Source of the DNA: Lacrimispora xylanolytica
Lineage (GTDB): Bacteria; Bacillota; Clostridia; Lachnospirales; Lachnospiraceae
Assembly (NCBI RefSeq): GCF_026723765.1
Contig: NZ_CP113524.1
Span: 3,643,001 to 3,707,000 of the forward strand
Reading direction: 5' to 3'
DNA: 64,000 nucleotides
A program made the position numbers and the translations under genes. Under the pieces are notes generated by a model. The model saw nothing but the letters and a program-made list of their open reading frames with translations, was not told the DNA's origin and did not search any database. Positions 1 to 64,000 of the stretch are shown in pieces. Each line of letters opens with the position of its first letter. Position 1 is the stretch's first letter.

Positions 1-1246
1 CATAAAGCTCAAATACAGCTCCAGTGGCATTCATGGCAATGCCCTCCGGCATCTTGGTCCATTCCCAGGAATACGTATTTCCAGAATCAACATAAGTTTT
101 TAAGTTCATGGCCAATGGTGTGGAAGGACTTAATTTGTTGGAGGTATAAGGGGAAATCATTCCGCATTCCGTTACCAGACATTTCTGGCCTTCCTCAGAT
201 AAGGCAAGCTCCTTTAAAAATGCCTTTGCTGCATCAATCTGGGTTCCTTTGTTATAAACAGCCCACCAGGATGGACAGTCTGCAAGAATCCCCTTCATCT
301 CTTCCTTGGTAAATGCAAACGGGGCAATTCCGCAATCAAAGGATACCTGATAGTCTGGAAGTGACGGATCGATCCAGTTTCCCTGTGTGATAAATGCTGT
401 TTTTCCCTGAGCCCATAAAGCCAGCTGATCATCGTAGGTTCCTGAGATCAAGGTGGTGGGATCGGAATAATCAAATAAGAGCTTCATGTAATCAGCAAAC
501 TCACCAAGACGTCCTGTATCCGTCTTCCCTTCCTTCAGCATATCAATATAAGTGGTATCCCCTCTTTTAAGACCGCCGGAAAGGTAATAGCCAAAAAGGT
601 GATTTCCAGTTGACCAATACATCTGTCCGGATTCTGCTGCTACGGAACAGACAGCGGTAATTCCAAGCTCCTCTTTTTTGCTGTCAATGGCTTCAAATGC
701 TTTTTTATAGGCATCGTAGGAGGTAAGGGAAGCCGGATCAACGCCTGCCTTCTCTAAGATATCTTTGTTATATGTAATTCCAAAGCCTTCCACTGCATAA
801 GGAAAGCCCACTACCTTTCCAGCCTCATCCTTAAAGCTGAACTCAGTTTGAGACGCCCACTCTTCCCCGCTTAAATCTGTCATGTAATCTTTCCAGGTCT
901 TAAAATCTCCTTCTCCGCCAAAGACAAAGAGATCCGGCATGTTGCCTGCAGCCAAGTATCCTTTTAAGGTACCGTTGATATCGGCTCCGCCTCCTAAGGA
1001 TTCAATGATTACTTCCTGACCAGTCTTCTCCTGATACTTCTTGGCAAATGCCTTTAAGGGCTCATCAATCTCAATCTTACCATTTACAATACGGATTGCC
1101 TGACCGCTTGACTTTGCCTGGGTCTGGGTTTGTTCTGTCCCCGCTTGGGAATCTCCTGTCTGAGATGCTGCCTTTTCTCCACAACCAGTCATAAGAGACA
1201 TTGCCATAACTCCCATCATTGCCATTGCTAATACTTTTTTCTTCAT
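1..1246 (-). CDS. ABC sugar importer, extracellular solute-binding lipoprotein (C-terminus cut by window edge)
   Basis: This is a carbohydrate-binding lipoprotein of the bacterial extracellular solute-binding protein family 1 that would deliver a sugar to an ABC permease. The reading frame is open from the ATG at 1246 to the left edge, about 415 codons. It begins with a lipoprotein signal peptide whose lipobox ends in MTGCGEK. Typical family-1 motifs follow, such as NMPDLFVFGG and, late in the protein, a stretch around WAVYNKGTQIDAAKAFLKEL. The start is supported by an AAGGGGAG ribosome site a few bases upstream. It lies downstream of a LacI-type regulator on the same strand, with a perfect palindrome between them. 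The substrate is not readable from sequence. The stop codon lies outside the window. Confidence 0.9.
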   Translation of the reverse strand, partial: MKKKVLAMAMMGVMAMSLMTGCGEKAASQTGDSQAGTEQTQTQAKSSGQAIRIVNGKIEIDEPLKAFAKKYQEKTGQEVIIESLGGGADINGTLKGYLAAGNMPDLFVFGGEGDFKTWKDYMTDLSGEEWASQTEFSFKDEAGKVVGFPYAVEGFGITYNKDILEKAGVDPASLTSYDAYKKAFEAIDSKKEELGITAVCSVAAESGQMYWSTGNHLFGYYLSGGLKRGDTTYIDMLKEGKTDTGRLGEFADYMKLLFDYSDPTTLISGTYDDQLALWAQGKTAFITQGNWIDPSLPDYQVSFDCGIAPFAFTKEEMKGILADCPSWWAVYNKGTQIDAAKAFLKELALSEEGQKCLVTECGMISPYTSNKLSPSTPLAMNLKTYVDSGNTYSWEWTKMPEGIAMNATGAVFELY

Positions 1247-1302
1247 AACGCTCCCCTTTCTACATATTGCTGTTATTATTGATATTATTTTATACTTTAT
1301 TG

Positions 1303-1322
1303 TAACTTATGCGCATAAGTTA
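1303..1322. promoter_or_regulatory. Perfect 20-bp palindrome, probable LacI-family operator
   Basis: TAACTTATGCGCATAAGTTA is a perfect inverted repeat centred on CG, the usual form of a LacI-family operator. It lies 57 bases upstream of the solute-binding protein start and downstream of the LacI-type gene, so it could block the importer promoter. Binding by the neighbouring regulator is inferred. Confidence 0.7.
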
Positions 1323-1411
1323 TCTTAAATATCATATTAGCACTTTATAGTCTCCATGGCAACAATTTCTTTTTCTTTTTTCTCCACAAAATGCGACCTG
1401 AAGAAAATGAC

Positions 1412-1465
1412 AAAAAAAGAAAGGAAACGCATGCTGCTTACACATGCATTCCCTTTCCTTTTTTT
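1412..1465 (-). terminator. Hairpin terminator of the LacI-type gene
   Basis: On the minus strand a long stem (AAAGGAAAGGGAATGCATG pairing imperfectly with CATGCGTTTCCTTTCTTT) is followed by a T run. The stem overlaps the last codons and stop of the LacI-type gene. It separates that gene from the importer promoter. Confidence 0.65.
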
Positions 1466-2466
1466 ACCGAATCCCGTTCTACGATTTCCACCGGAAGCCG
1501 AATGATCCGCTCCCCGATTTCCTCCTGCTGTATCATCTGTAATAACTTATCAACTGCCAGGCTTCCTTTTTCCGTTACATCCTGATGAACCGTTGTAAGA
1601 GCCGGTCTTACGATCTGGCTGTAAACATTGTCATCAAAGCCTACAATGGAAATATCCTCTGGTATTTTAACTCCACGGTCTTTTAAATCATTTAAAATAT
1701 GGGCCGCATAGTAATCAGAGGCACATACAAACGCAGTAAAATCTCCTACCTTTTTGTATACATCATCAAGAGTTTTGGATAAATCATCGCCATTTGGCTG
1801 GAGCATGATAAAATGTTCCTCTGTATACAGGATACCAACTTCCCTTAATGCATCCTGAAAACCTTTTAAACGCTCAAAATCAACACCAAAACGGTTGTCG
1901 GCTAAAAAGGCGATTCTTTCATGACCATGACCGATTAAATATCTGGTGATATCGTAACAGCCCTTTCTGTCCTGGCTTCCCACATTGACATAGTCAGGCA
2001 CGGTTTCTTCCAGATAGCAATCGATAAATACCATTGGCTTTTTAATTTTTTCCGTAATCTTTGCCCCATCCTCTGCCTGCATACCATGTAAAATCAGTCC
2101 GTCTACATTCCAACTGGCTACAGAGCTGATGATTTCTGTGATATCGTCGGAGATATAAAGCATGGTGAAGTATCCGCCTGCTCTTACACAGCTTTCAACA
2201 GCACCGGTCAGTTCTCCGGCAAAAGGGTCTTTAATAAAATTCTCATATTTATCCCGGCAGGCCTTCATGGCCAATCCAATGATGCCGGATTTATTCCTTG
2301 CCAGATTTCTTGCATTGATATTTGGGACATAATCATATTCTAAAAGGAGCTGCTGTACTTTCTCCACCATGGCCGGGGAGACTTCACCAGTCTTTCCATG
2401 AATTACATTGGATACTGTGGTGGTACTGGTTCCTAAAAGCTCTGCCATTTTCTTTATCGTTATCAT
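1438..2466 (-). CDS. LacI-family transcriptional regulator
   Basis: This is a DNA-binding repressor or activator with a periplasmic-binding-protein-like effector domain. Residues 1-50 hold the LacI helix-turn-helix (TIKKMAELLGTSTTTVSNVIHGK) and the hinge region (ARNLARNKSGIIGL). The remaining roughly 280 residues are the sugar-sensing domain, including the VDGLILHG and ISIVGFDDN segments typical of the family. About 342 aa is normal length. I place the start at the ATG at 2466, which has AGGAG six bases upstream; a TTG one codon earlier is too close to that site. It probably controls the downstream sugar importer through the palindrome at 1303-1322. Its position to the left of the third feoB break suggests it may be cargo of a mobile element. 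Confidence 0.9.
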   Translation of the reverse strand: MITIKKMAELLGTSTTTVSNVIHGKTGEVSPAMVEKVQQLLLEYDYVPNINARNLARNKSGIIGLAMKACRDKYENFIKDPFAGELTGAVESCVRAGGYFTMLYISDDITEIISSVASWNVDGLILHGMQAEDGAKITEKIKKPMVFIDCYLEETVPDYVNVGSQDRKGCYDITRYLIGHGHERIAFLADNRFGVDFERLKGFQDALREVGILYTEEHFIMLQPNGDDLSKTLDDVYKKVGDFTAFVCASDYYAAHILNDLKDRGVKIPEDISIVGFDDNVYSQIVRPALTTVHQDVTEKGSLAVDKLLQMIQQEEIGERIIRLPVEIVERDSVKKGKGMHV

Positions 2467-2585
2467 CAAATGCTCCTTTGCCTTACGTATGAACGCCTCA
2501 TACCATGTCTTTATTATGATTATTTTATAACTACTGATTCAAATATGCAAGCTTCTACTGAATTCCTCTTGCTCCGTAATAGGAC

Positions 2586-2846
2586 ATGCTTTCCCTTTCA
2601 TACCATGAATTAACATCACATTTAAGTGGGAACACATTGAAAAGTAAAAACATTCCATCCATTGAAATACACCATTCAGATACCATGGATTTTGAAGCTC
2701 TCTCAGATAAAATAAATGAATTCTATCTTGACTTCATAGAACGAAGGTTAAGAGATTCTGATTTAAGTACAGATGAAAAAATAGCTATTATTGATATCAT
2801 AAAAAAGCAGCTAAAATTACGGGACTCAAATGGGATCACCAAATAG
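2586..2846 (+). CDS. Unrecognised 86-aa ORF at the third feoB break
   Basis: I do not recognise this protein. It is acidic, helix-rich and more protein-like in its second half, from about residue 34 ([17 protein letters not shown]) to the end. The ribosome site is poor: AGGAC lies only a base from the ATG. It points toward the feoB junction and stops about 20-30 bases short of it, the same placement and direction the recombinases have in elements 1 and 2. It may be an accessory protein of element 3, a remnant of a longer gene, or a chance ORF. Confidence 0.3.
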
Positions 2847-2874
2847 TTTCCCTTTGTATGGTTGTGGAAATCTG

Positions 2875-2988
2875 CCGTTGCAGGGTACAAAATTGTTGGT
2901 TATCATGGCAATGAGGCGTTCCCTTGGGGAATCAATGATCCGACAGCCAACAATCCCTGCTGCATTGCACCCAAAGCCCATGCACATG
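2875..2988 (-). pseudogene. feoB: feoB fragment C (residues about 502-537 of the restored protein)
   Basis: On the minus strand this stretch reads [20 protein letters not shown], then [20 protein letters not shown]. These are among the most conserved segments of the FeoB membrane domain. It continues exactly, in frame, from fragment B (which ends in ALTM) once element 2 is removed with one copy of the CACATG repeat. No start codon or ribosome site belongs to it here. It ends at a third break after CNGRFP, where family members normally continue with TLI. The plus-strand ORFs across this stretch are shadows of it. Confidence 0.88.
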
Positions 2989-3005
2989 TCAGCAGAAATT
3001 TATGC
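2983..3005. repeat. Left attachment site of element 2
   Basis: The core CACATG (2983-2988) is followed by T and then the arm CAGCAGAAATTTATGC (2990-3005). The arm is an imperfect inverted copy of 7888-7903 at the other end. The recombinase gene stops 17 bases inside the arm. Confidence 0.75.
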
Positions 3006-3021
3006 CACGAAATTTTTTTTA

Positions 3022-4605
3022 TTATGATCCTTCTTTTATTGGAGACTCTGATTTGAAAGAAATTCGTATCGTCTGAGAACCGTTTGTAGTCCTTTCGTAC
3101 ACTTCTATTTTTTCTATGAATGCATTTAGAAGCTGTGATGTCATTTCCTGTTCGCCAGTAACTTCTTTTAACAAATGGTCAAGCTCCTGTTCCCCCTGCT
3201 CTCCCTGGTGTTGTAATGCAGTCCCTTGTTCTGTCTTTTTTAGCTTACACTCAATTCCCTCCTGCTCCTGCTCCAAAGAGGAAAGCAAATGGTAAAATCG
3301 CTCCTCTGTGATTTTCTCATTTACCTTATCCACGTAAAGCTGACTTATGATGCGGTCAATTTCTCTGTAACGCTTTTTTAATATATCCAAAGCCCTGGCA
3401 GGTTCCTTCTGACGGCAGAGGTTTCCTGTTTTCTTTAGGGCATTGTAAAGCTCTTCCTTTCTTTTTTCTGTTAAATCCAGAAGTGCTTCTATTTCCTCGG
3501 CTACCACCTCATATAGGGTTTCATAACTGATTTTATGACTGGTGCATTCCTTTTTTCCATATTGCTTATAACCGCTGCATACCAGCTCATGGTGATTTGG
3601 CCTTTTACTATTTCCTGTAACAGACATATTTCTTTGACAGTCTCTACAAATGACAAGACCAGAGAAGATATTGTGAAACTCGGATTCCTCATGTTTTTTT
3701 CTGGGAACGCTGCGTCTGCTTACCTGGTCAAATATTTCCTGAGTTATTATAGCATCGTGTTTATTCTTTACCACGACCCACTCTTTTCTTGGCTGGGATA
3801 GGGTCATATGGCTTTTAAAAGATAGTTTTACCGTTTTTCCCTGAACGATATGGCCTAAGTAGACTTCATTGGAAAGCATCTTACAGATGGTTCCAGAGGT
3901 CCATTTGGAATCGTTGGAGGCTTCGTCCTGCTTTAAATGAGGATGAGTCATAAAACGGTACTGGAGAGGGGTCTCCACCTTTCGTTCATTTAGGCTATCT
4001 GCAATCTGATAAGGAGATTCTCCGTTTTCTGCCCGTAAAAATATTTCTCGGACCAGTGGAGCTGTTTCCGGGTCAATAATAAGATGATTTTTATCGTTGG
4101 GATCTTTTCTATAGCCATAGGGCGCGAAATTCCCAATGAATGCCCCCTCTTTTATCTTGGTCTGAAATGCGCTCCGAATCTTTTTTGACGTATCTCTGGC
4201 ATACATTTCATTGACCATGTTTTTAAATGGCGCGATGTCATTAAAGGGACAGTCGGAATCATAGCCATCGTTGATCGCTATGTAACGAACCTTTTTTGAT
4301 GGAAAGTAAAGTTCCGTATATTGTCCGGTCATGATATAATCTCTTCCCAAGCGGGATAAGTCCTTTGTAATGACCAGGTTTACTTCTTTTGCTTCAATAT
4401 CTTTAAGAAGCCGCTCCCATGCGGGTCGGTTAAAATTCGTACCGGAGTAGCCGTCATCTATATATTCATCGTATACTTCAAATCCATGTTCTTTTGCATA
4501 AGCACGAAGCATCTTTCTTTGGGTGCTGATGCTGGCGCTTTCCAAAACCCTATCATCATCCTTTGAGAGCCTCATATAGAGGGCTGTATGATATTGGGCT
4601 GTCAT
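3022..4605 (-). CDS. Large serine recombinase of element 2
   Basis: This 527-aa site-specific recombinase would integrate and excise element 2. The resolvase catalytic domain covers about residues 1-150, with Y10-x-R12-x-S14 supplying the nucleophilic serine and ITKDLSRLGRDY as the core helix region. The Recombinase domain runs to about residue 300. A zinc-ribbon follows (CRDCQRNM and a CSGYKQYGKKEC pair), then a coiled-coil stretch rich in E and K and a C-terminal strand segment. This is the TnpX/TndX/SpoIVCA style of clostridial enzymes. The ATG overlaps the stop of a 47-aa upstream ORF in an ATGA junction, so translation is coupled. The gene reads outward and ends 33 bases from the element boundary. 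No frameshift or lost catalytic residue is seen, so it should be active. Confidence 0.95.
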   Translation of the reverse strand: MTAQYHTALYMRLSKDDDRVLESASISTQRKMLRAYAKEHGFEVYDEYIDDGYSGTNFNRPAWERLLKDIEAKEVNLVITKDLSRLGRDYIMTGQYTELYFPSKKVRYIAINDGYDSDCPFNDIAPFKNMVNEMYARDTSKKIRSAFQTKIKEGAFIGNFAPYGYRKDPNDKNHLIIDPETAPLVREIFLRAENGESPYQIADSLNERKVETPLQYRFMTHPHLKQDEASNDSKWTSGTICKMLSNEVYLGHIVQGKTVKLSFKSHMTLSQPRKEWVVVKNKHDAIITQEIFDQVSRRSVPRKKHEESEFHNIFSGLVICRDCQRNMSVTGNSKRPNHHELVCSGYKQYGKKECTSHKISYETLYEVVAEEIEALLDLTEKRKEELYNALKKTGNLCRQKEPARALDILKKRYREIDRIISQLYVDKVNEKITEERFYHLLSSLEQEQEGIECKLKKTEQGTALQHQGEQGEQELDHLLKEVTGEQEMTSQLLNAFIEKIEVYERTTNGSQTIRISFKSESPIKEGS

Positions 4606-4745
4606 GGGATAAGTCCCCCCGTTTCCCTGCGCTTTTTTATCAGCTCTATTACCAGCTCCTGTGGTGTCTTGTTTCCCACATAAATTCGTTCCACTTTAAC
4701 TTCTGTACGCCTGTATTTATGTGATGACGTGTTTTCTGAATTCAT
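4602..4745 (-). CDS. 47-aa ORF translationally coupled to the element 2 recombinase
   Basis: A small basic protein starts with MNSENTSSHKYRRTEVK and ends RRETGGLIP. It has a strong CAGGAGG ribosome site eight bases before its ATG. Its TGA overlaps the recombinase ATG in ATGA, so the two are made together. I do not recognise a domain; the middle (VERIYVGNKTPQELVIELI) looks like a short strand-helix unit. Element 1 carries another small ORF of 49 aa (12409-12558) with the same habit. Large serine recombinases often depend on a small directionality factor for excision, and this is a candidate for that role, but the function is inferred only from position. Confidence 0.7.
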   Translation of the reverse strand: MNSENTSSHKYRRTEVKVERIYVGNKTPQELVIELIKKRRETGGLIP

Positions 4746-4853
4746 CCAAAACACCTCCTGAAAAATCTTATTCCAGGGTGCTTGTACGATATACGTTTCA
4801 ACACTTCAGGAGAGATGCAAATGGAAACCCTCTTATCATGTCAGTATTAAAAC

Positions 4854-4884
4854 GGCCACTTCAGCAAATTACACTGAAGTGGCC
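4854..4884. terminator. Hairpin after the VanW gene
   Basis: GGCCACTTCAG (4854-4864) pairs perfectly with CTGAAGTGGCC (4874-4884). It lies 16 bases beyond the VanW stop and upstream of the recombinase operon on the same strand. It separates the cargo operon from the recombinase. Confidence 0.7.
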
Positions 4885-4900
4885 TTCTATTATATCTTTA

Positions 4901-6415
4901 TTATTGATTTTCCTGAGCTTCCGTTAACGCAGCACCTGGCCCATGAGGTATTTCGGTTGTCTCAGGCTGAGTTTCTGGTTGTGTCTCTGGTGCGTGAGTA
5001 GTCTCCGGAACGGTTTCTTCCACTTTATGAGTGGTATTTCTCTGTATCACTGCAGGTTTTCCCTTATACGTACTGTTATGAAGAGGCTCTTCCTTAATGA
5101 CGGTATCTCCCTTTTTAAATACGCGGAAGCTACGGTATACGCCTCCAAGACTTCCCTGATCTACAATCTTTTCTGTTCCAAAGGGAAGAGCTATATTTTC
5201 CTCATAGGTAGGAGGTAATGGAGCTGAATCCCGGACCTTCTCAGAACGGATGGTGACCTTTTGTCCATCTTCAAGGAATGGAATCCCTACTACGGAAATT
5301 TTAAGCTTCTTTCCTTCCAGGGAAGCACGGACAACTACAGAGTTCTTACTGGTGTTTTTAAACTTTAAATCCGGTCCTGCATATCCGTCAAAGCTGACCA
5401 TGGCATCCTGTCCCTTTTCTACATAGGAAGGAGCAAAGCTATGGGAATTACGCTCCGTGGTCTTAAATCCACTTTCAATAATGGCGTGGTAAAGAGTGGT
5501 GGATACCTGGCAAACGCCGCCGCCTGGTTCCTCAATCAGGATTCCATTACGGTATGCGCCGGCTGGCTGATATCCTTTTTCTTTTGTTCGGTTTCCAGTG
5601 GTGTTGTTAAAGGAAAACTCTTCTCCTGGCTTTAAGACCACACCGTTAATGGCGTCCACTGCCAGACTGATATTTTTATTCCTGTTTTTATTATCCGTTG
5701 TGGTCGTGGTAAAGGTACCAATCACTTTATAGAGCTCCTTTGCCTGTGCTTCGCTCCGGTCCGGAGGTGTCTGGGCAAACTCTGCCTTTACTTCGGCCTG
5801 GTAATTATCGGCTTTGACGGCATCCATTAGCTGTTCAACAAGCTTTGCCTGATCTAAGGTTCTGCCGTTCTTTCCAGGTGTATACTGATATGCCCCTGTT
5901 TCCTTATTAAAGGATTCCAGCTGGGCACCCATAGGACTTTGATTCCATTTATTTGCAAGCTCCTCAGCCTGTTTTGTAAATGGCTCTTTCATTGCCTCAT
6001 AATCAATCTCATACTCCTGGGTCTCTTCCGGAGAAGTTTCCTCCAGCTTCTTTTTAATTGCCTTAATCTGGCTGTCGATTAAATTATCCAGTAAAACAGA
6101 ATCCCCATCTGCACTTACCGTCAGCTCCCACTGATAGCGCTCGTCAATGGTGTCTTCTGCTTCTTCTATGGTCAACCCGGATAAGTTGGTATTTCCTATT
6201 CGGGCGGATTTCAATTTTTTTCTTAAATCCAGCACCTGTTCACTCGTCCCCGGCTTTGTCTCTTCTGTATGACTGCCGGAACCAGTCTGGCTTCCCTTGC
6301 TTACATTGGTATAAAGCAGCCAGACCGCTGACAGGGCTGTTAATATTACAACACCATAACCGATGCTTCTGTTTCTTCTTCTAGCCCGATTTCTTCTTGC
6401 CCTGTTTTTATCCAT
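4901..6415 (-). CDS. VanW-family membrane-anchored protein
   Basis: This is a 504-aa cell-envelope protein of the VanW family. A very basic N-terminus (residues 1-16, rich in R and N) precedes one membrane anchor at about 18-38, so most of the protein is outside the cell. An alpha/beta region (about 60-220, including NLSGLTIEEAEDTI) resembles the putative peptidoglycan-binding domain found before VanW domains. The VanW domain follows at about 230-370 with GVVLKPGEEFSFNN and EEPGGGVCQVSTTLYHA. The tail has a G5-like segment and a Thr/Pro/Glu-rich end. The exact function of VanW proteins is unknown. Four bases separate it from the CcdA-TlpA stop upstream, so the two form an operon within element 2. 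Confidence 0.9.
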   Translation of the reverse strand: MDKNRARRNRARRRNRSIGYGVVILTALSAVWLLYTNVSKGSQTGSGSHTEETKPGTSEQVLDLRKKLKSARIGNTNLSGLTIEEAEDTIDERYQWELTVSADGDSVLLDNLIDSQIKAIKKKLEETSPEETQEYEIDYEAMKEPFTKQAEELANKWNQSPMGAQLESFNKETGAYQYTPGKNGRTLDQAKLVEQLMDAVKADNYQAEVKAEFAQTPPDRSEAQAKELYKVIGTFTTTTTDNKNRNKNISLAVDAINGVVLKPGEEFSFNNTTGNRTKEKGYQPAGAYRNGILIEEPGGGVCQVSTTLYHAIIESGFKTTERNSHSFAPSYVEKGQDAMVSFDGYAGPDLKFKNTSKNSVVVRASLEGKKLKISVVGIPFLEDGQKVTIRSEKVRDSAPLPPTYEENIALPFGTEKIVDQGSLGGVYRSFRVFKKGDTVIKEEPLHNSTYKGKPAVIQRNTTHKVEETVPETTHAPETQPETQPETTEIPHGPGAALTEAQENQ

Positions 6416-6419
6416 ATAG

Positions 6420-7736
6420 TTAATCTCTCTCTCCTTTCAAGGTCTGGTTGATGATGCTTTGCATCATATCTTTCGATAATTGCCCGCTGGCATAGCCAAA
6501 TACATTTCCATCACGATCTATCATATAGGTGGTTGGGAAAGAGTATATGCCATAGGCTTCAAATAATTCAGCATTGGTATCCATTAACACAGGATACGTA
6601 TAACCATTTTTTTCAAGAAATTCCTTAATCACCTGTTCATCTTTTTCTCTTCCATAATTAGGAGCAGCAACTCCTAATATGATTACCCCATTCTCTCCTT
6701 CTGTTTCCTGAGTCTCATAGAGGCTTTGGATATCCGGCATCTCTGCACGGCACGGCGGGCACCAGGTAGCCCAGAAATTAAGAAAAATTGTTTTCCCTTT
6801 ATAATCAGAAAGGGAATGTGTCTTCCCAAACTGGTCTTTTAATGTAAAATCAATGGCTGGAAGCGGCTTGTCTTCTTCGCTCTCTCCGTCACTTACAGAT
6901 GTACTGGTTTCATTGGCAGAGGAAGTTGTTTCCTCAACCGTTGTCTCTCTTTCCTTAGATTCCCTACTCTTCGTCGTTTCCTTTTCACTGGAAATGGAAG
7001 GAGCCTGAAAGGATGACAGGTAGCCGGTCAATGCATTCATTTTTCCGGTAAACATTAGAATACCCATTAATATCATGAGAATGCCGCCTGCTTTAACAGC
7101 ACTCTTTGTCACATGCTTGTGAGTCTTAAAAAACTCCAGCACTGTGGTGGTAAAAAAGCCTACTGCTAAAAATGGAAGAACAAAACCTAAGGTATAGACT
7201 CCAATGAGGACAAAACCAAGGGATTTTGTAGACGCAGATGCCGCCATAATGAGAACGCTTGCAAGAGCAGGACCTACACAGGGCGTCCACGCAAAGCTGA
7301 AGGTAAAGCCCATCAAAAGAGCGGTAAATGGGGACATGGCTAACTTGTCAAAGGATAGGGAAAGTCTTCTGTCCTTCTCAAGCATAGAGGAGGTTCCAAG
7401 AATTCCTGTCTGATAAAGACCAAAGAAGAAAACAATGATTCCCCCAACTCTGGCAAATAAAAGCTGGTTGGATTTAAAAAAGTTTCCAAGAGCTGAAACA
7501 CCAAGTCCCAGCAAAAAGAAAGTAAAGCTGATTCCAATTACAAAACATACGGTGTGAACCATGACCTTTTTCCGGTCATATTCCGTTCTTCCATCCTCTT
7601 TTGCGATTCCGGTTCCTCCGGATAAATACCCAATGTAAAGAGGAATCAGAGGTAGAACACAGGGAGAGAAAAAGCTTACGATTCCCTGTAAGAATACAGT
7701 CAGAACAGGGACGCTCACATCAATTGAAAAACCCAA
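6420..7736 (-). CDS. CcdA-type membrane thiol transporter fused to a TlpA-like thioredoxin
   Basis: This redox protein carries reducing power across the membrane and delivers it to an external thioredoxin domain. The N-terminal part (about residues 1-240) has six or so membrane segments with the CcdA motifs FFSPCVLPLIPLYIGYLSGG and AWTPCVGPALAS, which hold the paired cysteines. A Ser/Thr/Glu-rich linker follows (about 245-285). The C-terminal TlpA/ResA-like domain has the WCPPC active site and the cis-proline in YSFPTTYMID. I place the start at a TTG (7736) preceded by AAGGAGG with good spacing. An ATG 15 codons upstream has no ribosome site. It is first in a two-gene operon with the VanW gene and is cargo of element 2. 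This fusion is known in Firmicutes; what it reduces here is unknown. Confidence 0.9.
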   Translation of the reverse strand: MGFSIDVSVPVLTVFLQGIVSFFSPCVLPLIPLYIGYLSGGTGIAKEDGRTEYDRKKVMVHTVCFVIGISFTFFLLGLGVSALGNFFKSNQLLFARVGGIIVFFFGLYQTGILGTSSMLEKDRRLSLSFDKLAMSPFTALLMGFTFSFAWTPCVGPALASVLIMAASASTKSLGFVLIGVYTLGFVLPFLAVGFFTTTVLEFFKTHKHVTKSAVKAGGILMILMGILMFTGKMNALTGYLSSFQAPSISSEKETTKSRESKERETTVEETTSSANETSTSVSDGESEEDKPLPAIDFTLKDQFGKTHSLSDYKGKTIFLNFWATWCPPCRAEMPDIQSLYETQETEGENGVIILGVAAPNYGREKDEQVIKEFLEKNGYTYPVLMDTNAELFEAYGIYSFPTTYMIDRDGNVFGYASGQLSKDMMQSIINQTLKGERD

Positions 7737-7887
7737 CCAAGTACCTCCTTTTTTACCTGCCGCAGCCAGTCGACTGGACATTTTCCATTATTTTCTGTAC
7801 TATTTTTAGTTACAGTTTGATGTTGTAACTATACCATTTTGAGGAAATTGTGTCAAGTGAATAATGGCTCCTTTTCTATATGAAAAA

Positions 7888-7910
7888 GCATAGATTTCCT
7901 CTGTCACATG
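7888..7910. repeat. Right attachment site of element 2
   Basis: The arm GCATAGATTTCCTCTG (7888-7903) is followed by T and the core CACATG (7905-7910). The core then runs straight into feoB codons for ALT. It is the inverted partner of 2983-3005. Confidence 0.75.
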
Positions 7911-9256
7911 GTAAGCGCCTGCTTCCCACAAGCGGAGCATCGCTTAAAGCAGCGATCCAGGTTAAACGCCACTCTGGGCAGGTATCCAAAATCTTCCAGA
8001 AGGGTAAACAACGGAAAAAAGATTGCCATTGGCGGAAGCATTACAGATACGACCCAGGCAAGACTGCGGTACATGCCATGGACCAGAAGATTGGAAATAA
8101 GTTCCGGAACGCCTGCCCATGCTGCTCCTTTTGAAAGGAGGTCTTCAAACCCAAACAAAACATTGCTAAGAAGCTGGGAGGGATAATTGGCCCCGGTAAT
8201 GGTCAGCCAAAAAATCCCAAGAAGAACCAGAAACATAATGGGAAAGCCGGTGGACTTGCTGGTAAATATAAAATCCAGCTTCCGATCTTTCCTGTTATAG
8301 GTCTGATTCTCATATATTACGACTCCGCGACATAAATATTCTGCCTTCTTAACGAATACGGAAGCCATATCATCGCTTACTTTTTCCTGGTGGATTCCTC
8401 TGGCTCTCCACTCGCTTCGGATTTTCTCTAAACACTCTGCCACTTCCCCGGATTCAGCAACAGAGCTTACATACTTTTTAACCGCCTGCATAAGATTATC
8501 AATGGAATCTAATAATCTGGCACATAGCCAGCGGATGTTTATCTTACCATCGGAAGCATTCTCCACCACAGGGGAAAGGGCTTCAATGGCATCCTCAATA
8601 TATTGAGGATAACGGATTAGTACTGGGCGTTTTTCTTTTTCCTTCGAATTTTGTATCGGTTCTTCCGGGAATGCTTCTACGTCTTCGATTGCGTCTGCAA
8701 GTTCAATTCCTTCTGCTATTTTAGATTCTTGCGGTTTCTCTGACTCCTCTGATTTGTCTGTAGTTTCCTCTATCCCTTTTTCAAGCGTCTCTTCTAATTT
8801 TACCTCGTCTATAAAGTCCACGTTTGCGTCTTCTATCTTATCTTCTTCCTCAAGGCAGCGTCTTAAACAGGTATATATCTGGTCCAGCCCCTTTTTACTT
8901 CTGGCCGCAGTTCCTGCCACAGGTACACCCAGCCGCTCTTCCAGTAAATCAAGCCGGATATCAATCCTCTTTTTCTTCGCTTCATCCATGAGATTTACAC
9001 AGACGACGGCCTTAGGCGTGGCCTCCAGAACCTGTAACACCAGATTTAAATTACGTTCCAGACAGGTTGCGTCACAGACCACCACTACCCCATCCGGATG
9101 TTCAAAACAGATAAAATCCCTTGCTACCTCCTCTTCCGTGGAGTGGGCCATGAGGGAATAGCAGCCTGGTATGTCTACCATAACATATCCCTGGCTGCCA
9201 TCACTGCAATAGCCCTGGGCATTGGCAACGGTTTTACCCGGCCAGTTGCCCGTGTG
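7905..9256 (-). pseudogene. feoB: feoB fragment B (residues about 52-501 of the restored protein)
   Basis: FeoB is the membrane transporter for ferrous iron with a cytosolic GTPase domain. This fragment begins at switch I (HTGNWPGKT, 9256 leftward) with a stop codon directly upstream, and ends with FKRCSACGKQALTM before TGA. It holds the G3 motif (VDIPG), G4 (NLMD), G5 (GTAARSKKG), a long acidic linker, the helical GDI region and the first membrane segments (FLVLLGIFWLTITG onward, LFTLLEDFGYLPR). The P-loop lies in fragment A, 5.1 kb away, and the rest of the membrane domain is in fragment C and beyond. Translation starting at the internal ATG at 9181 would give a GTPase without its P-loop, so it is non-functional as it stands. 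Excision of elements 1 and 2 restores the frame. Confidence 0.93.
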
Positions 9257-9276
9257 TTACATGTGTTAGAGGTAAA
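9248..9276. repeat. Left attachment site of element 1
   Basis: The core GCCCGTGTG (9248-9256) is followed by seven bases and the arm TGTTAGAGGTAAA (9264-9276). The arm matches the inverted arm at the right end without mismatch. Confidence 0.8.
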
Positions 9277-9549
9277 CGAGTCACGATATTAAAAATTAGA
9301 AACCGAAATTGTGATGGAAGTTTGCTTAATCTGTGTTTTTTCTGTGAATTTTTTGTGAATTCAGACACACTTTTTACATTTATCTTTTTTTAATATTTAA
9401 TTCACATTTTATTAAGAAAAAAGCAACTAATGCCCCATTGATTCTGTTATATTCTGGTGCTAAAATAACTTTTGACTTCAGAAAAATAAGATAACTGAAG
9501 GTCAGAACATATTGATGATACCAATACAGTCTTGAGGAGGAAATTTATT

Positions 9550-9891
9550 ATGAAGTTAACAACAAAGAAATTATTTTTGACAGGTGTAGCAATTTTGACA
9601 ATGGCAGCTATCTCTGCTTGTGGTAGCACCAAAACTTCAGAAACAACCGCTGCTACAAAAGCCGATATTACCACAGAAGCAGTTACAACTGAGGCTGCTA
9701 CAAAAGAAGCTGCTACAACTGAAGCTACTACAAAAGAAGCGAAAGAAAGCACTTCTGCTGCAGAGTCCAAGAAAGATGAGACCAAGAAGGAAAGCACTGC
9801 AACAAAAGAAACAAAAACAGATGAGAGCAAAGTAAAAGCAGGCTCTTCCGATGAAAAACCAGCAGCTGCAACTGAAACTAAGAAAAAATAA
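9550..9891 (+). CDS. Small Thr/Ala/Lys/Glu-rich lipoprotein
   Basis: This is a 113-aa predicted lipoprotein. Residues 1-24 form a signal peptide ending in the lipobox AISAC, so the mature protein is lipid-anchored outside the membrane. The rest is low complexity. It is built from repeated TTEA/TKEA units (EAVTTEAATKEAATTEATTKEA with small variations) and then a Lys/Glu/Ser-rich tail ending KKK, with no folded domain visible. I place the start at 9550, which has GAGGAGGAAA upstream; an ATG-less extension of six codons precedes it. About 290 AT-rich bases separate it from the element boundary, where I see promoter-like sequence but no further gene. It is probably an envelope spacer or a lineage-specific protein; function unknown. 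Confidence 0.75.
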   Translation: MKLTTKKLFLTGVAILTMAAISACGSTKTSETTAATKADITTEAVTTEAATKEAATTEATTKEAKESTSAAESKKDETKKESTATKETKTDESKVKAGSSDEKPAAATETKKK

Positions 9892-9960
9892 AATTAAAAA
9901 TACCAAAACAGTCGATGTAAAAACTCAGAACTTTTAGTTAAACAGATTTGGACAAGTTTG

Positions 9961-10008
9961 GACCTGTTGAAAAAGTGACATAAACCACTTTTATCAACAG
10001 GTCAATTT
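9961..10008 (+). terminator. Hairpin terminator after the small lipoprotein gene
   Basis: GACCTGTTGAAAAAGTG pairs with CACTTTTATCAACAGGTC, with one bulge, and is followed by AATTTT. It also lies between two convergent genes, so it may serve both strands. Confidence 0.7.
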
Positions 10009-10018
10009 TCAAAACTAT

Positions 10019-10381
10019 CTAGTCCCGCCAAAGATCAGAATAATAGGTTATCACACTTTCATCACAATAATCAGGAATGCCAGAGGTATGATTGAGTAAT
10101 TGCTCCACAGTTATCATTGAATCTATATGATTTAGGTCAAAATCAAGCAAATCACCAATGGTATCTTGAAAGCTTAATCTTCCTTCTTCAATCAGCTTAA
10201 GAATTGCTACAGCAAAAAAGACCTTACCTGCAGAGGCAGTCGCAAACTTGGTATCAAAGATATTAAACACCTTATTTGAATAATCGGAATATCCTTAAGC
10301 CTGTTCAAATATGGTACATCCCTTCTTATTAATCGAGATACAACCTTGAAAGTCTTTTAATTCATTTTTAAGATAAACCAC
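10019..10381 (-). pseudogene. Decayed beta-lactamase-family serine hydrolase (truncated copy)
   Basis: This is a degenerate copy of the intact gene at 11369-12367. Read from a GTG at 10381 it starts VVYLKNELKDFQGCISI, keeps the SxxK site (TASAGKVFF) and the NHTSGIPDY segment, and stops at SDLWRD. The equivalent of the C-terminal two thirds is missing. An in-frame TAA interrupts it at EQA-stop-GYSD, where the intact copy has Phe. The GTG overlaps the stop of the GyrI-like ORF upstream. With an internal stop and most of the domain lost, it cannot encode an active enzyme. Confidence 0.85.
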
Positions 10382-10911
10382 TATTTCTCCTTAAATTTAA
10401 TAGGAACAAAATTTTCCATCTGTGCAAATCCCTGGGCTTTTATAATTTCAGATGGTGTAATAATATGTCCCATGATATAATGCCCCGGACGTATGTCCAG
10501 TTCGAATACATCTGAGTTTTCAATATAAGAGATTGCCTCCTTGTATCTTTTTCCACTCATTTCATCATCCCCATCCACGTAGACATAGGTTAAATAATAT
10601 CCACCATCAAAAGATATCACTTCATTTCCACCATCATCCATATCTTCTGTAAGTGCCCACGCCCATACCAGCCCACTCTTTTCTTCATCATAATATAAGA
10701 AATCTCTGGGCATAAAAGAATCTCTATCTGATACTTGAATTGCTGAAAAGTATGCATCAAACTTTCCTAAAATACTATCATTCGAAAAGTCGCACACGTT
10801 GTCTACGCCTGATGACGCAGCACGAAATGGGGGTAATGAGATGACTCTAAACTGGGTTTGATCTACTCCTGTTAAATATGATTCCACTCGCTTGTCCCTC
10901 CTAACCGGCAA
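10381..10911 (-). CDS. GyrI-like small-molecule-binding domain protein, probably a chimeric fragment
   Basis: This 176-aa ORF carries a GyrI-like/AraC effector-binding domain, the ligand-sensing module often found at the C-terminus of MerR and AraC regulators. Recognisable parts are FRVISLPPFRAASSGVD near the start, SGLVWAWALTE and the terminal RPGHYIMGHIITPSE. No DNA-binding domain is present. The ORF begins at a TTG in the position where the 49-aa ORF of the neighbouring copy ends, and its first 15 residues (MPVRRDKRVESYLTG) are not part of the domain. A ribosome-site-like AGGAGTAGA shared with the intact copy lies just before the domain. It therefore looks like a piece inserted between that site and the beta-lactamase start. 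It may be expressed, but it may equally be debris. Confidence 0.6.
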   Translation of the reverse strand: MPVRRDKRVESYLTGVDQTQFRVISLPPFRAASSGVDNVCDFSNDSILGKFDAYFSAIQVSDRDSFMPRDFLYYDEEKSGLVWAWALTEDMDDGGNEVISFDGGYYLTYVYVDGDDEMSGKRYKEAISYIENSDVFELDIRPGHYIMGHIITPSEIIKAQGFAQMENFVPIKFKEK

Positions 10912-11059
10912 CAGCCGGTCTCTTCCTTGTTTTCTTTGCTCCTTTTTTAAGGCTCTTTAAAGTGATCTCCACCCCTTCTTTATCCCCTATGATTTTTGCC
11001 AGAGCTTACAAAGCCTTTACCGGATCAACACAATTGTTAACATGAACCGTGTCTGCCAT
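10911..11059 (-). pseudogene. Decayed copy of the 49-aa ORF
   Basis: It is closely similar to 12409-12558. It starts MADTVHVNNCVDPVKAL, then has a stop where the intact copy has Glu, and a one-base deletion before the end. The homology continues upstream into the promoter region to about 11120, through the shared TTTGTACTTCTTTCC stretch on the plus strand. Confidence 0.75.
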
Positions 11060-11368
11060 AACACTGCTCCTTACTAAATTATAAGTATATACTGTAGTTT
11101 GTACTTCTTTCCTTATTCTACATTAGACAGGATATATAATTAGAAGAAAAGCAAATTAAAACATGGTATGGTGCACGAAAAAAACTAAGAATATTATATC
11201 ATATGGCCTATTTTCATACAACTATCCCTATGATAATCTCTTTAATCTTAAGTCATCTATTGCCTTTATTTACTGTTATTTTCAGCTTAACACTTGCACT
11301 ATCTGGCCCTTAGAGTTATTCAATTTAGATAAGCAAGAGCAAGTACGTTTCTATCAAAATCCTGGTGC
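11060..11368. other. AT-rich spacer between the two cassette copies
   Basis: Apart from the conserved upstream stretch of the left copy (to about 11120), I see no gene, repeat or strong hairpin here. The plus-strand ORF that crosses it and enters the beta-lactamase gene has no ribosome site or recognisable protein. Confidence 0.5.
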
Positions 11369-12367
11369 TTATATAAAATCCTGCCATTTTAGTTCTCGCT
11401 TCAGTTTCCAAACATTATTGCCAAAATTACTTACTAAAGTGATGAGCACCTCTTCCTCTCGGTCGTAACTGGATATAAAACTTACACCAGGATCACAGCC
11501 CTCAATGTAGGGTACATAATACCCTTCCATTTTCTTTAACCATATTCCATATCCATAATGCTCATTTTCAAAGTTGGTGCTTTGAAGACGAAACATTTTG
11601 TTTGTCATCTCTTCCGATAACAGCTTATATCCAAGCAGACTATTCCAAAATAATTCAATATCACCTATCGTAGTGTACGCACCACCTGCGCCTGTCCCCT
11701 TAACATCAACGCTATATATATTCGTATAGTACTCTTCCTTCACCTGATCATATAAATAGGCATTGGCGCATCCAGCCGGAAGGCGGTCAAGCTCATAATA
11801 GCCGGTGTGCTCCATATTTCCTGGTTTAAAAATGACATCTGCCAGATATGAATCAAAAGGTACTTTTGTAATGCTTTCTATAATAAGGCCTAACATTACA
11901 TAGCCGGAGTTATTATATTGAAACTTCTCTCCCCTCTCATACATCATGGGCTTATTGATAAATAAGGGCAGGAGATCCCTGGAGGTGCGTATCTTATAAT
12001 TGGGATAATCCCCCCATAGATCCGAATATTCCTCCATAATGCTTTCATCATAATAATCCGGAATTCCAGAGGTATGATTGAGCAGCTGCTCTACCGTTAC
12101 GAGAGGGTCTATGTGGTTTAACTCAAAATCAAGTAATTCTCCCATGGTATCCTCAAAATTCAGCCTTCCCTCTTCTATGAGTTTAAGAATTCCAACGGCA
12201 ACAAAAACCTTTCCTGCGGAAGCTGTTCCAAATCTGGTATCTAAGGTATTTGAAATCTGATTGGAAAGATCCGAATATCCAAACGCCTGCTCAAATACCG
12301 TGCCGCCCTTTCGTTTGATAGAGATACAGCCTTGAAAATCTTTTAGTGTTTCTTTCCATTGATTCAT
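11369..12367 (-). CDS. Beta-lactamase-family (class C-like) serine hydrolase
   Basis: This 332-aa protein is of the serine beta-lactamase-like/penicillin-binding superfamily (Pfam Beta-lactamase). The nucleophile motif is S50-A-G-K53 and the second motif is YNN (QYNNSGYVMLG, about residue 150). NHTSGIPDYYD around residue 115 is typical of the esterase/D-aminopeptidase-like branch. No signal peptide is present, so it is probably cytoplasmic and not a resistance beta-lactamase. The ATG at 12367 has AGGAGTAGAC directly upstream. It is 41 bases downstream of the 49-aa ORF and cargo of element 1. A decayed duplicate lies at 10019-10381. The substrate cannot be read from the sequence. Confidence 0.85.
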   Translation of the reverse strand: MNQWKETLKDFQGCISIKRKGGTVFEQAFGYSDLSNQISNTLDTRFGTASAGKVFVAVGILKLIEEGRLNFEDTMGELLDFELNHIDPLVTVEQLLNHTSGIPDYYDESIMEEYSDLWGDYPNYKIRTSRDLLPLFINKPMMYERGEKFQYNNSGYVMLGLIIESITKVPFDSYLADVIFKPGNMEHTGYYELDRLPAGCANAYLYDQVKEEYYTNIYSVDVKGTGAGGAYTTIGDIELFWNSLLGYKLLSEEMTNKMFRLQSTNFENEHYGYGIWLKKMEGYYVPYIEGCDPGVSFISSYDREEEVLITLVSNFGNNVWKLKRELKWQDFI

Positions 12368-12408
12368 GTCTACTCCTATCAGCCTTAGCTTGTCTTATGC
12401 TACCGGCA

Positions 12409-12558
12409 TCAGCCGGTTTCTCCTTCGTTTTCTTCTTCTCGTTTCTTTAAGCTTTTTAAAGTAATTTCAACCCCTTCTTTTTCCCCTATGATCTTTGCCA
12501 GAGCCTCAAAAGCCTTTACCGGATCTACAGAATTCACTGCATGAACTGTATCCGCCAT
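12409..12558 (-). CDS. 49-aa ORF of the recombinase-associated type (intact copy)
   Basis: A small protein starts MADTVHAVNSVDPVKAFEAL and ends EEENEGETG, with a GGGGCG ribosome site. It is highly charged and likely helical. Its TGA overlaps an ATG (TGATG) that begins a four-codon reading frame, MPVA-stop. In many clostridial serine-recombinase operons a small ORF is coupled in this way to a recombinase beginning MPVR. The GyrI-like ORF of the decayed copy indeed starts MPVRRDK. I therefore read it as a leftover from a recombinase operon whose recombinase was replaced by a beta-lactamase-family gene. Whether it acts with the recombinase at 12937 is unknown. Confidence 0.65.
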   Translation of the reverse strand: MADTVHAVNSVDPVKAFEALAKIIGEKEGVEITLKSLKKREEENEGETG

Positions 12559-12936
12559 GATATCGCCCCTTTCTAACCCATATGTATTCCATGTGGTTTG
12601 TACTTCTTTCCTCTTCCTTATTTAAGTAGAAAATGGAATACACAAGAACGATAGGCTAAAAATATGAAATTACGATTAATCTAATGTAATCTTATCATAT
12701 CACTTTTACTTCTACAACTGCATGACTATCATAACAAATGCCAGAGGCTATCGGACCTGGAAGGACACCTGGTTCTAAATGCCATTAAAATAGCTCCGGA
12801 GTCACTGAACCATAGATTTAGATTCGCTGATACGATATTTTAATTCTCTGCCCCCCTATAAAAAGGAATCTCCATTATAGGGGTATTTGTTATTTTTATC
12901 CCCCACCTCTCGTAGACTGTACAGGGAGATGATGCG
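12559..12936. other. Intergenic region with a gene remnant ahead of the element 1 recombinase
   Basis: The left part holds the divergent promoter of the 49-aa ORF. From 12685 to 12843 the plus strand has an open frame without a start codon, including EGHLVLNAIKIAPESLNHRF and ending in TAA, which reads like the 3' end of a lost gene. A terminator hairpin follows nine bases later. I do not recognise the protein. The recombinase ribosome site (GGGAGATGATGCG) lies at the right edge. Confidence 0.35.
12853..12897 (+). terminator. Rho-independent terminator upstream of the element 1 recombinase
   Basis: CCCCTATAA (12853-12861) pairs with TTATAGGGG (12875-12883), followed by TATTTGTTATTTTT. It sits about 40 bases before the recombinase start. 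It may be the old terminator of the gene remnant just upstream, and would limit read-through into the recombinase. Confidence 0.7.
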
Positions 12937-14334
12937 ATGAAAAAAACTTCAGAACCAGAGCGGCCAATTCGCGTAGCAGTTTATATCCGGGTATCCTCTG
13001 AAGAACAGGCCGAGCGGGGAGATTCCATCAGAGACCAGAAGGAACGGGGAATCCGGTATATTAAGGAACACACCAATATGGTCTTACAGGATATTTATCT
13101 GGACGATGGTGTATCCGGTCAGAAAATTGACCGGGACGATTTTACACGTTTGATGAACCGTGTAAAAGAAGGACAAATTGACTTAATCATATTTACAAAG
13201 CTGGATCGTTGGTTTCGTAGCCTTCGCCATTATTTAAACACCCAGGCAGTCCTGGAAAAATATAACGCAGCATGGACTGCTATCGACCAGCCATACTTTG
13301 ATACTTCCACCCCTTACGGCAGAGCCTTTGTGGCCCAATCCATGACCTGGGCCGAGCTGGAAGCTCAAAACGGCGGAATTCGTGTTTCGGATGTATTTAA
13401 GACTAAGGTAGAGCACGGAGAAGTGATTACAGGAAAAGTCCCAAGAGGATACCAGATCATGAATAAACGTATGATACTTTCTGAGGAGGCCCCTGCTATT
13501 TATGATGGAATCATGCATTTTTTAAAACACCACTCCATGAACCAGTCGGTCCAATATTTAAAGGACAAATATGGAATCTGCATGACGCCCCAAAACTTCC
13601 GCCAGTCTCTTCTTCGAAACGAGAAATTGACAGGGCGTTACCGCGGCAATGAAACTTACTGTCCCCGCCTCCTATCCGATGAGGATTTCAATAAAATCCA
13701 ACATATTTTAGACCAGAACCATAACATTAAGTCCAGTCAGAAATACCCCTATCTATTTTCCGGCCTTGTAATATGCAGGGAATGTGAAAGCAAAATGGGC
13801 GGCTGCCAGATTAATGTTCTTTCCAAACGAAAAGACGGAACAACCATTCGATATAAATATCCTGCATATGAATGCAAGCAGTCTCATACAAAAAAAGCAT
13901 GCTTAAATCATGGAGAAATTAGGGAAACACGATTGGAAGAATACTTATTAAATTATGTTCGGACAGAATTTAATTCCTACATTGCCAGTTTTCAGGCCAA
14001 GGAAAAACAGACCGCTGATCATAGAATGGAAAAAAAACAGATATGCAAGAAACTGGAGAGACTGAAAGATCTTTACCTAAATGAAGCAATCACCCTGGAG
14101 GAATTTAAAAAGGAAAAGGCCAGACTGGAAGAATACCTATCCTCTCTAACCAGCCCTCCTCCCACAACGCAAGACCTTGAATCATTAAAAAGCATTCTAA
14201 GTGCAGGCTTTGAGACCATGTACTCAAAGCTGAATCACGAACAGAAGCGGCGCTTTTGGCGCTCTATTATAAAGGAAATTAAAATCAGTAAAAGCTCTTT
14301 GCGTCACAGGGAGTATACCGTTGTTTTCTTATAA
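12937..14334 (+). CDS. Large serine recombinase of element 1
   Basis: This 465-aa site-specific recombinase would integrate and excise element 1. The catalytic resolvase domain covers about residues 10-160, with Y16-x-R18-x-S20 at its start and KLDRWFRSL in the core. The Recombinase domain follows (GKVPRGYQIMNKRM and LTGRYRGNE). A zinc ribbon has CRECESKMGG and CKQSHTKKAC at about 280-325. The C-terminal third is a Lys/Glu-rich coiled coil. It is shorter than, and clearly different from, the element 2 enzyme (527 aa), so the two elements are not copies of each other. It starts at an ATG with GGGAGATGATGCG upstream. It reads toward the right end of the element and stops 57 bases before the core repeat. 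All catalytic motifs are intact. Confidence 0.95.
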   Translation: MKKTSEPERPIRVAVYIRVSSEEQAERGDSIRDQKERGIRYIKEHTNMVLQDIYLDDGVSGQKIDRDDFTRLMNRVKEGQIDLIIFTKLDRWFRSLRHYLNTQAVLEKYNAAWTAIDQPYFDTSTPYGRAFVAQSMTWAELEAQNGGIRVSDVFKTKVEHGEVITGKVPRGYQIMNKRMILSEEAPAIYDGIMHFLKHHSMNQSVQYLKDKYGICMTPQNFRQSLLRNEKLTGRYRGNETYCPRLLSDEDFNKIQHILDQNHNIKSSQKYPYLFSGLVICRECESKMGGCQINVLSKRKDGTTIRYKYPAYECKQSHTKKACLNHGEIRETRLEEYLLNYVRTEFNSYIASFQAKEKQTADHRMEKKQICKKLERLKDLYLNEAITLEEFKKEKARLEEYLSSLTSPPPTTQDLESLKSILSAGFETMYSKLNHEQKRRFWRSIIKEIKISKSSLRHREYTVVFL

Positions 14335-14372
14335 AAATCAGTTGGGATCAGCCTTTTTCGTTGCAATATTAT

Positions 14373-14400
14373 TTTACCTCTAACAACACCAGCCCGTGTG
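14373..14400. repeat. Right attachment site of element 1
   Basis: The arm TTTACCTCTAACA (14373-14385), six spacer bases and the core GCCCGTGTG (14392-14400) join directly to feoB codons for MNQ. The arm is the exact inverse of 9264-9276. Confidence 0.8.
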
Positions 14401-14553
14401 CTGGTTCATCCCCGTAAGCTGATTAAACACCGTACTCTTCCCTACGTTGGGATTTCCAGCCAGTGCAATTACCTTATCACTATCCTTACGTTTCTTAATT
14501 TCAAGCCCCAGATCCACAGATTTGATACCAACAGAGTCTCTGCTTAATCCCAT
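14392..14553 (-). pseudogene. feoB: feoB fragment A (residues 1-54, with the P-loop)
   Basis: This is the true start of feoB. The ATG at 14553 has AGGAGG seven bases upstream and overlaps the feoA stop by ten bases, so it is translationally coupled to feoA. It encodes [16 protein letters not shown] and onward to the P-loop GNPNVGKS (residues 33-40), then [10 protein letters not shown]. After the element 1 junction the frame gives only WCC and a TAG stop. The present transcript would therefore make a roughly 57-aa peptide with half a GTPase fold. Joined at the direct repeat to fragment B it continues as NWPGKTVANAQGY, a perfect FeoB switch I. No other start for feoB is plausible. Confidence 0.93.
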
Positions 14554-14858
14554 GCATCTTCCTCCTGGGTGACCGCCGCTGCCGCCACTTCTTCTTCAAA
14601 ACGGCGTCTTCCCATATCCTCTTGTTCCAGGCGTACCAGCACCCGCCCTGCGTCTTCCCTTCGCAGGGCAATCACTGCACCTCTGATTAAGAATGCTGTA
14701 GGATCGCCCAACGGACTTTTTCCAAGGCACTCCACAACCGTGCCTTCAATCAGACCGATATCCTGCAGACGCCTTCTCATATCGTCGTAAGCAGACAGCT
14801 TAGCTATGACACCCCTTTGCCCTCTTTTTAAATCTGCCATACATGCCTTTTCCTTCAT
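14544..14858 (-). CDS. feoA: FeoA, SH3-like accessory protein of ferrous iron uptake
   Basis: This 104-aa protein of the FeoA family is a small SH3-like cytosolic partner of FeoB. The family pattern is seen in [51 protein letters not shown] and the terminal VRL region. The C-terminus is extended by an acidic/Ala-rich tail ([13 protein letters not shown]). The ATG at 14858 has GGAGG upstream. It overlaps the start of feoB by ten bases, so its normal partner is the gene interrupted by elements 1 and 2. It is divergent from a DtxR-type regulator, which probably controls it by iron. I see no unambiguous iron box in the 183-base gap. Confidence 0.92.
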
Positions 14859-15041
14859 CGTTTCTTACCTCCGCACTTCTTTTTTGAAACTTCCTGCAAT
14901 GTTTCCATATCCTAACATATGCAAAGAAAGAAAAACTGGTTCCAACGATTTTACCACGGTTTTTTCATGTCCCTGGATTCATACAACTGTCCCAAGGGGA
15001 ATAGATATGAACTATGATTATATCCCAAAGGAGACACCGGC

Positions 15042-15461
15042 ATGAACGGAGCTGAAAATTTCTATACGCTGAAAGGCTACTCCCTTTTAGAGCAGACAAA
15101 AATCACCTCCTCTATGGAAGATTATCTGGAAATGATCTGCAGGCTTCATCACGACGGGCACCCGGTCCGTATCAAGGAGCTTGCCGAATGCCTTCATGTA
15201 AAGCCCTCCTCAGCTTCTAAAATGGCAGGCAACCTAAAGGAACAGGGATTAGTGGGGTTTGAAAAATACGGTGCTGTGTCCCTGACAGAGGATGGAATGC
15301 AGCTGGGCGAATATCTTCTCTTCCGCCACGAAGTTCTTCACCGTTTTTTCTGCTTTATCAACCAGAATACCGATGAACTGGAGCAGGTGGAAAAGGTGGA
15401 GCATTTCATGAATCCTCAGACTGTGTATAATATACAAAAATGGATGAATAAATTTACATAG
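15042..15461 (+). CDS. DtxR/MntR-family metal-dependent regulator (short form)
   Basis: This 139-aa regulator has the winged-helix domain of the DtxR family, with MEDYLEMICRLHHDGHPVRIKELAECLHVKPSSASKMAGNL at about residues 25-65. A dimerisation and metal-binding region follows, with E and H residues (LLFRHEVLHRFF and EKVEHFMNPQTV). The SH3-like third domain is absent, as in MntR-type members. A ribosome site AAGGAGACACCGGC precedes the ATG. It is divergent from feoA, so iron (or manganese) control of feoAB is the likely job. Confidence 0.85.
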   Translation: MNGAENFYTLKGYSLLEQTKITSSMEDYLEMICRLHHDGHPVRIKELAECLHVKPSSASKMAGNLKEQGLVGFEKYGAVSLTEDGMQLGEYLLFRHEVLHRFFCFINQNTDELEQVEKVEHFMNPQTVYNIQKWMNKFT

Positions 15462-15532
15462 CAGTCTTGTGCGAATTGAATTTATGTCGTATACTATAGC
15501 AAAATATGAACATTTCTTAGGAGGACAAACAC

Positions 15533-16729
15533 ATGGATAAGATTAAAATGACGACCCCCATTGTTGAAATGGATGGAGATGAGATGACCCGCATTCTCTG
15601 GCAGATGATCAAGGATAATCTTTTACTCCCATACATCGATTTAAAGACGGAGTATTACGATCTGGGACTTGCTTACCGGGACGAAACAAACGATCAGGTA
15701 ACCATTGACTCAGCCAATGCCACAAAGAAATATAAGGTCGCTGTCAAGTGTGCCACCATTACCCCCAATGCGGACCGGGTGAAAGAATATAGCCTGAAGG
15801 AAATGTGGAAAAGTCCCAACGGCACCATCCGTGCCATTCTGGACGGAACTGTATTCCGTGCTCCTATTGTTGTCAAGGGAATCGATCCATGTGTGAAGAA
15901 CTGGAAAAAGCCAATTACCATTGCTAGACACGCTTACGGAGATGTTTATAAGGGCTCTGAGATGAAGATTCCAGGTGCTGGTAAAGTAGAGCTTGTCTAC
16001 ACCGGAGAGGATGGAACAGAAACAAGAGAGCTCGTTCATACCTTTAAGGGCGCAGGCATCACCCAGGGTATGCACAACTTAAACGATTCCATTGAAAGCT
16101 TTGCAAAGAGCTGCTTTAAATATGCCCTTGATATTAAGCAGGACTTATGGTTCTCTACCAAGGATACCATTTCCAAAAAGTATGATCATACCTTTAAGGA
16201 TATCTTCCAGGAGATCTTTGAAGCAGAGTATGAAGATAAATTTAAAGAGGCAGGCATTACATATTTCTATACCTTAATTGACGATGCGGTAGCTCGTGTT
16301 ATGAAATCAGAAGGCGGATACATCTGGGCTTGTAAAAATTACGACGGTGATGTTATGAGTGATATGATTTCATCTGCTTTTGGTTCTCTTGCCATGATGA
16401 CTTCTGTTCTTGTTTCCCCAGACGGAGACTTCGAGTATGAAGCAGCGCACGGAACGGTTCAGCGTCACTACTACAATCACTTAAAGGGCCAGGAAACCTC
16501 CACAAACTCTGTGGCAACCATTTTTGCCTGGACCGGCGCTTTAAGAAAGCGCGGAGAGCTTGATGGAAACAACGAGCTGGCCGCTTTTGCGGATAAGCTT
16601 GAAAAAGCCACCATTGATACCATAGAAGCCGGTGAGATGACAAAGGACCTTGCACTGATCACCACCATTCCTAACCCAACTGTTTTAAACAGCGAAGATT
16701 TTATCAAAGCCATTGCAAAGCGTCTGTAA
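15533..16729 (+). CDS. icd: NADP-dependent isocitrate dehydrogenase (homodimeric type)
   Basis: It oxidises isocitrate to 2-oxoglutarate with NADP in the cytosol, supplying carbon for glutamate. At 398 aa it has the length and motifs of the eukaryote-like homodimeric class: [13 protein letters not shown] at the start, substrate-binding [17 protein letters not shown] (about 95-110), the catalytic Tyr/Asp regions, and [12 protein letters not shown] near 310. The ribosome site is AGGAGGACAAAC. It appears to be a single-gene transcript with its own promoter region after the DtxR gene and a hairpin behind it. Confidence 0.95.
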
Positions 16730-16757
16730 GACCTGTCTGGTTTTGACTTTAAACATA

Positions 16758-16793
16758 GAAAGAGAAAGCTGCGTACCCGTTGCTTTCTCTTTC
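16758..16793 (+). terminator. Hairpin after icd
   Basis: GAAAGAGAAAGC (16758-16769) pairs perfectly with GCTTTCTCTTTC (16782-16793). The following sequence is pyrimidine-rich but not a pure T run, so termination may be partial. The ribosome site of the next gene begins just after it. Confidence 0.65.
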
Positions 16794-16812
16794 CCTTTCA
16801 GGAGGAAATATC

Positions 16813-17361
16813 ATGAGATATAAACCCAAAGAGGTTATACTTAAGAATGGACTTCCCTGTATCATAAAAAGCCCTGGACCGGAAGACGCCACAGCCATGC
16901 TTCATCTGATGTCTACCGCATCGGAAGAAACAAATTTCCTTTCCAGATATGCTGATGAAATTGATATTACAATCCCTCAGGAGCAGCAATTTTTACAAAA
17001 CTGCCTAAGAAGTAAAAAGGACTTAATGCTATGTGCTATGGTTCACGGACATCTTGTAGCAAACGCAGGTATCACCGCCATTGCTCCTCACCAGCGCTAT
17101 GCTCACAGAGCTTCCTTTGGAATCTCCATCATTCGGAATTATTGGGGCCTTGGAATCGGTTCTCATCTCATGTCTTCTCTCATAAACGGTGCCCAGGAAA
17201 TAGGCTATGAACAGCTTGAGCTGGAGGTAGTGAGTGAAAATGAACGCGGCCTGGCTCTCTACACCAAATTTGGCTTTGAGCTTTACGGAACCAGAAAGCA
17301 TGGATTTAAATACCGGGATGGCACCTATGCCACAGAATATTTAATGATGCTGAGCCTATAA
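16813..17361 (+). CDS. GNAT-family N-acetyltransferase
   Basis: This 182-aa acetyltransferase uses acetyl-CoA. It has the GNAT fold: an N-terminal PGPEDATAMLHLM region, the HRASFGISIIRNYWGLGIGSHLM stretch that holds the R/Q-x-x-G-x-G/A acetyl-CoA loop, and a C-terminal VVSENERGLALYTKFGFELYGTR. It resembles the RimJ/PhnO-like branch, but the substrate is unknown. The start at 16813 has GGAGGAAATATC upstream; an upstream ATG in the same frame lies inside the icd hairpin and is unlikely. Confidence 0.85.
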   Translation: MRYKPKEVILKNGLPCIIKSPGPEDATAMLHLMSTASEETNFLSRYADEIDITIPQEQQFLQNCLRSKKDLMLCAMVHGHLVANAGITAIAPHQRYAHRASFGISIIRNYWGLGIGSHLMSSLINGAQEIGYEQLELEVVSENERGLALYTKFGFELYGTRKHGFKYRDGTYATEYLMMLSL

Positions 17362-17460
17362 TTTTTTCGACATTTTTTTCCAAAACTCTATTCATACCAT
17401 TATCAAAATGATATAATGTAAACTATCATATAACACGTTGGTAATGGAAGGAAGAGAAAC

Positions 17461-18339
17461 ATGAACTTAAGACATCTTACGATCTTTAAAACGGTGTGTG
17501 AAGAAGGCAGCATTACTGGAGCAGCCAAAGCGCTGTCCATGACCCAGCCTGCCGTCTCCCACGCCATTAATGAACTGGAGGAATCCGTTGGTTCTCCCTT
17601 ATTTGACCGGGTGTCCAGAAGGGTGGTAATCAACGAGAATGGTAAATTTTATTTGTCTAAGGTCATACCCCTTCTGGAGCTTTACCAGGATCTTGAAAAC
17701 TACTCAGGAACCCTTCATCTGAATGCACCACTACGAATTGGCTCCTGCGTGACTCTGGCCAGTTATTTACTTCCTGGGGCAGTCTCCCGTTTTACAGTTT
17801 CAAACCCTGATATTCAGTTAAAAGTAACCGTATCAAACTCCCAGGAAATCACAGGGAAGCTTTTGAAAAATGAACTGGACATCGGCCTTGTGGAAGGTGT
17901 CATTCCCGATGAACAGCTGGAAAAGATACCATTTTCCTCTTATCCTCTGGCAGTGATCTGCGCCCCAGGTCACCCTCTGGCGAAACCAGGTGACCAGCCT
18001 GTGTCCTTAGAATCACTGATGAAGGAACCGCTCCTTTTAAGAGAAGCTGGCTGTACCATCAGGGATACCTTTGATTACGCTCTTGCCCTTAATAATCTTT
18101 CTGCAGAGCCTCTTTGGACCAGTACGAATTCCGATGTGATATTACAGGCAGTAAAAGAAAACATTGGAATTGGTGTAGTACCCAGGATCTTTGCAGATGA
18201 GTCCATACGCCTTGGTGAGATTGTTGAGGTTGAAGTTAAGGACTTTAATATCAGCTGCATGAATCATGTGGTATTTCAAAAAGACAAGTTCCAGACCGAA
18301 TCCTTCCAGGCATTTATTAATCTTGTATTGTTCGAATAA
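17461..18339 (+). CDS. LysR-family transcriptional regulator
   Basis: This 292-aa regulator has an N-terminal winged helix (MNLRHLTIFKTVCEEGSIT, AAKALSMTQPAVSHAINELEE) and a C-terminal type 2 periplasmic-binding-like sensor domain (about residues 90-290, with LRIGSCVTLASYLLPG and NIGIGVVPRIF). AAGGAAGAG precedes the ATG. It stands alone between the acetyltransferase and a convergent ferredoxin, so its target is not obvious. The family often controls a divergent neighbour, but here the upstream gene is co-directional. Confidence 0.9.
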   Translation: MNLRHLTIFKTVCEEGSITGAAKALSMTQPAVSHAINELEESVGSPLFDRVSRRVVINENGKFYLSKVIPLLELYQDLENYSGTLHLNAPLRIGSCVTLASYLLPGAVSRFTVSNPDIQLKVTVSNSQEITGKLLKNELDIGLVEGVIPDEQLEKIPFSSYPLAVICAPGHPLAKPGDQPVSLESLMKEPLLLREAGCTIRDTFDYALALNNLSAEPLWTSTNSDVILQAVKENIGIGVVPRIFADESIRLGEIVEVEVKDFNISCMNHVVFQKDKFQTESFQAFINLVLFE

Positions 18340-18365
18340 CAGGACTAATAAAGTAATAAAAGAAT

Positions 18366-18391
18366 GGAGTGAGATTTAAAAATCCCACTCC
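18366..18391. terminator. Hairpin between lysR and the ferredoxin gene
   Basis: GGAGTG-A-GATTT pairs with AAATC-C-CACTCC around a very short loop. It sits between two convergent genes and may act for both. Confidence 0.55.
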
Positions 18392-18458
18392 AACCACTGA
18401 AAAAGAGCCTAATTTATATTTTAATTGCTGTTCATTGAAAACGTTTTACCTAATCATC

Positions 18459-18617
18459 TTAAACCTCAATGATTGCATCTTTACAACATACGTTTACACA
18501 TGCACCACAATCATTACATACATCGATATTAATTCCATTTTCTGTGATTGCATCTACGGGACATTCTGGAACGCAATCACCACACCCGTTGCAAGCTTCT
18601 GTAATTTTATAAGCCAT
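18459..18617 (-). CDS. 2[4Fe-4S] ferredoxin
   Basis: This 52-aa clostridial-type ferredoxin carries electrons between cytosolic redox enzymes. It starts MAYKITEACNGCGDC. It has two CxxCxxCxxxC motifs, C9/C12/C15/C19 (the last followed by Pro) and C34/C37/C40/C44. The Pro that normally follows the last cysteine is replaced by Cys45, a small deviation from the classic pattern. GGAATATTACG precedes the ATG. It has no operon partner; the MoaF-like gene upstream is 54 bases away on the same strand. Confidence 0.9.
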   Translation of the reverse strand: MAYKITEACNGCGDCVPECPVDAITENGINIDVCNDCGACVNVCCKDAIIEV

Positions 18618-18671
18618 CGTAATATTCCTCCTTATTGTAGTACTAAATCTTAAAACTCATTGACTCAAGGA

Positions 18672-19472
18672 TTATTTGCTCAATTCGGTTGCATACGATC
18701 CGACCTGGAAATTAGTGATTGCACCTGTGGAATAATTTTCATAACCGCATATTTTTCCATAGGATCTCATCTTTCCCTCAGCCAGATCTTCTATAACCGT
18801 TCCAATCGTTGGAACAACCTTCTCCAACCATGTAAACCAATATAAATTCTCATCAAGCTTCAAATAATAACATCGATCGGTATCACACAGCCCCTTTTCA
18901 AGACCGCTTACACAATGCCAACTATAAAAATCCTCATTTAAATAGATGTGTTCATAGATATCGTTGCTGCTATATCGGAAACTTATGGTCTTTCCAATTA
19001 ATTCAGCGGTAAAGCTATGCTGCTCCGTTTTGGTGGTAAATTCACTTCCAATTGAAGCATGTGTAAACTGTGCGGATACAGAAGTCATAGGTAGCTTCAT
19101 TTCTGCTCTTACAAGTTGAGAAATATCAGCCTTCTCCCTGCTTGGTAATGTTGCCGTCAACGTTGTGGCAATCATTTTATTAAAGTCAAGAACCGTAGTT
19201 ACAGACTGACTCATACCATTAGCTTGTATAAAATCTACGAAATAAAGATTGTTTCTAGGTGAAACTGCAGAATAGATACAGGCAAAGCTTGTTACGTGTT
19301 CTCCCTCGCAGGTTACCCTCAAACAATTTTTATCAAGAAATTGATAAACAACCTTCTGTCCGTCTTCATAAAAAAGTTTAATTTCTTTGTTTGATAATTC
19401 TACCGCTTCTTCTAATTTAAATTCACTAAAGCCATTTGATAATTCTTCTACGGTAGGGAACTCATTTTTCAC
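18672..19472 (-). CDS. MoaF-like protein
   Basis: This protein of about 266 aa has two lipocalin-like halves as in MoaF-family proteins. The N-terminal half has IKLFYEDGQKVVYQF and LRVTCEGE. The C-terminal half has GKTISFRYSSNDIYEHIYLNEDFYSWHCVSG and KLDENLYWFTWLEK. MoaF is named for a role near molybdenum cofactor genes, but no molybdenum genes are here, so the biochemical role is open. I choose a GTG start at 19472 with AAAGGAG seven bases upstream. The longer TTG-initiated frame to 19523 adds 17 Cys/Lys-rich residues that do not fit the family. It lies 69 bases downstream of a MerR/GyrI regulator, which probably controls it. Confidence 0.75.
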   Translation of the reverse strand: MKNEFPTVEELSNGFSEFKLEEAVELSNKEIKLFYEDGQKVVYQFLDKNCLRVTCEGEHVTSFACIYSAVSPRNNLYFVDFIQANGMSQSVTTVLDFNKMIATTLTATLPSREKADISQLVRAEMKLPMTSVSAQFTHASIGSEFTTKTEQHSFTAELIGKTISFRYSSNDIYEHIYLNEDFYSWHCVSGLEKGLCDTDRCYYLKLDENLYWFTWLEKVVPTIGTVIEDLAEGKMRSYGKICGYENYSTGAITNFQVGSYATELSK

Positions 19473-19541
19473 ATTTATACTCCTTTCAACTTTACATTTC
19501 CCTTTACACATCTCATCATACAACCTCCAGTTACAGGAGAG

Positions 19542-20354
19542 TCAATCCTCAATTTTAATTTCTAATTTTATTAAAGTACTTTCTCTTTTTCCCTCTACTC
19601 TCGGCATAATCCACTGTTCTATGAAATCACCCTGAGCTTGTATCCTGTTTTTAGTAAGATACTCTGCAAGTAATCCATAATACTTCTCTTTCGCAAAACT
19701 ATTATCGTCAAAAATTATACATGCGTACATACCAGCCGGTATCTTTTCGTATTCAGCCGGGGACAGCCTATTTTTAATATAATAACGAATATCAGGATTT
19801 ACCATTTCTCCCTTATCAAAATATATTTTTGCATCTGTGCCTACTCCAAAAACTGCATATACCTCTCGTTCAATTATCTTTGATGAAAGTGCTGCTTTTC
19901 TAAAATTTATTTCCTGTTCCTCAATCGTGCGAGAGGTATATGGGAACGAAATATATTTCTGAATATCTTCTTTTACTAAAAAAACTTCGTTGAATACCAG
20001 GCTGCTTATCTCTCCCAACGACTCTCTTATTGTATTCATTGAGGCTTTCAGCATGTTCAGTTCATTTATCTTTTCATCCAGACAAATGGATTGCCGATCT
20101 ATCATTTCCAATATGTCATTAAATTTAAGATCTTCTTCAATGGCTTTTTTTACCTCACTTAAAGGCATCCCCATCTTTTTTGAATTCCGTATAATATCAA
20201 TTAATACAAATTGATCCACGGAGTAAAATCTATATTTTGTATTGGTATCCACAAAAGCAGGTACCAAAAGACCAATTTCATCATAATATCTTAATGTTTT
20301 TATGGGGATATGAAATATCTTTGAGATATCTCCGATAGAAAACAATTCATTCAT
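19542..20354 (-). CDS. MerR-family regulator with GyrI-like effector domain
   Basis: This 270-aa regulator is of the BmrR type. The N-terminal MerR helix-turn-helix is seen in LFSIGDISKIFHIPIKTLRYYDEIGLL, then a dimerising coiled coil (about 75-115, with DEKINELNMLKASMNTI). The C-terminal half is a GyrI-like ligand-binding domain (VYAVFGVGTDAKIYF, IPAGMYACIIFDDNS). The start is the ATG at 20354 with AAAGGAA upstream, a somewhat long spacing of 11. A TTG seven codons earlier has no site. Family members bind hydrophobic compounds and activate a neighbouring promoter; the MoaF-like gene downstream is the likely target. Confidence 0.88.
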   Translation of the reverse strand: MNELFSIGDISKIFHIPIKTLRYYDEIGLLVPAFVDTNTKYRFYSVDQFVLIDIIRNSKKMGMPLSEVKKAIEEDLKFNDILEMIDRQSICLDEKINELNMLKASMNTIRESLGEISSLVFNEVFLVKEDIQKYISFPYTSRTIEEQEINFRKAALSSKIIEREVYAVFGVGTDAKIYFDKGEMVNPDIRYYIKNRLSPAEYEKIPAGMYACIIFDDNSFAKEKYYGLLAEYLTKNRIQAQGDFIEQWIMPRVEGKRESTLIKLEIKIED

Positions 20355-20428
20355 CTTAAATACATTCCTTTCCAATTGCTCAGCCTGTATGCCTTTGGTT
20401 ATTATATCAAATTATTGATGAAAAAATA

Positions 20429-20457
20429 GGGCGAGATTCCATTTCAGAATCCCGCCC
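20429..20457 (-). terminator. Terminator of the aspS-gatCAB-aminotransferase operon
   Basis: GGGCG-A-GATTC pairs with GAATC-C-CGCCC, and on the minus strand the stem is followed by TATTTTTTC. It lies 29 bases after the aminotransferase stop. Confidence 0.8.
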
Positions 20458-20485
20458 CAATGATTGGCAAAACGTCTATTTATTC

Positions 20486-21778
20486 TTAATCCTTTTTATC
20501 AGCCAGAATCTTATCAATGCTTACCATCTTCACACAAAGGGTAAATAACTTCATAGCCAGCACCATATCGCTTAAGGTAGGATAAGATGGCGCAATACGG
20601 ATATTGCTGTCATTCGGGTCCTTTCCATATGGATAGGTAGCTCCTGCGCCTGTCATGATAAGCCCGGATTTTTTACATTTGGTAACGATAGCCTTCGCAC
20701 ATCCGTTTAAGGAATCAAAGGAAATGAAATAGCCTCCCTTTGGTTTGGTCCATTCACCGATGCCAAGACCTCCAAGCTCCTGTTCCAGCGTATTGATCAC
20801 GGTCTCAAATTTAGGGCGGATGATATCAGCATGCTTTCTCATATGCTCTACCATACCATGAATATCACCAAAATACCTTACGTGGCGAAGCTGGTTCACC
20901 TTATCGTGTCCAATGGTCTGGATCTTTAACTGCTTCTTGATATCCACCAGGTTGTTCTGGCTGGCTGCTATGGCTGCAATGCCTGAGCCTGGGAAGCTGA
21001 CCTTAGAGGTCGATGCAAATTTATAAACAAGATCTGAATTGCCTGCTCTCTTACATTCTGCCAGAATCTCAATAAGATGATCCTGGTCATGGTCGTATAA
21101 ATGATGGATGGTGTAGGCATTATCCCAATAGATACGGAAGTCCTTGGCCGCCGGTTTTAAGCGGGCAAATCTTCGTACCGTTTCATCGGAATAGGAAATT
21201 CCCTGAGGGTTTGAATATTTAGGCACGCACCAGATTCCTTTAATTGCATCGTCGTTCGCCACAAGCTCCTCTACCATATCCATATCAGGTCCGTCGGGTG
21301 TCATGGGTATGTTAATCATCTCGATACCAAAGTACTCGGTAATGGCGAAATGTCTGTCATAGCCGGGAACCGGGCATAAAAACTTCACCTTATCCAGCTT
21401 GCACCAGGGCGTACTTCCCATAACTCCGTGGGTCATGGAGCGGGAAACCGTATCATACATGACATTTAAGCTGGAATTTCCGTAAATGATGATGTAGTCT
21501 GGAGCTACCTCCATCATATCTGCAAGAAGCTCTTTCGCCTCCTTGATTCCGTCAAGAACCCCGTAATTGCGGCAATCAGTGCCGTCATCACAAGTAAGGT
21601 CCACATCGCTGCCTAATACCTCCATCATCCCCATGGAGATATCCAGCTGTTCCGTACTGGGCTTTCCTCTTGACATATCAAGTCTTAAGTCCTTTGTCTG
21701 AAACTCCTTGTACTGTACAGAAAGTTCCTTTTTAAGCGCCAGTAACTCTTCCTTTGTCATTTCAATATACGGCTTCAT
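20486..21778 (-). CDS. Aspartate aminotransferase, class I (MocR/AspC-like subgroup Ic)
   Basis: This 430-aa PLP enzyme would interconvert aspartate and oxaloacetate with glutamate. It has the segments LDMSRGKPSTEQLDIS, NYGVLDGIKEAKELLADM, VPKYSNPQGISYSDE, IYWDNAYTIHHL (PLP-binding Asp and Tyr region) and the Schiff-base lysine in STSKVSFPGSGIAAI. C-terminal residues NIRIAPSYPTL hold the substrate-carboxylate Arg. The start at 21778 has GAGGAG ten bases upstream; an ATG seven codons earlier overlaps that site. It is last in the operon that makes Asn-tRNA from aspartate, so supplying aspartate is a fitting role. Confidence 0.88.
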   Translation of the reverse strand: MKPYIEMTKEELLALKKELSVQYKEFQTKDLRLDMSRGKPSTEQLDISMGMMEVLGSDVDLTCDDGTDCRNYGVLDGIKEAKELLADMMEVAPDYIIIYGNSSLNVMYDTVSRSMTHGVMGSTPWCKLDKVKFLCPVPGYDRHFAITEYFGIEMINIPMTPDGPDMDMVEELVANDDAIKGIWCVPKYSNPQGISYSDETVRRFARLKPAAKDFRIYWDNAYTIHHLYDHDQDHLIEILAECKRAGNSDLVYKFASTSKVSFPGSGIAAIAASQNNLVDIKKQLKIQTIGHDKVNQLRHVRYFGDIHGMVEHMRKHADIIRPKFETVINTLEQELGGLGIGEWTKPKGGYFISFDSLNGCAKAIVTKCKKSGLIMTGAGATYPYGKDPNDSNIRIAPSYPTLSDMVLAMKLFTLCVKMVSIDKILADKKD

Positions 21779-21809
21779 AGATTCCTTACTCCTCCTCATT
21801 TAGACTCCA

Positions 21810-23243
21810 TTAACCAAGCAATTCCTTTACAATCCGGTTGACGGAAGCTGGATCAGCCTTCCCTTTCATGGCCCTCATGGTCTGACCGACCAAAAAGCCC
21901 ATGGCCTTTTCCTTTCCATTGTGGTAATCCTCTACGGACTGCGGATTTGCATCAATAATACCCTGGATTGCCTCCCGAAGCTGCCCTTCATCATTTACGA
22001 CCTTCAATCCTTTTTCTTCCACATATTGCTCTGGATTGACATTATCCGCAAAGATTCGTTCGAAAACTTCTTTTCCTACGGTACGGTTAATGGTACCATT
22101 ATCTACTAACTGAATTAATTTTGCAAGGTTTTCCGGTGAAAAACACATATTTTCCGGTTCCATCTCATGCTCTTTTAACAGACGCATGCCCTCCACCATA
22201 AGCCAGTTGGCGGCTTCTTTCGGCTTATTGCAGATCTCAGTGACCGCTTCAAAAATGTCTGCCATGTGCTTGGAACCGGTAATAATATCTGCATCGTATT
22301 CAGACAGGCTAAAGGCTTCCTGATACCGTGCCATTTTCTCCGTGCGCAGCTCCGGCTGTCTCTCCTTAATAGAAGAAATCCACTCATCGCTGATGAGAAC
22401 AGGGGGAAGATCCGGGTCTGGGAAATAGCGGTAATCCTTGGCATCCTCTTTGGAACGCATGGCATAAGAAGATTCCTTATTGTCATCCCATCGTCTGGTC
22501 TCCTGAGTAATCAGTCTTCCTTCCTCAATGAGCTCAATCTGACGTTTTCTCTCTCCTTCAATGGCTCTTGCAATGGCTTTAAAAGAGTTTAGATTCTTCA
22601 TCTCCGTTCTGGTTCCAAATTCCGCTGCACCAACCTCACGGATGGATAAGTTTACATCGGCTCTCATGGAGCCTTCCTGAAGCTTGCAGTCAGAAGCGCC
22701 AAGATACTGAATAATCAGCCTTAGCTTCTCCAGATAGGCAATGACCTCCTCTCCGCTTCTCATATCAGGCTCAGACACGATTTCAATTAAGGGAACGCCG
22801 CTTCGGTTAAAGTCTACCAAAGAACAGTCCTCCCACTCATCATGAATCAGCTTACCAGCATCCTCTTCCATATGAATCTCATGGATGCCGATTTTCTTCT
22901 TTCCTGACGGAGTATCTATTTCCACATATCCATCATGGCAGATGGGAAGATAAAGCTGGGATATCTGATAGTTCTGTGGATTATCCGGGTAAAAATAATT
23001 CTTACGGTCAAATTTACAATACTGGTTGATTTCACAATTAGCTGCCAGACCAACCGCAAGGGCATACTCCACGACCTGCTTATTTAATACAGGGAGAGAT
23101 CCTGGCATACCGGTACAGACCGGACATGTATGGGTGTTGGGCGCTCCTCCAAATTCCGTGGAGCAGGAGCAGAAGATTTTTGTTTTGGTTGCCAGCTCTA
23201 CGTGAACTTCCAGACCAATGACTGTCTCATACTGTTTGCTCAT
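21810..23243 (-). CDS. gatB: Asp/Glu-tRNA amidotransferase subunit B
   Basis: GatB is the tRNA-binding and kinase subunit of GatCAB, which turns Asp-tRNA(Asn) and Glu-tRNA(Gln) into the amide forms. At 477 aa it has the family length. Motifs are YETVIGLEVHVELATKTKIFC at the start, the zinc-site CSCSTEFGGAPNTHTCPVC, KFDRKNYFYPDNPQNYQISQ, EDAGKLIHD and RADVNLSIR. A YqeY-like tail domain ends in MKGKADPASVNRIVKELL. The gatA stop directly abuts its start, so expression is coupled in the gatC-gatA-gatB order. Confidence 0.97.
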   Translation of the reverse strand: MSKQYETVIGLEVHVELATKTKIFCSCSTEFGGAPNTHTCPVCTGMPGSLPVLNKQVVEYALAVGLAANCEINQYCKFDRKNYFYPDNPQNYQISQLYLPICHDGYVEIDTPSGKKKIGIHEIHMEEDAGKLIHDEWEDCSLVDFNRSGVPLIEIVSEPDMRSGEEVIAYLEKLRLIIQYLGASDCKLQEGSMRADVNLSIREVGAAEFGTRTEMKNLNSFKAIARAIEGERKRQIELIEEGRLITQETRRWDDNKESSYAMRSKEDAKDYRYFPDPDLPPVLISDEWISSIKERQPELRTEKMARYQEAFSLSEYDADIITGSKHMADIFEAVTEICNKPKEAANWLMVEGMRLLKEHEMEPENMCFSPENLAKLIQLVDNGTINRTVGKEVFERIFADNVNPEQYVEEKGLKVVNDEGQLREAIQGIIDANPQSVEDYHNGKEKAMGFLVGQTMRAMKGKADPASVNRIVKELLG

Positions 23244-24740
23244 TTACTTCTCCTCCCTTCCGTTAATTGCCTTAAGAGCCAATTCCGGCATGGTATATCC
23301 GTGTTCCCCTTCTAAGGCAAAGCCTGCACGAAGGATATTTTTCTCCTGAAAGCAATCACCGATCAGCTGAATTCCAATAGGAAGTCCCTTATGGTCCGTG
23401 CCAAATGGAATGGAAAGTCCGGGAAGTCCTGCCAGGTTTACGGAAATGGTATAGATATCTCCAAGGTACATCTTTAAGGAATCGCTTAGACTTTCATTCA
23501 GCTTTGGTGCTGTGGTGGGAGCTGTTGGCCCCAGAATTACATCGTATTTCGCAAAAGCCTCATCAAAGGACTTTTTAATCAGTGCTTTGGTCTTTAAGGC
23601 TTTAATATAGTATGCATCATAATAACCAGAGCTTAAAACAAAGGAACCAAGCATGATACGGCGCTTTACTTCTGCTCCGAAGCCTTCGGAACGGCTCTTT
23701 TTATACATCCCGTGAAGACCTTCGTACTCCCTCGCACGGTAGCCGTATTTTACCCCGTCAAACCGGGATAAGTTAGAGCTTGCTTCGGCAGAGGCAATGA
23801 CATAATAGGCTGGAATGGCGTATTTTACTCTTCCAAGGTCAAAGGTCTCCACCACTGCCCCCTTCTCCTCCAGAACCTTTGCAGCCTTTAACACAGCTTC
23901 CTTCACTTCCTCGTTAAGACCCTCTCCCAGATAATCCGCGGGAATACCAACCCGAAGTCCCTTTACGTCTTTTGTCAGGGCCTCCATGAAGTGATTATCC
24001 TTACGATCGACTGAGGTGCTGTCCTTTTTATCGTGGGAGGTGAGAACCTCTAAGATAGCAGCACAGTCCGTTACGTCCTTTGCCACCGGGCCGATCTGAT
24101 CCAAAGAGGAGCCATAGGCAATGAGCCCGTACCGGGAGATGGTTCCATAGGTAGGCTTTAACCCTGTTACTCCGCAGTAGGAGGCTGGTTGTCTGATGGA
24201 GCCGCCTGTATCAGAGCCAAGGGCATAAAAGCATTCTCCAGCTGCAACCGCAGTACAGGAACCGCCGGAGGAACCGCCGGGAACGTATTCAAGATTCCAG
24301 GGATTCTTTGTGGGTCCGAAGGCTGAGGTCTCCGTGGTGCTGCCCATGGCAAACTCATCCATATTTGTCTTTCCTATTATAATGGCTCCTGCCTCGATTA
24401 AATTCTCTACTGCCTGGGCGGTATAGGTGGGTACAAAATCAGATAGAATGTTGGAGCTGCAGGTGGTTTTCATATCCTTAATGCAGATGTTATCTTTAAT
24501 CGCTACGGGAACTCCAGCCAGAGGACCGGTAAGCTCGCCGGCATCGATCTTCTTTTGCACTGCTTCTGCCTGGCTTAAGGCAAATGCTTCATCTACGGTC
24601 ACAAAACTGTTTAAGTCAGGCTCCATGGAACGAATCTGTCCAAGCACTGCTTTTACTGCCTCTATAACAGTGACTTCTTTGCTTTTTATCTTTTTTCCAA
24701 GTCCTACCGCAGTAAGGGACAATATTTCTTTCTCTGTCAT
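23244..24740 (-). CDS. gatA: Asp/Glu-tRNA amidotransferase subunit A
   Basis: GatA is the amidase subunit that releases ammonia from glutamine. At 498 aa it has the Ser-cisSer-Lys triad regions: GVPVAIKDNIC with the Lys, GGSSGGSCTAVAAGE, and GSDTGGSIRQPASYCG with the catalytic Ser. The ribosome site is AGGAGG. The gene begins 11 bases after the gatC stop and ends at the gatB start. Confidence 0.97.
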   Translation of the reverse strand: MTEKEILSLTAVGLGKKIKSKEVTVIEAVKAVLGQIRSMEPDLNSFVTVDEAFALSQAEAVQKKIDAGELTGPLAGVPVAIKDNICIKDMKTTCSSNILSDFVPTYTAQAVENLIEAGAIIIGKTNMDEFAMGSTTETSAFGPTKNPWNLEYVPGGSSGGSCTAVAAGECFYALGSDTGGSIRQPASYCGVTGLKPTYGTISRYGLIAYGSSLDQIGPVAKDVTDCAAILEVLTSHDKKDSTSVDRKDNHFMEALTKDVKGLRVGIPADYLGEGLNEEVKEAVLKAAKVLEEKGAVVETFDLGRVKYAIPAYYVIASAEASSNLSRFDGVKYGYRAREYEGLHGMYKKSRSEGFGAEVKRRIMLGSFVLSSGYYDAYYIKALKTKALIKKSFDEAFAKYDVILGPTAPTTAPKLNESLSDSLKMYLGDIYTISVNLAGLPGLSIPFGTDHKGLPIGIQLIGDCFQEKNILRAGFALEGEHGYTMPELALKAINGREEK

Positions 24741-24751
24741 CTGCCTTCCTC

Positions 24752-25045
24752 CTATTCTACTGTTTTTGGTACCTTAAAGGCCCCATCCTTTTTCTCGGGA
24801 GCATTCTTTAAGATGTTATCTCTGTCATCACCATTTTCCACCACGTCCTCACGAAATACGTTATGGACAGGAAATACATGGGACATGGGCTCCACGCTGT
24901 CGGTATCAAGTTCATTTAAGGTATCAATATAATCAAGCATGCGGCCCATATCTTTCTTAGCATCTTCCCGCTCTTTCTCGCTTAATTCAAGCTTCGCTAA
25001 AATACCAACGTATTCAATCATATCATCATCAATGATGTGTGCCAT
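24752..25045 (-). CDS. gatC: Asp/Glu-tRNA amidotransferase subunit C
   Basis: This 97-aa stabilising subunit wraps around GatA and GatB. It has the typical pattern [38 protein letters not shown] and [20 protein letters not shown] strong AGGAGG site precedes the ATG. It sits between aspS (15 bases upstream) and gatA. Confidence 0.95.
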
Positions 25046-25060
25046 TTCTTCTGCCTCCTT

Positions 25061-26392
25061 TTATGGTTCCAGTCTTGTAACGTCTCGTGGGAACAGGGTA
25101 GTCTCTCTTACATTGGCCTCATCAAGAAGACGCATGGTAAGACGCTCCAGTCCGATTCCAAGGCCCCCGTGAGGTGGCATACCATACTGGAAAATCATGA
25201 GATAAGAAGAGATATCTTCTGGATTCATGCCTCTGGCTTCCATCTTTTTTATGATGGTCTCATAATCATGGATTCTCTGTCCTCCGGTCGTTATTTCAAG
25301 TCCACGGAATAATAAGTCAAAGCTTAAGGTATAACGGTCGTCAGCCGGATCTTCCATGGCATAGAAGGGACGCTTCTTTGATGGATAATGGGTAACGAAT
25401 ACGAAATCACTGCCGTACTCCTCTTTAAAATAACGACCGATTAATACTTCCTCTTCCGGCTCTAAATCGTATGGGTTCTTGATCTTTCTGTCATACTTTT
25501 CAGCTACCAGTTCTTTTGCTTGATCAAAACGTACCGTTGGGATGTTTGATACATCGGGAAGGTCTGTTTTAAGCATCTTTAATTCCTGGGCATACTCTTT
25601 CTTTAGAAGATCAAAGGTATACTGAAGCATTCCTGTTTCCATTTCCATGATCTCTTCAAAGCTGTCGATATATCCCATCTCAAAGTCCATGCTGGTGTAT
25701 TCGTTTAAATGCCTTGTGGTATTATGTTTCTCCGCACGGAATACGGGAGCCACTTCAAATACCCGGTCATAAACACCGACCATGGTCTGCTTATAGAACT
25801 GAGGGCTCTGTCCAAGCTCTGCCTTTTTATTAAAATAGTCCAGTTTAAATACGTTAGATCCGCCTTCTGCTCCTCTGGCGACGATCTTTGGTGTACGGAT
25901 TTCTGTAAATCCTTCTAAATGGAGGAAATCACGGAATCCTCTTACGATTCCTTCCTGAATGCGGAATTTTGCCCGCTCCATGGGATTTCTTAAGGTTATG
26001 GGGCGAAGAGACAGCTTTGTCTCAAGGGAGGTATTTAATTTCCATTTGCTGATGGCGATGGGAAGTACCTCTGCCGGCTGAGATAACACCTCAATTTCCG
26101 TTAAGCGCAGCTCAAATCCATGAGGCGCCCGGCTCTCTTCTGATACCACACCGGTGACACGGACCGCTGATTCCTCTTTTAATTGACTAAGAGGAGTCGC
26201 TGTCTTTCCCTCTTCATACACGCACTGTACCAGTCCTTCTGACTTACGAAGAATGACAAAGGCCACGTCTCCCATATCACGAATGGTATGGATGCTGCCT
26301 TCCATGCGAATGGTCTTACCTGCATTTTCCCCGGTTAAGCCCTTTAAAATCCCGATTGTTTCCTTTTCTTTCACACCTTTGATGAATTCCAT
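25061..26392 (-). CDS. aspS: Aspartyl-tRNA synthetase, archaeal (probably non-discriminating) type
   Basis: This 443-aa class IIb synthetase has an N-terminal OB fold for anticodon binding (about 20-105) and a catalytic domain. Motif 2 is seen in FEVAPVFRAEKHNTTRHLNEYTSMDFEMGY and motif 3 in GGLGIGLERLTMRLL. The lack of the large bacterial GAD insertion and the length of about 440 aa place it in the archaeal type. Archaeal-type enzymes encoded beside gatCAB commonly load Asp on both tRNA(Asp) and tRNA(Asn), and the amidotransferase then makes Asn-tRNA(Asn). It is first in the operon and follows a T-box leader. Specificity is inferred from context. Confidence 0.92.
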   Translation of the reverse strand: MEFIKGVKEKETIGILKGLTGENAGKTIRMEGSIHTIRDMGDVAFVILRKSEGLVQCVYEEGKTATPLSQLKEESAVRVTGVVSEESRAPHGFELRLTEIEVLSQPAEVLPIAISKWKLNTSLETKLSLRPITLRNPMERAKFRIQEGIVRGFRDFLHLEGFTEIRTPKIVARGAEGGSNVFKLDYFNKKAELGQSPQFYKQTMVGVYDRVFEVAPVFRAEKHNTTRHLNEYTSMDFEMGYIDSFEEIMEMETGMLQYTFDLLKKEYAQELKMLKTDLPDVSNIPTVRFDQAKELVAEKYDRKIKNPYDLEPEEEVLIGRYFKEEYGSDFVFVTHYPSKKRPFYAMEDPADDRYTLSFDLLFRGLEITTGGQRIHDYETIIKKMEARGMNPEDISSYLMIFQYGMPPHGGLGIGLERLTMRLLDEANVRETTLFPRDVTRLEP

Positions 26393-26439
26393 ATCTGTAT
26401 TCTCCTTACCTAAATGTAATTGCTTCGATTCCGGTAAAG

Positions 26440-26830
26440 ATATTTTGACAATAAAATATCCCGCCCCGGAATACAGTTACATATTCCGGGACGGGATTTA
26501 TATGGCTATAAGCTCCCGCGGTACCACCCGCATTGAGACTGCTTTCAAATTCATCCGCAAATAAACAGACTGCTAAGCAAAAATCTCCACTCAAGCATTT
26601 AACGCATGCATACGGATAAACCTACTCATGGCGCCGAAAATCAAGGTGATTTTCAGCCGCTTCGGCTTATCGGCTCCGGAGTGTTCCCATAGCCAAGTCC
26701 CACATGACGGCGCTCTCAGTCGGTGACGCCCTCTTCCTGTCGAGGTCCATAGGCCAGAGTCTCCTTCTCTGCCTTTATCAATATCATCTTCCATTCAATA
26801 TAGGATAAGCTTCCCTGTTTTCATTAAAAT
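26440..26830 (-). promoter_or_regulatory. T-box leader of the aspS-gatCAB operon
   Basis: The minus-strand leader has the canonical T-box AATGCGGGTGGTACCGCGG (complement of about 26515-26533), followed by a terminator hairpin 48 bases upstream of the region where translation begins. Uncharged tRNA would pair with the leader and allow read-through. In the likely specifier segment GGGAACACTCCGGAGC, the triplet AAC (26683-26685, complement) followed by A is the best candidate and reads Asn. The T-box bulge UGGU would pair with an A or, by wobble, the G discriminator of tRNA(Asn). The specifier call is tentative. Confidence 0.85.
26460..26495 (-). terminator. Terminator hairpin of the aspS T-box leader
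   Basis: CCCGTCCCGGAATA pairs with TATTCCGGGGCGGG on the minus strand, followed by ATATTTTATTGT. It competes with the T-box antiterminator. Confidence 0.85.
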
Positions 26831-26947
26831 TATAACAGTTCATCACTTCACCACAATGAATTTCACTAATAATATCACAATCTTTTTTATCCTGCAATAT
26901 TTATTTTTAACAAATTAATTCCAGTTCTTTCTAAATATTCCGCAATG

Positions 26948-26976
26948 TTGACTTTTCCTGTAGGAAAGGTTACAAT
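26948..26976 (+). promoter_or_regulatory. SigA-type promoter of the YacP-like gene
   Basis: TTGACT (26948-26953), a 17-base spacer and TACAAT (26971-26976) form a near-consensus promoter. The gene starts about 70 bases downstream. The rest of the gap to the aspS leader is AT-rich without other visible signals. Confidence 0.7.
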
Positions 26977-27044
26977 TAATTCAAGTCTTGTGATACCGTA
27001 AAAAGGCTTTTTTTATTTTACTACAGCAGAGAGGTGACAGACCA

Positions 27045-27566
27045 ATGAGTTCCGAATATTTACTGGTAGATGGCTACAATATTATATTTGCATGGCCTGA
27101 ATTAAAGGAGCTTACAAAAACCAATATGGACTCGGCCAGAACCAAGCTCCAGGACATTCTCTGCAATTATCAGGGCTTTAAAAAATGCAATGTCATCCTG
27201 GTCTTTGACGGCTACAAGGTCAAAGGAAATCCAGGAACGATTATAGAATATCATAACATTCACGTCATTTTTACAAAAGAGGCAGAAACAGCAGACCAAT
27301 ACATCGAAAAGGTGAGCCAGCAGATTGGAAGGCAGTACCAGGTGAGAGTCGCTACCTCTGATAAGATGGAGCAGATCATCATTCTTGGAACAGGCTGTAC
27401 CAGGCTTTCGGCAAGGGATTTAAAAAAAGAGATTGAGGAAACCAATTTAGAAATAAAAAAAGAGCACTTAGAGCGGATTCCATCAAAGAAAAACCGATTG
27501 TTTGACAATGTTGACCCTGAGCTGTTTGAGTATCTGGAAAAAATTCGGCTGAATAAGAAAGATTAG
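27045..27566 (+). CDS. YacP/Rae1-like NYN-domain endoribonuclease
   Basis: This 173-aa protein of the NYN (PIN-like) family is related to B. subtilis YacP (Rae1), a ribosome-associated mRNA endonuclease. The family signature LVDGYNIIFAWPEL opens the domain. The acidic residues VFDGYKVKG, ETADQYIEKV and VRVATSDKMEQ mark the metal site. The basic tail (about residues 140-173) could bind RNA. The ribosome site is AGAGAGGTGAC. It is a single-gene unit here, with its own promoter. Confidence 0.88.
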   Translation: MSSEYLLVDGYNIIFAWPELKELTKTNMDSARTKLQDILCNYQGFKKCNVILVFDGYKVKGNPGTIIEYHNIHVIFTKEAETADQYIEKVSQQIGRQYQVRVATSDKMEQIIILGTGCTRLSARDLKKEIEETNLEIKKEHLERIPSKKNRLFDNVDPELFEYLEKIRLNKKD

Positions 27567-27608
27567 TTTTATCGTTCTACCCCCCATTTCTCCCGGCATA
27601 TATTTACT

Positions 27609-27772
27609 TAGGGTGTGCCTGAAAACTGCTTGTTTCAAGATGTGCGTTACACTTTGTGGGAGATTTGCTTCAGATGAAGGCGGCGTAGTGGGCTACGCCA
27701 ACTGAATTTGGAGCAAATATACTGCGAAGTGGGAGGTACAGATTGGAGCAATGAGTTTTCAGACACACCCTA
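27609..27772. repeat. 164-bp palindromic repeat with terminal inverted repeats (MITE-like)
   Basis: The ends are inverted repeats of about 19 bases, TAGGGTGTGCCTGAAAACT on the left and AGTTTTCAGACACACCCTA on the right, with one mismatch. The inner parts (TTTGCTTCA...GGCGTAG and CTACGCC...GAGCAAA) are also imperfectly complementary around a GGCGTAG-TGGG-CTACGCC hairpin, so nearly the whole unit can fold into one long stem. It carries no ORF. It lies between the YacP-like gene and mntP and looks like a miniature inverted-repeat element or dispersed intergenic repeat. Confidence 0.75.
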
Positions 27773-27794
27773 GCCGCCCGAGGAGGAATTACAC

Positions 27795-28358
27795 ATGTCA
27801 TTGTTTGAATTATTCCTGATTTCCATAGGAGTTTCTATGGATGCCTTTGCCGTCGCGATCTGCAAAGGCTTAAGTCTCCCCAAAATGAGCTGGAAACACG
27901 CCCTGGTCGTAGGGCTTTACTTTGGAGGTTTTCAGTCCATCATGCCGTTTCTCGGCTTTCTTTTAGGATCCCAGTTTAAAGACGCCATTGTATCCTTTGA
28001 CCATTGGGTCGCATTTATTCTCCTTGGCTGCATTGGCCTTAATATGATAAAAGAATCTTTCTCCCATGAACTGGATGACTGCGAAGATCCTTCCCTTCAC
28101 CCAGGACAGATGCTCCTTCTGGCTCTTGCTACCAGTATCGATGCTCTTGCCCTGGGCGTAACCTTTGCTTTCTTACAGGTAAAGATTGTGCCGGCGGTTT
28201 CCTTTATCGGCTTTACTGCCTTTTTTTTCTCTGTCCTTGGAGTAAAAGTGGGGAATATGTTCGGAGCCAAATATAAATCAAAGGCAGAATTTGCCGGTGG
28301 ACTCATTCTAATATTCATGGGCGGTGAAATCCTCATCGACCAGCTGTTTGGTATCTGA
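27795..28358 (+). CDS. mntP: Manganese efflux pump MntP
   Basis: This 187-aa membrane protein exports Mn(II). It has six predicted membrane segments in two similar halves. The metal-site motifs are [12 protein letters not shown] near residue 15 and [12 protein letters not shown] near 115, each with the conserved Asp. The ribosome site is GAGGAGG. No yybP-ykoY type Mn riboswitch is recognisable upstream; that space is taken by the 164-bp palindromic repeat, which may have displaced or altered its regulation. Confidence 0.95.
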
Positions 28359-28359
28359 T

Positions 28360-29169
28360 TTAAATACTTACAGTCTGTCCCCCTGGAACCTGGATCAAAG
28401 TACCGTCTACGCTGATAAAGACACTTTGGGCGGAAGGATTATAGACCTTATCCCCGTCTATAGTGTACTTAAGCTGTGAGGCAGCATTCATATAATCCAC
28501 AATCTCTATGTTGGTTGCATACCAGATATCCTCTCTGCCTCCCACCAGACGACAGAACTCTTCCATCAGCTCCCAATTATCATCTCTTGGAAATTCAAAG
28601 CTGTGTCCCCATACATACATCATGTAAAGATACTGGGTTTTAAAAAGCTCAACAAAACGGGTGCCATTTTCTAAGAGGTTGTGATTGTGATGGCAGGTAG
28701 ATTTCCATTCCAGATAGTTTTCCGGCATGGCAAAATCATCGGTGCTCCCGACCACTCTGCAATATTCGATTCCAAGCCCCGGGAGCATATCCACAATATC
28801 CTTCGTATAAGAGCCGTTTGGGTAAGACATGCCCCGCACAGGATATCCTGCTGCCCGCTCTAACTCCCTGCGGTCCTCTAATACCTGGAGTGCTACCTGG
28901 GGAAGCGGACATCTTGCTATGGTAGGATGAAGCACCGTATGACAGGATATCTCATGCCCCTCATAGACTCTTTTCCACTCTTCCGGCTTTAAACGGTTTT
29001 CCATATGAGTAAGGCCGGAATTTACGTGAAAGGTTCCCTTGATTCCATTGGCGTTAAAAATATCAACAAGTCTCTTATCTTCGATCCTTCCATCGTCATA
29101 GCTCATAGTAAGGACCTTATGCCTTCCGCCTGGAAAGCAGGTATATATATTCTTCAATGCTCCCGTCAT
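28360..29169 (-). CDS. Polysaccharide deacetylase family protein
   Basis: This 269-aa carbohydrate esterase has a NodB-like fold. The metal-site Asp is in LTMSYDDGRIEDKRL, and the paired His in SCHTVLHPT. A second conserved region is MSYPNGSYTKDIV. There is no signal peptide. The C-terminal 50 residues (about 215-269) form a small strand-rich extension. It is the last gene of the rhamnogalacturonan operon, overlapping the GH105 gene by four bases, so removal of acetyl groups from imported oligomers is a reasonable inference. Confidence 0.85.
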   Translation of the reverse strand: MTGALKNIYTCFPGGRHKVLTMSYDDGRIEDKRLVDIFNANGIKGTFHVNSGLTHMENRLKPEEWKRVYEGHEISCHTVLHPTIARCPLPQVALQVLEDRRELERAAGYPVRGMSYPNGSYTKDIVDMLPGLGIEYCRVVGSTDDFAMPENYLEWKSTCHHNHNLLENGTRFVELFKTQYLYMMYVWGHSFEFPRDDNWELMEEFCRLVGGREDIWYATNIEIVDYMNAASQLKYTIDGDKVYNPSAQSVFISVDGTLIQVPGGQTVSI

Positions 29170-30215
29170 AATGCTCCGTCTCCTGCTATGTTCTCATAAT
29201 TTAGAACTGCCGCAAAGAATGCAAGAGCCATTCCCTGCCCCCAGCCCTGAATCCATTTCTTTGATATATTCCGGTAGCCGTCCCGATCCTTCATCACTGC
29301 GGTCCCGCCGGATACATCCGTCAGTCTGCCATCTGGTGCTACATGAGATAAGACTCCGGTGATGGACCTTTCTATGTATTTGATGTGAAGCGGATTGCCC
29401 TTTAAAGTCATGGCAGCTGCTATGCCCGCGGAGGCAGACAATTCCTCATAGGATTCTTCATCATCAAGGAGAGTTCTCCACAAGCCCTGTTCCGTCTGGA
29501 GGAGCTTAAGTGCTGAAAGCTGCTCATTTAAGCTTCCGACGATTTCTAAAAACTGGGGATACAAATAGCACTCTGGAAGAAGAAGACCTACCTTACTCAT
29601 GGTATAGGCCGCCCAGCAATTGGCTCTGCCCCAGTAAAAGCCTGACATGTGATCCTTTGTGATGTTATTGTAGCCATGATACCACAGCCCTGTCTTTTCA
29701 TCCTGCAAGTACTGGATATGCCAGTAATACTGATTTAAAGCATCTGAGATCAGCTCCTCATCCTTTGTCATGATACCCACCCGTAACAGGAAGAACGCCG
29801 CCATAAAAAGAGTATCCGCCCAGCACTGCTCCGGAAAATCATTCCCTGCGGAAACCGTATGCTGGAGCACCTGATCCCCGAAACGCAGGGCATCTGTTCT
29901 CAAATAAGATACCTTAGAACGGATGATGTCCATATAGACGTCCTCGTTTGTAGCCTCATATAGCGTAATCAGACAATGTCCCATGGCGCAGGTATTCACG
30001 GTCCACACAGGAAGGCCAAGCTCTATGAGCTCATCCACGCGTTCCTTTAAAAAATCCAGATAATCCTTCTTTTTCGTGATCTCATACGCTTCTGCAATGC
30101 CATAATAGGCTACGCCGCACGGCCAGTCCCAGGACATATCCATTCGTTTTGTCCGGTCCACGATCCGGTCCATGGCCCCCTCAATACTTGCTCTGTCAAA
30201 TTTTAATTTCCCCAT
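29166..30215 (-). CDS. Unsaturated rhamnogalacturonyl hydrolase, GH105 family
   Basis: This 349-aa (alpha/alpha)6-barrel enzyme is related to B. subtilis YteR. It would remove the unsaturated galacturonyl residue left at the end of oligomers by rhamnogalacturonan lyases. Typical segments are MDMSWDWPCGVAYYGI, QCWADTLFMAAFFLLR with the catalytic Asp region, SGFYWGRANCWAAYTMSK and WIQGWGQGMALAFFA. No signal peptide, so it acts in the cytoplasm. It lies between the PL11-CE12 fusion (three-base gap) and the deacetylase. Confidence 0.92.
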   Translation of the reverse strand: MGKLKFDRASIEGAMDRIVDRTKRMDMSWDWPCGVAYYGIAEAYEITKKKDYLDFLKERVDELIELGLPVWTVNTCAMGHCLITLYEATNEDVYMDIIRSKVSYLRTDALRFGDQVLQHTVSAGNDFPEQCWADTLFMAAFFLLRVGIMTKDEELISDALNQYYWHIQYLQDEKTGLWYHGYNNITKDHMSGFYWGRANCWAAYTMSKVGLLLPECYLYPQFLEIVGSLNEQLSALKLLQTEQGLWRTLLDDEESYEELSASAGIAAAMTLKGNPLHIKYIERSITGVLSHVAPDGRLTDVSGGTAVMKDRDGYRNISKKWIQGWGQGMALAFFAAVLNYENIAGDGAL

Positions 30216-30218
30216 TTG

Positions 30219-33200
30219 TTATCCCTCCATATCTGTTCCCATTATAAATGATTTTAGATCTTCTGCCAATAACCCGGCGTAGCAATCAGCTCCTTTTTCT
30301 GATAAATGAACCTGATCTTCTATGTAAAGCTCCAGGGCATTTTCCTCCCCTGCTTGTATACAGTATTCTAATGACTTTTGATATAGATTGACAAAAGGAA
30401 CTCCTTCTTTCCCTGCAAACCGTTCCATCTCACTGGCGTATTCCGGCAGAAGTTCTTCTATCTCCCCTCTCTCTCCATCTTTTCTATCTCTGGTTGGACA
30501 GATGCAGACAGGAGACACCAGTACAGGCAATGCTCCCCGCTCCCTTGCCGCCTTTGCATAGAGTTTTAGGTAATCGGCAAATTCTGATACCGGCACATAA
30601 CGCTCCGGTTTATTTGCGGAAGCATCGTTATGTCCAAACTGAATGAGAAGATAATCCCCTTCCTTCATTCTGGCCTTTATATCATCCAAGCGTCCTTCCT
30701 TTAGAAAGCTTTTTGTGGACCTTCCAGCCATAGCGCAGTTATCCACGATCAAATGTCTGCTCTGATACCAGGCCTCATTGGAAAAACCGGACTCTTTTTG
30801 TCTGCGGACCTCATAAAGGTTTCCTGGGTCCAGATGAGATATCAGCTTTTCTCCAATTCCCGTTGTTTTTACCTCCTGGTTCCAATAAGTCTGGTTCGTG
30901 GAGTCTCCGGCGATAAAAAGTGCTGGCCTGCGTTTCATATAAGGAAGTACCTGGCTTACCTCCATATCAGATCCATAGTAAAACTTGGGATAGCAGGGCT
31001 GATTATAACAATTGTTCTGCCAGGCCACACCGCAGCGGTATTGAGTATCCTGCATCAGGGTTATGAGCTTGTGGTTCGTCATCTGGGTGTTGGTATAAAT
31101 TCGAATGGCACTGCTGTCCTCCGTCCGCAAAAGCAGCTCTTCCCTGAAATCTCCAAAGATATCAGCCACTAGGCAAGGGTTTCCCTTGGTCCCGTTATTG
31201 GTCTTTGTTCCCAATGGCTCTAACATGGTCTTATGGATAAAATCATTGATCACACCAGTGGGAGATTGTTTTAAGTAGTCCTCTCCGTCTGTGATCTGAG
31301 TGGTTAAATCACCAGACCATCGAATGGACATATTGGTACCAAGGGTCTCTTTTTTCAGTAATCTCCCATGGCAATCATAGGTACCGACTCCATTGACCCA
31401 GCACTGCAATCCCCTTGCCTCTGGAATCACATCTCCCACCATACACCTGCCTAAATCCTTTGTAGCATATTCCCCGAATATGACTTCTCCGCTTTCTGCG
31501 TCCCGGAGGGCATATCCATAAGGTGCCTCCTCTGCGCCTTCAAACACATTGAAGATTTCATAGCCTGGTCGGTCCGGGTCAATATCAGCCACATGCATGG
31601 CATCTCCATGGCCAAGCTTAGCCGTCCGTCCGTCCGGCAGCTTATCGTGAGAGCTGTAAAGCAGACTTCCGTCATGGTCAATACAGGCTGCCCCGTAGAT
31701 AATCTCCATACAGCCGTCCCCATCTACATCGCAGACAGACAAGGAATGGTTGCCCTGCCCCGCCAGAGAACCATAGACAGGATCTGTCCCTCTTCCACCA
31801 TGAGGGTTATCAGCAAATGGATTATCCATTGGCACAAATCCACTGTCAACCGTCCATACCTGATGAAAACAGTTCTTAAAAAAGTCGTAGGCAGCTATGG
31901 AAGACCTGGTATAATATCCCCGGCAAATGATGAGGTATGGCCGTTTTCCATCTAAGTAAGCTACGCCGGATAAAAACCGGTCCACCCGGTTGCATGGCTC
32001 GATTCGATTTCCGGAATAATCTCCCCAAAGCAGACCGTCATCTTCCCTGTCAAAAGGAAATGGAATGGTTTCCATCTCTCTTCCATCTCCGGAGAACATG
32101 GTTAAATACTCCGGGCCTTTATAAATAAAGCCCTCAAACTCCCGAAGCTTATTTCTTGAACTTCTCTTAGGTGCATACTCATCCAGAAAATAATCTGCCA
32201 GACGTGCCCCTTCCTCCTGATTCAGTGGATAGAACGCCATAGGCGGTATGTGGAAGCATTCCTCTAAAGTCCCCGGCCAACGACCGCTTTTTACCTCCGG
32301 GTGGTCCTGCCACTGGCAAAAGGTCTGAATGAGGTGGTCCCGGTAATCAGAAGCACTGCACACATAGGAATCCTTGTGGCTGTATCCTTTCTTTCTATCC
32401 TCTTCCGGCATGGTGATATAAAAGGAGTTGGTTTCCTTCCCATCCGCTCCAAATAGTGTCATACGGGTACCCGGGGCAGTTTTTAAGGCCATCTCTGCCT
32501 TACCATCTCCATTAAAGTCGTAACACATAAACTGGGTGTAATGAGCACCAGCCCTGATATTTGGTCCCAGATCCAGACGCCATAAAAGAGTTCCATCAAG
32601 CTTGTAGCAATCAATGTAGCAAGGTCCGGTATACCCTTTGATCGAAACGTCCTGGGAGTTTGATGGATCCCATTTTACAAGGTATTCGTATTCACCATCT
32701 CCGTCTATATCAGCCACTGACATGTCGTTGGCGGAGTAGGTATATTCCTCCCCCTTTGGCGTCACTCCAGGTGAAGGCTTTTTTATTGGAATATCAAGAT
32801 ATTCATGATCCCAGACCCTTACAGGATCACAGGCTTTATCTTCCACCCCATTGATCACAGGCGCCACCTGGTATCTGTCTGACTCCCTTCCTTCCCGGTC
32901 TAAATAGTTGGTGCTGTCCGTTACCTTTGCCACATGCTTTCCTTCCCGGTACACGACAAAGTCTGCTCCGGTCAGCCCCTGTTTCGCTTCCTTGTATCCT
33001 GTCACTTCATGGATAAGAAAGCGCCAGCTTAAGAATATTCCTTCTCCTGTTTTTACCGCCACAAGTCCCCGGTTAATTGATTCTATCTGTTCTTCCTGGA
33101 AGAAATGAACGGGAGTTACAAAGGTTTCTTCCCGAACCGTTCCTGTCTCATCTGACTGAACCACCAGGAAATAATGGGGTATGCTGGTGGCCCGCTTAAG

Positions 33201-33362
33201 CTGATAATGGTCCATTTCTTTTAAATCACTCTCAATCATCAAGCGGTAATTTTCTTTCCCGGTCTCCCTGTCTGACCAGTAGACTCTTGTCTTTTTTACC
33301 CCTTCCATGACTTCCCAGGCAATGGTTACGGACTGCCTGGTTATGGCTCTTATTTTTATCAT
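30219..33362 (-). CDS. Rhamnogalacturonan lyase (PL11) fused to rhamnogalacturonan acetylesterase (CE12-like)
   Basis: This 1,047-aa two-enzyme protein combines backbone cleavage and deacetylation of rhamnogalacturonan I. The first 200 or so residues contain Fn3-like strands, and the beta-propeller lyase fills up to about residue 810. Repeated calcium-type DxDGDGxxE motifs are visible (ADIDGDGEYEYLVKWDP, CDVDGDGCMEIIYG, YDFNGDGKAEMALK), as in YesW/YesX. From about residue 815 a GDSL/SGNH esterase follows: FIAGDSTNQTYW (nucleophile Ser), FGHNDAS and DQVHLSEKGA (catalytic Asp and His), close to RhgT/YesT. There is no signal peptide, so both activities are intracellular. Separate proteins are the usual arrangement in Bacillus. 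Confidence 0.92.
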   Translation of the reverse strand: MIKIRAITRQSVTIAWEVMEGVKKTRVYWSDRETGKENYRLMIESDLKEMDHYQLKRATSIPHYFLVVQSDETGTVREETFVTPVHFFQEEQIESINRGLVAVKTGEGIFLSWRFLIHEVTGYKEAKQGLTGADFVVYREGKHVAKVTDSTNYLDREGRESDRYQVAPVINGVEDKACDPVRVWDHEYLDIPIKKPSPGVTPKGEEYTYSANDMSVADIDGDGEYEYLVKWDPSNSQDVSIKGYTGPCYIDCYKLDGTLLWRLDLGPNIRAGAHYTQFMCYDFNGDGKAEMALKTAPGTRMTLFGADGKETNSFYITMPEEDRKKGYSHKDSYVCSASDYRDHLIQTFCQWQDHPEVKSGRWPGTLEECFHIPPMAFYPLNQEEGARLADYFLDEYAPKRSSRNKLREFEGFIYKGPEYLTMFSGDGREMETIPFPFDREDDGLLWGDYSGNRIEPCNRVDRFLSGVAYLDGKRPYLIICRGYYTRSSIAAYDFFKNCFHQVWTVDSGFVPMDNPFADNPHGGRGTDPVYGSLAGQGNHSLSVCDVDGDGCMEIIYGAACIDHDGSLLYSSHDKLPDGRTAKLGHGDAMHVADIDPDRPGYEIFNVFEGAEEAPYGYALRDAESGEVIFGEYATKDLGRCMVGDVIPEARGLQCWVNGVGTYDCHGRLLKKETLGTNMSIRWSGDLTTQITDGEDYLKQSPTGVINDFIHKTMLEPLGTKTNNGTKGNPCLVADIFGDFREELLLRTEDSSAIRIYTNTQMTNHKLITLMQDTQYRCGVAWQNNCYNQPCYPKFYYGSDMEVSQVLPYMKRRPALFIAGDSTNQTYWNQEVKTTGIGEKLISHLDPGNLYEVRRQKESGFSNEAWYQSRHLIVDNCAMAGRSTKSFLKEGRLDDIKARMKEGDYLLIQFGHNDASANKPERYVPVSEFADYLKLYAKAARERGALPVLVSPVCICPTRDRKDGERGEIEELLPEYASEMERFAGKEGVPFVNLYQKSLEYCIQAGEENALELYIEDQVHLSEKGADCYAGLLAEDLKSFIMGTDMEG

Positions 33363-33377
33363 GATTTCCCCCCTTTT

Positions 33378-36026
33378 CTAGGCTTTATGAAAGCTTTCCG
33401 AGGACATGGTCTCCACCAGCTCATCGGCTTCCAATAAGGACTTAGGCAACTCACTCCGGATAAACTCTAAGGCGCATATTACGTTTAAGCACCACTGTGC
33501 CACAAAGTTGGTGCTGATCCAGGGAATTTCAGTAAGCTGCTTATGATTTCCTTTGTTATTTTGCGTGGTGATCTGAAACCCATTGTGATTTCCTTCACAA
33601 ATCATGGCATGAAGCAGATGGCGCCAGGTGGTCTTAGCAAGGGTTTCATCCTTTAAATACCAAGCTCCATAAGCTCCCATGGCAGCCGCCATAAAAGGAA
33701 GAGAAAATTCCCTGTCTCCAATGATTCCCCCGGATTCTTCTAGCTGCTGTTGTCTTGGCAGATAGTAAAACCTTCCGTAATCTGCCATCATCTCCTTCCA
33801 CTCTTCATCTCCCATCAAATCTGCCATTTCCATAAAAATCTGTGGCGCTCCCATGCAGATTTGAAGGTGGGTGCCACCTGCTGCCCGCTCTCCAATGTAG
33901 CGAAGATGTACGGTTTCTGGATCAAATTCGAAATCAGGTCCTGATATCAGCTTTAAGGGGGCCTTTTTAATATCCTCCATACCAATCTGAATTTTCTTTA
34001 AATACCCTTCATCTAAAAAACGTTCCCACTGGGTCAGCCAGTTGGCGCAAAGAGAAGACCAGTCAGGTCCGCTTCTGGCATGACTTGGAAAGATCATTTC
34101 TTCTTTCTTATAAAAATCTGCCAGTGGGTCCTTTTGAAGGAAGGTCAACTCATTGTCCTTTAACTCTAAAAAGATGTCCTCCAGCCGGTAATCACCTGTC
34201 ATGTAGTAATAATACCGGTGGTGGGCAGCCATGGCAATGCGGGCCTCCTTGCAGGGGCATCCCCAATGACGGACATTGTGGCGGGAGCCAAGTCCTTTAT
34301 ATTTGCCCATATGATACACATCCACCTCAGAGGCATGACGGGTCAGCTTCTCTGCCAAAGTAAATATCTCCGGACGCCCGGTCCGCAGGAAAGAAAGCCA
34401 AAGCCATAAGGTGGGAACCAGCTCCGTATTATCCCAGGCATAGCCTCCCATATCGTAACGCCACTGATGACGCTCCGGGTCATAGGTATGCATGAAATCT
34501 CCATAATTAAACAGTCCGTACCAGTTTCTCTGTTCTACCTCATTTTGATAAAACTGAACGGCACAGTCCAGCTGATCCTCAAGCCATGCTTCCACCTCAG
34601 TCTTCCTTTCCGGCAAAGACCAATGACCAAATGCATCCAGATTATGATAATATTCCGGTTCTCCCACATACTGGGGCGGATTCGTGACTGCCTTGGAAAA
34701 ACCGGATAATTCTTCTTCCGTGGGAATCATACTCTTATGAAATGAAATGGAATACTGGCTGGTGGAAGCAATTCCATAAGGAGTAGCACCTTTATAATCA
34801 TAGCCCTCGTAATAGACCTGATTATATCCTCTATCTGTGTAATGTCTGAAATCCATGGCTTCCGCCCCCGGACTATACAGCCATATGGTTGCTTCTGCTT
34901 CTTCCATCGTAAGTCCCCGAAAGGTATAGCCGGACGGATAGGTCTGCCAGAAATCCCGAATAGAACAATGAACGCTTCCATTCTCTCCTCCAAAGGCAGC
35001 CCCTCCCATGGTCCTCTGTCCATGGAGACTGTCCAGATAGCAGCAATCTGGGATAGCGGTCTTTTTCTTAATCCGAAAATGGCTGGGACTGTCCTGACAG
35101 AAATCATACTCATCCCAAAATGGCATATCCTGCATTACCTGTTCTACGGTTTCTAACTCACTGCCTTTTAGCTCCAGACGCTCTCCATTCATCTGAGCCT
35201 TATAAATCTCTGAAGGAACTCTGGGACGCCAGGTGAGAAGCTCTGCCATGGTCTCATGAAATATGCCGTTATCTCCTTCAAACATCACATGACGGTTATA
35301 CATGGGGCCTGACAAGGGAACTTGAAACGTTAGGCCGATTCCTTTTAAGAAATCCTTATTCTCATCTCCGTCGTATAAAAAGGTATGGGTAAAGGAAAGC
35401 TCACTGCTGTTAAGTCCTACATACATTCGAATAATAAATGGAATCTTTTTATCACCGTCAGAAGATACGTGACTTCCCCGGTATTTTACGACTGCCCTTA
35501 ACGGTCCCGTCTCTTCCAGTGAAACCTCTTCCACCATACCCTGATACCTTTTTTCCAGTTTACCAGTTTTACTTCCTATGGCAATGGGTTCTTCCAATAA
35601 GAGAACGGGACAGGCCTTCCCGGCTCTTTTCACTCCATTTACGAGGACTTCATCAAAGAGGTAATCTCCGGCATTTGGAATGTGGATGCAAAGGTTTCCT
35701 GCCTCCACATAAAAGCCTGACTGGGCTTCTTTTACCTGAAGGCCCGAATCGCTGTCTTTAGATTCATAGCCAGCTTTTTCCTTTAACAGCACTTCAATGG
35801 TTTCCGTCAGTTCATCGGCACATGCAGTATGGGCTGACCATTTGACCGTACCATCCGGCCAGAACGCTGTGATTCTGGACTGCATGGGAACGGTTCTTCC
35901 GTTCTCATTTTTAAGCTCATATCCCGTTTCCTTCTTGCACGCTCCCTGCTGCCACATACATCCCCATGTGGTATAACCTGTCTTCTGTCTGTTTCCTAGA
36001 TTATGCAGCTTCACTTTTTCCTCCAT
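33378..36026 (-). CDS. Exo-rhamnogalacturonan lyase family protein (PL26/YetA-like)
   Basis: This 882-aa protein resembles B. subtilis YetA and the fungal exo-rhamnogalacturonan lyase PcRGLX (PL26). The N-terminal half (about 1-420) is strand-rich, with SRITAFWPDGTVKWSAHTA near the start. The second half is an (alpha/alpha) barrel-like region with NWYGLFNYGDFMHTYDPE, YAWDNTELVPTLWLW and RHNVRHWGCPCKEARIAMAAHHRYYYY. No signal peptide is seen. It stands between the importer genes and the PL11-CE12 gene, consistent with trimming imported rhamnogalacturonan from one end. Family assignment is from overall pattern; activity is inferred. Confidence 0.82.
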   Translation of the reverse strand: MEEKVKLHNLGNRQKTGYTTWGCMWQQGACKKETGYELKNENGRTVPMQSRITAFWPDGTVKWSAHTACADELTETIEVLLKEKAGYESKDSDSGLQVKEAQSGFYVEAGNLCIHIPNAGDYLFDEVLVNGVKRAGKACPVLLLEEPIAIGSKTGKLEKRYQGMVEEVSLEETGPLRAVVKYRGSHVSSDGDKKIPFIIRMYVGLNSSELSFTHTFLYDGDENKDFLKGIGLTFQVPLSGPMYNRHVMFEGDNGIFHETMAELLTWRPRVPSEIYKAQMNGERLELKGSELETVEQVMQDMPFWDEYDFCQDSPSHFRIKKKTAIPDCCYLDSLHGQRTMGGAAFGGENGSVHCSIRDFWQTYPSGYTFRGLTMEEAEATIWLYSPGAEAMDFRHYTDRGYNQVYYEGYDYKGATPYGIASTSQYSISFHKSMIPTEEELSGFSKAVTNPPQYVGEPEYYHNLDAFGHWSLPERKTEVEAWLEDQLDCAVQFYQNEVEQRNWYGLFNYGDFMHTYDPERHQWRYDMGGYAWDNTELVPTLWLWLSFLRTGRPEIFTLAEKLTRHASEVDVYHMGKYKGLGSRHNVRHWGCPCKEARIAMAAHHRYYYYMTGDYRLEDIFLELKDNELTFLQKDPLADFYKKEEMIFPSHARSGPDWSSLCANWLTQWERFLDEGYLKKIQIGMEDIKKAPLKLISGPDFEFDPETVHLRYIGERAAGGTHLQICMGAPQIFMEMADLMGDEEWKEMMADYGRFYYLPRQQQLEESGGIIGDREFSLPFMAAAMGAYGAWYLKDETLAKTTWRHLLHAMICEGNHNGFQITTQNNKGNHKQLTEIPWISTNFVAQWCLNVICALEFIRSELPKSLLEADELVETMSSESFHKA

Positions 36027-36071
36027 CTGCGCCTGTTTGACGCTTCCATTCCTTTCACTCTACGATAAAAC

Positions 36072-36107
36072 AGGCGGTACAGTCCCTGCAAAGGGTCTGT
36101 ACCGCCT
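36072..36107 (-). terminator. Intercistronic hairpin downstream of the solute-binding gene
   Basis: AGGCGGTACAG (36072-36082) pairs perfectly with CTGTACCGCCT (36097-36107). It lies between the binding-protein gene and the PL26-like gene without a T run. Such hairpins usually protect the upstream message and lower expression of the genes behind it. Confidence 0.65.
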
Positions 36108-36129
36108 ATGTTCAACCACCTCGCAGTAT

Positions 36130-37719
36130 CTACTTCGCAGTATCCTGCTGATATAATTCATTGATTTCTTTAACCAGTCTGTCACCGCCACGGTCTAACC
36201 ACTGCTTTGCGGCAGCATCAAAACCGGCATCGTCAATCTGCCCGCAGATGTACTGGGTTCTGGCATCGTCAATGATCTGCTCGATGTCAGTTCCAACTTC
36301 TGCATTGACTACGGAGTTAGCCAGATATCCAAGTGCCGGGTTATAAATGGCAACTTTTTTATTCTTTGCAATGGCTTCTTCCTGAGCAATTGTGCTTTCC
36401 TGTTTTTCCAGGGTTGGACTGGTTGGAGTTAAGTTTGGAATATAAGCAATAACGGAATTTAATCCTACGTTTGGTGTCTGCTGTACTTCCAGTTTATTTC
36501 TCATCACTACTTTGCCAGCTTCATTTTTATCATAGGTAACGCCTTCCAGGCCGTAATCAGCCAGAACCATCATCTCATCGTCACACATTTTGTCTAAGAA
36601 GTGAAGACAGTTCTTTACATCATCTTCTGTTTTCGCTCCAGCCTTTGTGATCAGATAAAAGCCATTAAATCCACTGGTTGCAAGAGTTTTATCATTGACT
36701 GGTCCAACTAAGGTCATGGTAGCTGTTTTTGTAGGATCTACTACAGATTTTACATCGTTTTGAATGTAGTAATTCCAGATTCTCTTTGCACCATCCATAA
36801 CATCAACAAATGCCCCTGCTTCTCCTTTTTTACAAGCATCTCCAAAGGTGCCGGAGTCTACCGTTGCCCAGTCCTTACGGATCAGGCCGTCGTCATAGAT
36901 CTTTTTGATCCATTTTAAAGCTTCCCGGTACTCCTTTGTCTGGTGCACAGGAACCAGCTTTCCATCCTGTTCTACCCATTTGTTTCCGGTTCCGAACCAG
37001 GTCTGCATAATATCAATGGGACCTACATACTTGGTCATTTCAAGACCATAGGTATCGTCTTTTCCATTGCCATCGGGATCTTCATAGGTGAATTTGTAAA
37101 GCATATTATAAACATCTTCAGCCGTCTTAGGCGGCTCTGTAATGCCTACCTTTTCCGCCCAGTCGGTACGGTAGGAAAAGCCGTAGCGTCCGATTTCTCT
37201 GGCACGGTAAAGAGCGATGACCTTACCATCTACAGTGACAGCTTTTAACACATTGGGATCTGCTTTGGAAAGGTTTGGATAGCTTTCTGTATCCTTTAAA
37301 AATTCAGTTAAATCCCAGAAAGCGCCTTTCTTTGCCGCATCTACCACATTGGCAGTCAGATCACCGCTGCCGGTAACAATCATAGGCATATTGTCTTTAT
37401 CCATAAGGACGAGGCCAAGCTTCTCCTTGTAGGTATCATTGGCTTCTCTTCTCCACTCCACCTGGGTATTGGTATGCTCTTCGTATTGCTTGATAACCTC
37501 ATCGGAATGGTCATTCTTTAACTCGGTACCGTAAAACTGAGGCACCATAATGGAGATATTTGCCTTTCCGCCTTCTGCCCCGGACTGCGCTGCCCCCGCA
37601 GTTGTCTGTCCGGATTCTCCCGAAGTCTGTCCGGTTGTCTTGCTTCCACACCCCGCAAGTAATACCATGGAACCGGCAAGAGTCATTGCCATTGCTTTTT
37701 TCCACACCTTTTTCATCAT
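36130..37719 (-). CDS. Extracellular solute-binding lipoprotein, LplA type
   Basis: This 529-aa lipoprotein is the receptor of the LplABC/YtcQ-type oligosaccharide importer. The signal peptide ends at the lipobox LLAGCGSK (about residue 24). The long family form is clear from IMVPQFYGTELKNDHSDEVIKQYEEHTNTQVEW, the calcium-like YEDPDGNGKDDTYGLEM and the C-terminal KQWLDRGGDRLVKEINELY. AAGGAGAAG precedes two adjacent ATG codons. The ATPase is not encoded here, as is usual for this type, which shares a general MsmX-like ATPase. The cargo is probably rhamnogalacturonan oligomers, judged by the neighbouring enzymes. Confidence 0.93.
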   Translation of the reverse strand: MMKKVWKKAMAMTLAGSMVLLAGCGSKTTGQTSGESGQTTAGAAQSGAEGGKANISIMVPQFYGTELKNDHSDEVIKQYEEHTNTQVEWRREANDTYKEKLGLVLMDKDNMPMIVTGSGDLTANVVDAAKKGAFWDLTEFLKDTESYPNLSKADPNVLKAVTVDGKVIALYRAREIGRYGFSYRTDWAEKVGITEPPKTAEDVYNMLYKFTYEDPDGNGKDDTYGLEMTKYVGPIDIMQTWFGTGNKWVEQDGKLVPVHQTKEYREALKWIKKIYDDGLIRKDWATVDSGTFGDACKKGEAGAFVDVMDGAKRIWNYYIQNDVKSVVDPTKTATMTLVGPVNDKTLATSGFNGFYLITKAGAKTEDDVKNCLHFLDKMCDDEMMVLADYGLEGVTYDKNEAGKVVMRNKLEVQQTPNVGLNSVIAYIPNLTPTSPTLEKQESTIAQEEAIAKNKKVAIYNPALGYLANSVVNAEVGTDIEQIIDDARTQYICGQIDDAGFDAAAKQWLDRGGDRLVKEINELYQQDTAK

Positions 37720-37744
37720 AACACTTCTCCTTTTAACATTTTAT

Positions 37745-38647
37745 TTATCCTTTTACAGAGCCAACCATAACGCCCTGTGTAAAGTACTTCTGAACGAAGG
37801 GGTAAATCAGCAGAATGGGGATGGTCGCAACCACGGTGGTTGCCATCTTTACTGCTTTCTGAGGCGGCATACCAAAGGCACCCCAGTCAAAACCACTGTC
37901 ATTTGCCACACTGGAAGTGAGGAAAATGATTCTTCTTAATACAATCTGAATGACCTCCTTATTGCTGTCGGAAATATACATCATCGCATTGAAATAGGAA
38001 TTCCAGTGGGTTACTGCATAAAATAGAGCCACACTTGCAAGAACAGGCTTTGAAAGAGGCAGAATGATTTTAATAAACGTCTGCCCGTCGTTGCAGCCAT
38101 CCATTCTGGCGGCCTCTTCAAGCTCCATGGGAAGCCCCTGGAAGTAGTTCTTTATAATGATCATATTAAAGGGATTGATTGCCCCTGGAAGCCACAGTGC
38201 CCAGAAGGTATTCTTTAAATGCAGCACGTTTGCCACCAGCATATACATAGGAACCATACCTCCTGTAAAGAGCATGGTGATGATTACCATGTTGGTGAAA
38301 AATCTTCTTCCCTTAAAATACGGTCTTGACAGCGGATAGGCAAGAGTCGCGGATAAGGTCATATTGATGATAACTCCTACAAACGTAACAAAAGCAGAAT
38401 TCATCAGACCCTTTATTGCATCGCCTGTCTTAAATATGTACTGATACGCATTCAGGGAAATGGTACGGGGAAACAGAAAGAATGCCCGCTCGGTAAGCTC
38501 CCGCTCGGTGGCAAAGGAGCCTGCCACAATATATACAAATGGAAGCAGTGTGATCAGTGCAAATGCCCCTACAAAGAGGTAAATCAATATCTGTACCAGC
38601 TGATCTCCAGGACTTCTTTTTATCTTTAACGCTTTTGTCTTAGCCAT
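37745..38647 (-). CDS. ABC sugar importer permease, LplC/YtcP type
   Basis: This 300-aa inner-membrane permease has six membrane segments. The EAA loop for ATPase contact is EEAARMDGCNDGQTFIKIILPLSKP. The C-terminus VQKYFTQGVMVGSVKG is typical of this subfamily. GGGAGG precedes the ATG. It lies between the second permease (15 bases upstream) and the binding protein (25 bases downstream). Confidence 0.95.
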   Translation of the reverse strand: MAKTKALKIKRSPGDQLVQILIYLFVGAFALITLLPFVYIVAGSFATERELTERAFFLFPRTISLNAYQYIFKTGDAIKGLMNSAFVTFVGVIINMTLSATLAYPLSRPYFKGRRFFTNMVIITMLFTGGMVPMYMLVANVLHLKNTFWALWLPGAINPFNMIIIKNYFQGLPMELEEAARMDGCNDGQTFIKIILPLSKPVLASVALFYAVTHWNSYFNAMMYISDSNKEVIQIVLRRIIFLTSSVANDSGFDWGAFGMPPQKAVKMATTVVATIPILLIYPFVQKYFTQGVMVGSVKG

Positions 38648-38662
38648 TTTAAAACCTCCCGA

Positions 38663-39631
38663 TCAATAAAATCCTGATTCTCCAAACATTTTCGCCAGCT
38701 TATTGGCCCCCAGTACCATGATCATACTGACCACGGATTTAAACATGCCTGCTGCCGTTGCCAGGGAATAGCTGCCGTTTACAACACCCTTTGTATAGAT
38801 GTAGGTATCAAACACATCGGACACTCCCCGGTTCATAGAATTTTGCATCAGGAAAATCTGCTCATATCCCGTATTTAATATGGTTCCAACCCGCAGGATC
38901 AGCATAATGACAATGGTGGAACGAATGGCTGGAAGCGTAATATGCCACATCTTCTGCCACCGGTTTGCCCCGTCTACCTCTGCTGCTTCATAAAGCTGAA
39001 CATCAACGCCAGACAGCGCCGCCAGGAAAATAATGGTTCCATAGCCGGTTTCCTTCCACATGCTCTGACCCACGATCATGGATACAAAGAGCTTGGGATT
39101 TGACATGATATCAGGGGCATGGTTCCTGCCAAATATTTCCACCAGCCAATGGTATACCAGACCATCGGTGGTGCTAAATAGCTGGGCGGTCAAGGCTGCC
39201 ACAATTACCATGGAAATAAAATGTGGAATATAGACCATGGTCTGTGCCACTCTCCGAAACATCATGTTCTTGATTTCATTTAACAGAAGCGCCAGAATAA
39301 TAGGCGCCGGAAAATAAAAAATCAAGTTCGCTATAGAGATTGACAATGTATTTGTTAAAACCCGGACAAAATCAGGCCCAGTGAAAAACTTCTGAAACAC
39401 AGACAGTCCTGCAAAAGGACTGTGAATAAACGCCCCCAGCATTGTGTCTCCGTTATAAGGACTGAATTCCTGAAATGCCATGATCAGTCCGCCCATGGGC
39501 AGATAACTGAATACAAGCATGTAGATAACTCCGGGAATTATCATAATGTAAAGCCACTTATGAGCTTGAAGCGTTTGCTTTATGGTCCCTGCCCTGGGCT
39601 TCGTTTTTACAGGCATTGCGTTCTGACTCAT
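38663..39631 (-). CDS. ABC sugar importer permease, LplB type
   Basis: This 322-aa permease is the first gene of the importer operon. It has the membrane segment WLYIMIIPGVIYMLVFSYLPMGGLIMAF and the EAA loop YEAAEVDGANRWQKMWHITLPAI. I start it at 39631, where GGAGGAGGAGAGAGA lies upstream. A start 23 codons earlier would include that ribosome site in the coding region. The promoter is expected in the 120 bases before it, downstream of the regulator's terminator. Confidence 0.94.
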   Translation of the reverse strand: MSQNAMPVKTKPRAGTIKQTLQAHKWLYIMIIPGVIYMLVFSYLPMGGLIMAFQEFSPYNGDTMLGAFIHSPFAGLSVFQKFFTGPDFVRVLTNTLSISIANLIFYFPAPIILALLLNEIKNMMFRRVAQTMVYIPHFISMVIVAALTAQLFSTTDGLVYHWLVEIFGRNHAPDIMSNPKLFVSMIVGQSMWKETGYGTIIFLAALSGVDVQLYEAAEVDGANRWQKMWHITLPAIRSTIVIMLILRVGTILNTGYEQIFLMQNSMNRGVSDVFDTYIYTKGVVNGSYSLATAAGMFKSVVSMIMVLGANKLAKMFGESGFY

Positions 39632-39753
39632 TCTCTCTCCTCCTCCACTTTTTGGGGGACATCTATTTTGCCTCCCCTTGGTGAAGTTATCGTACATCAC
39701 GCTTCCCGCTTTTGTAAATAATCATTATCAAACCTGTTTATTTTCATAAAAAC

Positions 39754-39793
39754 AGCCCCGATCCCCTGTGAATCACAAGGTTTTATCGGGGCT
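39754..39793 (-). terminator. Terminator of the regulator operon
   Basis: On the minus strand AGCCCCGAT pairs with ATCGGGGCT around a loop, followed by GTTTTTATG. It separates the AraC-type regulator from the importer operon. Confidence 0.8.
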
Positions 39794-39831
39794 TGTACCA
39801 CTCGATTATCATTTTATTTCCAGGGCTTATC

Positions 39832-42018
39832 CTATTCTTTATGCTCTTTCCGGTAAGCGGAAGGGGTTGTCCCCACCTGGTTTTTAAAAAAGCGGATAAA
39901 ATTCTGGACGTTATTATAATTTAATCTGGCTGAAATATCGGCGATAGAGTCTGTGGAAGTCAAAAGCATATACTTTGCTATTTTAAGCTTTTCTTCATTG
40001 ACCATGTCTGTAAATGACAATCCCTTTTCTTTTTTTAAGACCCTGCTGATATAATTGGGATGATAGCTTAAGGCATCGGCACATTCATTCAGGCTTATAT
40101 TTCCGTTCTTGTCTTTGATCATTCTCGTTACTTCTTTAACAATATCAGAAGAGCCAGCAGCTCTCGCCTCTGAAAGGGCTGTCATCACAGGATTCAATAT
40201 CTCTTCCATTATAAATGAGACCAGCTCTTTCTGCCCGTATACATTAGAAGCCTTTGTCAGCACGTTATACTGGTCACTTCCAAAGAGATCCGTAAGGGAC
40301 AGGGAGGCTCTGGCTGGTATATCAAGGACAGCCGTAAGCAGCCTGGTAATATAGAACGTCCGCTCCATACCGGAGGCGCCTTTCATCTCCATTCTGCCCA
40401 TAATCAGCTCCAAAAGCCTTTTTGCCTCTTCCTCATTTAAGCTGTCCACCGAGTGGATCAGTTCATCTTCCATAATCATATCGTAGACATTGCCAGCCGG
40501 ATCCATGAGAGAATAATCATCGTAAAGGACCAGAGAAGAACCATTCTCATTGCGGTCATGGTTCTTGCTGTGAAGCGCTTCAGAGCATTCCTCGTAGGCT
40601 CTGCCTGTATGAGTCAGCTTATGAAAGGTACGGCTGATGCCAAATGCCACTGGATAACCGTAAATCTCCATCACGTGGTCCTTAATCTGCTTGTAGACAA
40701 GAGCCGTTTTATTATCCACCTCAAGATCGTCATTTTCTCCAATGATAAAAAGAGCCATATGCCCATGGATGACTGGGGATACGAAAAATGCCTCTCTCAC
40801 TCCTTCCGGCAGGTTCATTAAGATCTCCCGGTTGATCTCATCTCTTTCTTCCCTTGTCACCGGGGGGTTTTTTTCTTCAAACTTACAGGAAATGGCGATC
40901 AGCCGGTAAGAGCTCCAGGCTTCCATTCCATACTTTTTCATGGTCTCCTGTATCTTTTCCATGCTTAACTCACCCTTTAACAGATTGGATAAGAAAAGCT
41001 CCCGGATCTGCGCATTCTGGTCATCTACAAACTTCTGAAGCATTAAGACCGGCTTTGAAAAGGCGATGGCTGCAACTCTTAAAACAATAAGAATGACTCC
41101 AAAAATACCAATGATAGCAATGGAGGCCAGAACAAAGGGGATTCCTTCCCGGTTCATCTTCGCTGTATCCACACCAGTGATGTAGGTCAGACCATTTCCT
41201 CCGGATTCCATGACGCTTAGACGAAAGTTTTTCCCCCCTGTAGAGGCATAGGTTCCGCTTTTCACCCCTCCTCCTTCTAAGGAGGCACGATACGCCTTAG
41301 TAAGAGCCGGATTCGTCTCCATCAGCACTTTTCCATTGCTAAGTACAGTCACATCGTAGCCAAGCTTTCGGTAAGGCTCGGATAGGTTTTCCAGCCGTTC
41401 CGTATCCAAGCGGACCGTCAGTACATAAACCGTTCCCACACTGCTGTACTCTTCCTTTACAACAAGAAGCTCACCAGCCGTGTCCACAAATCCCGATTCC
41501 TTTACCGTACCCTCATAAGGGCTGGCAGTATCCATCCGGTTTAACCAGTAAAGGGACAAAGGGATCTCCTTTTGTTCTTCTAAAAAAGCTTCTACCTCTG
41601 ATAAGTTTTTTAAATCCTTGATGGGATACATCCCATATTTGTTTAAGACCCAGCCCTCCTTTACATTCATGAAGTTATAAAAGCTCACATATTTAGAGAG
41701 AAAATAATTTCCCTGAAGCATGTTTTGGGCCTGCTTTAATTCCTTATACTTGGAATAAGGTACTTCCTTTTGGTTCACCAGCCATTTCACCGAGGTGCTG
41801 CCGGTGCTGTCTAAGTAATATTCCCGAATGGAGGAAAATACATTTTCATATTCGTTTGCAACACTTTTGCAGTAGGAATCAAGAGCCTGTCCGCTCTTAC
41901 TGTTCTCCCCCTTAACATAAATATAGTAAGATACGATTCCCATAACAATCAAAGGAACCGTCACCAGCAAAAGAAACTGCAAAAACAAGCGGTTCTCGTA
42001 TTTTACATTATTCTTCAA
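39832..42018 (-). CDS. Membrane-anchored AraC-family regulator (YesS-like)
   Basis: This regulator of about 728 aa resembles B. subtilis YesS, which controls rhamnogalacturonan genes. A membrane segment near the N-terminus (FLQFLLLVTVPLIVMGIVSYYIYV) and a second at about 280-310 (FVLASIAIIGIFGVILIVL) enclose an external sensor domain. The C-terminal 100 residues are the AraC helix-turn-helix pair (SLNECADALSYHPNYISRVLKKEKG and SIADISARLNYNNVQNFIRFFKNQVGTTPSAYRK). I prefer a TTG start at 42018 with AGGA upstream, overlapping the GH2 stop by 11 bases. A frame open to 42066 adds 16 residues without hydrophobic character. It probably activates the importer and enzyme operons in response to pectic sugars. 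Confidence 0.88.
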   Translation of the reverse strand: MKNNVKYENRLFLQFLLLVTVPLIVMGIVSYYIYVKGENSKSGQALDSYCKSVANEYENVFSSIREYYLDSTGSTSVKWLVNQKEVPYSKYKELKQAQNMLQGNYFLSKYVSFYNFMNVKEGWVLNKYGMYPIKDLKNLSEVEAFLEEQKEIPLSLYWLNRMDTASPYEGTVKESGFVDTAGELLVVKEEYSSVGTVYVLTVRLDTERLENLSEPYRKLGYDVTVLSNGKVLMETNPALTKAYRASLEGGGVKSGTYASTGGKNFRLSVMESGGNGLTYITGVDTAKMNREGIPFVLASIAIIGIFGVILIVLRVAAIAFSKPVLMLQKFVDDQNAQIRELFLSNLLKGELSMEKIQETMKKYGMEAWSSYRLIAISCKFEEKNPPVTREERDEINREILMNLPEGVREAFFVSPVIHGHMALFIIGENDDLEVDNKTALVYKQIKDHVMEIYGYPVAFGISRTFHKLTHTGRAYEECSEALHSKNHDRNENGSSLVLYDDYSLMDPAGNVYDMIMEDELIHSVDSLNEEEAKRLLELIMGRMEMKGASGMERTFYITRLLTAVLDIPARASLSLTDLFGSDQYNVLTKASNVYGQKELVSFIMEEILNPVMTALSEARAAGSSDIVKEVTRMIKDKNGNISLNECADALSYHPNYISRVLKKEKGLSFTDMVNEEKLKIAKYMLLTSTDSIADISARLNYNNVQNFIRFFKNQVGTTPSAYRKEHKE

Positions 42019-45000
42019 TCTCTTTTGTCCTGCTCTTCCTGTTCTCGTTCCAATAGGCAATATCATTGCCGTCTGTCATACCGTCTAAGATAAGATGAAA
42101 ACCAGCAGCCTGTATCGCCGCCTTGCCTCTCCCTTTTACCTGATACCAGCCATCTTCTCTCTCTTCCCACTCGTCTCTTTCTCCCTGCCCATATCCACTT
42201 AAGGCAGTAAACCTGATGGCCTTTGTGGTCACAGCGTCCTTCCATACCGTTTTCTGAGTCAAAAAAGAAGCCGAAAATCTTCCTCTTGCTGCCTCTTTAA
42301 ATTCTCCCTCCACTTCCACTTCAATGACGTAATCCTTTACACAGCCCTGGTGCATCCGGTCCTTTTGATCCGGTACCATAAGAAGTCCTGAGACAGCTAC
42401 CGGCTCCTGTATGCAGATATCCACGGAAATGGGATAATTCTCTTTTTCTATCCACACAGATGTGTTGGGATTTTCCTCAGATAAGGAGGACAGATTAGTG
42501 ACCCCTGCCTCATTCTCCGCAACATACCGGACCCCTAATTCCTTCATACGGTCATTAGGAAAAAGGTGCTTTTCAATGGCTGCAACAGGAATCTCCTCTT
42601 TTGGCGCAAACTCCCAAGAGGCGGCATAGGACAAAAGGGCTTCCTTAAAGTGGCAGGCCGCCGGCCGTTCTTCAAAGCTTCCCTCCAGACTGGCGCTCAC
42701 GAGAAGAAGCCTTCCATTCCCTACCCTTCCTTCTATTAAAAGTCCAAGGGACAGGTTCCGGTTCCAGTCATCAATGGCCCGTATCACCGGCTCAAAGCCT
42801 TCCGGCATCTCATCAAGCAAAAAGCCTCTGGAGCTTCCTAATATATCCTCCCACTGCCAGCCACCGTGTTCCTCCGTGGGAAACCGGCGAAAGATGGGAT
42901 GACCCGGGTTCATCATGAGCCCTAAGCTTCGGCACCAGCCTGGTCCCATCTGGCTGTTCCAGAACACCGGACGGATGGATAGAGGGGGACAATCAAAATC
43001 CAGCTGGGATAAAAACGGAGAAAACACCACTCTGCCACCGGATAAAAGGGCTTCTTTTGCCTCCTCCCATTCTCTGGTAAATAGAACATGTTCCCTTTCT
43101 TTTTCCTCTTTCTTTGGATAGACGTAAAGAGGCCAGCTATTTTCTGTCTCTTCCATAAAAAGAGTCAGCTTAAGCTTTGCTGGTTCTGTGACATAAGATA
43201 GATCCAGATATAGAGTGTCAACGGGAATATTTTTCCCGGCAGAGGCAGTGACTGCTTTTAATTCTCCCTGCTCCAACACTTCAACGGCCTTCCCCTGCTC
43301 TTCCTTTTCAAGCTTCCAGGTTACAATGCTATCCTTTAAATCTTTCTTTCCAAAATGGCACAGCTCCACCGGAATAGTAACCGGTTCCCTATTCTTTATT
43401 ACATAAGAGGATATCCTGGCTAATATCACAGTTTCCTGATTGAACTGCTTAAACTCGTCCGCAGTCACATATCCCTTGTTCTCCCAGAAGGGATCTAAAA
43501 CACCTACCAAAGCAGTCCCCTGTCCCATGTAATCGTGAAGGTCCAGCATCTCGTATCCATAGATATGGGGAGTCCTTAAATTAGCCTCGAATTCTTCCTT
43601 GTACATCATCACCTGATTTTTGCCGGAGCAGCGGACAAAGGCCTGGTTCAGTTCCAAAAGCTTTTTTGCCCTTGCACTCTCCCGGAACACCTCATAATTT
43701 CCAGGCTTAAGATACCCGGTAAATTTATCAATCACAGAGAAATCAGGATAAGCGCACCACTGCCCCATCTCATGACTAATCACAGGCAGCTTGGCACCTT
43801 CCAGTGACTCTCGGTAATCTTTTCCCTTGAACCCTTCATGATTGCGGATATTTCCACCCAGCAGCGGCCCATATGCCGAACGATGGAAATAAATATAGTC
43901 CGTTCCTGTAATATCCCTCGGAGGTACCTCATAAAACCAGCCAGACTGCGCCGTATAAAGCCTTCTGCCTCCATAGCCCAGACCTTCATCAAAGCTTCTT
44001 GTCTCCTTCACCCATCGCTTCAATGGCCCATACCAGCTTCCAGAGGGCTCATTGGTGGGAGAAAACAGGACAAAGGAAGGATGGTGACCAAACTGCCGAA
44101 GAATTCTTCTGGTCTCCTCTTTCAGCACCTCCTCCATAGGAATGCCATCATTAAATACATTCCACATGCCGCATTCCGACTGTAGATAAATACCCTCCTC
44201 ATCTGCCGCCAAAAAGGCTGCCTCCGGCGGACATAGAGAATGACACCTTATAAAGTTAAATCCCCATTCTCTTATAAGCTTCATAAGGTTTTTCCACCAT
44301 TTAAGTTCCGTGGAGGGGGATCCGGTGAGAGGATAGTCACCCCCAAAATGAGTTCCCCGAAAATATTCCGGACGCCCATCAACAAAAACCATGCCGTCTT
44401 TCACTTCCATGGTTCTTTGATGAGCAGCTCCATAGGCTTTGCGCTGCCTGTCCCGTTTTTCTATCTCCCCACGGCTCAAAAGGAGAATATCTCCCGCCAT
44501 TCCATTCCAGGATGCACCAAGGGCATCGGATACTCCATGGCCGTCCGGCCTGTAAGGGTACTGAAACCGGTTATCAATTAAGACGGTCAAAGTATGAGCG
44601 CCTTTTTTCAGCCTGCCAAGGTTTATCTCGTGAGCCGTACAAAGAGAACAGTCACTTCCCTTATATTCCCCGTCCACCCAGGCATATGACCGCCACCTGG
44701 TCAGTTCAATATGTAAATAAATCTCTTCCCCGGATTCTTCCCGGATCTCAATCTCCCGTTCATACCAGGCCAGTCCAATAAAATGCCTTGGAGGCTGACA
44801 GAGAAATGGAATGGATACCTCCCTCTCCTGGGCGAACTGGTACTCTTCCCTCTCGTACCAGAAGGGGTCATGAAGACCGCTGACCCACTGGGTATCTTTT
44901 TTAATCTCCTCTCCATAGCCCTGCCCCTGTAGGATGCCCGGAAGAATCATAGGCCCATCGGCAATCCGATCTGGTTTTACTGGTGGCTCTTCATGGATTG

Positions 45001-45055
45001 GCTCTGTAACATGGTCATACCATAAGCTCCAATTTCCTGACAAGTCCATCAACAT
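42008..45055 (-). CDS. Glycoside hydrolase family 2-like enzyme
   Basis: This 1,015-aa GH2-type enzyme has an N-terminal jelly-roll (about 1-200, WYEREIEIREESGEEIYLHIELTRWRSYAWVDG), then a TIM barrel from about 225. The acid/base Glu is in FSPTNEPSG and the probable nucleophile Glu in PVISHEMGQW. The C-terminal third holds beta-sandwich modules and ends with an F5/8-type-like region (SYVTEPAKL and later SISVDICIQEPVAV). No signal peptide is present. The specificity is unclear; beta-galactosidase, beta-glucuronidase and similar activities fit pectin side chains. Its start overlaps the end of the DUF1961 gene and its end overlaps the AraC regulator, so the three form one transcript. Confidence 0.85.
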   Translation of the reverse strand: MLMDLSGNWSLWYDHVTEPIHEEPPVKPDRIADGPMILPGILQGQGYGEEIKKDTQWVSGLHDPFWYEREEYQFAQEREVSIPFLCQPPRHFIGLAWYEREIEIREESGEEIYLHIELTRWRSYAWVDGEYKGSDCSLCTAHEINLGRLKKGAHTLTVLIDNRFQYPYRPDGHGVSDALGASWNGMAGDILLLSRGEIEKRDRQRKAYGAAHQRTMEVKDGMVFVDGRPEYFRGTHFGGDYPLTGSPSTELKWWKNLMKLIREWGFNFIRCHSLCPPEAAFLAADEEGIYLQSECGMWNVFNDGIPMEEVLKEETRRILRQFGHHPSFVLFSPTNEPSGSWYGPLKRWVKETRSFDEGLGYGGRRLYTAQSGWFYEVPPRDITGTDYIYFHRSAYGPLLGGNIRNHEGFKGKDYRESLEGAKLPVISHEMGQWCAYPDFSVIDKFTGYLKPGNYEVFRESARAKKLLELNQAFVRCSGKNQVMMYKEEFEANLRTPHIYGYEMLDLHDYMGQGTALVGVLDPFWENKGYVTADEFKQFNQETVILARISSYVIKNREPVTIPVELCHFGKKDLKDSIVTWKLEKEEQGKAVEVLEQGELKAVTASAGKNIPVDTLYLDLSYVTEPAKLKLTLFMEETENSWPLYVYPKKEEKEREHVLFTREWEEAKEALLSGGRVVFSPFLSQLDFDCPPLSIRPVFWNSQMGPGWCRSLGLMMNPGHPIFRRFPTEEHGGWQWEDILGSSRGFLLDEMPEGFEPVIRAIDDWNRNLSLGLLIEGRVGNGRLLLVSASLEGSFEERPAACHFKEALLSYAASWEFAPKEEIPVAAIEKHLFPNDRMKELGVRYVAENEAGVTNLSSLSEENPNTSVWIEKENYPISVDICIQEPVAVSGLLMVPDQKDRMHQGCVKDYVIEVEVEGEFKEAARGRFSASFLTQKTVWKDAVTTKAIRFTALSGYGQGERDEWEEREDGWYQVKGRGKAAIQAAGFHLILDGMTDGNDIAYWNENRKSRTKEIEE

Positions 45056-45744
45056 AGCGCATACACCTTAAAATTACGATATTCTGCTGTCAGCGGTGCT
45101 AATTGGCGAAAGCCAATCTTTCCACCCCTTATCAGCTCTCCAAATAAGATACCATCATCGTCAAACTCAAAAATTTCAAGGCCGTTAATGGAAAACCGGA
45201 TGTTGCGGCTGTATTTGCGGACTTCCATACGATAGAAATCGTTGCAGTCATTTGCCCCCGGGATGGGATCTGCCCCCTGGGCCACAAGATGAAAACCTCT
45301 GCTTTTTCTTAAATTGCAGGTATGAAAGCTCCTTTCATCCGGTTCCTTTCTTCTAAAATATGAAATATGAAAGGCATCCATATCTCCACTGTGATACTGG
45401 GGATATTCCCCTGTCCTCTTTGAAAGAGACGGGTCAAATAAATCCTTTCCCCCATTCCCGGATGCTCCAAAAAACAAAATGCAGAGTCCTTCATCGGTGA
45501 TGGGCTTAAACTCCCAGGTTATTTTTATATTTTCCGGAAATTCCTCCGGGCACCATAGTACGTAATTAGCCTGCTGCCCCATTCCATGATCCAGTTCATT
45601 TTTCAGACACATGGTATTGTTTTCAAAGCTTATTCTGGCTTTCCCCTCCAGAATAAAACCTTTGATATCTTCTTCGTTGGAAAGGGGATTGTCATAGATT
45701 AGTTTCTCTTCAATCAGCTTAATATATCCTGCTGTATGATTCAT
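45049..45744 (-). CDS. DUF1961 family protein (YesU-like)
   Basis: This 231-aa concanavalin-like jelly-roll protein is related to B. subtilis YesU, a member of the rhamnogalacturonan gene set with unknown activity. Typical parts are NYVLWCPEEFPENIKITWEFKPITDEGLCILFFGASG, HISYFRRKEPDERSFHTCNLRKSRGFHLVAQGADPIP and the C-terminal GKIGFRQLAPLTAEYRNFKVY. The ATG at 45744 has GGAGGAAACACAACA upstream; the longer frame to 45828 has no site. It is the first gene of the regulator operon. Confidence 0.87.
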   Translation of the reverse strand: MNHTAGYIKLIEEKLIYDNPLSNEEDIKGFILEGKARISFENNTMCLKNELDHGMGQQANYVLWCPEEFPENIKITWEFKPITDEGLCILFFGASGNGGKDLFDPSLSKRTGEYPQYHSGDMDAFHISYFRRKEPDERSFHTCNLRKSRGFHLVAQGADPIPGANDCNDFYRMEVRKYSRNIRFSINGLEIFEFDDDGILFGELIRGGKIGFRQLAPLTAEYRNFKVYALC

Positions 45745-45902
45745 TGTTGTGTTTCCTCCAATCATTTGTTTTTTTACACTCCACTGGATAATTATACCTC
45801 TACTGGATATTATTCTCAACCGTTTCAAGACGCTATTTCATCTTTCCAATCATTGCTAATTATGGTAGACTTATGACATACATACATGGAGGAGGAAGCT
45901 GC

Positions 45903-47234
45903 ATGCAAATGCAATACACACAAACGATAAGCAACCAGAGTATTCTTGGAATTATCCGTCGTTTTTGCAGCTATATAGACACTAGACTTACAGAACATGG
46001 CACGCACGTAGCCTATATCATTTTCAGAATGATAAGGAAAACAGGACAGTATTCCCATGAAGAGCTTCGGGACATCTGCTTTGCAGCACAGATTCATGAC
46101 ATTGGAGCATTCAAAACAGAGGAAGTTTCAAGGATGCTACAATTTGAGACGAAAGACGTATGGAATCATTCCTTCTATGGGTTTCTTTTTGTCCATTATT
46201 TTTCTCCTTTAAAAGAGCTGGCACCCGCAGTGCTTCTTCATCACATCGGCTGGAAACACTTGAAAGACCAGGATCATCTAAGTGATAAGCTAAAGGATCT
46301 GGCACAGCTGATACATATCGCCGACCGGATTGATGTATCCATGTCCTTAGGGCACATGACCTGGGAAGATACCTTTCGTGCTTTAGAACAGGGAACGGAT
46401 ACTATATTTGCCCCTCACATATTAGAGCTTGCATCTCTTCTTGATTTTAAGGGCACCCTTGACGAGGAATGGAGACAGGATAAAGAATACGCAGATTTTT
46501 TAACCCAGATCCCTTTATCCGGAGATGAAATTACCGCATATCTAAAGATGCTTGTTTTTATTATTGACTTTCGAAGCCATTACACCGTGACTCATACCAT
46601 AGCCACCACCAGCATCAGTTACGAGCTTGGACAACTGGCAGGTTTCTCGGAGGAACAGCTGAACCTGGTCTTATGCGGGTCTCTGCTTCATGATTTAGGT
46701 AAGATTGCAATCCCCGTTGATATTTTGGAATCTCCAGGAAAATTAAACAAAGAAGCCATGACGATCATGAGAACGCATGTGGACCATACCGAAGAAATCT
46801 TTGGGGGCCTGATTGACGATTCCATTGTCCGCATCGCCCTGCGCCATCATGAGAAATTAAACGGGACAGGATATCCAAAAGGCCTTACCGCCAAAGAGCT
46901 TACGTCAGAGGAGCGACTTGTGGCGGTTGCAGACATCATAAGCGCCCTTACAGGAACCAGAAGCTATAAAGAGCCTTTTCCTAAGGACCGCATACGGACC
47001 ATACTGATCAATATGAAACGAGATGGCCATCTGGATTCTGAAATTGTAGATATGGCTGTCTGGAATCTGGACCAGATTCTTGATATGACAAAGATACGAT
47101 GCCGTCCGGTTCTTAACATTTATGAAAAGCTTTGGAAGGAGTACGACCAATTCTTAGAGCTGAAATCCGGTCATGACAAAATACGGTTTGCCCTTTCCAT
47201 TCAGGAGCCGATATCCCCAGTCCTATGGCCATAA
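45903..47234 (+). CDS. Tandem HD-domain protein with C-terminal HD-GYP (cyclic-di-GMP phosphodiesterase-like)
   Basis: This 443-aa cytosolic protein has two HD-type domains. The N-terminal one (about residues 20-190) keeps HGTHVAYII, QIHDIGAFKTEE and LLHHIGWKHL. The C-terminal one (about 225-400) is a full HD-GYP domain with SLLHDLGKIAIP and HHEKLNGTGYPKG, the signature of cyclic-di-GMP hydrolases. The start at 45903 follows GGAGGAGGAAGCTGC; a frame open to 45873 would run through that site. A GGDEF protein lies 1.6 kb downstream beyond tyrS, so a local pair of opposing c-di-GMP enzymes is possible. It is divergent from the DUF1961 gene. Confidence 0.9.
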   Translation: MQMQYTQTISNQSILGIIRRFCSYIDTRLTEHGTHVAYIIFRMIRKTGQYSHEELRDICFAAQIHDIGAFKTEEVSRMLQFETKDVWNHSFYGFLFVHYFSPLKELAPAVLLHHIGWKHLKDQDHLSDKLKDLAQLIHIADRIDVSMSLGHMTWEDTFRALEQGTDTIFAPHILELASLLDFKGTLDEEWRQDKEYADFLTQIPLSGDEITAYLKMLVFIIDFRSHYTVTHTIATTSISYELGQLAGFSEEQLNLVLCGSLLHDLGKIAIPVDILESPGKLNKEAMTIMRTHVDHTEEIFGGLIDDSIVRIALRHHEKLNGTGYPKGLTAKELTSEERLVAVADIISALTGTRSYKEPFPKDRIRTILINMKRDGHLDSEIVDMAVWNLDQILDMTKIRCRPVLNIYEKLWKEYDQFLELKSGHDKIRFALSIQEPISPVLWP

Positions 47235-47238
47235 AAAT

Positions 47239-47274
47239 GGCCGGTATCGGAGGGAATGCCTCCTGATACCGGCC
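47239..47274. terminator. Bidirectional terminator between the HD-GYP gene and tyrS
   Basis: GGCCGGTATC pairs with GATACCGGCC around a GGAGGGAATGCCTCCT loop that forms its own stem. A-rich and T-rich flanks on either side suit both convergent genes. Confidence 0.8.
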
Positions 47275-47279
47275 AACTT

Positions 47280-48503
47280 TTATTTTACAAATACTCTTAC
47301 AAATTTCTTTTTTCCACGTTTTACAACCACACCTTCTCCGGAGAGCTGCTCTTTTGTAAAGAGAGTCTTTACATCGGTCACTGCTTCACCTTCTACGGTT
47401 ACGCCGCCCTGTTCCACGTTACGTCTTGCCTCGGAACGGGTTGGTGCCAGACCAGACTTTTGTACGATTGTAAGAATATCAACGCTTCCATCTACAAAGT
47501 CAGCTTCTTCCATCTCCCATGCAGGCATATCTGCCGCATTGCCGCCGGCAAACAGCTCTTTTGCACTCTTTAAGGATTTTTCCGCTTCCTCTTCTCCATG
47601 TACCAGCTTCGTCAGCTCATAAGCAAGAATCTCTTTTGCCTGATTTAACTGGCTTCCTTCCCAGTGATCCATCTCATTGATCTGCTCAATGGGTAAGAAG
47701 GTGAGCATGCGGAGGCATTTTAATACATCGGCATCGGCTACATTTCTCCAGTACTGGAAGAAATCGAATGGAGATGTCTTTTCCGGATCAAGCCACACAG
47801 CGCCGGACTGAGTCTTACCCATCTTCTTACCTTCGGAATTTAAAAGAAGGGTAATGGTCATGGCATGTGCGTCCTTGCCTAATTTACGGCGAATCAGCTC
47901 GGTACCGCCAAGCATATTGCTCCACTGGTCATCACCGCCGAACTGCATATTACAGCCATAGCGGTTAAACAGCTCATAGAAGTCATAGCTCTGCATGATC
48001 ATGTAGTTAAACTCCAGGAAGCTGAGTCCCTTTTCCATACGCTGCTTGTAGCATTCTGCCGTAAGCATACGGTTCACAGAAAAATGAGGTCCTACTTCAC
48101 GAAGCATATCAATATAATTAAGCTCCATCAGCCAGTCTGCATTGTTGACCATAAGAGCTTTCCCTTCTGAGAAATCAATAAAACGGCTCATCTGTTTTTT
48201 AAAGCAGTCACAGTTATGCTGAATGGTCTCAATGGTCATCATCTGGCGCATATCGCTTCTTCCGGAAGGATCACCGATCATACCGGTTCCGCCTCCCAGC
48301 AATGCGATTGGCTTATTGCCTGCCTCCTGAAGACGCTTCATCAGACACAGTGCCATAAAATGGCCTACGTGAAGGCTGTCAGCCGTTGGATCAAAGCCGA
48401 TGTAAAATACAGCCTTTCCTTCATTGACCATCTTGCTGATCTCTTCCTCATTGGTTACCTGGGCAATCAATCCCCTGGCTTTCAGTTCTTCGTAAATCGT
48501 CAT
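47280..48503 (-). CDS. tyrS: Tyrosyl-tRNA synthetase
   Basis: This 407-aa class I synthetase charges tRNA(Tyr). The HIGH-type motif is [11 protein letters not shown], the binding region [14 protein letters not shown], and the KMSKS-type motif [10 protein letters not shown]. The C-terminal S4 RNA-binding domain (about 340-407) is typical. The length and motifs match TyrS (type 1 or 2 not separated here). A T-box leader with a Tyr specifier precedes it, so it is induced when tRNA(Tyr) is uncharged. Confidence 0.96.
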
Positions 48504-48530
48504 AGCTATTCTCCTTAATTAAATAAAAAT

Positions 48531-48800
48531 AAACCCCGTCCTATCAAAAGGACGAGGTTAAAATCTCGCGTTACCACCTTAAGTTCATAAGCAGCTCACA
48601 CTGCTTACCTCTTTAAGTACCTGCTTCGATACTCTAGCACGTTAACGGGTGCGGGAATCCGTCACAGCCTACTGGGCAATTGCCGTTGGGTGTGAAGCTC
48701 AAAGATGTATTCACAATCCGTTTCCCATGCGCCTCTCATCTTCCGGCTGCTTTCTGTATGGTCCTTCGCACTGCTACTTGTTCTTATCAACGCTTTTATG
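48531..48800 (-). promoter_or_regulatory. Tyrosine T-box leader of tyrS
   Basis: The minus strand has the T-box core AAGGTGGTAACGCG (complement of 48567-48580) and a terminator (CCTCGTCCT pairing with AGGACGGGG, 48534-48557) followed by TTTATTTTTATTT. The specifier is in GTGAATACATCTTTGAGC, where TAC (48707-48709, complement) reads Tyr. The UGGU bulge matches the A discriminator of tRNA(Tyr). Confidence 0.9.
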
Positions 48801-48858
48801 GCGTATGAAGTTAATGACTAGTATATGTTTTTTTCCACGGTTTGTCAAGGCATTTCCT

Positions 48859-49941
48859 TCAAATGTCCTTTAAGTTCTTTTTGTGCCGGTACATATCTAA
48901 ATCAGCATTTAAAATCGTATGATTCAGATCGTCACCCAAACGGTATTCCGCCACACCATAGGAAAAACAGGGACGAATTCCCTGAATCTCTTCACACTGC
49001 TTCTGGGCAGCTTTTAAGATTTTTTTCATCTCATCTGCATTTAACCGGTTGCTTAAGAGAACAAATTCATCTCCCCCAAAGCGGTACAGCCACATGTGCT
49101 TTCCTTTTGTCTTTAATATGGCGGAAGCAACGCTGCAGATTGCAGCATCTCCGCTGGAATGTCCAAATTCATCATTGATATTCTTTAAGTTGTCAAGATC
49201 GATCATCGCCATGGTGCATTCTGAATGACCGTTTATTTTCTCCAGCTGTTTTTCATAGGCAATCCGGTTATAGGTGCCGGTAAGCGGATCGTACAGGATC
49301 TTCTGTGTCGTCATAAGCAGAAAATATAGAATAACGAATGCCTCCGAAGCACTCCATACCAAAAAATGCAAATGAAACATAATCTCTACCATGATGGCAA
49401 ATCCAATCACAATTAGAAAAAGAAGTAAAAACACCGTCTCCGCCTTGCGGTTTGGCTTTCCCCTCTGCCTTGCGGAACAGTAAATAAGAGATAACAGGTA
49501 AAAGACAGAGACCACAAAGGTAATAAAGAACAGGGGACCTCTTGTATATATATTTTCTCTGCTTACACGAAAAATAAACCCCATCCAGATGCTTAAAATG
49601 GAAAATACTATATTTATGGCCATAGGAAGATAAAACCATCTGGGAAACCGTTTGGAATCTTCCGTCTCGTAGATGAGCACAAGGATCATGGGCAGGCAGG
49701 GACTTATGGCAAAGTGAATAAACGTTGTCAAGGTTCTAAGCTTAACCCCCTCTCCCGTAGATAAGCCACTGAAACAATAATCTGCCCAGGTATCTGCTAT
49801 CACCAGAAAGATCAGGCCGACTTCCCAAAGGAACAGCCTTTTGATTCGTTTTGAAAAAAGCTTGTCTGTAATCACCATTACCGCAAAAACCAAAAGAGCA
49901 ATGGCAGGGGCATAATATGATTGCAGTGCATCCAAAAACAT
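48859..49941 (-). CDS. Membrane GGDEF protein (diguanylate cyclase)
   Basis: This 360-aa protein makes cyclic-di-GMP. The N-terminal 200 residues have about six membrane segments (YYAPAIALLVFAVMVI, FITFVVSVFYLLSLIY and others). The GGDEF domain occupies about 205-360 with DPLTGTYNRIAYEKQL, MIDLDNLKNINDEFGHSSGD and YRFGGDEFVLL, an intact active site. The start at 49941 follows AGGAGGATCCC; the frame is open to 49980 but with no site there. It stands alone on the minus strand upstream of tyrS. Confidence 0.92.
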   Translation of the reverse strand: MFLDALQSYYAPAIALLVFAVMVITDKLFSKRIKRLFLWEVGLIFLVIADTWADYCFSGLSTGEGVKLRTLTTFIHFAISPCLPMILVLIYETEDSKRFPRWFYLPMAINIVFSILSIWMGFIFRVSRENIYTRGPLFFITFVVSVFYLLSLIYCSARQRGKPNRKAETVFLLLFLIVIGFAIMVEIMFHLHFLVWSASEAFVILYFLLMTTQKILYDPLTGTYNRIAYEKQLEKINGHSECTMAMIDLDNLKNINDEFGHSSGDAAICSVASAILKTKGKHMWLYRFGGDEFVLLSNRLNADEMKKILKAAQKQCEEIQGIRPCFSYGVAEYRLGDDLNHTILNADLDMYRHKKNLKDI

Positions 49942-50069
49942 GGGATCCTCCTGAACAATAGAATTAATACATATGTCCATCGTAGCACCTAATCCGATCT
50001 TTTACAATTTAATAATCTTTCATTTATATGAAAATTTATTTATTATTCCGTATTTCCCTAAATAAAAGA

Positions 50070-50106
50070 GGAATTCCCCTGTTGCATGAAGCAGCAAGGG
50101 AATTCC
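50070..50106 (-). terminator. Terminator of the large pectinase gene
   Basis: GGAATTCCC pairs with GGGAATTCC around a loop, followed on the minus strand by TCTTTTATTT. It lies seven bases beyond the stop. Confidence 0.8.
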
Positions 50107-50112
50107 ATTTCC

Positions 50113-53100
50113 TTATTTAGCCTTTATCCAGGCACCGTTTTCACCCACCCGGTAGCCATCTGGAGTGACTGTATTCATCAGACATTCGCCGTTCTGGCTT
50201 AAATAATACCAGTTGTTATTAACAAGGACCCAGCCTGTTGCCATAGATCCATCCAGATTCATGTAGTACCATTTTCCTTCGGTCAACACCCAGTCTGTTT
50301 TCATGGCTCCGCTGGTCTCCATATAGTACCAGACACCCTGAACCTGATTCCAGCCCGTTGTCATATATCCCGTTTGTCCAAAATAGTACCAGGCTCCGTT
50401 TACCTTCGCCCATTCCTCCTTTGGATAGGTACCGTCTGCTTTTTTCAAACGCCAGCCGGACTGATCCATCTCCCAGTCTCCCTTTGTCTCATTGGAAGAC
50501 GTCTTGATTCCATAATCCCGGTCAGAGTCAGAATCCCTGTCTCTATCTGGTTTTACAGGAGTCGGTTTCTCACCTGGCTCTGGATCCACTGGATCCGGCG
50601 TATCCACACCGATTCCTGGTAGTTTTGCTCCGGCACCTGCTTTATCAATCTTGCTGCCCTTTACAGGACGTAAGAAATCACCAAATTGAATTCTTCCATC
50701 CTGACGGTAGAATAAATCCGCAGGATTTAAAGATCTAAAGTTCTCTTGCCCCACTGCATTGGTTCCGTTTTGGTAGAGATAATTATTCTCTATCACCTTT
50801 GCAGATATCTTATCGTCGTAAACCTTCTTTAAGGAACCACTGAATGCTGCAGTTCGGAATGAAACGTTATTTCTAACCGTACCATCAGCTGTCAGTTCCC
50901 CATTAGCTCCCTTTTTATAAGGACTTGGACGCATAATATAATTAAAACGGGCGTTATCAAATGATGTATTATTTTCAATCGTCAATTCTCCCGGATTAAA
51001 GTTATCTGTGATTCCATCCAGGTTGTTATGGAATGCTACGCTGTTTCTTAAAATATGAGGTACCTCGCGGCCCTCTCCGCCTAGCTTAAATCCATTGTTT
51101 CCATTGTTATAGGCTACGCAGTTTTCTATAATGGTTCTTCCGTTGGGGCCATCTGCTAGAGTGTTGTAGGTATCCCAGCCATCATCTGCATTGTCGTGAG
51201 AAACACAGTTTAAGAACCGGTTGTCATCTCCTGAGCCGGATTTTGACGCAAATCCGTCTGCATTGATTCTGGAACCGTCCACATTGTCAAATGCTTCACA
51301 GTTTTCTACCAGGTTGTAGGAAGGCCATAAGCTTCTGCTTCCTCTGCTTTTTGTTATGGTAAGACCAGCGTCACTTGATGTATTATGAATCAGGGAATCC
51401 TTTAATACATTATGGCTTCCGTGAATCATAACTCCTCTGCTTCCTTCGATCTTTTGACCATCCACATCAAGTCCGGTCACGTCCCAATAATCTGCGTCAA
51501 GCACAAAGATTTTACTGCTGCCGGTAACTTTTACAGCGCCCTGAGCTGTCAGAGCTTTTCTTGCGTCCTTATTTCCAGAAGAGGTCATTGGTATGGTGAA
51601 TGAATGATAGGTTCCTTCTGCCATATATATGGTTCCTCCCGGTACCAGACGGTTGATGGCCTCTTTTATGGACAATGGATTTTCCTTGGTTCCTGCTGCC
51701 TCATCAGTTCCTTCTGGAGATACATATAATTCCTTACCATAGTTATCTTTTTTCACCTTCAGAGCAGCTGTTTTTTCTTTCCCTGCATCTGCCCCTTCCG
51801 AAGGTACAAAGCTTAGCTTAAATTCTGCTTCCTGTCCAGAAATTATAGCAGGGCAGGTAAACTGTACGCCTCCTGTCACTGATGCCTTTGAAACCAGTAC
51901 CGTATCATTCTGGCTGACTGTCATGGTTCCTGACTGGTTGGTTAAGGCCTGTACCGTATAATCTGAACTGTTGGTGTATGCAGCAGAAGCGATATACAGA
52001 GAAGCCGTATCATTATCTGGAGCCACGTAAGCGGGAGATTCATCCGGCTTTACAACGTCACTTACATCAAGAGAGATATTTCTTACGGACATTCTGGCAT
52101 TTCTGGAAGCGAAAAAGCCTACATACATGGTTTCTTTATCCAGGTGAGATACGATGTTCGGTGTTACATTCTTATCCTCAAAGGTGTAAGAGGTAAGTAC
52201 ATTCCCCTGCTGATCAAGGTGGTAGACAAAGAATCCCTCATCGGTCCGTTCCAGTCTCAGTTTCGTTTCTGTGCCATAAAAGTTTGATGTAAATGGCGCA
52301 TCTGCTGGCGCATATTTTTTATCCGCTTTTGAAACTGACTTTTCGAAGGTTGCTGTTGTTTTAACTGTTTTTAAGTTTCCAGCCGGGCTGTTTACCCCAT
52401 AACGGGCTGCTGCAAGTAAATTAATATCTGCATTCAGAGCTTTCCCAGCTGCCTGCAGGCTTAACATAACCATGTTGGAGGCTGCTGGATACTCTTCATA
52501 CCCTTCCTCTAAAGGCTCTTTTCTAGGACTTCCATTCACGTCCCTTACCATCAGGCCTGCACCCTCCTGAAGGTTTGCCTTTGAGCCTTCCTCCGGCCCT
52601 AACTGCTCCACTGTAACATCTGCTGTCAGGGAGAAGTTCTTACTGGTAGGTACTTCCGTATAATAAAAAGTCAATCCATCATGCCCGGTCTGGAGTTTTC
52701 CTCCTCTGGATTCTATTACGACATCCTGAGCCGGCTTTCCTTCCAGGTTAAGCGGTGTGCTAGAACCGATCGGCCAGGTATAATTTGTTCCCACCTTGTT
52801 TGGCAGTATGTTGGACTTGAAATCCATATCCGTAGACTGTCCAAATGCAGAGGACCTCCATAACTGCTCCCCTTCTGAGCCGTCCCAGGTAATTTCCGGT
52901 CCGCTGTTGGTCCAGTGGAATGGTCCTGTTCCAGTTAATGCTTTGCCCCATGCGTCAGAAGCTTCTACCCGGAAGGTATGAGGAATCTTCATATCGAGTC
53001 CGGTTACCGTGTATGATGTATCCTTTGTGGTAAACGATCCATTCACATGGTTAAAGTAATCTCCCTCTTTTGTGTAGACCGGTTTTCCGTCTACATAAAT

Positions 53101-56079
53101 CCGGTAACCATAAATTCCAGACTCATCTGTGGGTGCCTTCCAGGTAAGCTTTATGGTCTCTCCGACTGCACTTGCCTTTAAAGCATTGGATTCCCATACT
53201 GGTGCATGGTAATCATAATTCTTTATTGTCTTAACCGCAGCATTATCATATTCAAAGCTTTCTCCATCATCAGAAAATGCCTCTATGATAACCTCATTCT
53301 CATTTTCCATCATTCGACCAATGGTCATGCTGATCGTATCTTTTTCCGGTTCTTGAAGCTGATAATTATAGATTGTGGCTACCAGATCCCCATCTACAAA
53401 AGCACGGTAGCCGCGGACTCTGGCATCGGCTGCCTTGGCTGATTTTAGCTTTGCAGTTGCCCAGGTATAGCCCATGTTGGAGAACTCTACTTTCTTGCTT
53501 TCCGGCTCCTTTAACTCTTTTTCTATTCCCGTTGATGTGGTAATTTCATACCGAGGTCCCGGAATCTTATTTCCTGGTCCATCCACTGCGTAAACTACAA
53601 ATACATAACTGGTATCTGGAGACAGTCCAGTCATATCTGCTGTGGTCGTTGTCACCGGACGGGTAATATCCACCAGCTCATCGCCTACATAGGTTTCCAC
53701 AATGTATCCAGTTACTTTTCCAGTTCCAGATACCTGCTCATCGTCCTTGGCTGCAGGCCATTTTAAGCTTACTTCATGGGCTCCACTTGGTTTTACAGCC
53801 TCAGAAGCACTGGCAACGGTTGCCGTATCATCTGGCCAAACCGGCTTTGCCATGGCATCGTAGGCATTTTTAGACAGCGTCGTGGTACCTGTGAAGATCA
53901 AATCATTGCTGAACTTAATATTTCCCCAGGCTCTTTCATCTGTTTCTGCTGGTGCATCCTTTGACCAGCTAAGTCCTACGTTGTCAAAGGTTACATTGGC
54001 AGCTCCCATAATTCGTTCTGAATTTTTCACAGGTTTTATGTTGGTAAAGACAATATCCTGGAAATACAGATTGTGGTGATTATGCCATGTTTTATATGGC
54101 AGATCATAATCAACGTCTGCTAAAATATCTATAGTCAGCTTGTTAATGGAATCTGCTGTAATGTTATAGGCACTGATATCATAAAACTCTGCGGGTTTAT
54201 CCGCCGGCTCTACCGTGGTAGCCTGATTGGCATCGCTGTATGTAGTGTTAAAGCTAAATACCTGATCCGCATCTCCTACAGCACAATCACGAATGCTTAC
54301 ATTGTAGATACCACCACCATTTGCCGGAGCACTTTTAAACCGGAATGGCGTATCACTATGATTCATTACATTATCTTCGACCAGCATGTTCTCAATTCCA
54401 GCACCGGTATGGCTGCCTGCCGCAATCGCTCCGCCATGGCATTCCCGGAGGAAATTGTTAAAGGTCCAGATGTTACTTGACGGCTTCTGCTCCGTATCCT
54501 GGACGCCTTTTCCCATACCCGTTGCAAAGTTGATTCCATCATCTCCTGTATCAAAGAAGTTATTAAAGACCATAGCGTTCTGGGTATTTCCAAGCTCAAT
54601 TCCATCCGCATTGTTTGCATCGTATGTAATGTACTTTACATTTTCAGAAACCACATTTTCACTATCAAGCACTGCAATGGTATGGTTTGCTGGATTTTCT
54701 GCTGTAAATCCTTCGATGTAAACACCGTTTACATTCCTTAAGACCACAAGATTAGGTCTTGTAGAATACGCAGGTGATTCTTCATATCCTTTGCTTATTG
54801 CATTGTTATATGCACTTTTCGCAAGAATTCCAAGGCTTAAATCGCCCTTTTCTTTCGGCTGAGCCACCCAACCCTTTAAGGCGTATTTTTTTAGGCCTTC
54901 TAAGCTCCAGTCAGGATCAGCGGTCTGACGCTTCTGGTAATAGGTTTCGTATCCATCTCCATTGACTGCCTGTTTTGCACCATATTTCCAGCCGTTTCCA
55001 TAAATCGTACCCTTACCTACGATACGGATGTTCTCAAATCCACCATTCTCATCTGCACTGTAGGTGTTAATCAGTGCCCAGGATCTGGTATCCGTGGAAT
55101 AAGGATAGAGAAGATAATTCTGGTCATAATGTGCCACGTCAGGAGAGCCGAAAAGGATAGCCCCTTCCTTTAGTTCCAGTGTCATATTACTCTTAAGATA
55201 AAGAGCACCCGACATATAGATACCTTCTGGAATTACTATTTTTCCACCTTCGCTGCAATCATCAATGGCTGCCTGAATGGCTTTGGTGTTCTTTACCACA
55301 AATTCAGAAGACTCTTCATCCAGAGATGTAAAGCCTCTCTCTACCGGTTCAGCCCCATAATCCCTGATATCAAATATCTCAGGTGCACTAGTTGTGGAAC
55401 AGGTAATGGTTGCCTTATTGCCCATTTCAGCACCGGAATCATCCGTTGCTATGACAGAAACTTCATAGCTGGTATCCGGAGTCAATCCTGTGAGGCGGAA
55501 GGAATGGATATCAACCTTTACCATATCAATTCCTACCGTTTCATAATGATCATAAAATGCCTTCATGTAAGTAGCTGCCCAGTCTGCATGCTGTGCAAAA
55601 TTACTTCTGGCATCCCCCACCTTTATCCCGTTTAGATAAACATTATAATTGGCCACTGTTTCATAATTCTCTGGCTTGTCCCAGACAAGAGAAATGGAAG
55701 TATCATCATAAGCCAGAGTAGGAACTCTAAGTTCTGTCACATCAACACTCCCCTCCGATTTTGTAAATCGGCTCTGTGTGCCCATGAGAGACATCGCCTG
55801 AGACGGTGTTGCAATCTCATCAAAAGACACCGAGGCCTCCGATGGCGTTGCCGTATTGTCCAGAAGAGAAACAATTGCTTCTGACGGCGTCGCCTCCAAG
55901 TCCGTAACCGGGACCAGCATACGGCCTGCTTCTGATGGTGTGGCAGGATTTTCTAGATCCTGCTCAAAAAAACGTTCTGCATAAGCAATTTGTCCCCCTG
56001 ACACTGTAAAAGGCAGCAATAATGCTGCCGTTAAGAACAGCGCCAATGCTTTTTTGCATCGTTTCCTCAATACTTTCAT
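50113..56079 (-). CDS. Giant secreted pectinase: GH28 polygalacturonase plus PL9-type pectate lyase with cell-wall-binding repeats
   Basis: This protein of about 1,988 aa is exported by a signal peptide (to about residue 34, ending AYA). Next are four spaced ATPSEA/ATPSQA motifs, an Fn3-like domain, and a GH28 domain (about 235-700) with NADGIEL, TGDDGINFA, the GSHTG catalytic His region and FRFK. Three or so Fn3-like domains follow, a LamG/DUF1349-like sandwich, and near 1,470 a PL9-like right-handed beta-helix (SIKEAINRLVPGGTIYMAEGTYH, DGFASKSGSGDDNRFLNC, NADDGWDTYNT). The tail has five or so choline-binding-type repeats (WYYFGQTGYMTTGW, WYYMNLDGSMATGW) that should hold it on the cell surface. 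The ATG at 56079 has GGAGGAAACCTGT upstream. It would cut homogalacturonan both by hydrolysis and elimination. Confidence 0.9.
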   Translation of the reverse strand: MKVLRKRCKKALALFLTAALLLPFTVSGGQIAYAERFFEQDLENPATPSEAGRMLVPVTDLEATPSEAIVSLLDNTATPSEASVSFDEIATPSQAMSLMGTQSRFTKSEGSVDVTELRVPTLAYDDTSISLVWDKPENYETVANYNVYLNGIKVGDARSNFAQHADWAATYMKAFYDHYETVGIDMVKVDIHSFRLTGLTPDTSYEVSVIATDDSGAEMGNKATITCSTTSAPEIFDIRDYGAEPVERGFTSLDEESSEFVVKNTKAIQAAIDDCSEGGKIVIPEGIYMSGALYLKSNMTLELKEGAILFGSPDVAHYDQNYLLYPYSTDTRSWALINTYSADENGGFENIRIVGKGTIYGNGWKYGAKQAVNGDGYETYYQKRQTADPDWSLEGLKKYALKGWVAQPKEKGDLSLGILAKSAYNNAISKGYEESPAYSTRPNLVVLRNVNGVYIEGFTAENPANHTIAVLDSENVVSENVKYITYDANNADGIELGNTQNAMVFNNFFDTGDDGINFATGMGKGVQDTEQKPSSNIWTFNNFLRECHGGAIAAGSHTGAGIENMLVEDNVMNHSDTPFRFKSAPANGGGIYNVSIRDCAVGDADQVFSFNTTYSDANQATTVEPADKPAEFYDISAYNITADSINKLTIDILADVDYDLPYKTWHNHHNLYFQDIVFTNIKPVKNSERIMGAANVTFDNVGLSWSKDAPAETDERAWGNIKFSNDLIFTGTTTLSKNAYDAMAKPVWPDDTATVASASEAVKPSGAHEVSLKWPAAKDDEQVSGTGKVTGYIVETYVGDELVDITRPVTTTTADMTGLSPDTSYVFVVYAVDGPGNKIPGPRYEITTSTGIEKELKEPESKKVEFSNMGYTWATAKLKSAKAADARVRGYRAFVDGDLVATIYNYQLQEPEKDTISMTIGRMMENENEVIIEAFSDDGESFEYDNAAVKTIKNYDYHAPVWESNALKASAVGETIKLTWKAPTDESGIYGYRIYVDGKPVYTKEGDYFNHVNGSFTTKDTSYTVTGLDMKIPHTFRVEASDAWGKALTGTGPFHWTNSGPEITWDGSEGEQLWRSSAFGQSTDMDFKSNILPNKVGTNYTWPIGSSTPLNLEGKPAQDVVIESRGGKLQTGHDGLTFYYTEVPTSKNFSLTADVTVEQLGPEEGSKANLQEGAGLMVRDVNGSPRKEPLEEGYEEYPAASNMVMLSLQAAGKALNADINLLAAARYGVNSPAGNLKTVKTTATFEKSVSKADKKYAPADAPFTSNFYGTETKLRLERTDEGFFVYHLDQQGNVLTSYTFEDKNVTPNIVSHLDKETMYVGFFASRNARMSVRNISLDVSDVVKPDESPAYVAPDNDTASLYIASAAYTNSSDYTVQALTNQSGTMTVSQNDTVLVSKASVTGGVQFTCPAIISGQEAEFKLSFVPSEGADAGKEKTAALKVKKDNYGKELYVSPEGTDEAAGTKENPLSIKEAINRLVPGGTIYMAEGTYHSFTIPMTSSGNKDARKALTAQGAVKVTGSSKIFVLDADYWDVTGLDVDGQKIEGSRGVMIHGSHNVLKDSLIHNTSSDAGLTITKSRGSRSLWPSYNLVENCEAFDNVDGSRINADGFASKSGSGDDNRFLNCVSHDNADDGWDTYNTLADGPNGRTIIENCVAYNNGNNGFKLGGEGREVPHILRNSVAFHNNLDGITDNFNPGELTIENNTSFDNARFNYIMRPSPYKKGANGELTADGTVRNNVSFRTAAFSGSLKKVYDDKISAKVIENNYLYQNGTNAVGQENFRSLNPADLFYRQDGRIQFGDFLRPVKGSKIDKAGAGAKLPGIGVDTPDPVDPEPGEKPTPVKPDRDRDSDSDRDYGIKTSSNETKGDWEMDQSGWRLKKADGTYPKEEWAKVNGAWYYFGQTGYMTTGWNQVQGVWYYMETSGAMKTDWVLTEGKWYYMNLDGSMATGWVLVNNNWYYLSQNGECLMNTVTPDGYRVGENGAWIKAK

Positions 56080-56102
56080 ACAGGTTTCCTCCATAATAAT
56101 AG

Positions 56103-56116
56103 TGAAAGCGCTTACA
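56103..56116. promoter_or_regulatory. cre-like site upstream of the large pectinase
   Basis: TGAAAGCGCTTACA (reverse TGTAAGCGCTTTCA) fits the CcpA catabolite-responsive element pattern. It lies 24-37 bases upstream of the start, where binding would block transcription when preferred sugars are present. Confidence 0.65.
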
Positions 56117-56302
56117 CGAAACATTCTAACTGTTTCTATCTTATTATTCAACCACTGTTTGCAATTAGAATAATTTTCGTCAATAATATATAGTATTGAT
56201 TGTATATATTTAACAAATATTAATATGTTTTTAAATCTATAAGGTAAATATTACCTATATTTTCCAATTTTATTTCGTTAAAAAATATACATTTTTCTGT
56301 CG

Positions 56303-56316
56303 GTAAAGCGCTTACA
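56303..56316. promoter_or_regulatory. Second cre-like site in the pectinase/carbonic anhydrase gap
   Basis: GTAAAGCGCTTACA (reverse TGTAAGCGCTTTAC) is nearly the same as the site at 56103. It lies between divergent genes, 224 bases from the pectinase start and 122 from the carbonic anhydrase start. The rest of this 358-base gap is AT-rich promoter-like sequence. Confidence 0.6.
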
Positions 56317-56437
56317 TTTTTCGACACGTCGATTAAAAGGGCCACAATCAGCTAAACAATCTTTAAGGCTTAAGCTTATCCCGCATTAAGATTCCAGCAT
56401 TACAATAGAACCAGTTCGAATAAAATGGAGGAATACT

Positions 56438-56980
56438 ATGATTGAGGAAATTTTAAAGTATAACGATACCTTTGTTAACAGCGGTTTTTATAAACACTTT
56501 AATAACAACAAATATCCTAAAAAAAGATTGGCCTTGATTACATGTATGGATACCAGACTAGTGGAGCTTCTACCTGCTGCACTGGGTGTTCGAAGCGGAG
56601 ATGTAAAACTGATTAAAACTGCCGGAAGTATGATTATAAATCCCTTTGACAGTACCATCCGAAGCCTCCTCATCGCGGTTCTGGAGTTTGGCGTGGAAGA
56701 GGTTATGGTCATCGGCCATACCGACTGTCTTTCTGCTACTATCTCCTCCGAAACCATTATCACCCACCTGGTCCAACGGGGAATTGAGAGGGATACCATT
56801 CAGAAGCTTAAAGAAGACGGGTTTGATTTAGACTCCTGGCTTCAGGGAATGGATAATATTAAAACCGCAGTGAAGCAGTCAGTCACCCTGTTAAAGACCC
56901 ATCCCCTTATGCCCTCTAATGTAATCATTCAGGGCTTTATTATGGATATATCCTGCGGCAGGCTTTCCCCTGTCTCTTAA
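56438..56980 (+). CDS. Beta-class carbonic anhydrase
   Basis: This 180-aa zinc enzyme interconverts CO2 and bicarbonate. The zinc ligands and dyad are seen as C36-M-D38-T-R40 and H94-T-D-C97, and IKTAGSMIINP is the conserved loop. It is a compact form of the beta class. The ribosome site is GGAGG, eight bases from the ATG. It is divergent from the pectinase and convergent with the small secreted protein; it has no clear functional link to pectin genes. Confidence 0.93.
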   Translation: MIEEILKYNDTFVNSGFYKHFNNNKYPKKRLALITCMDTRLVELLPAALGVRSGDVKLIKTAGSMIINPFDSTIRSLLIAVLEFGVEEVMVIGHTDCLSATISSETIITHLVQRGIERDTIQKLKEDGFDLDSWLQGMDNIKTAVKQSVTLLKTHPLMPSNVIIQGFIMDISCGRLSPVS

Positions 56981-56987
56981 ATACAAG

Positions 56988-57021
56988 AAGGTTCCACTAT
57001 CAATAGATAATGGAACCTTTT
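56988..57021. terminator. Terminator between the carbonic anhydrase and the small secreted protein gene
   Basis: AAGGTTCCA pairs with TGGAACCTT around a 14-base loop, followed by TT and pyrimidines. It serves two convergent genes. Confidence 0.75.
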
Positions 57022-57033
57022 CCTATACATTAT

Positions 57034-57630
57034 TTATGAGACCTGATAGAACTTTCCGTCTGCTTTTATCATTGCTTTTAACACTCTGTCTTTTAACTGG
57101 ACCATATAACGGTCTCTTGCTAGTTGGTAGCGAATCAACTGCACTTCCTCTTTTTCTCTTAAATCTATTCCATTTTTTTCACCAAAGCTTTTGATTTCCT
57201 GGTCAGTAATCTGGCTCATTAAGACATTCTTTATCATGTTCTCCTTTGCTTCGCTATAGATATAGTCATAATAGATCCTGGCATCGTATACCTTAGGGCC
57301 ATAGATTCTTTCCCCAGCATCCATTGCCTGCTTTCTTGCTTCATTCTCTTTATTTACTTTGTTCAGAAAGGAAGCAAATGAGATATCTTCTACGACGTTG
57401 TTCTCCTTAAGCATTTGCTGTTCAACTTTTGCACAAGCAGCTCTGTTCCTGGTTCCTTTTTCCTCTTCTGCCATTCCACCTGTGTAAACCTGGGACAAAA
57501 ATAAATACTCCTCTTCATATATCCTGTCCCCATTTACGAAAAGCACAGGCTTTTTTTGAAAACCAGTTAAAAGAAAGAAGTTAATGCATAATAGAAATGC
57601 GGTCCCAAATATATAGAAATTCTTCTTCAT
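57034..57630 (-). CDS. Membrane-anchored or secreted protein resembling the SurA/foldase N-terminal region
   Basis: This 198-aa protein has an N-terminal hydrophobic segment (YIFGTAFLLCINFFLLTGF) that is a signal or anchor, without a clear lipobox. The mature start, KPVLFVNGDRIYEEEYLFL, resembles the beginning of SurA/PrsA-type foldases, and the rest is charged and helical with many K and E. No PPIase domain follows, so it is not a complete foldase. It lies 24 bases downstream of the beta-helix protein gene, suggesting a shared transcript and possibly a role in the export or folding of that large secreted protein. That role is a guess. Confidence 0.65.
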   Translation of the reverse strand: MKKNFYIFGTAFLLCINFFLLTGFQKKPVLFVNGDRIYEEEYLFLSQVYTGGMAEEEKGTRNRAACAKVEQQMLKENNVVEDISFASFLNKVNKENEARKQAMDAGERIYGPKVYDARIYYDYIYSEAKENMIKNVLMSQITDQEIKSFGEKNGIDLREKEEVQLIRYQLARDRYMVQLKDRVLKAMIKADGKFYQVS

Positions 57631-57654
57631 GGCAGCCTCCCTTTACATAACCTG

Positions 57655-60141
57655 CTACTGAAAAGTGATAACAGGATTCCAGTTTATTTCATCTCCTGCA
57701 TTGGAGCCATTCTGGTTTACAATGAAATAGATCCAGTCTCCCGAAGACACATTGGTGGTTAGCTGATGGGCCATGCCTGTGGTATCAGAACCTCCAATGG
57801 ATTGCCAACCATTCTCCGGCCATAGATTTTGAGTGTTCTTTAAGATTTTAACCTTGACTCCATCATAGCCCTGACTTACCTTCTTTGGATTTCCTTTTAT
57901 GGTGACACTACCGGAATGAGATGCCTTCCATGCAACTACGGTATCCGAAGTATCCGGATGAAGCTGCGCCGGTGCCCAGATTAAGCTGTACTGTTTTTTA
58001 CCTTTCCACCGATTGACACTGCTATCCCATGTCATTTGCTGATAACCGGTGCTGGCTGTCTCCAGATAATACCAGCCCCGGCTTCCCTGTACACTGGAAA
58101 AATCAGAAGTCAGACTGTATTTTTCCACCACATTATAAGTGATAAGAGGATTCCAGGAAGTTCCGTCATTGTAATTGTTCCCGTTCTTATTGAGGACAAA
58201 GTAAATCATCTCGTCCTTCTTTACTTGTATGGTGACATTATGGGAAACCCCTGTGGAATCCGAACCACCAATAAACTGCCAGCCGCTTCCTGGCCAGACC
58301 TGTGTGGAGCCTTTTAAGATTTTTACGTTTACTCCGTCATTTCCAAGATTGGCTTTTTTCGGATTGCCTACGACCTGAACCGTACCGGCTTTGGGCGCTT
58401 TCCAGGCAAGGACCGTATCATTTCCGTCAGGATGCATGCTTCCAGGTGCCCAGATGAGATTAAAGGCTCCGCTGCCTTTCCATTTCTTCTGAGAATCGTC
58501 CCATGTCATATTTTGATAAGAGCCGTTTGCCGCCTCCATGTAATACCAGTCCCGATTTCCCTGAGTCATGGAAAAGTCCCTGGCAAATACATACGTATCT
58601 TCATCAGTAAGTCCGACTCCCATCGTCTGGTGCGCCCCAATATCATAAGAGCCCTTATTCAGTTCATTTCCCCAGAAATCCTTTCCTCCGTTATCCGGGA
58701 TATAGACTCCTTTTCCAATGGCCGGGGAGGTGGACTGGATTTTAAAATGGTCTGCAAATGCCATTCCATCCTGCGCCGGGCCAGGGCTTACCAATTGAGG
58801 ATTGGCTGAAACTGCGTACATATCAGCCGGATTGGCATCACATGGGTAATACAGGTTATTCTCATACACCGAGGAAGCCCAGTCGGGTGAAGATTCAAAA
58901 TAGAATATATTATTATAAAATTTGTGATTTTTTCCCGCATTGCCAAAACAGGCGTCAAGCTTTCCCTGGGATTTGTAAAAGGTATTGTTATAAAGTTCGG
59001 TTGGCATATCTCCTGCCCGAATGATATACCGTTCATCATCCACGCTCACATTATAACGAAGCACTGTCTTAATATGATTGGGGTCTTTATTGATTCCTGC
59101 ACAATCCAGCCAGAATCCGCCCTGATTTCCATGGGTGTAATTATACTGAAAGGTTGTGACACCTCCGGTTCCCCAATCCGTATCAAAAGCAGTTCCATCA
59201 CTTTCAAACAAAACAGTCCTTGCCACCTCGTTATACTGAAATAGAGCATCGTCTGTCCCACAAGTCCACAGGCCTGCAATAATTTTAGTATCCGAAGAAT
59301 TACCAAGAGCCCCTGCATCGTAGCATAGATTATATTGAATCAAGGGGGATACACAATTGGCCACGATCATTCCATCCGAGCCGGTTCTGCTGATGGTATT
59401 CCCCTCGATGACCACGTTCGTATGATACTGGTCCACAATAAAATCTTCTCTCTGGTTAATACGGATTCCGCTGGTCAGCACGTCATGAACGTAATTCCCT
59501 TTTATTAACACCCCATCATAATGAACTGAGGGGTTGGACCTGCCGGGCATACTGACATAGATGCCGGAATTCCAGTACATGCTCTTATAGGTATCCAGGG
59601 ATCTTCGGTTCTCTCCAGTTACATCGTGGACCTCACAGTCTTCTATGGTAATCCCATGAGTAATTCCATCAGTTTTTCCATTAATAAAAATTCCCTGACG
59701 AATACCTCTCTGCGCTGCCCGATTGGTCACTTCAAAATTTCGTATGGTCCAGTATTCCTGTGAGTCCAGCTTAATTGCTGCTTCCGCTCCATTTCCTTCA
59801 ATCAGAGGCTTATCTCCCACTCCGTACTGATCCAGAATAATAGGCGCTCCGCTGCTTCCCGAACCTAGAGGGTGAAGCATACCCGTCCATTTTCCACCTG
59901 CTTTAAAGCAAATTTTATTGCCCGGTAAAAAGGTAGTAGCATTTACCTTATCCAGGGTTTTCCATGCCGCTTGTTCTGTCGTACCGCTTGCCTTATCATT
60001 TCCATTTACATCGTCTACATAATAGACGGTAGCACCAGACCCCTGCCATGCTGCACTCTGTGGTTCCTCTGCATACACGTGGCTTCCAGTCAGGGTAATA
60101 CTCATACATACTGCTGATAAAAATATCAATGCTTTTTTCAT
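57655..60141 (-). CDS. Secreted right-handed beta-helix protein (pectate-lyase-like) with two C-terminal repeat modules
   Basis: This 828-aa exported protein has a signal peptide to about residue 24 (HVYAEEP). Residues about 35-510 form a right-handed parallel beta-helix with pectate lyase-like repeats: NDKASGTTEQAAWKTLDKVN at the cap, PLIEGNGAEAAIKL, YWTIRNFEV, and NTISRTGSDGMIVANC. Two homologous modules of about 140 residues close the protein (sharing WYYxE, GNPKK and WNPxITF motifs). They look like carbohydrate-binding sandwiches. The start at 60141 has GGAGGGG upstream. The fold fits pectin or other polysaccharide cleavage, but I cannot name the exact family or residues. Confidence 0.82.
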   Translation of the reverse strand: MKKALIFLSAVCMSITLTGSHVYAEEPQSAAWQGSGATVYYVDDVNGNDKASGTTEQAAWKTLDKVNATTFLPGNKICFKAGGKWTGMLHPLGSGSSGAPIILDQYGVGDKPLIEGNGAEAAIKLDSQEYWTIRNFEVTNRAAQRGIRQGIFINGKTDGITHGITIEDCEVHDVTGENRRSLDTYKSMYWNSGIYVSMPGRSNPSVHYDGVLIKGNYVHDVLTSGIRINQREDFIVDQYHTNVVIEGNTISRTGSDGMIVANCVSPLIQYNLCYDAGALGNSSDTKIIAGLWTCGTDDALFQYNEVARTVLFESDGTAFDTDWGTGGVTTFQYNYTHGNQGGFWLDCAGINKDPNHIKTVLRYNVSVDDERYIIRAGDMPTELYNNTFYKSQGKLDACFGNAGKNHKFYNNIFYFESSPDWASSVYENNLYYPCDANPADMYAVSANPQLVSPGPAQDGMAFADHFKIQSTSPAIGKGVYIPDNGGKDFWGNELNKGSYDIGAHQTMGVGLTDEDTYVFARDFSMTQGNRDWYYMEAANGSYQNMTWDDSQKKWKGSGAFNLIWAPGSMHPDGNDTVLAWKAPKAGTVQVVGNPKKANLGNDGVNVKILKGSTQVWPGSGWQFIGGSDSTGVSHNVTIQVKKDEMIYFVLNKNGNNYNDGTSWNPLITYNVVEKYSLTSDFSSVQGSRGWYYLETASTGYQQMTWDSSVNRWKGKKQYSLIWAPAQLHPDTSDTVVAWKASHSGSVTIKGNPKKVSQGYDGVKVKILKNTQNLWPENGWQSIGGSDTTGMAHQLTTNVSSGDWIYFIVNQNGSNAGDEINWNPVITFQ

Positions 60142-60252
60142 TTGCCCCTCCAGCCTTTCCATTCGTTACGTAACATAAGGTTTCCTCTTATTGTAACTCA
60201 GCCTCTCCCCATGGCCTCCCTCCTCTCTTCTATACGACTCACTCCAGAGCTT

Positions 60253-61074
60253 CTAGCCTTTTACGGCACCCGATGTCATACCGGATATAATATGCCGTTG
60301 CAACATCAGATACACGACCGCTACAGGAAGGGTGGATAATACCACATTTGCAAATACCAGCTGCCAATCTGAATTATGGTTTCCAAAGAAATTATATACG
60401 GTCAAAGGAAGGGTGTAATTCCTGGCGCTGTTCAAAAAATAAATGGAGATTCCAAAATCATTCCATACCGCCATAAAGTTAATAATAACAGCCGTTATTG
60501 TTACCGGCTGAAGCAGCGGGAAAATAATCTGAAAAAACAACTGGGTATGGCTGGCTCCATCCATCCAGGCGGATTCGTCAATTTCAATGGGAATGCTTTT
60601 AATAAAACCAGTATATAAAAAGACCGTAAAGGACATATTGGCAACAATCAGTACGAAAACAGCTGCTATCTCATGGGTCAGATGAAGGAAGTTGCATACA
60701 AAGTAGGTAGGTATGATCTGAAGAGGCAGCACAAGTCCAAAAATAACGGTCATATTGATCACTTTTGAGAAACATGTTTTTCTTCGTTCCAATACAAAAG
60801 CCATAGTGGAGCACAACACAATCAAAAAAAAGACACAGATAACAGTAATTACGGTACTGTTTACAAGCCCTCGAAAGATTCCTCCCTCCCGTACCATCTC
60901 TATATAGTTCTCCGCAATGTGCCAGGTGGTGGGAAGGGCTAAATTCATTCTTGCCGCCTCTGTCCCATTCTTAAAGGAATTGATGATAACCATAAATACC
61001 GGAACCAATATGATCAGAGCACAAAGGCAAAGTACCAGGTTTAAAATTGCCTCACGTATTTTTCGTTTTCTCAC
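60253..61074 (-). CDS. ABC sugar importer permease, MsmG/UgpE type
   Basis: This 273-aa permease has about six membrane segments (AILNLVLCLCALIILVPVFMVIINS at the start) and an EAA loop at DESAWMDGASHTQLFFQIIFPLL. It starts with GTG at 61074, overlapping the stop of the other permease in ATGTGA, with GGGAGG upstream. The longer frame would begin inside the neighbouring gene. With the MsmF-type partner and the binding protein at 62.0-63.4 kb it forms a three-gene importer lacking its own ATPase. Confidence 0.92.
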   Translation of the reverse strand: MRKRKIREAILNLVLCLCALIILVPVFMVIINSFKNGTEAARMNLALPTTWHIAENYIEMVREGGIFRGLVNSTVITVICVFFLIVLCSTMAFVLERRKTCFSKVINMTVIFGLVLPLQIIPTYFVCNFLHLTHEIAAVFVLIVANMSFTVFLYTGFIKSIPIEIDESAWMDGASHTQLFFQIIFPLLQPVTITAVIINFMAVWNDFGISIYFLNSARNYTLPLTVYNFFGNHNSDWQLVFANVVLSTLPVAVVYLMLQRHIISGMTSGAVKG

Positions 61075-61952
61075 ATCTCTACCTCCCTGTTGGCAATGTA
61101 TTGATATGCCGGTATGGCGATTGCTGCAATGACCACTGCCAGTATGATACTTGCGGCACACCCTTCTCCAAGCCTTCCTGCACCAAAGGATTTATAGATT
61201 AAAGTCCCAAAGACTTCTGTCGCAGAGCCAGGGCCGCCCTGGGTAGTGGCCTGGATTAAGTCAAATACCTTAAGCCCTCCAATGATGCTTAAGATCAGCG
61301 CATTGTTAAATGCAGGCAAAAGAAGGGGAAAGGTTATGTACTTAAACTTCGTAAAACCACCAGCTCCATCAATCTCTGCCGCTTCATAATACTCTCTGCC
61401 AATGGTCTGCATCCCTGATAGGAGAATTACCATGGTAAAGCCGGACCATTTCCAGATTTCAATGGCACAGACAGAAAAGATTGCCAGATGAGTGTCCACA
61501 AGCCATGACTTCGCAAGAATTCCAAGTCCCATTGCCTGTAATAAGCTATTGACCAATCCGTTTGATGGGTGCATGAGTGAAGAAAAAATAAGTCCAACTG
61601 CCACGGTATTAATGACTGCTGGCAAGAAGAATATGGTCCGTAATGCGTTGGTCAGTGCCATCTTCCGGTTTAAGGCCACGGCAAGAGAAAGACCGATTCC
61701 CATTTTAAACATGGTGGTAATCAAGGCAAATATAAATGAATTAACAATGGCTCGCCTCATATTTGGCTGAATGAACACGTCTGCATAGTTTTGCAGACCA
61801 CCGAACCGGGCGGAGGATAAATTAAAGCCTAGAATCTTGACAAAAGAAAGGGCCAGCCCTCCCACAGCAGGGAGAATAAAAAACAGGATATAAAGGAAAA
61901 GCCCGGGAATTGCCAAGATGTATGAATATCTTTTACGTGTATTTGAATGCAT
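61071..61952 (-). CDS. ABC sugar importer permease, MsmF/UgpA type
   Basis: This 293-aa permease has membrane segments from ILAIPGLFLYILFFILPAVGGLALSF onward and an EAA loop YEAAEIDGAGGFTKFKYITFPLL. It follows the binding protein gene by 105 bases, a gap that holds a hairpin. Its stop overlaps the GTG of the second permease. Confidence 0.93.
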   Translation of the reverse strand: MHSNTRKRYSYILAIPGLFLYILFFILPAVGGLALSFVKILGFNLSSARFGGLQNYADVFIQPNMRRAIVNSFIFALITTMFKMGIGLSLAVALNRKMALTNALRTIFFLPAVINTVAVGLIFSSLMHPSNGLVNSLLQAMGLGILAKSWLVDTHLAIFSVCAIEIWKWSGFTMVILLSGMQTIGREYYEAAEIDGAGGFTKFKYITFPLLLPAFNNALILSIIGGLKVFDLIQATTQGGPGSATEVFGTLIYKSFGAGRLGEGCAASIILAVVIAAIAIPAYQYIANREVEM

Positions 61953-61986
61953 GATCTGCTCCTTACCTGTTACGGAGAAAACAGAA

Positions 61987-62035
61987 ATACCAGATACGGT
62001 AAAAGTATGGGTTTACTAATACGAATATCTGGTAT
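61987..62035 (-). terminator. Intercistronic hairpin between binding-protein and permease genes
   Basis: ATACCAGATA (61987-61996) pairs with TATCTGGTAT (62026-62035) around a 29-base loop. There is no T run. It likely stabilises the binding-protein message or lowers permease expression. Confidence 0.55.
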
Positions 62036-62057
62036 CTCTTTCTACCGCACCTTTAAA

Positions 62058-63398
62058 CTATTTCCAGTTAGAATCGCCCTGCGCTTTTGCATTGCGTTCT
62101 GTTTCTGTATCCAGTGCCTGCGCCACTTCTTTCGCATCCTTTAACATCCCGGTGTAATAGTTTAACAATGGCTCACTTAAGTTTCCGTAAGAATACTTGT
62201 TGATTTCTTCCCAGTCTGTCATGGATTTTCCGCTGTCCATAAGCTTCTTTAAATCTTCCGTTGCCTTAGGAATATCGCTGGTAACATTTTTATTTAAATA
62301 TACCCCTGGCTGGGCATCGGCATAAATCTGCTGTGCCTTTTGGGAAGCTATGAAGTTTAGTGCCTTTTTCCCAAGATCAGCATCCTTACAATTGGTAGTC
62401 AGTGCCAGGGAATAGGGGGTGAACATATTGATGTAATTGTCACCGCCTGGAGTTGGAATGGCAAAGGCTCCGATGTCATCTATCTTATCCGGAAACTTTT
62501 TATTGATGTTATCCGCACACCAGGTGCCGTTGATATACATGGCACACTCTCCGTTTGCCAGGGCCTGATGGGCATTGTCCACGGTATCCGATAAGTAGGT
62601 TTCATTCACATAGCCAAGGTCAATGAGATCCTTTGTTCTCTCAATAGAGCCTACAAAATTGGTACAATCTGCGTATTTCAGTTTATTTGTATTAATCTGA
62701 TCCATAAGACCGAAGGTATCCGTTCCTTTTTCAGCTGCATCATTTAACAGACCGCTGATGGTAGGTGGCTGAACGCTCCAAGCGTCCTTACCGGAGTAAT
62801 AGACCGGAGTCACTCCTTTCGCCTTTAACTTCTCACAAACTGCCAAAAGCTCATCCCAGGTTCCTGGTATCGCAACACCTGCTGCTTCAAACACCTTTTT
62901 ATTGTAGAACACACCGGATAGAACCACGGAATCAATGGGGACCGCATATAGCTTCCCTTGATACATAAAGGTGCCATCCAGTGCCTTTTTATCATACTCA
63001 GAGACACAATCCAGTCCCGTTAAATCCACCAGCTTATCAAGGCCATTGGCATAAGATTCCACCCATTGGGGCTTATAGACCTGAATGATGTCAGGAAGGT
63101 CATTGGTGGCAAATTTCGTCTGAAGGACCTGATCTCCCTGGGAACCTCCCTGTATTTTTGATATCTCAAGCTTAAAGCCAAGCTCACTGGAATTCTCGTT
63201 GATGTACTGCTCCAATGCCTGCCAGCCTGCTTTATACCAATCCGTATACATGAGAACGCTTAAAGTCTTAACCTCCGGGCTTCCCTTTGCTGCCGCGCTC
63301 CCTGACCCCGAAGCTGCACTGTTTCCCCCGCATCCGGAAAGACTGGTAATCATGGAAAATGCCAGACTCATTACCAGCCACTTTTTACTTTTTTTCAT
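62058..63398 (-). CDS. ABC sugar importer solute-binding lipoprotein, MsmE-like
   Basis: This 446-aa receptor has a signal peptide ending in the lipobox ITSLSGCGGN. Characteristic segments are VLMYTDWYKAGWQALEQYINEN, QTKFATNDLPDIIQVYKPQW, YAVPIDSVVLSGVFYNKKVFEAAG, ALANGECAMYINGTWCAD and QPGVYLNKNVTS, all usual in family-1 binding proteins. The start at 63398 has AAGGAAGGG upstream; the frame to 63458 has no ribosome site. It is divergent from the sensor kinase gene, and substrate is probably a pectic or plant sugar from context. A 10-bp palindrome, TAACCGGTTA, lies about 40 bases upstream of its start and may bind a regulator. Confidence 0.93.
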   Translation of the reverse strand: MKKSKKWLVMSLAFSMITSLSGCGGNSAASGSGSAAAKGSPEVKTLSVLMYTDWYKAGWQALEQYINENSSELGFKLEISKIQGGSQGDQVLQTKFATNDLPDIIQVYKPQWVESYANGLDKLVDLTGLDCVSEYDKKALDGTFMYQGKLYAVPIDSVVLSGVFYNKKVFEAAGVAIPGTWDELLAVCEKLKAKGVTPVYYSGKDAWSVQPPTISGLLNDAAEKGTDTFGLMDQINTNKLKYADCTNFVGSIERTKDLIDLGYVNETYLSDTVDNAHQALANGECAMYINGTWCADNINKKFPDKIDDIGAFAIPTPGGDNYINMFTPYSLALTTNCKDADLGKKALNFIASQKAQQIYADAQPGVYLNKNVTSDIPKATEDLKKLMDSGKSMTDWEEINKYSYGNLSEPLLNYYTGMLKDAKEVAQALDTETERNAKAQGDSNWK

Positions 63399-63533
63399 AT
63401 TGAATACCCTTCCTTTTATTTTCACTTGAATTAACCGGTTATTTCCTGAACCAATCATACCATTTTATTCCAGGGAAATGCATTGCACTTTTTTCCACTT
63501 TATAGGATTTTTTTACACTTTTTTATGTACAAC

Positions 63534-63562
63534 TTGACAGATATACCCTAAAATTTTATGAT
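63534..63562 (+). promoter_or_regulatory. SigA-type promoter of the sensor kinase gene
   Basis: TTGACA (63534-63539), a 17-base spacer and TATGAT (63557-63562) form a strong promoter 35 bases before the kinase start. Confidence 0.7.
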
Positions 63563-63596
63563 ACTTTTATAATACATTACCAAAAATGGAGGCGCA

Positions 63597-64000
63597 ATGA
63601 AAACCCACTTTAAAAGCATCCGGTATAAGTTCATTTTTTCCATGACACTGATCTTTCTTCTGTTTGCGGCAATGGTACTTGGCGTCTGGTACCAGGCATT
63701 AAAAAAAGAAGCGGCCTCCACTGCCATACATAATTCGGAACATTTACTTCAAGTCTCAAACACCATATTTGAGAATCAGGTGCAGGATATTATTAATGTG
63801 GCTGCTCTTACTTCCGTCCGGTCCAGCAACTCTCTGTCCACCAACATTATCACCATATTATCAAGAGATGACTTAAGCGATGCTGACATTGTAAATTACC
63901 AGAGAACTGCTTCTGATTACTTAATCAGCCTTTGCAGCTTTAAGAATAATCTAAACGGCCTTATGCTAAGTGATTTTAACGGAAATACCATTACATACGG
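63597..64000 (+). CDS. Sensor histidine kinase, N-terminal part (cut by window edge)
   Basis: The ATG at 63597 follows AAATGGAGGCGCA and the frame is open to the right edge, 134 codons. A membrane segment (FIFSMTLIFLLFAAMVLGVWY) is followed by an extracellular helical sensor region containing HNSEHLLQVSNTIFENQV. This matches the N-terminus of YesM/LytS-type histidine kinases, which usually pair with YesN-type AraC response regulators and control ABC sugar importers. The kinase core is outside the window, so the call rests on the N-terminus and on its place divergent from the binding protein. Confidence 0.7.
   Translation, partial: MKTHFKSIRYKFIFSMTLIFLLFAAMVLGVWYQALKKEAASTAIHNSEHLLQVSNTIFENQVQDIINVAALTSVRSSNSLSTNIITILSRDDLSDADIVNYQRTASDYLISLCSFKNNLNGLMLSDFNGNTITY

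Follow-up and report, generated by a model that had tools for sequence, protein, structure and literature searches.

The split feoB locus

The window, that is the whole 64,000-nucleotide stretch of Lacrimispora xylanolytica DNA analysed here (NZ_CP113524.1, positions 3,643,001 to 3,707,000), contains three of the four pieces of a ferrous iron transporter gene, feoB, which together span 24.6 kb in this genome. Three elements interrupt the gene, each at a different site and each carrying a large serine recombinase (LSR) of its own: both elements named in a preliminary description of the sequence (elements 1 and 2) are real, and a third was found besides. The feoB pieces were delimited by reading the flanks, and the locus comprises:

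14545-14858, minus strand: feoA
14392-14553, minus strand: feoB piece 1 (aa 1-54, Walker A)
7905-9256, minus strand: feoB piece 2 (aa 52-435)
2866-2988, minus strand: feoB piece 3 (aa 435-475)
G000:C1:3632955-3633707, outside the window: feoB piece 4 (aa 465-715)
9248-14400: element 1, about 5.1 kb, with the core CACACGGGC at both ends
12937-14334, plus strand: serine recombinase of element 1, 465 aa
12409-12558, minus strand: 49-aa ORF that is conserved next to the recombinase of element 1 and is a candidate for its small partner
2983-7910: element 2, including both copies of the CACATG/CATGTG core (2983-2988 and 7905-7910)
1-2870: the part of element 3 that lies in the window (LacI and sugar ABC genes)

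The reading frame is restored at all three joints (HTG/NWPG, ALTM/CMGFG and GRF/PTM), and identical joined sequences are found in Lacrimispora genomes in which site 1 or 3 is empty as well as in intact feoB paralogues. Element 2, which breaks feoB at codon 435, has the hallmarks of a gene-intervening element: it splits a chromosomal gene, carries its own recombinase, and its precise removal would restore the frame. Element 3 is about 12 kb long and holds sugar-uptake genes and a 545-aa recombinase adjoining feoB piece 4; this recombinase and piece 4 precede the window (G000:C1:3632955-3645870). An 86-aa ORF of element 3 (2586-2846, plus strand) lies antisense beside feoB piece 3 and is kept in other copies of the element. 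One genome (G019; L089 and L090) has two middle and two N-terminal feoB pieces, the pattern that a tandem duplication of element 1 with its flank would leave.

The C-halves of feoB behind element 2 show dN/dS values of 0.03-0.09, and likewise the last piece behind element 3. Such values behind one or two elements argue that feoB must be reassembled. It is not plausible that pieces of 54 and 40 codons function alone, and, judging from these sequences, reassembly must be frequent enough to be of consequence.

Element 2 and the small gene orf47

Element 2 contains the following features, the cargo genes being named by sequence inspection:

3022-4605, minus strand: LSR of element 2, 527 aa (Pfam)
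4602-4745, minus strand: orf47, 47-aa ORF, candidate directionality factor (RDF) of element 2 (from translation, conservation, pN/pS and HMM enrichment)
4752-4759, minus strand: ribosome site of orf47, AGGAGGTG
4901-6415, minus strand: VanW-like cargo gene
6420-7781, minus strand: CcdA/TlpA-like thioredoxin fusion, cargo
7880-7910, minus strand: attL, junction arm ATGTGACAGAGGAAATCTATGCTTTTT, from the sequence
2983-3015, minus strand: attR, junction arm, inverted repeat of the attL arm

The recombinase contains the Resolvase, Recombinase, Zn_ribbon_recom and DUF4368 domains of Pfam, and the serine of its RLS motif (S14) is invariant among the recombinases of alignment A1; the first three domains together with the N-terminal catalytic serine identify it as an LSR. 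Its closest relative with a solved domain is TnpX. No viral contigs carrying this recombinase were found and the best phage or plasmid records match at only 32-43%, so element 2 corresponds to no known phage. The CATGTG core is common to both junctions, and the inner arm ATGTGACAGARGAAATCTATGCTTTTT recurs on the other side as its inverted repeat, a short common core flanked by inverted repeats being typical of att sites; as a result, the excised circle would carry a palindromic attP, CTGTCA-TG-TGACAG. Predicted excision would release 4,922 bp and leave the feoB sequence ACCATGTGCATGG on the chromosome.

The preliminary description had pointed to a 47-aa ORF with a strong ribosome site and a four-base overlap with the recombinase gene, and both signals were borne out. 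The ribosome site lies 6 nt before the ATG and is conserved across the genus (of 21 copies checked, 20 have AGGAGGT); the stop of orf47 and the start of the 527-aa recombinase (4605, minus strand) overlap in ATGA, a junction kept in 11 of the same 21 copies. The translation of 4602-4745 on the minus strand reads MNSENTSSHKYRRTEVKVERIYVGNKTPQELVIELIKKRRETGGLIP up to the stop, and the small protein is encoded in the recombinase's own element, as befits an RDF. Absence of the ORF beside close homologues of the recombinase, which had been named as evidence that would count against it, was looked for; a homologue is in fact present within element 2 in all 23 Lacrimispora genomes that have the element. 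It adjoins the recombinase in 16 of them and is separated from it by 2-10 kb of cargo in the other seven (G005, G006, G008, G009, G018, G020 and G021); in the separated cases examined, an extra copy of the promoter and a truncated start of the small ORF stand ahead of the recombinase. At four loci (L035, L040, L043 and L039) genes for DNA-alkylation repair (ada, alkA and ogt by sequence inspection) lie between the two, inside the feoB element of one Lacrimispora clade.

Substitutions in orf47 are protein-like: pooling seven independent pairs gives a pN/pS of 0.21 (Fisher p 1.6e-19), which indicates purifying selection at the protein level. Comparison of these sequences confirms that orf47 is a real and conserved gene, present far beyond chance.

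In the pattern shared by its family, an extended segment (YxVExxF) comes before a helix (TxxELLxELLxK). When an HMM built from Lacrimispora only was searched against 17,942 short ORFs from other loci, 13 of the top 20 matches lay directly upstream of a recombinase (p 1e-22), and with an HMM of the feoB-site family (A2) run on non-feoB loci 16 of the top 20 lay just upstream of LSRs (p ~1e-29). This enrichment places orf47 in a family tied to clostridial LSRs. At three feoB-site loci (L121, L135 and L167) the family HMM recovered no small ORF directly upstream of the recombinase; candidate ORFs are nonetheless present in that position at L121 and L135. Searches of Pfam, NCBIfam and PHROGs with orf47 gave no match, and its AlphaFold model, whose pTM of 0.40 is too low to base a fold search on, contains a sole confident helix preceded by an extended segment.

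The orf47/recombinase pair resembles TnpW/TnpX of Tn4451-like elements, in which a small ORF also stands just upstream of a related clostridial LSR. The strand-helix patterns of TnpW and orf47 are in register, but no member of the orf47 family that was tested scores against PF14202, the Pfam model of TnpW: membership of TnpW was considered and dropped, as neither orf47 nor its relatives tested reach the curated cut-off, PF14202 has no match in the own genome, and hhalign of the family against it gives an E of 0.018 with a probability of 2.6%. Kinship of TnpW and orf47 is thus unproven despite their same position before LSRs.

The feoB site in other genomes and putative sporulation-type promoters

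Of 25 Lacrimispora genomes, 23 have the element 2 recombinase (at least ~53% identity where intact), always at this one site in feoB; in two genomes (G017 and G024) it looks broken. The exceptions are G010, which is 67% complete, and G011, whose feoB genes are an intact 59% paralogue and otherwise distant paralogues only. Intact feoB paralogues of 59-62% occur at G003:C144, G004:C51 and G011:C79, two of these genomes having the split gene too. No excised form was seen among the genomes examined, the integrated state being found in all. In 16 Lacrimispora genomes the protein distances of the recombinase, the small ORF and feoB correlate (r 0.86-0.95), which fits an element that has long been resident and is inherited vertically.

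Beyond the genus, named genomes were scanned and gave ~23 further loci with feoB broken at codon 435, in Lachnospirales, Oscillospirales and Christensenellales (orders according to the record titles), and the small-ORF/recombinase pair sits with different cargo at the identical site in Anaeromicropila and ~22 other clostridial loci. The expected conservation of the pair therefore holds beyond the genus, the small ORF preceding most recombinases at this site in other genera. The element of Anaeromicropila populeti has the reverse orientation and other cargo but the same feoB joint; its attP arms differ from those of element 2 (CAACCATACA-TG-TGGATAGTTG) and the TG centre is the same. The opposite orientation, with the recombinase beside the N-half, also occurs at L106/L128, L124, L126, L130, L132 and L141, although the central TG is not palindromic.

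Two promoter-like motifs suggest a link of the locus to sporulation:

14913-14940, minus strand: perfect sigma-K consensus, AC-N17-CATATGTTA, upstream of feoA
4765-4792, minus strand: sigma-E/K-like motif, ATA-N17-AATAAGAT, before orf47, with TACAAG in the spacer

The feoA motif is conserved in 11 of 11 Lacrimispora checked, with a spacer that varies among them, and is matched in 3 of 11 other lineages (4 of 12 with that of the window, 0.10 being expected). In Clostridioides difficile, feoA-feoB belongs to the sigma-K regulon, with expression 0.05-fold in a sigK mutant (PMC3789822). Ahead of the small ORF, nine of 20 lineages have ATA-N17-[CA]ATAnnnT, where 0.40 would be expected, the exact pattern being absent from the other 11. 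Published sigma-E promoters read ATA-N16-CATATATA with a spacing of 16-18 (PMC3789822), and in the own genome the spacer is 15 nt in the putative promoters of spoIVA and spoIIIAA versus 17 nt before orf47; elsewhere in this genome the orf47 motif was not found at 3 mismatches. What points to control of orf47/recombinase and of feoB by sporulation sigma factors is thus motif evidence only. Among genomes that carry the element, 20 of 23 have SpoIVA, a weak excess over the family as a whole (103 of 150). A sigma-E-like GGATA-N17-CATATGCAT seen by eye before the element 3 recombinase was discarded: it is absent from the scan output and from relatives.

The proposed role of orf47 and its alternatives

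The only small gene seen in common between element 2 and the same-site elements of other genera is orf47, which makes it the prime RDF candidate of the element. From the sequences and by analogy with known systems, we consider it probable that orf47 and the recombinase form the core module of a sporulation-type gene-intervening element in feoB, with orf47 as the RDF. The excision of element 2, its timing and the role of orf47 are what we infer, and the following course may be suggested: (i) during sporulation, the sigma-E-like promoter would direct synthesis of the orf47 protein in the mother cell, and translational coupling would yield the recombinase; (ii) as an RDF, the small protein would turn the recombinase towards attL x attR; (iii) cutting at the TG centre of CATGTG would free a 4.9-kb circle and join ...GKQALTM to CMGFGCN..., so that feoB reads through; (iv) like events at elements 1 and 3 would rebuild the whole gene, which sigma-K would then transcribe from the feoA promoter. 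Excision would take place in the terminal mother cell while the split copy of feoB stays in the spore.

The small protein could also assist the recombinase in some other way, as a stabiliser, an operon repressor or a limiter of its dose, with the recombinase alone sufficing for excision. We regard this as rather unlikely. It is true that TnpX-type LSRs are reported to work alone, TnpX excising without an RDF, that orf47 occupies the position of TnpW, which to our knowledge is not known to be needed for TnpX, and that the model of orf47 offers a single confident helix after an extended segment. However, the small ORF stays intact away from the recombinase in seven genomes, the arms of attP and attB differ as in LSRs whose excision depends on an RDF, and gin, skinCd and SPbeta each have a small RDF that is proven. 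A random or iron-driven switch that gives FeoB to a subpopulation (phase variation), unconnected with sporulation, appears more doubtful still: the selection data require excision whatever its timing and are compatible with it, but the conserved sigma-K consensus at feoA, the sigma-E-like motif at the small ORF, the predominance of spore formers among the carriers, the sigma-K dependence of feoAB in C. difficile and the fact that none of the 23 genomes was caught in the excised state all speak against it.

The selection data lead us to reject two other readings. On the first of them, selfish elements simply prefer to integrate in feoB, which is itself dead and survives as relics. This is very improbable: distant intact paralogues do occur in nearly all genomes of the genus, yet constraint persists in the parts behind one or two elements, no stops are found, the joints are in frame at all three sites, and a single element has been inherited vertically rather than scattered ones acquired. 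Hardly credible at all is the view that orf47 is translated only to lead ribosomes on to the recombinase and that its product has no function. The ATGA overlap and the shortness of orf47 would suit it, but not the protein-level selection, the homology across genera or the retention of the small ORF far from the recombinase, where it is uncoupled.

As a gene-intervening element with an LSR and a small RDF, element 2 is of a known kind. The gin element in gerE of Bacillus cereus is likewise non-phage, splits a mother-cell gene with an in-frame joint (PMC5595907), and combines an LSR and a tiny partner with a short core and inverted repeats; experiments established GirX (42 aa), which can be likened to orf47 by length and proposed role, as the RDF for GirC, both being needed for excision, while GirC alone integrates and GirX blocks integration (PMC5595907). 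In gerE, one element has three recombinases, whereas here three elements lie in one gene, that of a transporter, and the orf47/recombinase pair is conserved across many genera. The skinCd element in sigK of C. difficile, where CD1234 (72 aa) is the proven RDF for recombinase CD1231 (PMC5025042), shares with element 2 an LSR and, if the proposal holds, a small RDF under sigma-E control and use in the mother cell; it differs in its target, in an RDF that is longer, acidic and apart from the recombinase, and in the constitutive expression of the latter. The yin element in yabG of Clostridium botulinum splits a gene under sigma-K, as proposed for feoB, and has a predicted 53-aa RDF, but is prophage-like and reported as unique to one strain (PMC10747680).

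What is new is feoB as a target, three elements in one gene, one site fixed genus-wide and across families, and a family of LSR partner ORFs that can be searched for. We found no link between feoB and serine recombinase excision in the open-access literature, and we know of no earlier gene-intervening system in a metal transporter. If the proposal is true, a ferrous iron transporter gene split in up to four pieces by three independent elements would be reassembled in the mother cell, as if iron, or a related metal, were required there late in sporulation.

The small size of RDFs and their mutual dissimilarity make them difficult to recognise, and a conserved position combined with a sequence profile would reveal those of many clostridial recombinases, enzymes in demand for genome engineering. 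It is plausible, though no more likely than not, that the role of orf47 extends to the widespread family of 31-60-aa ORFs directly upstream of clostridial LSRs, for which Pfam has no model: these may be the directionality factors of their recombinases and drive mother-cell-specific reassembly of feoB in spore-forming clostridia. The directionality function first suggested for orf47 itself stands only in part, because the activity is deduced and the ORF belongs to element 2 only: the pairing with the element 2 recombinase is conserved, and elements 1 and 3 have other small neighbours. The 49-aa ORF (MADTVHAVNSVDPVKAFEALAKII...) also adjoins the element 1 recombinase in other Lacrimispora (L089, L095, L103, L111-L114 and L137), and a second, stop-broken copy lies in the window at 10943-11059 (minus strand). 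In several Lacrimispora (L098, L096 and L094) a ribbon-helix-helix-like ORF of 50-odd aa stands upstream of the element 3 recombinase and is coupled to it; the window's own genome (L092) has lost this ORF.
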